In this document: in pieces, positions 1 through 33,019 of the stretch
Position numbering within the stretch: position 1 is the stretch's first letter
Layout of the letters: the number at the start of each line of letters is the position of its first letter
Assembly: GCA_001657315.1 (NCBI GenBank)
Contig: LYSV01000080.1
Span: 1-33,019, forward strand
Direction of reading: 5' to 3'
DNA: 33,019 nt
DNA from: Flammeovirgaceae bacterium BBD 1991-12
Lineage (GTDB): Bacteria; Bacteroidota; Bacteroidia; Cytophagales; Cyclobacteriaceae
Program-made: the position numbers and the translations under genes
The notes under the pieces: generated by a model
The model's input: the letters and a program-made list of their open reading frames with translations, nothing else
What the model was told of the DNA's origin: nothing
The model's database searches: none

Positions 1-34
1 ACTTGTTTAGCCAGTTGGACACTTGGAAAATACT
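1..34. repeat. Left copy of imperfect direct repeat flanking the first gene
   Basis: This segment aligns with 706-740 in the same orientation, with about 27 of 35 columns identical and one gap. Both begin ACTTG and share CAGTTGG and a GAAAA-type run. It sits at the window edge, so the true left end is not visible. Together the two copies bracket the small secreted-protein gene. Confidence 0.5.
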
Positions 35-191
35 TTCTCTTAGATAGCATGTTCCGATGATTACAGTTCACTCTTTCATCATACTTTGCACAAAGTTTAT
101 TTCACAATTCAACTATCTTAAATGCTGTAAGTAATCCTTATCCAGTGAAAAAGATTACCATGTATTTAAGATTCAACTAAGACTGACCGGC

Positions 192-692
192 TTAAAAGGA
201 AATTCTTGTTCTATCCGAGCGACATGTTTGGAAAAAGCCACCACCGCTACCTCCACGTAGATCAAAGACTATTATTCCCCCTAAGGCATCTGTCGTTATT
301 GTGAATGTTCTTGTTTGCCCTGGGCCTGCGTCCAAAGCATAACCTTGAATTTGTGGATCACTGTTATTTGCGAATAAAGCAATACCGAAGGATTCACCTG
401 CAGGAATAGACCAAAAAGAATTATCACTGCTTGAAGGTTGTGTTATACTTAACCGATACTGCGTGTTGGGTAGTATTTGGCCTACTGCTCCACCGCTCAT
501 CGTCCTGAGTTGTACATTAAAGGCTTGAATTGGAGTGGGTGGAGATGGTAATGGCCTTGGACTACCATCAGGGAAAGTGCCACGACATTCAACTTGGGCA
601 AAAACCGGTCCATGAGTCAATAGGAAGAATACCAAGAGGGCCATGAATGTTTTAAATAATTTTTTCATCTTTGAAATACATTTAATTAACAT
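192..692 (-). CDS. Small secreted protein of unknown function
   Basis: A 166-residue protein that I do not recognise. It starts with a clear Sec signal peptide: a lysine-rich start, a hydrophobic stretch of about 15 residues and a cleavage-like GPVFAQ around residue 33. The mature part is short (about 130 residues), has a proline-rich patch (PRPLPSPPTPIQ) followed by a region likely rich in beta strands, and ends in a glycine-rich GGSGGGFF segment. Two cysteines, one near each end, could form a disulfide. There is no lipobox and no T9SS sorting domain. An internal ATG at 668 (MKKLFK) is an equally good or better start because it gives a more typical signal peptide. The gene stands alone between imperfect direct repeats. 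Confidence 0.6.
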   Translation of the reverse strand: MLIKCISKMKKLFKTFMALLVFFLLTHGPVFAQVECRGTFPDGSPRPLPSPPTPIQAFNVQLRTMSGGAVGQILPNTQYRLSITQPSSSDNSFWSIPAGESFGIALFANNSDPQIQGYALDAGPGQTRTFTITTDALGGIIVFDLRGGSGGGFFQTCRSDRTRISF

Positions 693-705
693 ACTCGAAA
701 GTCCA

Positions 706-740
706 ACTTGCTAATACAGTTGGTACATTTGAAAAATGCT
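706..740. repeat. Right copy of imperfect direct repeat flanking the first gene
   Basis: Direct, imperfect match to bases 1-34. The preceding bases add a small inverted repeat: CCAACT at 703-708 pairs with AGTTGG at 718-723. It lies just upstream of the start of the secreted-protein gene, which is read leftward. Confidence 0.5.
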
Positions 741-760
741 ATCTAACAGGTAGCATTTTT
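732..760. terminator. Strong hairpin, possible bidirectional terminator
   Basis: A 13-base-pair stem with one G-T pair and a 3-base loop (AAC). The arms begin and end in runs of A and T, so it could work as an intrinsic terminator in either direction. It lies upstream of the leftward gene ending at 192 and far downstream of the sigma factor gene ending at 1251. A regulatory or repeat-element role is also possible. Confidence 0.45.
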
Positions 761-1250
761 CTACTAAACTCAAATCTTTTTTATACTATTTTTGGGTCTT
801 TCTTATCGTAGAAACACAAAAGAATTGCCCGTACCCTACCTCAGGGAAGAAGAAAATGACGAATAGAAAGACCAAGAGTTTTGGGATTGGAGCCATTGAG
901 AGTAGATACTAAATTTATGACACTGGTTATAAGCTGATTAGCAGTGCATTTTATATAAGAAGGTAAAAGCTCTTTTAAGTATGTAATGACACTTTGTTAA
1001 CTAGTATCTTTAAAAAACCTCACATTGTCTTGGCCGGGGCCTTCTCAAGCCTAAAAATCAATAAAACTGGGGGCCATAAGGAAACAGCCCTTGAATTTTG
1101 AGGAGGTTTTAGAGCTTTTATTAGTTTTCTTAGAGACTAACCAAGTGCTCAACACGTGAGGGTACAAGTTATTGATGGCACACTTTATTACCCAAAATAC
1201 AAGTTTGATTAATGGAATATCGCCTTATTTTTTTATTAAAAAAATGTCTA

Positions 1251-1823
1251 TCACGATACTAATAAATAAAACAATGAGCTTAAGTAAGGCTTAAGATTAC
1301 TCCTGAGATGCTTTAAAGCTTTTGTTATTTGCTTTTCTACAGCTTTTATAGAAATCCCCAGGTATAATGATATTTCGGCATTGTTCATCCCTTGCCACCT
1401 ACTAAGGCCAAAAATCAACTTACACCTAGGAGGTAACATATCCAAGGAAGCTTCTACCAAGCGCTTTAAATCTTCGTGCCTGAGAGACTCCTCACCCCAG
1501 TTATCATTGACTCTTGCAGTAATACCTATTGGAGATCTGTTAGTCTTACAATGATCGCGCAGATAATTCATGCACCTGTTAATAACTGATCTAATAAGAT
1601 AAAACTTTACAGGTTTTTGAATAGATAATTGATGACGCTTTAGCCATATGTTTAGAAACAACTCTTGGGCGATATCCTTGGCCGCATCGTGGTCATGGGT
1701 AATTTTAAAAGCTATTTTAATCACAGGATAATAATAAAGATCATACATCAAATTCAAAGCTTCTGTTTTGTTATCTTTCAAAAGGGAAAGAATTTGATCA
1801 TCAATATCGAAATCCTTCGTCAT
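1251..1823 (-). CDS. ECF-type RNA polymerase sigma-70 factor
   Basis: A 190-residue sigma factor of the extracytoplasmic-function group common in Bacteroidota. Region 2 is seen as LMYDLYYYPVIKIAFKITHD followed by DAAKDIAQELFLNIW (about residues 25-60), which binds core polymerase and the -10 region. Region 4 is seen as LPPRCKLIFGLSRWQGMNN followed by AEISLYLGISIKAVEKQ (about 130-170), a helix-turn-helix for the -35 region. Family members often sit beside a FecR-type anti-sigma factor and a SusC/D pair, but neither is present here. The next gene in the same direction is a T9SS-exported protein. The regulon is therefore unknown. The ATG at 1823 gives the normal family length. Confidence 0.9.
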   Translation of the reverse strand: MTKDFDIDDQILSLLKDNKTEALNLMYDLYYYPVIKIAFKITHDHDAAKDIAQELFLNIWLKRHQLSIQKPVKFYLIRSVINRCMNYLRDHCKTNRSPIGITARVNDNWGEESLRHEDLKRLVEASLDMLPPRCKLIFGLSRWQGMNNAEISLYLGISIKAVEKQITKALKHLRSNLKPYLSSLFYLLVS

Positions 1824-1894
1824 TGCTTTTATATCTACAAATTATAAGTACTAAGTAATGAAATAAATCTCTCTAAAAACAAGTTATCCCGTGC

Positions 1895-3445
1895 CTAAAC
1901 CTTTATAATTTTTTGTATTACCCTCCTTGGGAACCTGGGACCATCATTAGGGGCCAGCGGTTCTAATATGATCAAATAAAGACCATCGGCTAATCGTCCA
2001 AGATCTATCTCGTCACTCATAGGATTCGTAACTATAGCTTTATTCATCATTATTCCTTGAGCATTATAAATCTCTAACCGATATGGAGAAAAACACTCTT
2101 CCGCGACATCAACTTGGATGAGACGGTTAGTAGGATTCGGAAAAATACTGAAGTTATCAAAAACCTCACAAGGTACATTGGGGTTATCCCGTGGAGACAG
2201 GCCATTAAAAGTACTCTCTATAAAATTAGGTAACAATGGGCCCGCTTCAGCCTTGTTAAAGGCGAAACGAACAAGTCTTGGACTCGCATCAAAACCCTTT
2301 TCATTAGGTTGATTTATGACAACTAAATCATGATTTTTTTCTCTCAGTCCAGCGACCCAATTGTCCCCACTATAAATCCTGCCATCAGGACCTAATTGTA
2401 GGGCAAAATTTGCAGACCCTCCACGCTGTCCGTCAAAATCAATGTTATCAAAAGGATTACCGGTAAACAAACCTATCCTTGAATTATTGATTTCTTCCAC
2501 GGTCTCATAGCCCAGATCATATTGAACAATCGCATCCAACAGTACATCCCCAGAAGTAGAAGTTGAAACGTACAATTTGGTATTATCGGAGGAGAAGGAT
2601 AACCCAAATGATCTACCCCCTTCAATGTCTAGTGACCGATAGTTAGAAATTAAACCACTTTCTGCATCAAAGTCAAACAAGTTCAATCCCTGGTCGAAAC
2701 GTGTGGCATTGATGGCAGACGCTAACCGTTTACCATCCGGCGAGAATTTTAAATACCCTCGGCCAAAATCAAAAAAATCCCATACATCTCTATTGCTACT
2801 GTCTACTGGGTAATGACGAGGTCCGATGGCCTGTGCATTAAAAGAGGATAAACCATCTTCGTTGATTAGGGATATATAAAAAACATCGGTTCCATATTCA
2901 TGGGTGATCAACCAAAAATCCCTACCATTGCTATGGGGGACAGCCGTAAGTTTGCCTGTTAAATTCGTTAACAGGAATCGGTTTTTTCTTGTCTCAGCCA
3001 CATCGCCAAGCCCATTGTTCAACTCCATGTCGATGACATGGTAGTAGAGATTTGCGTGAAATGAAGAGGCATCACGGCAAAGGGTAAATAAATAAAAGCT
3101 TCCATCTGCCCTTGGTACAGGAACAATCAAAGCGGATTGTGTGGCTCCTCCTCCTAGCAGGTCCGTCCCGTTAGGCATTATCCGATGCTCCCTATCCCAA
3201 ACGTTTTCAGCATCTGTATAAAATAACAGTGCACCCGTCTTGGGATGATTAGCAACTGCTGAAACCCCACGGGTTTCGAGGGCGCCATTATCCAAAGGAA
3301 TGGGATCACCATTATTGAAATCAAACCCCGCATGATTACCAAAATACCATACATTGGCCTCTCTTTGAGATATGGCGGGGGATACAAAAAATAAAACTAC
3401 AATAGCTGCTATGCAGGGTTTAATTAACATAAGACCTCTTTGCAT
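1895..3445 (-). CDS. T9SS type A sorting domain-containing beta-propeller protein
   Basis: A 516-residue exported protein. After a signal peptide (better start at ATG 3430, giving MLIKPCIAAIVV and cleavage after AISQ) comes the NVWYFGNHAGFDFNNGDP motif, typical of a family of Bacteroidota secreted propeller proteins. Several repeated strands follow, such as LKFSPDGKRLASA and LSFSSDNTKLYVST, which read like WD40-type blades. The C-terminal 80 or so residues form a type A sorting domain: FSIFPNPTNRLIQV, then YRLEIYNAQG, then LADGLYLIIL and a basic KIIKV end. This domain directs export through the type IX system and attachment to, or release from, the cell surface. No enzymatic motif is seen, so a binding or adhesive role is a guess. 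Confidence 0.85.
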   Translation of the reverse strand: MQRGLMLIKPCIAAIVVLFFVSPAISQREANVWYFGNHAGFDFNNGDPIPLDNGALETRGVSAVANHPKTGALLFYTDAENVWDREHRIMPNGTDLLGGGATQSALIVPVPRADGSFYLFTLCRDASSFHANLYYHVIDMELNNGLGDVAETRKNRFLLTNLTGKLTAVPHSNGRDFWLITHEYGTDVFYISLINEDGLSSFNAQAIGPRHYPVDSSNRDVWDFFDFGRGYLKFSPDGKRLASAINATRFDQGLNLFDFDAESGLISNYRSLDIEGGRSFGLSFSSDNTKLYVSTSTSGDVLLDAIVQYDLGYETVEEINNSRIGLFTGNPFDNIDFDGQRGGSANFALQLGPDGRIYSGDNWVAGLREKNHDLVVINQPNEKGFDASPRLVRFAFNKAEAGPLLPNFIESTFNGLSPRDNPNVPCEVFDNFSIFPNPTNRLIQVDVAEECFSPYRLEIYNAQGIMMNKAIVTNPMSDEIDLGRLADGLYLIILEPLAPNDGPRFPRRVIQKIIKV

Positions 3446-3629
3446 CCGGGTGATTTACTGTTTAACGAAAAAGAGACACGGATAATTTCATTCTCCCTTT
3501 AAATAATCTTACACTAAACCCCAAAAAGAAATGATTGCATAAAACTAATTCAAATAGGCAAATCTCTATTCTTTAGAACGTGATCAAAAAAAGCCTATTA
3601 ACCAATGACTTATGTAAAACACTAATCCA

Positions 3630-4394
3630 TCACCCATAAATTCTGTTCAATACACCGGCAAGCCGGACGCCGGCCTGTAGTAACCTCAGCTCAACGGTAT
3701 CCCAGTTATGGTACATGTACCGGTAGCTGATGTTTTTATCCTCCGGCAACTCATATACCTGCTCTCTTAGCGCTTTCGACTCATTGGCCCAGTCTCTAAC
3801 CGAGCTAGCCTGCCATTTTTCAATCTGCTCTTTGGTAGTGTGATCAATGATCTCTGCCAGTTCGGTGTAACTGTACTTCTTCTGGTCGATCATGCCGCTG
3901 TCCCACACACGATGAAGGTTGGATTCAGAACGGAACCATGTCACCTTCACATCATTACCTCCTCTGTCCTCTCCGGTACCTACATGCAGGGGCTGGTGGA
4001 TGTCTCCCACAAGATGGACCAGCATTTTAATGTGTTCCACCTCTTTCTCCTGAGCAAACCCCCCGGTCTCCAGCTCTGAAATAATGGTTTCAATAGTGGC
4101 AATAACATCACCTTTTGGGTTTTTATTCGTTTGTTCATAGGTCATACCATCGGGTACCGTTACCCAGTGCCAATCATAGGTATGATCGTACCGGTCATCT
4201 GACCGGATCTCGTCCATCCATGTACTTACTTCTGCCAAAGACTCATGCTTTAGTATCTGCCTCAATTTCTTCCTGGCCTTTTTGGACAGGTAGGATTCAG
4301 CTATTTTTCCTGTAACACGATGGCCCGTAGGCCCCCAACACAAACCCGGAAAAGAGAGAAGGAAAAAAACAATGCAACCTAATTTGCTCGTCAT
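3630..4394 (-). CDS. S1/P1 nuclease, secreted zinc-dependent
   Basis: Family enzymes cut single-stranded DNA or RNA using a three-zinc site. The start chosen is the ATG at 4394, because the longer frame to 4415 opens with TTG. The 254-residue product has a signal peptide ending near GLC. The mature protein should begin with Trp (WGPTGHRVTGKIA), whose amino group and side chains ligate zinc in this family. Further zinc-ligand motifs are visible: DHTYDWHWV, then LVHLVGDIHQPLHVG followed by DRGGND, and NLHRVWDSGMI. The length fits the bacterial family. It probably acts in the periplasm or outside the cell in nucleic acid degradation. It is divergent from nothing obvious and is read in the same direction as hemA upstream. 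Confidence 0.92.
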   Translation of the reverse strand: MTSKLGCIVFFLLSFPGLCWGPTGHRVTGKIAESYLSKKARKKLRQILKHESLAEVSTWMDEIRSDDRYDHTYDWHWVTVPDGMTYEQTNKNPKGDVIATIETIISELETGGFAQEKEVEHIKMLVHLVGDIHQPLHVGTGEDRGGNDVKVTWFRSESNLHRVWDSGMIDQKKYSYTELAEIIDHTTKEQIEKWQASSVRDWANESKALREQVYELPEDKNISYRYMYHNWDTVELRLLQAGVRLAGVLNRIYG

Positions 4395-4492
4395 AAGCGG
4401 ATCATTTAGCTGCAATGAAAAGTATTAAGCAACTCAGGAGCAATAAAAGCCTGTTAAATTTGTATAAAACTACAGCAACGGTAGTCTGCGAT

Positions 4493-5761
4493 CTATTTTT
4501 TAACGTAGGAAGGTTGTTTTTCGAGATCGAACAGATCATTCAGGACGTCAATCAGTGTTTCTGCCTCGCCGCGCTTACAGGCTGCCTTCAGTTGCAGTAC
4601 AGGTAACTTCATAACCTTTTGCATCATACTCCGGGTAACCTTCTCAGCCATTTCGGCTTCCTCTTCACTGGCATCCTTGAGGTACCGGGCCAGCTCCTCC
4701 TTGCGGATCTCTTCCAGAGCGCCTTTGAGCTTTTTGATAGTAGGCGAAACGATCATTTCCCTCGACCAGTCCTGAAAGTCAGCCATGGCCTCATTGATGA
4801 TACCCTTTACATCAGGAATGGCAGCTATCCTCTTGTCCAGCGCTTCTGATGCCTTATTCTGAATATTGTCAATATTATAAACCAATGCTCCGTGGACCTC
4901 TTCTACCGCAAGTTCCACACTTCTGGGCACGGACAGATCGATAAAAAATTTGAAGGAATGCATATCAAGACCTGCCACTGTCTCCTTAGTGATGAACGGT
5001 GTATCCATCGCTATGGAGGAGATTACCACGTTCACCTTATCCATCTGTTCTACAGCAGTATCAAATGGCACCACCTTAAATCCACATTCACTGGCTATAG
5101 CTTCAGCCTTTGAAAGGGTTCTGTTGGTGATGGTTACATCAAAAGATGAATCAGCCAGATTTTTGCAAACGTCATACCCTATCTCTCCAAGACCAAGGAT
5201 AAGGATTTTAGGGTCTGCAATATCCGTCACGATCTCTTCTACCAACTCCTTGGTGGCATAGGAAACTGACGCTGCGCCGTCTCTGAACGGGGTTTCCTGC
5301 ACTACTCTTTTATTGGTAAAGAAGATAGTATGCATCAGACGGTGCAGGAAAGGGCCTGCCATATCTTCATCAGCACTCCACTGATAGGCATTCTTGACCT
5401 GATTGATGATCTGGAGGTCTCCCACCACCTGCGACTCCAGCCCCAGCGAAACACTGAACAGACGCTCCACGGCTTCTTCAGCTTTTGTGTATGATCTGAA
5501 GTAGCTCACCACTTCCTGATATTCCACGCCGCGTATGAGGCACAGACCTTTTAGCATATCATCCGTGAGATCATCATGATGGTTATAGTAAATTTCAGTA
5601 CGGTTACAGGTACTCAGCACCAACACGTCCGTGGCCTTTGTAAAATCCCGGATAAAAACCAGCAATTTTTTGGTAAGGCTCTCATCCAACGCCAATTGCT
5701 CACGTATTTTAAGAGGAGAGTCCTTATATGAGATACCTAATGATTTAAATGAATTTACCAT
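4493..5761 (-). CDS. hemA: Glutamyl-tRNA reductase
   Basis: Reduces glutamyl-tRNA(Glu) with NADPH to glutamate-1-semialdehyde, the first committed step of C5-pathway heme synthesis. The catalytic cysteine lies in STCNRTEIY (Cys52 counting from the chosen start). The family signature LGLESQVVGDLQI is present, and a Rossmann dinucleotide site is seen at ILILGLGEIG (about 186-195). A helical dimerisation domain follows. The start chosen is the ATG at 5761 (MVNSFKSLGISYK), which matches family N-termini. The longer frame to 5782 begins with a TTG that lies inside a likely promoter -7 box. No other hem genes are in the window. Confidence 0.95.
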   Translation of the reverse strand: MVNSFKSLGISYKDSPLKIREQLALDESLTKKLLVFIRDFTKATDVLVLSTCNRTEIYYNHHDDLTDDMLKGLCLIRGVEYQEVVSYFRSYTKAEEAVERLFSVSLGLESQVVGDLQIINQVKNAYQWSADEDMAGPFLHRLMHTIFFTNKRVVQETPFRDGAASVSYATKELVEEIVTDIADPKILILGLGEIGYDVCKNLADSSFDVTITNRTLSKAEAIASECGFKVVPFDTAVEQMDKVNVVISSIAMDTPFITKETVAGLDMHSFKFFIDLSVPRSVELAVEEVHGALVYNIDNIQNKASEALDKRIAAIPDVKGIINEAMADFQDWSREMIVSPTIKKLKGALEEIRKEELARYLKDASEEEAEMAEKVTRSMMQKVMKLPVLQLKAACKRGEAETLIDVLNDLFDLEKQPSYVKK

Positions 5762-5779
5762 ACTATCGAAATTCGCCCC

Positions 5780-5787
5780 CAAAGTTA
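5780..5787 (-). promoter_or_regulatory. Putative -7 box of the hemA promoter
   Basis: On the minus strand this reads TAACTTTG, a full match to the Bacteroidota -7 consensus TAnnTTTG, about 19 bases before the hemA ATG at 5761. A T-rich TGTTTTT stretch lies upstream at roughly -33 distance. It implies a very short leader and argues against the upstream TTG as start codon. Confidence 0.45.
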
Positions 5788-6211
5788 ATGACTACAGGAT
5801 TTCTTTAAAAACAGATTTATTATTTATAATCATTCTGTACTTCAGCATTGTTATAGCTGCTGAAATATAGCTCCTTTCCCTGACTTTTTCTTCAGTGATT
5901 CTACCGATTTGGCGCTAAGGAAAAAACCATACCGTCAAAACTAAACAGAGCCCCTGCGGCACGAACTGACAAAAGTCAGTATCACTAATGATACCTGTCA
6001 GAAGTAATACGTAGAACCGCTGCCAAAAAGTTGCTTTTGCTGGCATCAAAATCATTTCATATCCGTCAGATTAATGCTCCGGGCATGTGTGGGATGATCA
6101 AAATCATGTAAGCTTCCCTACTCTGCAGAAAGTACAGGCAAGGCAAGAATTATGACAGGTATGTTGAAAGTTTGTTAAATGCGACTTATCATTGATACAA
6201 TTACACTTTGA
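5788..6211. other. Divergent intergenic region between hemA and the HhH protein gene
   Basis: No gene is seen across about 420 bases. It should hold both promoters. Two small hairpins occur in tandem: CTGAC/GTCAG at 5966-5979 and GTATCA/TGATAC at 5979-5994. They may be regulatory but have no recognised class. Confidence 0.4.
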
Positions 6212-6955
6212 ATGAACAGGTTCTATTTTTGGCTTAAAAACGCATTGAATCTCTCAACTACAGAAGCAAATGGCTTTGTTATGCTATTGTCTGTATTGAT
6301 GTTTATTCTGTCCGGCATTTTTGTGCTGAAATACGTTAGTCCCCACCGAAATACCGAAATTATGGATCAACTGGCGCTGGAAAGTCTCCTGGCAGAGATT
6401 GAGGCTAATGCTGCCTATGACAGCGTAGCAACAGTGGATGAACCCAGGTATACCTACGCCCAACGGCGGGAAACAAAAAGGCCAAAAGCTGATGGCGTTC
6501 GTCCAAATATGCAAAAGGAGAGGAAGAAGGACAGTTTTTCTTTTCATTCTGCCATAGCTGAATTTGATATTAACAAGGCGGATACTATACAATTAAAAAA
6601 GCTGAGAGGCATAGGCACCGTACTGTCCAGAAGGATTGTCAAGTACCGTGATATCCTCGGTGGATTTGTGTCCAAAGAGCAGTTAAAGGAAGTTTACGGT
6701 CTACAGGATTCTGTGATCCTGCAACTGGACTCACTGGTGTTTGTGGCGGCTGATTTTATCCCCAGATACATAGAGATCAACGATGCCAGTGAATATGAAT
6801 TGAAAAGGCACCCCTATATCAACAGAAGAACAGCACAGTCTATTACTACTTACCGGTTTCAGCACGGTAATTTTATAAGTATTGATGATCTTCATACTTT
6901 ACACGTGATCGACTCGTTAACTTTGGCACGTATTAAACCGTACATCAGGTTCTGA
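6212..6955 (+). CDS. Membrane-anchored helix-hairpin-helix (ComEA-like) protein
   Basis: A 247-residue protein with one N-terminal transmembrane segment (about residues 21-42, FVMLLSVLMFILSGIFVLKY). A charged linker follows, then helix-hairpin-helix DNA-binding motifs. The first, FDINKADTIQLKKLRGIGTVL (split here as FDINKADTIQ and LKKLRGIGTVL), spans about 115-150. A second, more diverged copy starts at IEINDASEYELKRHPYINRR (about 190-225). This is the ComEA-type domain found in DNA uptake and in many Bacteroidota anchored proteins. Binding of DNA near the membrane is inferred. There is no competence operon around it. The ATG at 6212 is the only reasonable start. Confidence 0.8.
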   Translation: MNRFYFWLKNALNLSTTEANGFVMLLSVLMFILSGIFVLKYVSPHRNTEIMDQLALESLLAEIEANAAYDSVATVDEPRYTYAQRRETKRPKADGVRPNMQKERKKDSFSFHSAIAEFDINKADTIQLKKLRGIGTVLSRRIVKYRDILGGFVSKEQLKEVYGLQDSVILQLDSLVFVAADFIPRYIEINDASEYELKRHPYINRRTAQSITTYRFQHGNFISIDDLHTLHVIDSLTLARIKPYIRF

Positions 6956-7013
6956 TTCACGATATTTGACGTAATTGTGACTTACTTATTGATCCACTGA
7001 CCTAACCGCTCTT

Positions 7014-10000
7014 ATGCACGAAGTGCTTAAATCATATCTTAAAAGGCTGACCAATCTGTCCGGGAACAACCGCTCACTGATGTTACGTAGGCTGAGCGCT
7101 GACCAGTTCCTTGACCTGTACGCCCTCAACTTCATCACAGAATCCGGGGCGTTCGATATTCTGGAGCATCTCATAGGCGGACGAAAGAAAGTGTTATGCC
7201 CACTCATGGACAGCCGCCATGAAGATACCAATGTGGTCAGCCGTAAATTAAAAAAACTACAACGGGTGGACAGGTTCATACAGGAAGAGCGGGGATCCAA
7301 AGATCTTTATGTGGGCTGGCCTTTCGTAAAGGGTAAGTTCAGCGATGGTACCCCGGCCCGCTGTCCGGTACTCTTTTTTCCGGTAACCCTCGAGCTAAAA
7401 AAGGATCACTGGATGCTGGTTCCCCGTGTGGAGGAGGGGGTCACTTTCAATAAGTCATTCTTCCTGGCTTATTCCCATTACAATGGCATTGCGCTGACCG
7501 ATGACTTTCTGGACCGTACCTTTGAAGATTTTGATGACGACAGTACGGTGTTCCGTACCAGCCTGTATCAACTGCTCAAGGAAAGCCCTGTAGAGATCAA
7601 TTTCAACCAGGAAAACTTTCAGGATGATCTTCACCCCTTCCGGGAATACAAAAAGGCTGAGTTTGAAGATGCTCATGCCAATGGCGAGCTCAAAATGTTC
7701 CCTGAAGCGGTTTTGGGCATATTCCCTCAGGCAGGTTCACAGCTGGTGCCTGATTACATCCGGCTCATAGAGGATAAAAGCATTCAGGATATTGACGATT
7801 TCTTCGCCGCACGAACACTGACCGAACCTGAGGACCATTCCGGTCTGAGGAAGTTCTCCTTTCTGGACACTGTGGACGAGGAAAAGATGATCACACCCTT
7901 CAAAATGGATGCGCATCAGGAAAATGCGTTAAAGGCCATTACAAAAGGGAATTCACTTGTGGTACAGGGCCCACCGGGCACAGGCAAATCCCAGCTTATC
8001 TGTAATCTGATCTCAGACCACGTGGCCCTGGGCAAAAAGGTACTGGTGGTATGCCAAAAAAGGGCAGCCCTGGATGTGGTTTACAACCGGATGCATGAGA
8101 TCGATATGACTGATTTTGTGGGGCTGGTCCATGATTTCAGAAATGACAGGAAGGATATATACAAAAAGATTGCCCGTCAGATTGACCGGATCGACGAATA
8201 TAAGATGAAAAACAATGGGCTGGACAGCATCCAACTGGAAAGAAAGTTTTTGCAGACCAGCCGCAGAATAGATCAAATGACCACGGAGCTGGAGGAATTC
8301 AAGTTTGCCTTGTTTGATGAGTCGGAATGCGGACTGTCGGCCAAGGAGCTTTACCTTACTTCAGATCCTGAAGCTCCTGCCATCAATTTCAAACAGGAGC
8401 ACCCCCGGTTCCGTTTTGAAGATCCTGATGTATTCATCCGAAGGCTCAGGGACTATACTGAATATACCTTACAACACAGTGCTCCGGACTACCCCTGGAA
8501 GGAAAGGCGTTCCTTTACCAATCACGGAGTAACGGAAGAAAGGGCCATTCTTGAAACGCTGGAAGACATACCAGCCTACCAAAACGAGATCGGGGACCGG
8601 CTTGAAGATCAGATCGGTGAAAGGCTTTCGCTGTCTGACTGTGAGTACTTTCTCAGCCGCCGTGACTTTATCATTGAGATGCTCGGTATTCTGAGAAATG
8701 AGCAGGCCTACCGGCTTTTTCAGCATATGGTTTCCTATCCGGACAGTGATACGAGTGTATTGTGGCTGGCCAATATGGAGCGCGTGCTGATGGAATGTTA
8801 CAAAGGGGCCGGACCGGAACTTACCCTTCCTTCTGACATGCTGGGCAAATTCCAGGAGACCCTGCAGCGTAGTATGAACGCCCGCCGTAGCATACTGAAA
8901 CTACTCCACTGGAAGCTGTTCTCAAAGGATAAGCTGTTCATGCGCCGGGTTCTGGCAGACAATCAGCTCAAGAAAAATCGTGAGGGGCTGAATGTGATGG
9001 TGGAAAAAATAGACAACCGCCTGAACCTTGAACACAACGTCACCAAGCTACGCAGCATAGACTGGATCACTGAGATACCTGAACGCTACGAAAAGGTGCA
9101 CTTCCAAAACTGGTTCTACATTATGAAGCTGTCCGTAAAGGCCAAGCTCATCTTTAACGCTCTTCGCAATTTCAGGGAGTTCTTCAATGTGCAAAAGCTG
9201 ACTTTTATTGAGTTCAGGGATAAGCTGGAGCACATTTATATGCTCATCAAGGATATTCCCGACCGCAAGAACCAATGGCTGATCTATCTTACCGAAGGGC
9301 AGATCGCCAAGCTGATCGAAAACCCAGGCAGGCTGGATGAGATGAAGAGTACGCTGAGGAGAGATTTTGAATCACTCTGTGAATATGACAAGCTACAGGA
9401 AGAGATGCTGGCTCACGAGCTGCAGGCCGCGGACAAGGTACTGGATGAGCTGCCGGACGCCACACCGGACAAGGTGGAAGAACTTTTTCAGAATAGTCTG
9501 AGACTGGCATGGATAGAACATATCGAAACAAAATATCCGATACTCAGGTCAGTTTCTTCCAACAAGTTCATGAAAACCGTGGTAGAGTTACAGAACTGTG
9601 TACGTGAAAAGATGCAGATCAGCAACGAGATGCTTCTGCTGAGGGCCCGTGAGAGAACCTATGAGAACGCCGAATACAACAGGCTGAACAATATGGTGAC
9701 CTACCGTGATCTGTATCATCAGACTACCAAAAAGAAACGCGTCTGGCCTTTGCGCAAACTGATAGCAGCGCACTATGAGGAGCTGTTTGACCTTATGCCC
9801 TGCTGGATGGCCTCGCCTGAGTCCGTATCTGCCATATTCCCGATGCAAACCATGTTTGATCTTGTGATCTTTGATGAGGCCTCACAATGTTTCGTGGAAA
9901 GGGGGATCCCTGCCATGTACCGCGGCAGGCAACTGCTGGTAGCGGGAGACGACAAGCAGCTCAGGCCAAGCGACCTTTACCAGGTGCGGTTTGACGATGA

Positions 10001-11054
10001 AGCAGACAAGGATATTCCTGCCCTGGAGCTGGACTCCTTACTGGAGCTGGCCCATCAGCATCTGATGTCCGTACAGCTCAAGGGGCACTACAGGAGCAAA
10101 TCGCTGGACCTGATCGATTTCTCCAATCAACATTTTTATGAAGGTAACCTCAGGCTTTTACCGGACTATGAAGTGGTCAACAATGCTGAACCAGCCATCG
10201 AGTACCTAAAGGTTAACGGTGTATGGGAAAACAATATCAATAAAAAAGAGGCTCAAAAGGTGGTAAGCCTGATGATGGATATCCTGGACAGGGAGCCCGG
10301 CAAGGAAGTAGGCGTGGTAACTTTCAACGCCCGCCAACAACAGCACATTCTCGACCTGCTTGATGAAGAGATCATGGCATCAGGTCGGATCCTGCCTGAC
10401 AACTGGTTTGTAAAAAACATTGAAAACGTACAGGGAGATGAAAAGGATATTATCATATTTTCTACAGCCTACGCTCCGGATCCAAAGGGAAAAATGATCA
10501 TGCAGTTCGGCAGCCTGAATGCTGCAAATGGTGAGAACAGGTTAAATGTAGCGGTAACACGTGCCCGTGAGAAGATCATACTGATCACCAGTATCAAACC
10601 ACAGGAGCTAAAAGTAGAAGAATCTAAAAATGAAGGGCCACGTCTATTGAAAAAGTACCTGGAATATGCACTGGAGGTATCAAAAGGAAGATTTAAGCCC
10701 TGCCCGGCCACACCTGCGAAGCATCACGCCGACTGGTATCTTAAAAACCAGCTCCAGCATTGGTCAGCAGATCACTTTGATGCGTTCACCTTTATTGAGG
10801 AACTACCTTTTTCCGACATTACTATTAAAAACAGCGAGGGTTATATTGGACTCATCCTTACAGATGATGACCTCTATTATCAAAGTCAGTCGGTTAAAGA
10901 TGCCCACGTGTACACTCCATTTACGTTGAGTAAAAAGAGCTGGAATTTTACCGGTGTTTTCAGCCGTGAATTCTGGAACAACCGCGAAACTGTAAAGGAA
11001 AGTCTGGTAAGGTTTGTAAATCATCACACACGGACGGAGAGTTCGAAGTTGTAG
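7014..11054 (+). CDS. Large superfamily 1 (UPF1-like) helicase/AAA protein
   Basis: A 1346-residue ATP-dependent helicase-like protein. The N-terminus (MHEVLKSYLKRLTNLSGNNR) resembles the DUF4011 region of such proteins. Walker A is GPPGTGKS at residues 319-326, followed by a motif Ia-like KVLVVCQKRAALDVVY. After a long helical insertion come Walker B DEAS (954-957), motif III LLVAGDDKQLRPSD, motif IV-like VGVVTFNARQQQ, motif V NVQGDEKDIIIFSTAY and motif VI LNVAVTRAREKI. The last 100 residues resemble the nuclease-like C-terminal domain of related helicases (SWNFTGVFSREFWNN), but clear catalytic acids are not obvious. It is likely cytosolic and may act in DNA repair or defence; the substrate is unknown. 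It is transcribed alone. Confidence 0.85.
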   Translation: MHEVLKSYLKRLTNLSGNNRSLMLRRLSADQFLDLYALNFITESGAFDILEHLIGGRKKVLCPLMDSRHEDTNVVSRKLKKLQRVDRFIQEERGSKDLYVGWPFVKGKFSDGTPARCPVLFFPVTLELKKDHWMLVPRVEEGVTFNKSFFLAYSHYNGIALTDDFLDRTFEDFDDDSTVFRTSLYQLLKESPVEINFNQENFQDDLHPFREYKKAEFEDAHANGELKMFPEAVLGIFPQAGSQLVPDYIRLIEDKSIQDIDDFFAARTLTEPEDHSGLRKFSFLDTVDEEKMITPFKMDAHQENALKAITKGNSLVVQGPPGTGKSQLICNLISDHVALGKKVLVVCQKRAALDVVYNRMHEIDMTDFVGLVHDFRNDRKDIYKKIARQIDRIDEYKMKNNGLDSIQLERKFLQTSRRIDQMTTELEEFKFALFDESECGLSAKELYLTSDPEAPAINFKQEHPRFRFEDPDVFIRRLRDYTEYTLQHSAPDYPWKERRSFTNHGVTEERAILETLEDIPAYQNEIGDRLEDQIGERLSLSDCEYFLSRRDFIIEMLGILRNEQAYRLFQHMVSYPDSDTSVLWLANMERVLMECYKGAGPELTLPSDMLGKFQETLQRSMNARRSILKLLHWKLFSKDKLFMRRVLADNQLKKNREGLNVMVEKIDNRLNLEHNVTKLRSIDWITEIPERYEKVHFQNWFYIMKLSVKAKLIFNALRNFREFFNVQKLTFIEFRDKLEHIYMLIKDIPDRKNQWLIYLTEGQIAKLIENPGRLDEMKSTLRRDFESLCEYDKLQEEMLAHELQAADKVLDELPDATPDKVEELFQNSLRLAWIEHIETKYPILRSVSSNKFMKTVVELQNCVREKMQISNEMLLLRARERTYENAEYNRLNNMVTYRDLYHQTTKKKRVWPLRKLIAAHYEELFDLMPCWMASPESVSAIFPMQTMFDLVIFDEASQCFVERGIPAMYRGRQLLVAGDDKQLRPSDLYQVRFDDEADKDIPALELDSLLELAHQHLMSVQLKGHYRSKSLDLIDFSNQHFYEGNLRLLPDYEVVNNAEPAIEYLKVNGVWENNINKKEAQKVVSLMMDILDREPGKEVGVVTFNARQQQHILDLLDEEIMASGRILPDNWFVKNIENVQGDEKDIIIFSTAYAPDPKGKMIMQFGSLNAANGENRLNVAVTRAREKIILITSIKPQELKVEESKNEGPRLLKKYLEYALEVSKGRFKPCPATPAKHHADWYLKNQLQHWSADHFDAFTFIEELPFSDITIKNSEGYIGLILTDDDLYYQSQSVKDAHVYTPFTLSKKSWNFTGVFSREFWNNRETVKESLVRFVNHHTRTESSKL

Positions 11055-11089
11055 GTTCAAAGTTCAACGTCGAACATTGAACTTTGAAC
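11055..11089 (+). terminator. Hairpin just after the helicase stop codon
   Basis: A perfect 13-base inverted repeat, GTTCAAAGTTCAA at 11055-11067 and its complement at 11077-11089, begins directly after the TAG at 11052-11054. The arms themselves repeat GTTCAA. There is no long T run, so it may be a weak terminator, an RNA-stabilising stem or a dispersed palindrome. Confidence 0.45.
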
Positions 11090-11221
11090 ATAGAACTAAT
11101 TTATCTGCGTTATCCATGGATCTGGCCAGCAGAAAACAGGAATACATCGTATCTTCGGGGCCGATAAAGCGGGTCTGCCATCAGAAATCCTACCCAAACA
11201 AATCTTCTATTAATTGTGGCT

Positions 11222-12310
11222 CTATTCTATAAACTCCACACTATAGATCATCGCCAGATTATTGCTGAGAATTTCCCAGCTTTCTCCTCTGTCATTCGAA
11301 AGGTAAAGATTACCAGTGGTAGTGCCGAACACCAGGGTATCTTCATCCACATCCAGCGCATGACGAAATACAATATCGAATGAGTCCTGCTGGGGTAGTC
11401 CTTTTCTGAAATCCTGCCAGGTCCTGCCGCCATCATCTGTACGGCAAACACAGAGGGCATTGTCTACCGGCACACGCATTTCATCTTTCACGGCAGGTAC
11501 TACCCATGCCACTTCAGGATCTTTATGATCCACGGCTATGGCAAAACCAAATTTAGCAGGTCCTTCCGTTTGAGAGACATCCTCCCAGTTCGCCCCACCA
11601 TCGGTAGAGTGAAAGATGCCACAGTGGTTTTGCTGCCACAGTGCATCGGGCTGAGCGGGACAGGCTACCAGCAAATGAGGGTCCTGCCCTACTTCTGCGT
11701 CGGGATCGGGCAGGAAATCTGCTTTTAGTCCTTTGTTCCGTGCTTCCCAGGTGTTACCACCATCTCTGGTTTCAAACACGCCGGCCACGCTTACCCCTAC
11801 ATAGATATGATCACTGTCCCGTGGATCTACAACAATGGAGTGAATGCCTGCATAGTCACGGCCCCCGCCAAACCAATGCTCTTTTCGTTCCGGGCGGTCC
11901 CAAAGCGCACGGTTCAGATCAAATGAATCTCCGTTATTCTGACTTGCGAACAAACCACCGGGCTCGGTACCCAACCATAGCTGACCAGCGCGGTCCGTGC
12001 CACCATGCGCCATGGCCCAGAGATAACGAACAGATGCCGTCACTCCGTCCTTAACCTCCTCCCCATCGGGGTACTTCGGAGCTGACACCTCAGCCCAGGA
12101 CTTTCCTTCATCCAAAGAGCGGTGGAGCTTACAGCCCCAATGTCCATGATCAAGGCAGGCCCACCACGTATTACTTCTCTGATCTACATAGGTGAGTGAG
12201 ACGGGTTGTCCCATAAATGATACATTATCTACCTTCCATCTGGCGCCATTCCTATGGTAGGTGACCAATCCTTTGCGTGTGCCCAGCAGTAGTTGTTTTT
12301 TTGAACCCAT
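11222..12310 (-). CDS. Asp-box (BNR) repeat beta-propeller, sialidase-like fold
   Basis: A 362-residue protein built from repeated Asp-box motifs: SLDEGKSW, TRDGGNTW, STDGGANW, RTDDGGRTW and SNDRGESW, spaced through the protein. This is the pattern of a sialidase/YCF48-type propeller. No signal peptide is seen (start MGSKKQLLLGTRKG), so it is probably cytosolic, and the arginine triad of true sialidases is not evident. It reads in the same direction as the downstream-facing MoaD-like gene that precedes it by about 210 bases, a pairing that may be meaningful. Calling it a glycosidase would over-reach; a structural or binding role is more cautious. Confidence 0.75.
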   Translation of the reverse strand: MGSKKQLLLGTRKGLVTYHRNGARWKVDNVSFMGQPVSLTYVDQRSNTWWACLDHGHWGCKLHRSLDEGKSWAEVSAPKYPDGEEVKDGVTASVRYLWAMAHGGTDRAGQLWLGTEPGGLFASQNNGDSFDLNRALWDRPERKEHWFGGGRDYAGIHSIVVDPRDSDHIYVGVSVAGVFETRDGGNTWEARNKGLKADFLPDPDAEVGQDPHLLVACPAQPDALWQQNHCGIFHSTDGGANWEDVSQTEGPAKFGFAIAVDHKDPEVAWVVPAVKDEMRVPVDNALCVCRTDDGGRTWQDFRKGLPQQDSFDIVFRHALDVDEDTLVFGTTTGNLYLSNDRGESWEILSNNLAMIYSVEFIE

Positions 12311-12520
12311 GACCTTTCTTTTTAAATGAGTGAATTTTTTGAATGAGTGAATGAGTGAATTATACCTTGATCATCGTATTGTCCTGATGTATCTTTTAAG
12401 TTGACGTAGGAATACATGCCAATTACCGGGTAAACAAAAACCCAACACAGAAGGCCTGCCTAATCACCAACTAAACTTCGAATTGAGAAGCCAAACCACC
12501 ACAGGGTCGGTCATGTACCC

Positions 12521-12793
12521 TTAGCCTCCAGACAGCGCCTGTATAATATAGACCTCATCATTATCAGCGAGTTGGTCACTTAACTTTGCTTTATCCCTGA
12601 CCATTTCATTGCCAATGAAGATATTGACATGTTTGCGTAGCTCCCCCTGCTCATTCACTATGTAGTCCCTGATACCCCGATATCGCTGGTCGATCTGCTC
12701 GAGCAGCTCAGCCACAGTTTTGCCTTCAAATTGTCCTGTATCCAGATCAGGATAAAATCGTTTAAGATTGGGAGTAAATTTCACATTGGCCAT
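12521..12793 (-). CDS. MoaD/ThiS family ubiquitin-like sulfur carrier
   Basis: A 90-residue beta-grasp protein ending in the diagnostic GG (IIQALSGG). That tail is adenylated and turned into a thiocarboxylate in MoaD, ThiS and related carriers. Features include VKFTPNLKRFYPDL at the start, an HVNIFIGNEMVRD strand and the DNDEVYIIQALSGG end. The start chosen is the ATG at 12793; the codon before it is GTG. No MoaE, MoeB or ThiF partner is in the window, so the acceptor pathway is open. The GG tail could also serve as a protein modifier. Confidence 0.85.
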   Translation of the reverse strand: MANVKFTPNLKRFYPDLDTGQFEGKTVAELLEQIDQRYRGIRDYIVNEQGELRKHVNIFIGNEMVRDKAKLSDQLADNDEVYIIQALSGG

Positions 12794-12927
12794 CACTAAA
12801 ATTAAAAAAAGATTTTAAAATATGGGACAGAAAAAACAGGTCAATGAAAATCTCACCCCGTTAACGTGATGGTCTCAAAGGATATCCGGTAAAGCAGAAA
12901 AAATTATCCTTGAATCGAAGCAGGTGT

Positions 12928-13335
12928 TCAGTGCGGATACTCGCTTAACGTCCAGTACTGATCAATGGCTTTGACCACTTCAATAAAGTCCTGATAGTCC
13001 ACCGGCTTCACCATGTAGCCAGAAATATTGGATTGAAAGCAGGTAAGTCTGTCCGTCTCATATTGGGAGGTAGTAAGTACAATAACCGGGATTGTATTGA
13101 CGATATCTATTTTTTTCCTGGCCTCAAGGAACTCAATACCATTCATTACCGGCATGTTAATGTCCAGCAATATGAAATGAGGGTATTTTACATTTTCCTC
13201 GGCCAGGTAGTCCAAAGCCTCCTGACCATTTTTCCTGTGCACAATATTATATGCAAGGTTAAGATCTTTCACTGCCCGGCGTACCGTCTGGGCGTCCACG
13301 AAATCATCTTCTACCAATAATACTTCCTTCATCAT
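12928..13335 (-). CDS. Single-domain response regulator (CheY/Rcp1-like receiver)
   Basis: A 135-residue stand-alone receiver domain. The acidic pair Asp10/Asp11, phospho-acceptor Asp58 (FILLDINMPVMNG), Thr88/Thr89 (VLTTS) and Lys110 (MVKPVD) are all in place, so phosphotransfer should work. The sequence style (LLDINMPVMNGIEFL, QSNISGYMVKPVDYQDF) is that of Rcp1-type regulators that partner phytochrome or other hybrid histidine kinases. No kinase is adjacent, and there is no output domain. Signalling is by protein-protein contact or phosphorelay. Confidence 0.92.
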   Translation of the reverse strand: MMKEVLLVEDDFVDAQTVRRAVKDLNLAYNIVHRKNGQEALDYLAEENVKYPHFILLDINMPVMNGIEFLEARKKIDIVNTIPVIVLTTSQYETDRLTCFQSNISGYMVKPVDYQDFIEVVKAIDQYWTLSEYPH

Positions 13336-13649
13336 GTCTTTTTGGTCTGGCCCATGAGAGCCTGATTCGGGTTGTGTGGTTTTCGACAGACCGGCTGAAC
13401 CGTCCCGGTTCTATGTGCCAGTTTTTCAGGAGGTTTTAGGTAAAGATCGACCTAATTTGATTCGGACGCAAGCACTCATTTGAATTGATGGGAAAAATCA
13501 GTAATAGAATGTAGCATGTTCTACGTTATTTCACCGAGGCAAGCGTCAGGGATGTCACTGAGATTTTGTAATTGGCGTTCCTTTTGGCTCGTCTACAAAA
13601 GAGACGGCGGGAATCATTTTTCCTCCCGCCAATCTCTTCAGGTATTTGT
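13336..13649. other. Intergenic stretch upstream of the response regulator
   Basis: No gene seen. It holds the response-regulator promoter region on the right-hand side of that gene and, at 13600-13637, the terminator of the lipoprotein gene. A TCTTTTTGGTC-like T-rich stretch near 13340 may be part of the leader. Confidence 0.4.
13600..13637 (-). terminator. Intrinsic terminator of the lipoprotein gene
   Basis: GGCGGGA at 13606-13612 pairs with TCCCGCC at 13624-13630, extended by AGAGA/TCTCT with a small bulge. Read on the minus strand the stem follows the lipoprotein stop by 13 bases and is followed by a TCTCTTTT run, as expected for an intrinsic terminator. Confidence 0.75.
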
Positions 13650-14192
13650 TTACTGACGGGTAAGATCCAGTGTGGCCTCTATGCTTATCTCGTCCGCCTG
13701 TCCGTCACTATCGGCATCGAATTCTTCCATCTCATTGAGGACCATTATAAGACGGGTATCCGTTAGTGTGGTAATGGTTAGTTCTACATCCTCAGGCGAG
13801 TTATCAGGATCCAGCATGATCGTCACCCCGTTCGCAGCCAGTGACCATGAACCTGTCTCCATATCCCCATCGAGGTCTGCTTCATAGGTATTGTCTGCAT
13901 CGAACGTGATTGTACCGCCTGTTTCAAATCCATCGGAGAGCTGTTGCTCAAATCCCTCGATCAGGAGCAGGGCTGCCACTTCCGATATGCCAAGTTCATC
14001 CCTCAGGAATTGTACCAGCGTACGATCACCGATAGCATAGTCAAGCTCTACGGAAGACAGCTCCCATGTGCCTACCAGGTCAGCCTCCAGAAAGGTCTCT
14101 GCTCCATCATCATCGTCACCACAACCGATCATGTTGGTAACGCCTAACCAGATAAGAGCCAACAGCGTTATGCTTTTAAAAAATGCCTTCAT
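13650..14192 (-). CDS. Lipocalin-like lipoprotein
   Basis: A 180-residue predicted lipoprotein. The signal peptide ends in NMIGC, with Cys24 as the lipidated residue, followed by an acidic GDDDDG tether. The acidic residues after the cysteine are typical of Bacteroidota lipoproteins. The body has the LVGTWELSSVELDY motif that opens lipocalin-like domains, and the later strands TGGTITFDADNTYEADLDG and GSWSLAANGVTIML fit the same fold. The acidic stretch DADSDGQADE near the end resembles a calcium-binding loop. The ligand is unknown. It is transcribed alone and followed by a clear terminator. Confidence 0.75.
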   Translation of the reverse strand: MKAFFKSITLLALIWLGVTNMIGCGDDDDGAETFLEADLVGTWELSSVELDYAIGDRTLVQFLRDELGISEVAALLLIEGFEQQLSDGFETGGTITFDADNTYEADLDGDMETGSWSLAANGVTIMLDPDNSPEDVELTITTLTDTRLIMVLNEMEEFDADSDGQADEISIEATLDLTRQ

Positions 14193-14312
14193 ATCAAACC
14201 GTGTTTAAAAAGTATTTAATCCAACAATTTAAGCATTCCTGTTTGGGGCTACAAGATATTGCTGATGTATCGCCGATAGATCAGATGAGCTGATATGGGG
14301 GAAGGATTATTA

Positions 14313-14373
14313 GGTTACTGAGTTATTCGTTATTGGTCTTTAGAACCCTGAATAACCTAATAACTCAATTACC
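14313..14373. repeat. Imperfect inverted repeat at the 3' end of the MerR gene
   Basis: Arms at 14313-14327 and 14359-14373 match at 13 of 15 positions (GGTTACTGAGTTATT type), with a loop of about 31 bases. The right arm overlaps the MerR stop codon. It could end transcription of that gene or be a dispersed repeat. Confidence 0.4.
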
Positions 14374-14697
14374 CTCCTTCTGATTGTTGCTTAATCTTTT
14401 TAATGTCTCTTCAATAAGCTCCAGCCGTTTTTTCACTTTCTCCGCTGAAGCATCGAGTGTATACCCTTCATCCAGTAATTCCTTGATCAGAAGTATTTTT
14501 TTTATGTTTTTATAGTCGTAGCGGCGGTTTTTACCTTCCTCTTCGGTAAGGCTTACGATAATTCCCTTATCCTCCCAATACCTGATCTGGCGTGTGGCGA
14601 TGCCTGTTATCTGAGATACCTCACCTATGCCTACGATGAGTCTGTTCAAAAAATTAAAGTCGAACGAGAGATCACCGTTCTCCTGTGGATGGCTCAT
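14365..14697 (-). CDS. MerR family transcriptional regulator
   Basis: A 110-residue DNA-binding protein. The N-terminal winged helix-turn-helix is clear: IGEVSQITGIATRQIRYWED, then KGIIVSLTEEEGKNRRYDY (about residues 22-65), followed by KILLIKELLDEGYTLDASAE and a C-terminal coiled coil (KKRLELIEETLKRL) for dimerisation. There is no effector domain or cysteine cluster, so metal sensing is not supported. It is divergent from the secreted-protein gene at 14796, and two identical palindromes lie between them, one directly next to its own start. Autoregulation is therefore likely. Confidence 0.9.
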   Translation of the reverse strand: MSHPQENGDLSFDFNFLNRLIVGIGEVSQITGIATRQIRYWEDKGIIVSLTEEEGKNRRYDYKNIKKILLIKELLDEGYTLDASAEKVKKRLELIEETLKRLSNNQKEGN

Positions 14698-14698
14698 T

Positions 14699-14715
14699 TT
14701 GTAAATTATTTACAA
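14699..14715. promoter_or_regulatory. Palindromic operator 1, probably MerR-bound
   Basis: TTGTAAATTATTTACAA: 8-base arms around one central base. It begins one base upstream of the MerR start codon. An identical copy lies at 14756-14772, and a single half-site (TTGTAAAC) lies between them near 14722. Confidence 0.65.
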
Positions 14716-14755
14716 TTAATGTTGTAAACATAAAATAAATGATCGTTATTAGCAA

Positions 14756-14772
14756 TTGTAAATTATTTACAA
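14756..14772. promoter_or_regulatory. Palindromic operator 2, probably MerR-bound
   Basis: Identical 17-base copy of the site at 14699-14715, 57 bases away and 23 bases before the ATG of the divergent secreted-protein gene. Its position suits control of that gene's leader or promoter. Confidence 0.65.
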
Positions 14773-14795
14773 TAATTGTAGATAAAAAACATTAA

Positions 14796-15425
14796 ATGAT
14801 GAAAAATGCTGTTAAATTTTTAATCCCAATGACTATGGCAATGACAAACATTATGGCCCAGGAAGTACCTGTGGAGTTTGAGAAGCATCTGGCTTTTTTT
14901 CAGGACGGGATAGCGATCCCTGAAAATTATCACTTACAGCAGGCAAAAAAGGTGGTGGTGAACGACAGAGATGCAGTCCTTTTCAGGTATGAAAAAGACA
15001 AAAACAATGGATTAACCGGCGAACATTTTTCCTTTGTGATCAGTGAGGAGCCACTCGCCATTCTCGGATTCACGTTCATGGACAGAAGGTATTCCAACAC
15101 AAACCTGCCAACCGGTACGGAAACTAAAAAGGTAGCCCGGGATTTTTTGAAAAAGATAGATGCCGGTTTGAACCAAGAGCTTGAAAACCTCTGGATCAAA
15201 AGGCATGATGAATCTGTCAGCCTGGCGGGCGGCAGATCAGTTATTGCCGGCATGAAATACAAATGCTACCGTTCGTCGCATGATGACTATGCATGGGTAA
15301 TTGTGGGTTTTGACGGTACCATTGTGACCTATGAAAGAGATATAAAGTGGAATACGAAAGAACAAAAGCGTATCACCGAAAAATGGCTGCATGACAGCTG
15401 GTTAAATGAGCAGGAATTCAAATGA
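14796..15425 (+). CDS. Exported protein of unknown function, MerR-linked
   Basis: A 209-residue protein I do not recognise. A signal peptide (MMKNAVKFLIPMTMAMTNIMAQ) suggests export to the periplasm. The mature part mixes strands and helices, with a conserved-looking core GEHFSFVISEEPLAILGFTF and later YAWVIVGFDGTIVTYERD. One cysteine is present (KCYRS). It is divergent from a MerR regulator and probably controlled by it through the palindrome 23 bases upstream. It ends in an isolated position followed by a hairpin at 15482-15509. No function is proposed. Confidence 0.6.
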   Translation: MMKNAVKFLIPMTMAMTNIMAQEVPVEFEKHLAFFQDGIAIPENYHLQQAKKVVVNDRDAVLFRYEKDKNNGLTGEHFSFVISEEPLAILGFTFMDRRYSNTNLPTGTETKKVARDFLKKIDAGLNQELENLWIKRHDESVSLAGGRSVIAGMKYKCYRSSHDDYAWVIVGFDGTIVTYERDIKWNTKEQKRITEKWLHDSWLNEQEFK

Positions 15426-15481
15426 CATACCCAGCTATCCGTTAGTCCTCCATCTTTGGTATTCACTTAAAACAGTCATAA

Positions 15482-15509
15482 GGCCACAGTCCAAACCAGG
15501 TCTGTGGCC
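15482..15509 (+). terminator. Hairpin downstream of the exported-protein gene
   Basis: GGCCACAG at 15482-15489 pairs perfectly with CTGTGGCC at 15502-15509. The 3' side continues ATTAAATGGTTTT, a weak T tract. It is 57 bases after the stop codon of the gene ending at 15425 and could also serve the convergent gene ending at 15593. Confidence 0.45.
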
Positions 15510-15592
15510 ATTAAATGGTTTTGATCGCTACAGAGAAGGTCTGATTCGTTTCTGCAGCCGATCGTAATTTTCTGATCAAGGTCAGGGTGTTT

Positions 15593-16138
15593 TTACATTC
15601 TTTTTACGGACATATGGTAGTTGGTAAACCAACCCTTCATTTTCCGGATGTAAACTTCACTTTTCCATTGAAAGGAATTGGCAGCTATATCATAGAAGGT
15701 CCATTTCATTTTAAGTTTAGTCTGGCTACACTCTTCCAAAATGATGTCTTCTCCCGTTCTGCATACATCAAAAACAAAAAAGTGATGCTGAATCGGCCCA
15801 ACCCAGACCACTTTCCACTTGCTTGATTCCGGATCATAGGTTCGAATACTAGTTCCATATTCATGAAAATAATCATTGTCACTGGTCATTTTATTCATGG
15901 AAGGAATGATCCAAACGTCCTGTACGGCTCTACCCTTCAGTATTCGGGAAAAGTGCCATTCACCATTGTATGCCTGGTTAACCCCATCGGGTTCATGGAT
16001 AGCCAGCCGTACCTGCCATCTGCCAATGAACCTTCCAAAGACATCTTCTTCAGGGGGTATGGTTTCACACCGTTCATGGGCCGCCAATCTGGTTATCCAC
16101 TCTTTTGTTCCTGACATAATACTATTCTTTTTGATCAT
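15593..16138 (-). CDS. DUF1579-like protein of unknown function
   Basis: About 181 residues from the chosen ATG at 16138 (MIKKNSIMSGTKEW), which lies two bases after the stop codon of the upstream flavoprotein gene. A longer frame to 16186 would overlap that gene by 46 bases and is less likely. The core FGRFIGRWQVRLAIHEPDG, then GEWHFSRILKGRAVQDVW and YGTSIRTYDPESSKWKVVWV resembles DUF1579/THAP4-like beta-barrel proteins, which often bind a small hydrophobic or heme-like ligand. It is probably translationally coupled to the flavoprotein and may help bind its substrate or product. That link is inferred from position only. Confidence 0.7.
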   Translation of the reverse strand: MIKKNSIMSGTKEWITRLAAHERCETIPPEEDVFGRFIGRWQVRLAIHEPDGVNQAYNGEWHFSRILKGRAVQDVWIIPSMNKMTSDNDYFHEYGTSIRTYDPESSKWKVVWVGPIQHHFFVFDVCRTGEDIILEECSQTKLKMKWTFYDIAANSFQWKSEVYIRKMKGWFTNYHMSVKRM

Positions 16139-16140
16139 TT

Positions 16141-17265
16141 TCACTCCCTCAATAATCCTTCGCCAGTAAAAGCATATTGCTCCCATTTTGGTAAAGGGTG
16201 GAACTGCGCGGCATGTACATCCCTGAAGAGACGCTCCAGTTCATTTTTCCTGTAAAAGCTTTGCCCGCCAACAGCTTCCATAGCTTCTCTTACCGTCTGT
16301 ATGGTTGCCTCAGCCACATTCGTCTTGAGGCTCAGGATATCGATGGTGGTCCTTTCTTCAGGCGTAAAATCGAAGTTGTTGGTTAGCGTGTACATGGCCT
16401 TCCACTGAGTGCGAGCACTTAGCAGCACGTTGTAAAGCTTACCAGTCATGTAAGGCAGATGGTGTTGATTACGCGAATATTTCCTGCCGATGGAAAGAGC
16501 CACCTCCATCGCCTTTTCCGCAATCCCCACGTAAGCGGACATGATCAATGGCATAGCTACGGTGAGTACCACATTCCAAACCGGATGAAATTCTCCCCGG
16601 GGTCTTTCCAACACGATGGCAGAGTCAGGAACGAATACCTGATCAAAGGCAATAGTCTGCGACCCGGTAGCCCGCATCCCCATCACATCCCAGTCATCCA
16701 GCACAGATACGCCCACAGAGCTCAGGGGTACAGCAAAGTGCAATACCTTCCATACATTCTCAACATCCTGAAACGGAGCACTGGTCACTGCTACATCACC
16801 TTCTACGGACTGACTGGCAAAATGCTTCTTTCCTGAAAACAGATAGCCCCCTTCGGTCTTTTTCATCTCTCCGTTAGACTCCAGCCAGTCCCTTGCGCCT
16901 GTGCTGACCAGCACTATCTGTTGCTCTGCAACCCTTCGCAGCATGGCCTCCCCTTCTCCTTTGTGTTTATATTTCCAGATAGCGGCTGCCACCAAGTGCT
17001 GATGCATGGAGAAGGCCAGTGCCGTGGAGCCACAGTAGTGCGCAAGGACCCTCACCACGTTACACATCTCCGCATGGCTGATGCCACCACCGCCGAGCTC
17101 TTCAGGTATCATGGCTGAGAAATAGCGGTTTTCTTTTAACTGGCGGTAGTTTTCATGTACAAATAGACCTTCACGGTCATAATCAGCCGCACGACGGGCA
17201 AAATCCTTTCCCAGATCATGGGTTATGGCTTCCCAGTCGGTAATTGTTGTTTGTAATTGATCCAT
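16141..17265 (-). CDS. Acyl-CoA dehydrogenase-like flavoprotein
   Basis: A 374-residue member of the acyl-CoA dehydrogenase fold. Seen in order: YFSAMIPEELGGGGISHAEM in the N-terminal helical domain, a middle beta domain with GYLFSGKKHFASQSVEGDV and WDVMGMRATGSQTIAFDQVFVP, and a C-terminal helical bundle ending FHPLPKWEQYAFTGEGL. The GMRATGSQ pattern and ending are also seen in the flavin monooxygenase branch (DszC/SfnB-like), so either dehydrogenation of an acyl-CoA or oxygenation is possible. It is co-transcribed with the DUF1579-like gene. The AraC-type regulator just upstream, in the same direction, may control the pair. Confidence 0.8.
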   Translation of the reverse strand: MDQLQTTITDWEAITHDLGKDFARRAADYDREGLFVHENYRQLKENRYFSAMIPEELGGGGISHAEMCNVVRVLAHYCGSTALAFSMHQHLVAAAIWKYKHKGEGEAMLRRVAEQQIVLVSTGARDWLESNGEMKKTEGGYLFSGKKHFASQSVEGDVAVTSAPFQDVENVWKVLHFAVPLSSVGVSVLDDWDVMGMRATGSQTIAFDQVFVPDSAIVLERPRGEFHPVWNVVLTVAMPLIMSAYVGIAEKAMEVALSIGRKYSRNQHHLPYMTGKLYNVLLSARTQWKAMYTLTNNFDFTPEERTTIDILSLKTNVAEATIQTVREAMEAVGGQSFYRKNELERLFRDVHAAQFHPLPKWEQYAFTGEGLLRE

Positions 17266-17382
17266 AGTGTTGTTTGTTTTTGATCATTTTGATACAAAGT
17301 TCTGTGTGTTTTTCAGTCTGGCCTTTGCTGAAAAGGTCAATGACCTGACTGAAAGATCCAGAGAGTCAGATGTAAAGAGGTG

Positions 17383-18252
17383 TCAGGCTGTCACTTTTCG
17401 ATATTGGCTGGGAGGAACGCCGAATTTCTGCCTGAACGCACGACTGAAATGTGAGGCATCTTCAAATCCGCTGTCAAAGGCCACTTCTGCGATATTAGAA
17501 TTGTGATTGAACAGCAAACCTGCGGCGTGATCCAGTCTTTTGGAAAGGAGCCACTTACCGGGCGTGGTGTTGTAATGCACCTGAAAATCACGCTTAAAGC
17601 TGGAAAGGCTGCGGTGGCACAGTTTGGCAAACTCACTGAGACTGAGATTACAGCAATAGCTGGACTCCATAATGCGGGCAAGGGACGGTCTGCTCTGCGT
17701 GGCCACAGACCTCAGATAGGAAATGAGCGCTGTATTCTCACTGCCACAACAAATGTTGGCCACCAGTTCCTTCAATTTTAGTTTGAGGATATATTCTTCC
17801 GGCTGCTGCTCACCTCTGAAGTAGGTAAGCATAGACTGAAAAAACCCTTCAAGGTATTGGTTTGAGCTTAATTCAGCAGCCGTGAATTGAGGCTCTTCCT
17901 CATCCGTATCAGACGGCACTCCTGGCATAACCTCTTTAACAGATTCGCGGATCAGATCATCGGAAACAAAAAAGCCCAGCATGCAAAATTCATCCTCAAA
18001 AAACTGATGAACTACCGTAACCCCCTTTTTTACGTACAATGTATCTCCGGCTTCCATCACCCACTCACCGTCAATTGTACGCCATGTTTTTCTGCCACTG
18101 AGCACGTGTAGTATGTAGTCTGACTGAGAGCAGATCCATGCCTGCTCATTTTCCAGCGGGCAGTTATATTCGACACAAATGGTCTGCTCTATTTCAAATT
18201 TATTGAAATGCAGTCCGTTCTTTATGATCTCATAGAAATTGAGCACAGCCAT
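17383..18252 (-). CDS. AraC family transcriptional regulator
   Basis: A 289-residue regulator. The N-terminal half looks like a cupin-type sensing domain (YILHVLSGRKTWRTIDGEWV and GDTLYVKKGVTVVHQFFEDE), similar to the ExsA-type arrangement. The C-terminal 100 residues hold two helix-turn-helix motifs: LSLSEFAKLCHRSLSSFKRD and IAEVAFDSGFEDASHFSRAF, followed by the family ending FRQKFGVPPSQYRK. It lies 117 bases upstream of the flavoprotein gene in the same orientation and is a reasonable candidate regulator for it. The inducer is unknown. Confidence 0.92.
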   Translation of the reverse strand: MAVLNFYEIIKNGLHFNKFEIEQTICVEYNCPLENEQAWICSQSDYILHVLSGRKTWRTIDGEWVMEAGDTLYVKKGVTVVHQFFEDEFCMLGFFVSDDLIRESVKEVMPGVPSDTDEEEPQFTAAELSSNQYLEGFFQSMLTYFRGEQQPEEYILKLKLKELVANICCGSENTALISYLRSVATQSRPSLARIMESSYCCNLSLSEFAKLCHRSLSSFKRDFQVHYNTTPGKWLLSKRLDHAAGLLFNHNSNIAEVAFDSGFEDASHFSRAFRQKFGVPPSQYRKVTA

Positions 18253-18611
18253 GGTATAGATAAAATTAGTGATTTTCAGGCATTTATCCGATGGGTGAAG
18301 GGACCAGGCAAGTCAGATCAGACTGATGTAGACCTTATGTATACTACTCCAATCGTCCTTGACATTTTTCGAATACTCTCAAACCATCAATAATGCGGCC
18401 CTGATCTTGATTTTACTTCGTACAACTTAGTGGCTTAGTGTCTTTGTGGCCATATTCGCTGCCAGTACTACTGCCCGGAACACACGGAGTTAAATCCGGA
18501 AAAATACAATTGCCGCATCACACCGGTTAGTCAATTATTTTTTTATATTTGCGGTCTTGTTGAAGCTAAGTGTATCAAAAGGATAGAAATAGCTTCACAG
18601 CAGAAAGACAT
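18253..18611. other. Intergenic region before the tRNA cluster
   Basis: No gene seen. It holds the AraC-gene leader on the left and a tRNA promoter on the right. The stretch around 18427-18455 (ACTTAGTGGCTTAGTG, then TCTTTGTGGCC) looks like a short dispersed intergenic repeat. Confidence 0.4.
18544..18551 (+). promoter_or_regulatory. Putative -7 box of the tRNA cluster promoter
   Basis: TATATTTG matches the Bacteroidota -7 consensus TAnnTTTG exactly. The start site would be about 60 bases before the degenerate tRNA copy and about 140 before tRNA-Ala. A -33 element is less clear. Confidence 0.45.
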
Positions 18612-18678
18612 GGGGAACGAGTTCAGTTGACCAGAGCGTCCCGACAACGGTCAGGAAGGTCACTGGAAATTTCGCCCA
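18612..18678 (+). pseudogene. Degenerate tRNA-Ala-like copy
   Basis: The 5' half follows the true tRNA closely: GGGGAA, then GTTCAGTTGACCAGAGCG against GCTCAGTTGGCTAGAGCG. The anticodon arm is replaced by TCCCGAC-AACG-GTCAGGA, then AGGTCAC lines up again. The T arm and 3' acceptor strand are lost (GGAAATTTCGCCC), so it cannot fold as a full tRNA. Confidence 0.55.
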
Positions 18679-18692
18679 AGAAAGATAAGAAA

Positions 18693-18766
18693 GGGGAATT
18701 AGCTCAGTTGGCTAGAGCGCTACACTGGCAGTGTAGAGGTCACCGGTTCGAATCCGGTATTCTCCA
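18693..18766 (+). tRNA. tRNA-Ala (anticodon GGC)
   Basis: A complete cloverleaf of 74 bases including the discriminator A. The acceptor stem pairs GGGGAAT with ATTCTCC and contains the G3-U70 wobble that marks alanine tRNAs. The D arm GCTCAGTTGGCTAGAGC, the anticodon stem CTACA/TGTAG with loop CTGGCAG (anticodon GGC), and the T arm CCGGTTCGAATCCGG are all intact. CCA is not encoded (the DNA continues CGAC). It reads GCC and GCU-type alanine codons. Confidence 0.95.
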
Positions 18767-19204
18767 CGACTATTGAAGCACCTGAAATGGTGCTTTTTTA
18801 TTTATCGTCACAGCGAGGCTGGCGTAGCTAGCGGGCAGGTTACGAAGCTGTCCCATCTTGTGTATGATCGAATGTACTCCATTCGCGTTTCTCGACAGGG
18901 GATCGCTTCGCGCCTGGCTGAAATCATACTACGCGTTCGCGATAACGTTGATTTTGATGATTTAAGACACATTTCAACATTTCTTATTCGAACTCAGGCT
19001 TAAAAAAAGAAGAGTCGCCGTTACCTTGAATATTTGATCCAGGGTGGCACGTTAGGCCAGCGCGTCCCGACGGTATGTCGGGACGGTCACCGGTTCGAAT
19101 CCGGTATTCTCCACCAAACGGTAAAAGCGGTTGCAGTACCGTATACCGGATGAAAGGAAGAAATAAATGTTCTGCTCCACTCATCGAGATTCCCTCTTTA
19201 AAAC
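18767..19204. other. Spacer between tRNA-Ala and the Dnd island
   Basis: No real gene is supported. A 76-codon open frame at 18773-19003 reads through what looks like intergenic repeat sequence (CGTCACAGCGAGGC, GATCGCTTCGCGCC). The right part carries a second tRNA-like remnant (19038-19117). After that comes AT-rich spacer up to the small minus-strand gene at 19205. Confidence 0.45.
19038..19117 (+). pseudogene. tRNA-Ala remnant with intact 3' third
   Basis: Bases 19085-19114 repeat 18738-18767 without a mismatch (variable-region end, T arm, acceptor 3' strand), and this copy continues to CCA. The D-arm region is recognisable but decayed (GGCACGTTAGGCCAGCGCG). The anticodon region is a perfect hairpin, GTCCCGAC-GGTAT-GTCGGGAC, similar to that in the copy at 18612. 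The 5' acceptor strand no longer pairs. The repeat resembles an integration-site duplication. Confidence 0.6.
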
Positions 19205-19399
19205 TTACGGCCTTCCTGTCTCCCCTGTTCTGTAATACCGGACTTTAAAGTCATGCACTTCGTCCGTGAGCTTTTTATTGGCATTCTCTAAAAGCTCATT
19301 CTGTGTTTTCATGATTTTAAGCAGGTCGTGCATGGCGTTCAGGTTTTCGAGTTGAACGCAGACTATTTCTTCGAGGTCGGCTTTGGTGTATCTTCTCAT
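19205..19399 (-). CDS. Small coiled-coil protein, unknown
   Basis: A 64-residue, strongly charged and mainly helical protein. It opens MRRYTKADLEEIVCVQLENL and has heptad-like leucine spacing (MHDLLKIMKTQNELLENANK), which suggests a coiled coil. I recognise no family. It is divergent from the XRE-type regulator at 19538, and a 12-base inverted repeat sits close to both starts, which suggests shared control. It is the leftmost gene of the Dnd island. Confidence 0.5.
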   Translation of the reverse strand: MRRYTKADLEEIVCVQLENLNAMHDLLKIMKTQNELLENANKKLTDEVHDFKVRYYRTGETGRP

Positions 19400-19537
19400 T
19401 TTATAATAAATTTAGAATTTCTGTATTAATGAACTTTTATAGGGCAATGATATAGATTATCAGTTAATTCACAAAGAAAAGATCAAGATTTTCTAAATTA
19501 TAATACGATTCTTCTAAATTTATGCTCGAAAAACAAA
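19400..19537. promoter_or_regulatory. Divergent promoter with inverted operator-like repeats
   Basis: ATAAATTTAGAA at 19406-19417 is the exact inverse complement of TTCTAAATTTAT at 19512-19523. A further direct partial copy, TTCTAAATT, lies at 19491-19499, 21 bases (two helical turns) before the right-hand site. The sites flank the likely promoters of the 64-residue gene and the Dnd operon and are good candidates for binding by the XRE-type regulator. Confidence 0.5.
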
Positions 19538-19762
19538 ATGGATATGACCGAATTGGGATTGTACTTTGTTAAAAAGTCTATCAGTAAGGCAGCTGTTTCA
19601 AACAGAACAGGGATCAGCAGGTCTCGCCTTAGTGAGTTGACCCTAAATCCCTCGACTCATCTCCGCGCTAAGGAACTCTATCTTATTGCTCTGGCTATAG
19701 ATGTTGATCCTTGTGAGGTACTCAAAGAAATCTACAGAGATATAAAGCTGCTTGAGAAATAG
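19538..19762 (+). CDS. XRE-type helix-turn-helix regulator, first gene of the Dnd operon
   Basis: A 74-residue single-domain DNA-binding protein. The helix-turn-helix is seen in KAAVSNRTGISRSRLSELTL (residues about 18-37), followed by LRAKELYLIALAIDVDPCEV, the usual later helices of Cro/CI-type domains. It is followed after 37 bases by the SufE-like gene in the same direction. In other Dnd systems DndB is the common regulator; none is seen here, so this small protein may take that role. A start at the second ATG (19544) would remove only two residues. Confidence 0.85.
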   Translation: MDMTELGLYFVKKSISKAAVSNRTGISRSRLSELTLNPSTHLRAKELYLIALAIDVDPCEVLKEIYRDIKLLEK

Positions 19763-19799
19763 GTTCGGACACTTCGGCAACTATCATAAATAAGAGATT

Positions 19800-20222
19800 A
19801 TGGAAGACATAATAACCGTTCAAAAGGAAATAATTGAAAATTTCCAATTATTTGAGGAATGGGATGATAAATATGAATATCTTTTGGAATTCAGTAAGGG
19901 AACAGAACTTCTGACTGAAGCCGAAAAGTCAGAAAATAACCTGGTCAGAGGTTGCCAGTCGAGGGTTTGGCTGGTAAGTGAGTTTCACGATGAACGAGTG
20001 TGGTATCGAAGCGATAGTGATGCACCAATTCCTAAAGGAATTGTAGCTGTGTTGGCAAAGATTCTTTCAGGGCAAAAGCCAGAGACTATTGTGAAAGCAG
20101 ATGTAAGCTTTCATCATAAGACAGGTCTAGTAATGTATTTGTCACCTGCCAGAGTTAAAGGAGTTGAGTCAATGATTTTGAAGTTCAAGTCTCTGGCGGC
20201 TGAACATTTAATAAAACACTAA
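19800..20222 (+). CDS. SufE-like sulfur acceptor linked to the Dnd operon
   Basis: A 140-residue SufE family protein. SufE proteins take a persulfide from a cysteine desulfurase and hand it on. The acceptor cysteine is Cys52 in NLVRGCQSRVWLVSE, matching the GCQSxVW motif of the family. Other family marks are FEEWDDKYEYLLEFSKG and LSPARVKGVESMI. It overlaps dndC by one base (TAATG), so the two are translationally coupled. No DndA desulfurase is in the window. The simplest reading is that a chromosomal SufS/IscS loads this protein, which then supplies DndC. Confidence 0.9.
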   Translation: MEDIITVQKEIIENFQLFEEWDDKYEYLLEFSKGTELLTEAEKSENNLVRGCQSRVWLVSEFHDERVWYRSDSDAPIPKGIVAVLAKILSGQKPETIVKADVSFHHKTGLVMYLSPARVKGVESMILKFKSLAAEHLIKH

Positions 20223-21544
20223 TGTCAAGAAAAATTAACCACATCGTAGATGAAATAATTGACCAGTATTTGTATGCAGATGAAACTGACAGACCATGGA
20301 TCATAGGTTTTAGTGGCGGTAAGGACTCTACAGTGTTGTTGCAATTGGTTTGGAAGGCAATTGAGCAAGTAAAGGAGTTGTCGGGTTTTGCAAGACCGGT
20401 TCATGTGGTGTGTAACGATACAATGGTGGAAAACCCCATCATCACCAACTATGTAAATAAGGTTCTTGATAAAATTGACGTGGCTGCCCGTGATCAGGAC
20501 ATGCCAATTTATGTAAAAAAAACCCAACCAAGGCTGGAAGATTCGTTTTGGGTAAATCTAATTGGCCGAGGCTACCCGGCTCCGAACAATTCATTTCGCT
20601 GGTGTACGGAGCGATTGAAGGTGAGACCTACTTCACGCTTTATCCTTGAGCAACTGGATATTACAGGTGAAGCTATCATTTTATTGGGAACACGGTCGGA
20701 TGAGAGCGCTACACGCGCTAAGTCGATTAAAAAACACGCTGTTCGAGGTAAACGAATTACAAAGCATCCAAACCATCAAAACACCTTTATTTATGCTCCC
20801 ATTAAGCATCTGACGATGGAAGAAGTTTGGTACATTATTAATACCATGCCTTCTCCATGGGGAGCTGACAATGAGGAGTTGTTTCAGATTTACGCAGATG
20901 CCAGTGCAGATGATTATGAGTGCCCCACAATGGTGACAAACAAAAATCACTCTTCTTGCGGACAAAGTCGCTTTGGATGCTGGGTATGCACGGTGGTGAA
21001 GGAAGACAAGTCCATGTCGGCATTGATTGACAATGGAATTACCTGGTTAGCTCCATTGCTGAGGTACAGAAACGAGGTGGTTGAAGGCCGAAACAAGGTG
21101 GGAAACCGCATGGATGAGAGGCGAAATGGTCAGAAAGTCGAGAAGGGCAAAGGTACTTATGAACCACACTATCGGGCAGAGTTATTGAAAAGATTGTTGG
21201 AAACGCAGCGCGAGATCCAGGAAACCTTTCCTGAACTGGAACTAATTACCAACCAGGAACTGGTTGCTATTCAGGTAATTTGGTATCGTGATGCCTTGTT
21301 CAAACAGAAAGTGTCTCACATCTACAATTCCGTCTATCACAAAGATTTCGATATGAAAAATCATGATGAGAATTTCCGAAAAGAAGAAGAATTACTCAAA
21401 AAAGTGTGCGAAAAAGAGAAGGAGTTTGATTTGATTCAAGACCATCTGGCCTTAATTAAAAATAAGGCGCTATTAACAAGAAAACGAGGACTGAGAGAGG
21501 ACCTGGAAAGACGGATTGAACAATATATCAACCAGCAAGACTAG
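20222..21544 (+). CDS. dndC: DNA phosphorothioation sulfurtransferase DndC
   Basis: A 440-residue member of the PAPS-reductase-like ATP pyrophosphatase family. The PP-loop is SGGKDS at residues 31-36. FRWCTERLKVRP with Cys128 follows, then LLGTRSDESATRA, a DndC hallmark. A cysteine cluster (Cys234, Cys246, Cys253, Cys256 in ECPTM and CGQSRFGCWVCTVV) is suited to an iron-sulfur cluster. DndC activates the DNA backbone with ATP and takes part in sulfur transfer. The C-terminal 130 residues are charged and helical. The gene starts inside the SufE stop and ends two bases before dndD. Confidence 0.95.
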   Translation: MSRKINHIVDEIIDQYLYADETDRPWIIGFSGGKDSTVLLQLVWKAIEQVKELSGFARPVHVVCNDTMVENPIITNYVNKVLDKIDVAARDQDMPIYVKKTQPRLEDSFWVNLIGRGYPAPNNSFRWCTERLKVRPTSRFILEQLDITGEAIILLGTRSDESATRAKSIKKHAVRGKRITKHPNHQNTFIYAPIKHLTMEEVWYIINTMPSPWGADNEELFQIYADASADDYECPTMVTNKNHSSCGQSRFGCWVCTVVKEDKSMSALIDNGITWLAPLLRYRNEVVEGRNKVGNRMDERRNGQKVEKGKGTYEPHYRAELLKRLLETQREIQETFPELELITNQELVAIQVIWYRDALFKQKVSHIYNSVYHKDFDMKNHDENFRKEEELLKKVCEKEKEFDLIQDHLALIKNKALLTRKRGLREDLERRIEQYINQQD

Positions 21545-21546
21545 GC

Positions 21547-23675
21547 ATGTTCATTAAAGAAATCGTACTTGACAATTTCAGAATTTACAAGGGACAAAAC
21601 AGGGTCGAACTATTACCGGATGGTGAGCGAAATATTATTGTAGTTAGTGGTAAAAACGGCTTTGGGAAAACTACTTTTTTGATGTCGCTGGTATGGTGTC
21701 TTTATGGCCGCCAGATGGACAAGGTAGATGAACTTTACAAGAAAGAAATTGAGGATAAGGGAAACTATGGCAAGTATATTGGTAATAGCCTGAACAGGCT
21801 GGCTGAAGCGGACGGTAAAACAAGGTTTTCAGTGTCGGTGACATTCACTGACGTAAAGATTCCTGATATCACTTGCAATGAAGTGACTATCAGACGCTCG
21901 TTCGACACCAAAACCGGCACCAAAGATGAACTTGAAATTCTGATAGATAACCAGCAAAATCAGATCATACAAGACTTATCTCAAAACAATCAAGACGGGG
22001 GGGAGATTTTCATTAGGGAATTCATTTTGCCACTGGAAATAGCAAAATTTTTCTTTTTCGATGCAGAAAAAATTGTATCGCTGGCTGAAGTGAATTCTTC
22101 TGAACAACGCAGGGCGTTGGGCATAGCATATTCACAAGTGTTGGGCATCCACAAGTATGAAGAGCTAAAGGAACAGTTACTGAACATTCAGGATGACTAC
22201 CGAAAGAATGCTGCGAAGCCTGCAGATAGAAAGGCGTTTGTGAGCAATGAAAGCCATATTGAGCAACTGAATATTGATATTGAAGATAACCTGGGAAAGA
22301 TTTCCGTACTCAGGGAGAAAAAGAGCGAGCTGAAGTACGAGTCAGATCAAATTCAACGCATACTCATCAGTGCGGGTGATCACATGACTTCAGAACAGGT
22401 AGAACAACTTCAGGCAAAAGAAGCTGAATTGGAAGGCGAAATTGGAAAGTTGCAAAACGGATTGAAGGAATTGTTTAATTTGATCCCCTTTGGCTTAGCA
22501 GGTGGTACAATGATGGAACTGTCCAAACAACTCTCAAATGAGCGTATCCACTCTCAAAACGAATATAGGGAAGGCGATGTGGAAAACAAAACAGACTTAT
22601 TTTTGAACGACCTGGATCGTGTAAAGAATGAATCGAACATTGTAGTCGATACTAAAGTAAGACGATTCTATGAAGACAAAATCCGGGACTTGATCCGAAA
22701 ACATTTTTTTGCTGATATTACCAACTTGCCAACAGATTTTGAGCCTTTGCATGATTTTTCTGAATTACAGACCAATGAGCTGAATGGAATCATTGATAAT
22801 TTGCGACACTCGTTTAAGGATAATTTTAAACGAATCAATCAGCACTATGCCAATGTAAAATCTGAATTGGAAGGTGTACGTAGGCAACTACGAGAAGCAG
22901 AGAGACATGCAGATGACTCATACATAGCTGATCAGAGAGACAAGAAAAAGACAATAGATACACAACTGAGCGATACCGAATTTCAACTGGACGAATTGAA
23001 CCAGAAACTGGGCGAAATCAGAAATGAGTTAAAGGCCTACAAACAAAAACAGGAGGAACTAAGAAAGAGAATTGATGTTTCTGATGAAAACAAGTTAAAA
23101 AGCGATGTGATAGAAACAGAAATCAAGCGCCTGAAAGAATTCATACTTGAGTTCAAGGAAGCCAAGAAGAAATCGCTGGAACAGAAGATAAAGACCGGGC
23201 TAAATACATTGATGCATAAAAAAGACTTTATTCATCGCGTGGAGGTAGATATCAGTATATCGGGCGAAGATGTAGAGATCAGCCTTTACACTAAGGTCAG
23301 TAGCCAGGAACAAAAACTGGATAAAGGCTCCCTTTCAATGGAGAACGTCAAATGTATTCTTCCGCACTGCTGAGTGCATTGGTAGACGAATCTAATATTG
23401 ACTTTCCGGTATTCATCGATAGCCCGATGCAAAAGTTTGATCAGGAGCATGCCGAAAACATCATCCGCCATTTTTACCCAACTGTTTCAGATCAGGTGGT
23501 TCTTTTCCCATTAATTCATAAAGAACTCACACAAGATGAGTATAAAGTACTGAAAGAGCGGGTAAACCGTAGTTTCCTGATTGACAACTTAACCAAGGAC
23601 AGTTCAGCCTTTTTAGAAGTAGCACCCGAATTGTTGATTCAGAAATATGACGAACTCTACATGGCATCAAATTAA
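21547..23675 (+). pseudogene. dndD: DndD SMC/Rad50-like ATPase, frameshifted
   Basis: The DndD ATPase of the phosphorothioation system, which would be about 709 residues if in one frame. The N-terminus has FIKEIVLDNFRIYKGQ and Walker A GKNGFGKT (35-42), then a FIREFILPLEIAKFFFFDAE segment and long coiled coils. The frame ends early at 23373. The other frame continues from about 23340 with GERQMYSSALLSALVDE and the Walker B region FPVFIDSPMQKFD. Adding one G to the GG at 23340-23341 restores LSMGERQ, the ABC signature motif. The break would remove Walker B and kill ATPase activity. It may be a sequencing error, since the rest reads as intact. The second fragment alone starts at 23352. Confidence 0.9.
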
Positions 23676-25245
23676 CATCAAAACCACTGAGGCCAACAAA
23701 GAAGTGGTTCAGAAACTATCGCGTAAAATTTTGGGCGGAGCTTCTGAAAATGTAATTGCGCGTATCGCTTTAGGCTATTCATTGCAAAGCGGGAAAAAGT
23801 TTACAACAGCAGAGTTTACTGATAAGAAATATGATTCCAAAGGAAAAGAATATAAAGATCATGTGCTCTTTGAGGCTCAATACCGGTATTATTTCATTGC
23901 TTTGATTTGCCAGCACTATGAAATTCACAAGACCAATGATAACATTCCCAAATACATTAAGTTGCACATTGACCATGGCCTAGAAGCCATCAATCAGCTT
24001 TTTGAGGACAACCCAAAATATACTATTTTCGATTTCCTAACAGATCACCTCGAAAGGGGAATAGCACATTTGGAAAATGTGGAGGTGAGTCTTGGTCCAG
24101 TCAAAAACAACAGTCAGAAAATACAGAAAGGCTTCTTTGCTTCTGCCATTGAAATTCAAGTCGGGCATGAAATAGAGAATGAAAAATCTACAATTCATCT
24201 TACTCCTAATGATGTAAAAAAGTATAATAATTGTCACATAGCCGTTGCAGGCAATTCGGGCACTGGAAAGACACAATTTGCTCTGGAGTTGTTATCGCAA
24301 TTCACTAAAAAATCCAATGGCCAGGTTAATTTCATTTATCTCGATTTTAAGGGCTTAAAAGATGATGATCTAACCTACTATGAGCCCTTTTTCAAAAGCG
24401 CCAGGTCTACATTCATAGATGCACCACAAACGCCCTTCCCGTTGAATCCACTCACGTTCATTGATAATGTGAACGAGAAAAACAAGATCATGGGTATTAA
24501 CAAATTCGTTGATATCATTGCCAAATACGCCAACATTGGCAAAAAGCAGGAACAAAGCCTGAAGGATGCAACTAAGGAAGCCTTTCTTGAAAAGAAAAGC
24601 GGAGAATACCCTACCGTAAATGATGTAAATGAAAAGCTTCTGGAAATCTATGGAGACAAGAAAGATACCCTTACCGAAGTGATGGAGGGGCTAAGTGAAT
24701 TGGATGTGTTTGACAAGAAACCAAAGGGTAGTTTTCTTAATAAAAATTATTACCTGTCCCTTTCCGGAGATTTACCAAATTCGGTTCGCTTCACTTCTAT
24801 TTTCCTTATCATCAACTACATATACAATACTTTCATGAACATGGAAAACACCCCCGTGGAAAATGGTTTTCAGGGGATTCGCTATGTGTTATTGATTGAT
24901 GAGGCACATGTGATTTTTAAAGAAAAGAAATCCCAGGACCTCCTCGAAAAAATACTCAGAGAAATTCGGTCTAAAGGAGTCTCAGTAGTTTTACTCTCCC
25001 AAGGAATCGAAGAGTTTAACCAGCCGAGCTTTGACTTTTCGACTATGTGTGAAATCGCTTTTTTGTTGGACATCAAGAACAAAGGTAATGTAAAGATGAT
25101 CAACAAATTCCTTGGATTGGGTGACGCTGAAGGCCGTAAAGTAGCACGCAGTATGGAAGGCATTCAAAAGGGGCAGGCTATTTCTAATATCAAAGAGTAT
25201 GAAATGGGGCAGTTGTTTGAGTTGAAACAATTTAAGGATAATTAA
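23647..25245 (+). CDS. dndE: DndE fused to a HerA/VirD4-like ATPase
   Basis: A 532-residue fusion. Residues 1-130 are DndE-like: KLSRKILGGASENVIARIAL, then YDSKGKEYKDHVLFEAQYRY and IPKYIKLHIDHGLEAINQLF. DndE binds nicked DNA in the modification complex and is normally only about 110-120 residues. The rest is a P-loop ATPase: Walker A GNSGTGKT at 202-209, IYLDFKGL, an FPLNPL segment typical of HerA/VirD4-type proteins, and Walker B LLIDEAHVIF with Asp418-Glu419, then the motif VSVVLLSQGIEEF. The start overlaps the end of dndD by 29 bases. The ATPase part may move DNA or act as the translocating partner. Names used elsewhere for such fusions vary. Confidence 0.85.
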   Translation: MTNSTWHQINIKTTEANKEVVQKLSRKILGGASENVIARIALGYSLQSGKKFTTAEFTDKKYDSKGKEYKDHVLFEAQYRYYFIALICQHYEIHKTNDNIPKYIKLHIDHGLEAINQLFEDNPKYTIFDFLTDHLERGIAHLENVEVSLGPVKNNSQKIQKGFFASAIEIQVGHEIENEKSTIHLTPNDVKKYNNCHIAVAGNSGTGKTQFALELLSQFTKKSNGQVNFIYLDFKGLKDDDLTYYEPFFKSARSTFIDAPQTPFPLNPLTFIDNVNEKNKIMGINKFVDIIAKYANIGKKQEQSLKDATKEAFLEKKSGEYPTVNDVNEKLLEIYGDKKDTLTEVMEGLSELDVFDKKPKGSFLNKNYYLSLSGDLPNSVRFTSIFLIINYIYNTFMNMENTPVENGFQGIRYVLLIDEAHVIFKEKKSQDLLEKILREIRSKGVSVVLLSQGIEEFNQPSFDFSTMCEIAFLLDIKNKGNVKMINKFLGLGDAEGRKVARSMEGIQKGQAISNIKEYEMGQLFELKQFKDN

Positions 25246-25256
25246 AATCATAAGAT

Positions 25257-26597
25257 ATGTCTGGACGAATTAATGGCAATCCAACCAAATTATTTTTCAT
25301 TAAAATGATTACACGAGACATCTCTACTCGTGACGCCATTCTAGACCTTCTGGATAACTCTATTGATGGCGCCAGTAGGATTAACAAAAATGACTACACA
25401 GGCCTTTGGATCAAAATTACCCTCAACGAAAATGAGATGATCATAGAAGATAATTGTGGGGGTTTCTCCCTAGATATAGCCAAGAAATATGCTTTTCGGT
25501 TTGGTCGCCCTGAAGAAGCAGACTCTCTGGGAGGTACTATTGGGCGCTTTGGTGTTGGAATGAAGAGGGCTCTTTTTAAAATGGGAATTCAGTTTGAGGT
25601 AGAATCACAAACTGATAATGATCATTTTCAAATTGATGTGGATGTCAATGTATGGAAAGCTGCGGTGGAAGAGGTAGAAAGAAGTGATGGTACAAAAGAA
25701 ACCATTGAAAGCTGGGATTTCCAATATGAGAATATTACAGACAAAACAGCTAATTTGAAATCATCGGGTACATATATAAGAGTCACGAACTTATATCCTG
25801 AAGTTGCAGAATCATTTAGAGACAATGCCTTTTTAAATGCCTTAGAGAATGATATAGAAAAACTACTAAACTTTAGTTTAGAAAAAGGTATAGAAATAAA
25901 ATTTAATGACAAACAGCTTTCCAAAAAGGAGGTATTGATCTTTTCGGAAGATAATGAGCCGTTTGTGGCCACTGGTTCCAAAGATAGTGTAAATTATAAG
26001 GTTCTTGCAGGTCTTGGTAAAACAGGTGAACCAAAAGTCTCTGGGTGGAATGTTTATTGCAATGATCGTTTGGTCCTTGAGGCAAATACGAATGATATTA
26101 CTGGTTGGGGCACCGGTAGTATCCCCCAATTTAACAATGACTATGCCATGTTCAGAGGTATAGTGTTCCTTGATTCTGATGATCCAATCAACCTGCCATT
26201 GACTACAACAAAAAAGGGAGTTGACACAACCTCGGAGGTTTATCGCTTTGTGCTAAATATTATGAAAGAAGGTATGCAAAGTGTTATCACATTCCTTAAA
26301 AGTGTACGCAAACTTGATGACCCTCAAGAATATCGAAAGGCATTGGGCGAGCAGCAAGAAGAGCAAATGGGTGTAGTGGAAATGAAAAATAGGGTCTTTG
26401 AAAATTTAAGAACCTTCGTACCCCCTCCTTTAGACTATGAAAAACTGGCGGTAAAAAAAGATACTGTTCGAATTTCCTTTATTGCCAATCGCAAAAGAGC
26501 AGAGTTTGTAAAGGACTATGAAGGCTCAAAAAGTTACACTCAGTTAGGTGAAAGTCTTTTTGAGTATTATGTCACAATGGAAGAACTCGACATATGA
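25257..26597 (+). CDS. GHKL (HSP90/MutL/MORC-like) ATPase in the Dnd operon
   Basis: A 446-residue protein with a GHKL ATP-binding domain at its N-terminus. The N box is RDAILDLLDNSIDGAS with Asn34 as the Mg-binding residue; the catalytic Glu position is Asp30 here. The G1 box is EDNCGGF (64-70) and the G2 box is GRFGVGMKRALFKMG (96-110). The rest (about 200-446) is not recognised. GHKL ATPases act as ATP-driven clamps, often with a partner nuclease. It lies 11 bases after dndE and overlaps the next gene by 4 bases, so it belongs to the same operon. A restriction or sensing role beside phosphorothioation is inferred from context only. Confidence 0.85.
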   Translation: MSGRINGNPTKLFFIKMITRDISTRDAILDLLDNSIDGASRINKNDYTGLWIKITLNENEMIIEDNCGGFSLDIAKKYAFRFGRPEEADSLGGTIGRFGVGMKRALFKMGIQFEVESQTDNDHFQIDVDVNVWKAAVEEVERSDGTKETIESWDFQYENITDKTANLKSSGTYIRVTNLYPEVAESFRDNAFLNALENDIEKLLNFSLEKGIEIKFNDKQLSKKEVLIFSEDNEPFVATGSKDSVNYKVLAGLGKTGEPKVSGWNVYCNDRLVLEANTNDITGWGTGSIPQFNNDYAMFRGIVFLDSDDPINLPLTTTKKGVDTTSEVYRFVLNIMKEGMQSVITFLKSVRKLDDPQEYRKALGEQQEEQMGVVEMKNRVFENLRTFVPPPLDYEKLAVKKDTVRISFIANRKRAEFVKDYEGSKSYTQLGESLFEYYVTMEELDI

Positions 26598-27526
26598 ATA
26601 GCCCTAATATATTAAATTATGATATCCGTCCTGCAAAGTTTGCAGAACGTAAGATGTTGCTCGCGAGCCTTTTGAATATCTGTAAAAAATATGGGCCCGG
26701 ACACCAATACATTGGTTTCGGAGGGGTTTCTTTTACAGATTTCAAGTTGTTCCATAAAGAGTTGCATATAGATGAAATGTTTAGCATTGAAGGCGGAGAA
26801 AGTATTTCTAAAGAGAGAGTAACTTTTAACTGTCCATATTCTTTCATCAAGTTAAAATTTGGGTTGTCTACTTCACAATTACTTGATATTGATTTATCTA
26901 AAAAATCAATTATTTGGCTTGATTACGATGATGATCTTTCGGATTTTATGTTTGAGGATTTGGAAATTCTTTTTAGAAGGTTGCCTGTTGGAAGTGTATA
27001 TATAATGACTTGCAATCGACAATTGAAAGACAAAGAGAAAGGTAGTCCTTATGATAAAGACACTTTTAAACAAAGGTTTGGAGATTATGTGCCGTTTGAG
27101 CTGAAAAATAAAGACTTAAATGGGGAAAACAACTTCAAGACCATCAGATCAATGCTCTTAAACCTTATTATATCTGTCCTTAACGATAGAAGTAGAGGAG
27201 AGGAAAACTTGTCTTTTTTTCAGCTCTACAATTTCCTTTATCAAGAGCGCGGAGGCGCGAAAATGTACACATTTGGAGGAATCATTGAATCACAAGGTTT
27301 TGATATAAATGATTTGAATTTATCCAATTTTGACTTCGTAAAACTCAATGAAGAACCATACCGTCTAAATGTTCCTCTATTAACCTTAAAAGAAATAGAT
27401 TACATTAATAGAAACTTGGGAAACCATCTAGGTATTCTGCATGCAGGTGTTATTGAAACAAATGAGTACAAGAAATATCTCAAGACATACAAATACTTAC
27501 CAAACTATCTTGATGTTAGGTTGTGA
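26594..27526 (+). CDS. Uncharacterised Rossmann-like protein, last gene of the Dnd operon
   Basis: A 310-residue protein. The opening (LNYDIRPAKFAERKMLLASL, then YIGFGGVSFTDFKLFHKEL, then IDEMFSIEGGE) looks like motif I and strand 2 of a Rossmann-type methyltransferase fold, and IIWLDYDDDLSDFMFEDLEI would fit motif IV. Catalytic residues cannot be assigned with confidence, and another nucleotide-binding activity is possible. It overlaps the GHKL gene by 4 bases (ATGA), a sign of tight coupling. It is markedly AT-rich compared with the genes to its right, which suggests horizontal acquisition. It ends 38 bases before the end of the convergent NlpC/P60 reading frame. Confidence 0.75.
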   Translation: MNSPNILNYDIRPAKFAERKMLLASLLNICKKYGPGHQYIGFGGVSFTDFKLFHKELHIDEMFSIEGGESISKERVTFNCPYSFIKLKFGLSTSQLLDIDLSKKSIIWLDYDDDLSDFMFEDLEILFRRLPVGSVYIMTCNRQLKDKEKGSPYDKDTFKQRFGDYVPFELKNKDLNGENNFKTIRSMLLNLIISVLNDRSRGEENLSFFQLYNFLYQERGGAKMYTFGGIIESQGFDINDLNLSNFDFVKLNEEPYRLNVPLLTLKEIDYINRNLGNHLGILHAGVIETNEYKKYLKTYKYLPNYLDVRL

Positions 27527-27563
27527 CTTGTTCATTTAAATCATTAACATGCTATAAAGGGTT

Positions 27564-28024
27564 TTAAAAAGCCCTCCTAGCCCCCCGAAACCTCTTCCTG
27601 TAATATTTCGAGTTCATATCGCTTTCCACCACCCCCAGCGAAGAGGAGCTGTGACCTTACCACCCCTTACGGAAGTCACCAGACCGACATGGGTCACCTT
27701 GCGCTTCTTTTTGGTCGTGGCAAAAAAGACCAGATCACCAGGTTTTACCTTATCGCGCTTGATCTTCTTACCTACCTTGCTTTGCGCTTTGGACATGCGT
27801 GGAAGATTGTAATCCACCGCCTGAAAGGAATTGATCAGAAGACCCGAGCAATCCATCCCTCTGCGGGTGGTACCACCCCATTTGTAAGGTGTGCCAATGT
27901 AGCTCCTGGCCGTATTGATCACCGTATTGATCCTGGCTTCTCTGATCCTCGCTTTTCTGGAAGCCCCACACGATACCAGCAGACTCACCACCACACAAAA
28001 AAATAAAAACCGTACTGATCTCAT
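27564..28024 (-). pseudogene. NlpC/P60 (C40) peptidase lipoprotein, broken near the 3' end
   Basis: A cell-wall peptidase of the NlpC/P60 family, which cleaves peptidoglycan stem peptides. It is a lipoprotein (LLVSC, Cys19). Catalytic Cys59 (RGMDCSGLL) and His112 (THVGLV) are present. The open frame runs only to 27614 and ends with an atypical KVTAPLRWGWWKAI. The expected family end appears in another frame down to the stop at 27564: SSSSLGVVESDMNSKYYRKR, then FRGARRAF. Family comparison calls for FIH just before SSSS, so about 10 bases appear lost near 27650 (or at least one base). That would remove the third catalytic residue, a His. Activity is doubtful unless this is a sequence error. Confidence 0.8.
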
Positions 28025-28129
28025 CCGGTTAAGGGTTTAGTTAAAAAAATGAAAGGACGATATATGGGCTAATCCTTTATACAAAAGGAAAAACATTTTA
28101 ATTTTCCTGCAAATTTTATCCCAAAAAAA

Positions 28130-31040
28130 TTGGTGACTACAGGTTCCTTTCAAAAATTAAACGAGCAATTGCAGGGACAATTGTATTTTGACGACACCAT
28201 GCGCCGGCTTTATGCCACGGATGCATCAGCGTATCGCGAGCTGCCCCTTGCTGTGGCAGTCCCTCAAAATGAAGCAGACCTGAAAAAGCTCATCACCTTT
28301 GCCAACGAGCATCAAACGCCTCTTATCCCCCGTACGCTCTCTGGCCGGTCAGGTGGTGGGGAAAGGCGTGATCGTAGATGTGTCAAAATACTTTACGGCT
28401 ATCCCCGAAGTGAATACGGAGGAAAAATGGGTGCGGGTACAGCCCGGGGTGATCCGCGATGAGCTAAACATGTTCCTTAAGCCCCATGGCTTCCTTTTTG
28501 GCCCGGAAACTTCCACGGCCAACCGCGCCATGATCGGTGGTATGATCGGCAATAATTCCTGCGGGTCCAACTCAGTCGTATATGGCAGTACCAGGGATCA
28601 CTTGATCTCAGTAAAAGGATTTTTGAGCGACGGATCGAAGGTGGAGTTCGGGGAGTTGACCCGTCAGGAATTCGATGCCAAATGTGGGCTGGAATCGCTG
28701 GAAGGCAATATTTACCGGAATATCCGTGATATTCTGTCGGACACTGCCAACCAAGAGCGGATAGACCGCGAGTTTCCCAAAAAATCCATCAACCGCAGGA
28801 ACACGGGCTATGCCATAGACCTGCTGAAGGATTCTGAGCCTTTTGGACGGGACGGCCGGTTTAACTTCTGCCGGCTCATCGCCGGGTCGGAAGGTACGCT
28901 GGCCTTCATTACGGAGGCTAAACTGGCCATTGATCCGTTGCCTCCCAAATTCAACGGTCTGCTCTGTATTCATTTTGATTCCATTTACAAATCCCTACAG
29001 GGCAACCTCATCGCACTGAAGTACAAGCCTTATGCTTCCGAGTTGATCGACCATTACATCCTCGACTGTACCAAGAGCAACATCAGCCAGAGCAAAAATC
29101 GCTTTTTCCTGAAAGGAGACCCCAAAGCATTGCTGGTAGTAGAGCTCCGGGCAGAGGATGACGACGAACTTCACAGAATGGCCGACGAGCTCACCGCAGA
29201 GCTAAAAGCCGCCAATCTGGGCTATCACTATCCTTTCATCACCGGTGAAGATACAAACCGGGTGTGGGCGCTACGAAAAGCCGGCCTGGGCCTGTTGGGC
29301 AATATTCCCGGTGATGCGAAGGCCGTACCGGTCATTGAAGACACCGCTGTTGACGTACAGGACCTGCCGGAATACATCAATGAGTTCAATGAGACACTGA
29401 AAAAGTACAATCTGTATTGTGTACACTATGCCCATGCCGGGTCGGGGGAGATCCACCTGAGGCCCATCATCGACCTGAAGACCAAAGAAGGGCACAAACT
29501 GTTCCGCACCGTCCTGGAGGAGATCGCCCACCTGGTGAAGAAATACAAAGGATCACTGAGCGGGGAGCATGGTGATGGCAGGCTGAGAGGGGAGTTCATC
29601 CCCTTTATGATAGGGGAGCAGAATTACATGCTGCTAAAGGAAATAAAAAAGGCATGGGACCCGAATAACCTGTTCAATCCGGGTAAGATCGTGGATACGC
29701 CGGCCATGAATACCTTCCTGCGTTACAAACCTAGTCAGGCGACGCGGGAGTTGGATACCGTGTTAAACTTTGATGCTAACCAGGGTATCCTTCGCGCTGC
29801 TGAACAATGCAACGGCTCCGGGGACTGCCGCAAGACCCACCTCTCAGGAGGTACGATGTGTCCTTCCTATATGGCCACCAAAGATGAAAAGGACACCACA
29901 CGGGCGCGGGCCAATATATTACGCGAGATCCTGACCAATTCTGAAAAGAAAAATCCCTTTGACAGTGCGGAAATAAAGGAGGTGATGGATCTGTGCCTCT
30001 CCTGCAAGGGCTGTAAATCAGAATGCCCCTCCAATGTGGATGTAGGCAAGCTCAAGGCTGAATTCCAGCATCAGTATCACAAGACTTATGGCATACCCCT
30101 TAGGACCCGGATGATCGCCAATTTTACACGGCTGAATAAAATGGCCATGAAGGTGCCGTGGCTCTACCACCTCACCTTCAATACTCCCCTTGCCAGTATA
30201 GCAAAGGCTATGATAGGCTTTCATACCAAAAGAAGTATGCCTCCACTATCCCGGATAACGGTAAGGCAGTGGTATGACGAAAACTACCGGCGCATGCGTA
30301 AGCCGGCACATCAAAAGGGAACTGTATACTTTTTCTGCGATGAGTTCACCGACTACAACGATGGCAACATTGGTATCACGGCTATTAAGCTGTTGAATAA
30401 ACTGGGGTACCGGGTAAAACTGATCGATCACAAGGAAAGCGGGCGCACTTATCTGTCCAAGGGGCTATTGAAGCCTGCCAAAAAGATAGCTGAACACAAC
30501 GTTGGTCTGTTTGCACCCCTGATCAATGAAGAAACCGCCCTTGTTGGCGTAGAGCCCTCAGCCATACTGACCTTCAGGGATGAATACCCGGATCTGGTGG
30601 AAAGGGATCAGATTGAAACAGCGAAAACGCTGGCAGAGAACACCTTTACTATAGAGGAGTTTCTGGCCAGACAACTTGCGGCCAAGGGCGCCTCTCTGTT
30701 CACCAAAGAAAAACGATTGATCAAGCTCCACGGGCATTGTCATCAAAAATCAATATCCTCTCTGGTTCCCACCAAAAAGCTGTTGTCGCTGCCCAAAAAC
30801 TATGAGGTGCAGCTCATTCCTTCAGGTTGCTGCGGCATGGCAGGTTCCTTCGGATATGAAAAAGAGCACTATGATGTCTCCATAAAGATCGGCGAGCTGG
30901 TGCTTTTCCCCACCATACGTAAGCAGTCGAATGACGTAATCATTGCCGCCCCTGGCACAAGCTGCCGTCATCAGATCAAGGACGGCACCGGCAGAATAGC
31001 ACGGCACCCGGTGGAGATACTTTATGAGGCTTTGGTGTAG
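28130..31040 (+). pseudogene. FAD-linked oxidase/Fe-S oxidoreductase (GlcD-GlcF or YdiJ-like), frameshifted
   Basis: A fused 2-hydroxyacid dehydrogenase-type enzyme of about 970 residues. The N-terminal part (to 28462) holds LYATDASAYRELPLAVAVPQ and IPRT. The other frame picks up at SLAGQVVGKGVIVDVSKYFT and runs to 31040. The two join if about 8 bases are restored near 28336, giving the family motif RTAGTSLAGQ in the FAD-binding loop. The rest is intact: GPETSTANRAMIGGMIGNNS, the FAD-oxidase C-terminal domain (SGEHGDGRLRGEF), Fe-S sites (CNGSGDCR, CLSCKGCKSECP) and a CCG domain (HGHCHQKS, PSGCCGMAGSFG). The start is TTG (28130) or GTG (28133). A D-lactate or D-2-hydroxyglutarate substrate is possible. 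Confidence 0.85.
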
Positions 31041-31087
31041 AAGGATGACTCTACACATTATTGTAGCGCCTTTTTTACATTTTTAAT

Positions 31088-31266
31088 CGTCATTCCTTAC
31101 ACAGCATAGCGGAGGAGATAAGCCCACAGGACTCCGTGAGGAATCTATTAAGTCGTAAAACTAAACTTCTATACAATCGGTATCACCTCAACGAACATTA
31201 GATTCCTCACGGAGTCCTATGGGCTGATATTTGTCTACACTACACCGCGAAAATTCAGGAATGACG
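31088..31266. mobile_element. MITE-like inverted-repeat element
   Basis: About 180 bases with 10-base perfect ends (CGTCATTCCT at 31088-31097 and its complement at 31257-31266) and strong inner arms. The inner arms at 31122-31147 and 31199-31224 are 26 bases each and match at 25 positions; they include ACTCCGTGAGG. There is no reading frame. This is the form of a miniature inverted-repeat element or a large dispersed palindrome moved in trans. It lies between the FAD oxidase and ATPase genes and could form a cruciform. Confidence 0.6.
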
Positions 31267-31275
31267 ACCAAAAGG

Positions 31276-31367
31276 AAAATTACCCCCTCTTTATTACAAA
31301 ATATTGATAAAATTACCTATACTTTGTTACAAAAAATCACTAAAATTACCCCTTCTTTGTTACAAAC
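31276..31367. repeat. 33-base tandem repeats with TTTGTTACAAA sites upstream of the ATPase gene
   Basis: Units begin at 31276, 31309 and 31342, exactly 33 bases apart; the third is cut short by the start codon at 31368. Each carries AAAATTACC followed by the palindrome TTTGTTACAAA (TTTATTACAAA in the first) at 31290-31300, 31323-31333 and 31356-31366. The spacing of about three helical turns puts all sites on one DNA face, as expected for a repeated operator. Confidence 0.6.
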
Positions 31368-32711
31368 ATGTACAGAAACACATACCAAGCCTTACTGAAT
31401 TGGAGAAACAGTGTATCCCGAAAGCCCTTGCTTTTACGTGGAGCCAGGCAAGTAGGAAAAACCACACTGGTAAGACAGTTTGCCTCGGAATTTGATCATT
31501 TCATAGAACTGAATCTCGAAAAAAAGGTAGACAAAGAACTTTTTGACATAGATGATATCAATAAGGTCATTGATGCTGCCTGTCTGGCCAGAGGTATTGT
31601 TCAGGACGGAAAACCCACCCTCTTCTTTATCGATGAGATACAGGAAGAGCCAAAGGCTATCAAGCAACTGCGCTATTTTTATGAGTACAGGCCTGACATG
31701 TATGTTATTGCTGCCGGATCATTGCTTGAATTTGCCTTAAAGGAAGTACCCGGCTTTCCCGTAGGCCGAATAGAATATTTGTATCTCTATCCGTTAAACT
31801 TCATTGAATATCTTCAGGCCATTGATCAGCGTCCTGCACTCGAAGCCATCCATGGCATACCATTTCCTGAACATGCCCACAGCACTCTGATTGACCTTTT
31901 TCATGAATATTCGATAATAGGAGGCATGCCGGAGATCGTCGATACCTACATCAAGGAAAGAAATATCACATTATTGGCAGATATTTATAATCAACTATGG
32001 CAGGCTTACAAAGATGATGTAGAAAAATATGCCTCAAATGCTACAGAAAGAAATGTGATCGGACACATCATTGATGTGGCACCTGCTGAAACAGATCGGA
32101 TAAAGTTTGAAAAGTTTGGTAAATCGAACTATCGCTCCAGAGAAGTTGGGGAGGCTATGCGTACCCTTGATCTGGCCGGCATTATCAGATTGATCTATCC
32201 CACTACCAACGTAGAGCCTCCCATTACAACTGACTTTAAAAAAAGACCGAGGCTACAATTCCTGGATACCGGATTGATAAATCATACACTTCAGCTTCAG
32301 AGTGAAATGCTCGCCCTTCAGGATCTGAACGATCTTCAAAGAGGAAAGATCATTCAACACATCGTAGCACAGGAGTTGATCTCTATCCATGAAAAAACAG
32401 CCTTCAAACCACACTTTTGGGTACGAGAAGAAAAAGAAAGCAGCTCAGAATTAGACCTTGTATATCACAAAGGTAAATACATCATTCCGGTTGAGGTCAA
32501 ATCAGGCAAGCAGGGTAAGCTAAGGTCACTTCACCAGTTCATGGAAAGAACGGACCATCCTTACGCTATACGCATGTATGCCGGAAAATACAGCGTAGAA
32601 AAGCACACCACCCCAGGGGGAGTATCTTACCTTTTAATGAATCTGCCCTATTATCTGGCCACAAAACTTCCTGAGTATATTGATCATTTCGTCAGTGAAT
32701 ACAGTCTTTGA
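31368..32711 (+). CDS. AAA_14/DUF4143 family ATPase
   Basis: A 447-residue protein of a widespread but poorly understood family. The N-terminal ATPase has Walker A GARQVGKT (25-32), Walker B LFFIDEIQ (Asp89, Glu90) and VIAAGSLLEFALKE as a sensor region. The C-terminal DUF4143 part has HFWVREEKESSSELDLVYHK and IIPVEVKSGKQGKLRSLHQF. The spaced ELD and EVK motifs resemble a PD-(D/E)XK nuclease core. The gene is alone. The three repeated sites that end one base before its ATG suggest tight regulation, perhaps by its own product. Function is unknown; links to mobile elements or defence have been suggested by family context but are not shown here. Confidence 0.85.
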   Translation: MYRNTYQALLNWRNSVSRKPLLLRGARQVGKTTLVRQFASEFDHFIELNLEKKVDKELFDIDDINKVIDAACLARGIVQDGKPTLFFIDEIQEEPKAIKQLRYFYEYRPDMYVIAAGSLLEFALKEVPGFPVGRIEYLYLYPLNFIEYLQAIDQRPALEAIHGIPFPEHAHSTLIDLFHEYSIIGGMPEIVDTYIKERNITLLADIYNQLWQAYKDDVEKYASNATERNVIGHIIDVAPAETDRIKFEKFGKSNYRSREVGEAMRTLDLAGIIRLIYPTTNVEPPITTDFKKRPRLQFLDTGLINHTLQLQSEMLALQDLNDLQRGKIIQHIVAQELISIHEKTAFKPHFWVREEKESSSELDLVYHKGKYIIPVEVKSGKQGKLRSLHQFMERTDHPYAIRMYAGKYSVEKHTTPGGVSYLLMNLPYYLATKLPEYIDHFVSEYSL

Positions 32712-32859
32712 ATTCCAATATGGATAAGAAAACATACCTCAAACTTCGCCCTGCACCTATACAAAATGTTCTTAATTTGCTTCTTGTTTATAACAAAAGT
32801 CCGGTTAAAAGCATGCAACTAAAAACGTGTAAATCCAACAACACTATGAATCTGACCCC

Positions 32860-33019
32860 ATGTGCGGAATAACCGGTGTATACGCCTTTAACCTGGTGGG
32901 TCAGGTGAGCATGGTTAACATTGCCAGCGCTACCATGGCATTGGAGAGCCGGGGACCAGACTTCCAGAATATCTATAATGATCAGACTGTAGCGCTGGGG
33001 CACCGCCGGCTGTCCATCA
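32860..33019 (+). CDS. asnB: Asparagine synthase (glutamine-hydrolysing), 5' end only
   Basis: The first 53 codons of a class II glutamine amidotransferase, cut by the window edge. It begins MCGITGVYAF, with Cys2 as the N-terminal nucleophile after Met removal, followed by ALESRGPDFQ and ALGHRRLSI, which are standard asnB motifs (RGPD, GHRRLSI). The full enzyme makes asparagine from aspartate, glutamine and ATP. The rest is not in the window, so related amidotransferases cannot be fully ruled out. Confidence 0.85.
   Translation, partial: MCGITGVYAFNLVGQVSMVNIASATMALESRGPDFQNIYNDQTVALGHRRLSI

Follow-up and report, generated by a model that had tools for sequence, protein, structure and literature searches.

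Close described relatives of the locus reported here include the DndABCDE-DndFGH systems, in which DndC, DndD and DndE share one operon and DndB is not known to be essential for phosphorothioate (PT) modification. Three further precedents bear on it, each cited from the available part of its text. A fusion of DndE to a clade-3 HerA/FtsK domain common to DndH has been published, adjoining a DndD-related ABC ATPase (Rakesh, Aravind and Krishnan 2024, PMC10853773). The partner of PT modification can be exchanged, as in PbeABCD, which accompanies DndCDEA and is reported to block replication without DNA cutting (Xiong 2019, PMC6459918). MORC and paraMORC GHKL ATPases occur in restriction-modification operons, where the GHKL+S5 ATPase lies beside DNA methylases (Iyer 2008, PMC2292703).

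The window analyzed is an entire contig of 33,019 nt. Seven genes for an XRE regulator, SufE, DndC, DndD, a DndE-HerA fusion, a GHKL ATPase and a protein designated MT35 occupy positions 19538-27526, all on the forward strand, to which all coordinates below refer. The first-pass annotation had described them as running in one direction with overlaps or gaps under 40 bases, and this holds throughout: intergenic spacings are 37, -1, 2, 11 and -4 nt, with a 29-nt overlap between DndD and DndE. As in DndABCDE-DndFGH, DndC, DndD and DndE lie in one operon; unlike those systems, DndB and DndH are lacking from the genome, DndE carries a fused DndH-type HerA motor, SufE occurs without an adjacent DndA, and a GHKL-MT35 pair is found where DndFGH would be expected. 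The region is AT-rich and island-like, lying beside a tRNA-Ala(GGC) gene (18693..18767, ARAGORN) that is its likely integration site; 30 nt of the tRNA 3' end recur as an exact, att-like direct repeat at 19085..19114 (last 23 nt searched, 0 matches expected in shuffles).

The first gene (19538..19762) encodes a 74-aa XRE/Cro-type regulator of the HTH_3/HTH_26 kind (PF13443, 26.5 bits, cutoff 22; PF01381, 23.1 bits, cutoff 23). DndC (20222..21544) is assigned at equivalog level (TIGR03183, 428.1 bits, cutoff 290.4), with the PP-loop SGGKDS and cysteines 234/246/253/256. DndD, an ABC-type ATPase, is present as first listed, but not as one open frame, a break that had been overlooked: the N-terminal ~598 residues (21547..23373; TIGR03185, 173.4 bits; PADLOC PDLC02742, 661 bits) are followed in another frame by a 107-aa C-terminal part (23352..23675; TIGR03185, 56.6 bits, model positions 561-635). 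Relatives encode DndD in a single frame of 689-713 aa, and the intact proteins of L030, L031 and L033 score 250.5, 281.2 and 257.6 bits against the TIGR03185 cutoff of 245.85; the 107-aa piece aligns to residues 603-709 of the L033 protein. The split reflects either a broken gene or an assembly error. The best PADLOC model for this protein bears the name PbeC, a label we did not accept as it stands, as the window DndD contains no CxC motif and TIGR03185 fits 3/3 intact relatives. As with PbeABCD, the module that partners PT modification has been exchanged in this operon, but neither PbeA nor PbeB is found among its eight ORFs and its DndD has no CxC.

The fusion protein (23647..25245) comprises DndE (residues 11-117; PF08870, 66.5 bits, cutoff 25) and a HerA/FtsK-type translocase ATPase (about 157-467). 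TIGR03184 stays under its cutoff of 71.85 in the window (36.5 bits), as it does in L033 (35.7) and for the unfused DndE of L030 (62.8); no second DndE was found in the genome. The HerA part is closest to the DndH/DptH motor (PADLOC DndH, E 1.3e-24; Walker A GNSGTGKT), and the PDB matches of the fusion are 7es4 (DptH) and 7x4e (DndE). The DndE-ATPase fusion noted earlier is thus real but not new, being of the kind described in PMC10853773; the main text of that paper contains 0 occurrences of GHKL, MORC, HSP90 or SufE. DndB and DndH had been called missing from the window, and the same is seen across the genome: PF14072 gave 0 matches, and the DndH model aligns to nothing but the fusion's HerA domain (model positions 1300-1614 of 1678).

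The SufE-like sulfur-transfer protein (19800..20222; PF02657, 130.6 bits) carries the cysteine motif GCQSxVW at residue 51 and is 35% identical to a second SufE of the genome, encoded on contig C32 beside a SufS-like gene. A dedicated DndA cysteine desulfurase, reported absent at first pass, is indeed not among the operon ORFs, where SufE is found instead, while SufS-like and IscS-like genes are present elsewhere in the genome. In the proposed route, sulfur would pass from L-cysteine through a chromosomal desulfurase (SufS- or IscS-like) to the operon SufE and on to DndC, so that SufE would stand in for DndA. As a general partner of Dnd, SufE was rejected for the loci examined: it was absent from the flanks (about 1.5 kb) of all 12 DndC loci that 395 genomes of the phylum hold besides the window's, and further Dnd loci, some of which end close to dndC and are uninformative, yielded none beyond the window's own and the genome's second SufE. 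An IscS-like gene lies directly upstream of DndC in one of these 12 loci (L082), and downstream in L042 and L043; the L042 protein falls below every NCBIfam cut-off among the matches listed (DndA, 434 of 480; IscS, 489 of 548). In the open-licence PMC literature, as far as its text was available, no tie between SufE and Dnd was found. The seven-gene set proposed at first pass is thus not conserved: none of the other Dnd loci examined showed SufE next to dndC, and only part of them have an upstream gene that resembles XRE on visual inspection (L030, L042). What does recur in relatives is the five-part core DndC-DndD-DndE(-HerA)-GHKL-MT35, present as an intact five-gene set in Allomuricauda profundi (L033), and this bears out the earlier view of a variant phosphorothioation operon with its own partner module.

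The first protein of this module (25257..26597; PF13589 HATPase_c_3) gave profile matches to MORC4, MORC3, MORC2 and topo VI-B, and its AF2 model (pLDDT 87.4) matched Hsp90/TRAP1 and MORC2 in Foldseek. Residues N34, D65, G69, G96, G99, G101 and K319 are invariant in 32/32 family members. In MORC/paraMORC GHKL ATPases a second domain carries a functionally important conserved Lys; here too, the GHKL motifs are intact and the second domain has a conserved Lys. By sequence and fold comparison, the protein is MORC/Hsp90-like with its ATPase residues intact. Its GHKL domain is weakly similar to MzaB of the MZA system, and the PADLOC MzaB model weakly matches 10/32 family members (22.9-25.1 bits); identity with MzaB was rejected, as the score falls far below the NCBIfam cut-off of 850 bits.

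The second protein (26594..27526), at first described as an unknown Rossmann-like protein, matches PF20553 (Methyltransf_35, 'Putative O-methyltransferase') with 297 bits against a cutoff of 27. Its AF2 model (pLDDT 90.3, pTM 0.88) has Trm1 as best Foldseek match (3axs, E 2.4e-8), with weak TM-scores to query of 0.26-0.44 among the 50 matches listed; no PDB sequence relative was found at E up to 1. MT35 models as a class-I SAM-methyltransferase fold, with putative activity and ligand. The features of a SAM pocket, a G-rich loop (G41 in 33/34 members, G43 in 34/34) and an acidic residue after strand 2 (E/D66, 34/34), are conserved, and D110 is invariant in 34/34.

These two proteins might themselves constitute a plain two-subunit restriction enzyme, cleaving DNA or removing bases through an unrecognized active site. 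This would suit the restriction-modification logic of the neighborhoods described below, and six further MT35 residues with no assigned role (R12, K15, R19, D49, H54 and N79) are each invariant in 34/34 members. We regard it as rather unlikely, given that PF20553 is the only Pfam family in 34/34 aligned MT35 members, no PADLOC 2.0.0 model of a known defence family matches any of them, and no nuclease appeared for either protein by Pfam or among the best 50 Foldseek rows.

The two genes are tightly coupled. In each of the 37 loci retrieved solely through MT35 sequence, GHKL lies directly upstream on the same strand, with a gap of at most 5 nt and an overlap in 31; long overlaps arise where the ORF caller chose an early start codon, and in L051 the GHKL gene lies in two frames. 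The GHKL profile matches five of the 395 phylum genomes, four being exactly those with MT35 and the fifth holding a fragment 77 nt from a contig end. Among 42 loci, the neighbors of the pair include DndC in 15, a C5-cytosine methylase in 13 (two in DISARM) and an N6/N4 methylase in 8, and one further locus is DISARM by annotation. Modification genes are denser near the pair than far from it (0.109 vs 0.029 per kb), a weak control because the 8 far matches are Pbe-/Mrr-containing Dnd operons and DISARM. In the even sample of 395 genomes, DndC occurs in 13 and MT35 in 4, both together only in the window's genome; the evidence for a Dnd link therefore comes from the pattern scan, a search biased toward relatives of the query. 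One locus (L063) has the pair without any modification gene within 20.8 kb. Conversely, four other DndE-HerA loci (L023-L026) gave no GHKL-MT35 in 4/4 stretches of 15.6-19.5 kb, the L023 stretch carrying a DndB-like gene. These gene neighborhoods show a tightly coupled pair accompanied by a DNA-modification enzyme whose chemistry varies from locus to locus. The earlier statement that other proteins stand in the places of the missing Dnd components therefore stands for the partner module, but the pair is not Dnd-specific and occurs with C5, N6/N4 and DISARM methylation systems as well. In DISARM it is an addition, directly before DrmA in L059, L062 and the Microvirga plasmid locus L072; no Drm protein, DrmA and DrmB included, is among the eight ORFs of the window operon. 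No description of the pair was found in the open-licence PMC literature, among the matches listed and in the text available, and its recurrence next to DNA-marking enzymes of very different kinds suggests that a self/non-self defence partner has been overlooked.

The operon may best be read as a putative, horizontally acquired variant of PT-based defence, with dndD frame-broken in this assembly, in which a MORC-like GHKL/MT35 module that probably lacks a nuclease serves as the restriction-equivalent; we give this reading as a whole a probability of roughly 45%. In this pathway, DndCDE would mark host DNA with phosphorothioate, the HerA motor moving along the DNA, and GHKL and MT35 would act on DNA that lacks the mark. 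Like a MORC protein, a GHKL dimer would use ATP to close on DNA; MT35, with its methyltransferase fold and retained cofactor-pocket residues, would recognize the target or the state of its modification; and unmarked DNA would be clamped, compacted or otherwise silenced, not cut. Silencing is proposed over cutting since no recognized nuclease is encoded in the smallest loci found. L056 consists of a methylase and the pair only, its scanned flanks encoding a carboxypeptidase, an HTH protein, CreD and one unknown; the filamentous phage PfAC20 likewise has a methylase and the pair, followed by a gene for a 105-aa protein with no Pfam family. L049 and L050 resemble these loci, on contigs of just 4.8 and 4.7 kb, and in L064 a second C5 methylase lies beside the methylase and pair.

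Cutting could instead be performed by accompanying nucleases or by a host enzyme. Mrr-type nuclease genes accompany the pair in L036-L040, L042, L043 and L048, a YhcG-type gene directly follows MT35 in L031, GmrSD and NgoMIV genes occur in L047 and L058, respectively, and PbeA-like helicase-PLD genes are found with the pair in L036, L039, L041 and L044 and near L035. Such separate nucleases, and the class-I fold and conserved cofactor pocket of MT35, would fit a different arrangement, in which the pair belongs to the marking machinery: MT35 would methylate DNA or the modification complex after or with the adjacent enzyme, GHKL would remodel DNA, and the variable nucleases would restrict. This seems to us an improbable arrangement on balance. 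Because the pair's partners use different chemistries (phosphorothioate, 5mC, N6/N4-methyl), a common second mark could depend on none of them, and with no nuclease among the scanned neighbors in L056 and PfAC20, such systems would mark without restricting.

If the pair is instead the restriction half, as the silencing model holds, one effector would serve four kinds of DNA-marking system, the reading of self marks would become directly testable by module swaps, PF20553 would gain a function, and MORC ATPase DNA-clamping chemistry would gain a simple bacterial setting. A broader generalization, which we hold to be doubtful, is that GHKL-MT35 is a nuclease-free restriction-equivalent plugging into PT, 5mC, N6/N4-methyl and DISARM systems alike, the MORC-like clamp silencing DNA without the self mark and MT35 acting as a mark-tuned, SAM-binding reader. 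If true, bacteria would have their own version of the DNA entrapment performed by MORC proteins in eukaryotes, and some methylase genes classed as orphan or incomplete would be half of a complete system, as in Pf phage PfAC20, whose system is termed incomplete in the available text of PMC11878078.

In the GHKL-MT35 tree, loci group according to modification class, with 0/500 shuffles as clustered for each of three classes, a clustering that is partly common descent and comes from a tree with one long branch (L047) and 11 rows of odd letter make-up; the Dnd rows form a 13-row starred clade. This bears on a last alternative, namely that the operon is a standard Dnd system located in a defence island, with a decayed dndD, passenger genes and no special partner module. 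The split dndD, the AT-rich position by a tRNA gene with its att-like repeat and the non-conserved SufE beside dndC would all agree with it. Passengers would not be expected to show such order, overlap and chemistry-specific clades, however, and GHKL and MT35 are adjacent in 37/37 loci and directly follow DndE in 8 loci besides the window; we consider this alternative very unlikely. The pair has a history of its own within Dnd systems: an AU test on the GHKL-MT35 data rejects monophyly of the DndE-HerA loci (p 2e-43), core type changes 4 times on the GHKL-MT35 tree vs once on the DndD tree, and, by these trees, the pair is exchanged between two kinds of core.

The seven genes that the first-pass annotation had grouped as a variant phosphorothioation operon were confirmed at 19538–27526, all on the + strand; several of them overlap and no gap exceeds 37 nt. 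They encode an XRE regulator (family match), SufE (PF02657), DndC (TIGR03183, scoring 428 bits where the cut-off is 290), DndD (family match), DndE (PF08870) fused to a HerA/FtsK-type ATPase, a GHKL ATPase (PF13589) and a protein previously described as Rossmann-like and unknown, which is indeed present and can be assigned to PF20553 (Methyltransf_35, hereafter MT35). The HerA part of the fusion is closest to the DndH motor (PADLOC E 1.3e-24; PDB 7es4, DptH). In this assembly the DndD reading frame breaks around 23.35 kb, leaving the gene in two frames; relatives carry it as one whole frame, and all three of those tested score above the DndD cut-off.

The genome comprises 8.59 Mb in 282 contigs (99.92% complete), the window being one entire contig. 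The absence of canonical DndB and DndH, noted earlier for the window, extends genome-wide: no DndB and no second DndE were found, and the sole DndH match was the HerA domain of the fusion. The GHKL protein likewise occurs only once in the genome, and no DndA adjoins the genes of the operon. The operon SufE carries a GCQSxVW cysteine motif and is 35% identical to the other SufE of the genome, which adjoins a SufS-like gene on a separate contig (C32); an IscS-like gene is also present, both names being our presumption from an Aminotran_5 match and context. We infer that the operon SufE feeds sulfur to DndC. SufE lies next to dndC in none of 12 loci from relatives, so its putative substitution for DndA is a feature local to this operon; two relatives (L042 and L043) have an IscS/DndA-like gene slightly downstream and no SufE by dndC. 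No published tie between SufE and Dnd was found in the literature searched.

The operon has a GC content of 0.388, versus 0.448 for the window outside 18.6–28.1 kb, and its start lies some 770 nt downstream of a tRNA-Ala gene (18693–18767). The last 30 nt of this gene are repeated exactly upstream of the operon at 19085–19114, with no third copy of the last 23 nt of the repeat within the window. This duplication is likely an attachment-site scar, as expected of an integration site. Elsewhere in the window, a 1346-aa SF1-type helicase (7014–11054, +) matches DUF4011 and, at its C-terminus, weakly and below cut-off, REase_MTES_1575; it appears to be an additional defence gene distinct from the operon, with a putative resemblance to the Hhe type.

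MT35 relatives were collected by MT35 sequence alone, yielding 34 loci from a collection of 84,980 species genomes and three from viral contigs. A GHKL ATPase lies directly upstream of MT35 on the same strand in all 37, and likewise in three additional loci from an earlier family search, one of which (L027) is on the same contig as L062. Of 395 phylum genomes, four contain MT35, and the GHKL profile matches those four plus one contig-edge fragment. Given this adjacency and co-occurrence, the GHKL-MT35 pair is close to obligate, and it is rare.

Neighbouring genes were compared in 42 loci (the 37, L028 and L029 from the family search with L027 dropped, and three from annotated records), the families being verified on example loci and the remainder assigned by tblastn. 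DndC is present in 15 loci, about 13 of them independent since near-copies are included (L036/L039 and L040/L048); a C5-cytosine methylase in 13, two of these inside DISARM; and an N6/N4 methylase in eight. Among the remaining six, a Microvirga plasmid (L072) is annotated as carrying DISARM and an MmeI-type enzyme, and in L054 a DndB-like gene sits at the contig end. L037, L038 and L051 are cut off by the ends of their contigs, the first two closely duplicating the Dnd loci L036 and L039; in L063 no modification gene was seen within 20.8 kb. The proposed seven-gene order is conserved in part: DndC-DndD-DndE(-HerA)-GHKL-MT35 recurs uninterrupted in eight other loci (L030–L035, L042, L043), with no adjoining SufE found, although some Dnd loci are cut close to dndC. 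In L040/L048 a Mrr-type nuclease gene, and in L036, L039, L041 and L044 PbeA-like and further genes, lie inside the DndC-to-MT35 core. Elsewhere the pair is accompanied by a methylase only, as in L056 and the filamentous phage PfAC20; the neighbours scanned in L056 are a carboxypeptidase, an HTH protein, CreD and one unknown. L049 and L050 also have methylase and pair alone, but on contigs under 5 kb, and L064 is similar but with a second C5 methylase adjoining. These neighbourhoods follow restriction-modification logic, in which the marking enzyme is exchanged and the pair is constant.

When 36 GHKL+MT35 pairs are placed in a tree, they group according to modification chemistry. The Dnd pairs make up a starred clade of 13 rows, with only the distant, long-branched L047 outside; N6/N4 pairs cluster, and C5 pairs fall into several groups, with five changes. 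For each of the three classes, 0 of 500 label shuffles were as clustered as observed, a measure of label clustering only, which common descent alone would give. The C5 and N6/N4 groups draw their members from several phyla, from viral contigs and, in the tree, from one archaeon. Within 13 Dnd loci, a single clade of DndE-HerA loci, a group fixed by gene architecture, was rejected by the GHKL+MT35 data (AU p 2e-43), and core type changes four times on the GHKL+MT35 tree versus once on the DndD tree, indicating that the pair has moved between core types within Dnd. Three more AU tests all reject, their groups having been named after the trees were seen, and are descriptive only. A mark-reading module would show this combination of tuning to the mark and exchange among machines making the same mark.

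The MT35 model is of high confidence (pLDDT 90.3, pTM 0.88). Most of the PDB matches listed for it are class-I SAM methyltransferases or aminopropyltransferases, spermidine synthase for example; TM-scores are low, and the best of these matches is Trm1 (E 2.4e-8). The G-rich loop is kept (G41 in 33 of 34, G43 in 34 of 34), as are an acidic residue (E or D) after strand 2 and D110 (each 34/34); R12, K15, R19, D49, H54 and N79 are also kept. From the general properties of the fold, these residues would form a working SAM pocket. The GHKL model (pLDDT 87.4) has fold matches to Hsp90/TRAP1 and MORC2 and profile matches to MORC proteins and topoisomerase VI-B, with N34, D65, G96, G99, G101 and K319 invariant in 32 of 32.

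In the simplest reading, GHKL-MT35 would act on DNA without the mark. We favour ATP-driven, MORC-style clamping or silencing of unmarked DNA over cutting, because nucleases were recognised neither in the two proteins nor beside them in the smallest loci. Against this view, cutting may be performed by nucleases encoded in pair-bearing loci, a number of which carry Mrr, YhcG, GmrSD, NgoMIV or PbeA types; MT35 may also be an active methyltransferase, with its product counting for more than its binding. Eukaryotic MORC proteins are reported to entrap DNA (PMC8277788). Pbe systems are reported to block viral replication without cutting (PMC6459918), showing that phosphorothioate systems can act in a non-cutting way. 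Earlier work already describes DndE-HerA fusions as well as Dnd systems that lack DndFGH (PMC10853773), and GHKL ATPases in methylase operons under the name MORC/paraMORC (PMC2292703). No description of the GHKL-MT35 pair was found in the open-licence PMC literature searched, and PADLOC 2.0.0 has no MT35 model; the new part may be GHKL-MT35 as a partner common to several marking systems.

The first three genes of the Pseudomonas filamentous phage PfAC20 (L070, 280–3711) are GHKL, MT35 and a C5 methylase. A published survey counts the methylase alone, as an incomplete restriction-modification system (PMC11878078). GHKL and MT35, which precede it, may supply the missing half. On S. meliloti psymA (L071, 4053–7813), the two pieces of a divided MT35 are separated by about 2.8 kb, which resembles the result of an insertion; a C5 methylase lies downstream on the opposite strand. 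In L058 (14–5389), GHKL-MT35 has an NgoMIV-type restriction gene and a C5 methylase immediately upstream and a second C5 methylase on the other flank. In L047 (6861–14420), a GmrSD-type restriction gene immediately precedes the pair, and a divergent DndE, DndD/PbeC-like and DndC set follows directly on the opposite strand. Two alphaproteobacteria encode a 279-aa protein between MT35 and the C5 methylase (L045, 5058–5894; L046, 11014–11853), similar by first residues and, for the L045 copy scanned, matching no Pfam family. Finally, a near-identical Dnd, Pbe, Mrr and GHKL-MT35 set occurs in L036 and L039, with downstream genes alike, and partly in L037 and L038, on contigs labelled Parabacteroides, Bacteroides xylanisolvens, Phocaeicola and Alistipes, likely reflecting recent transfer among gut Bacteroidales.
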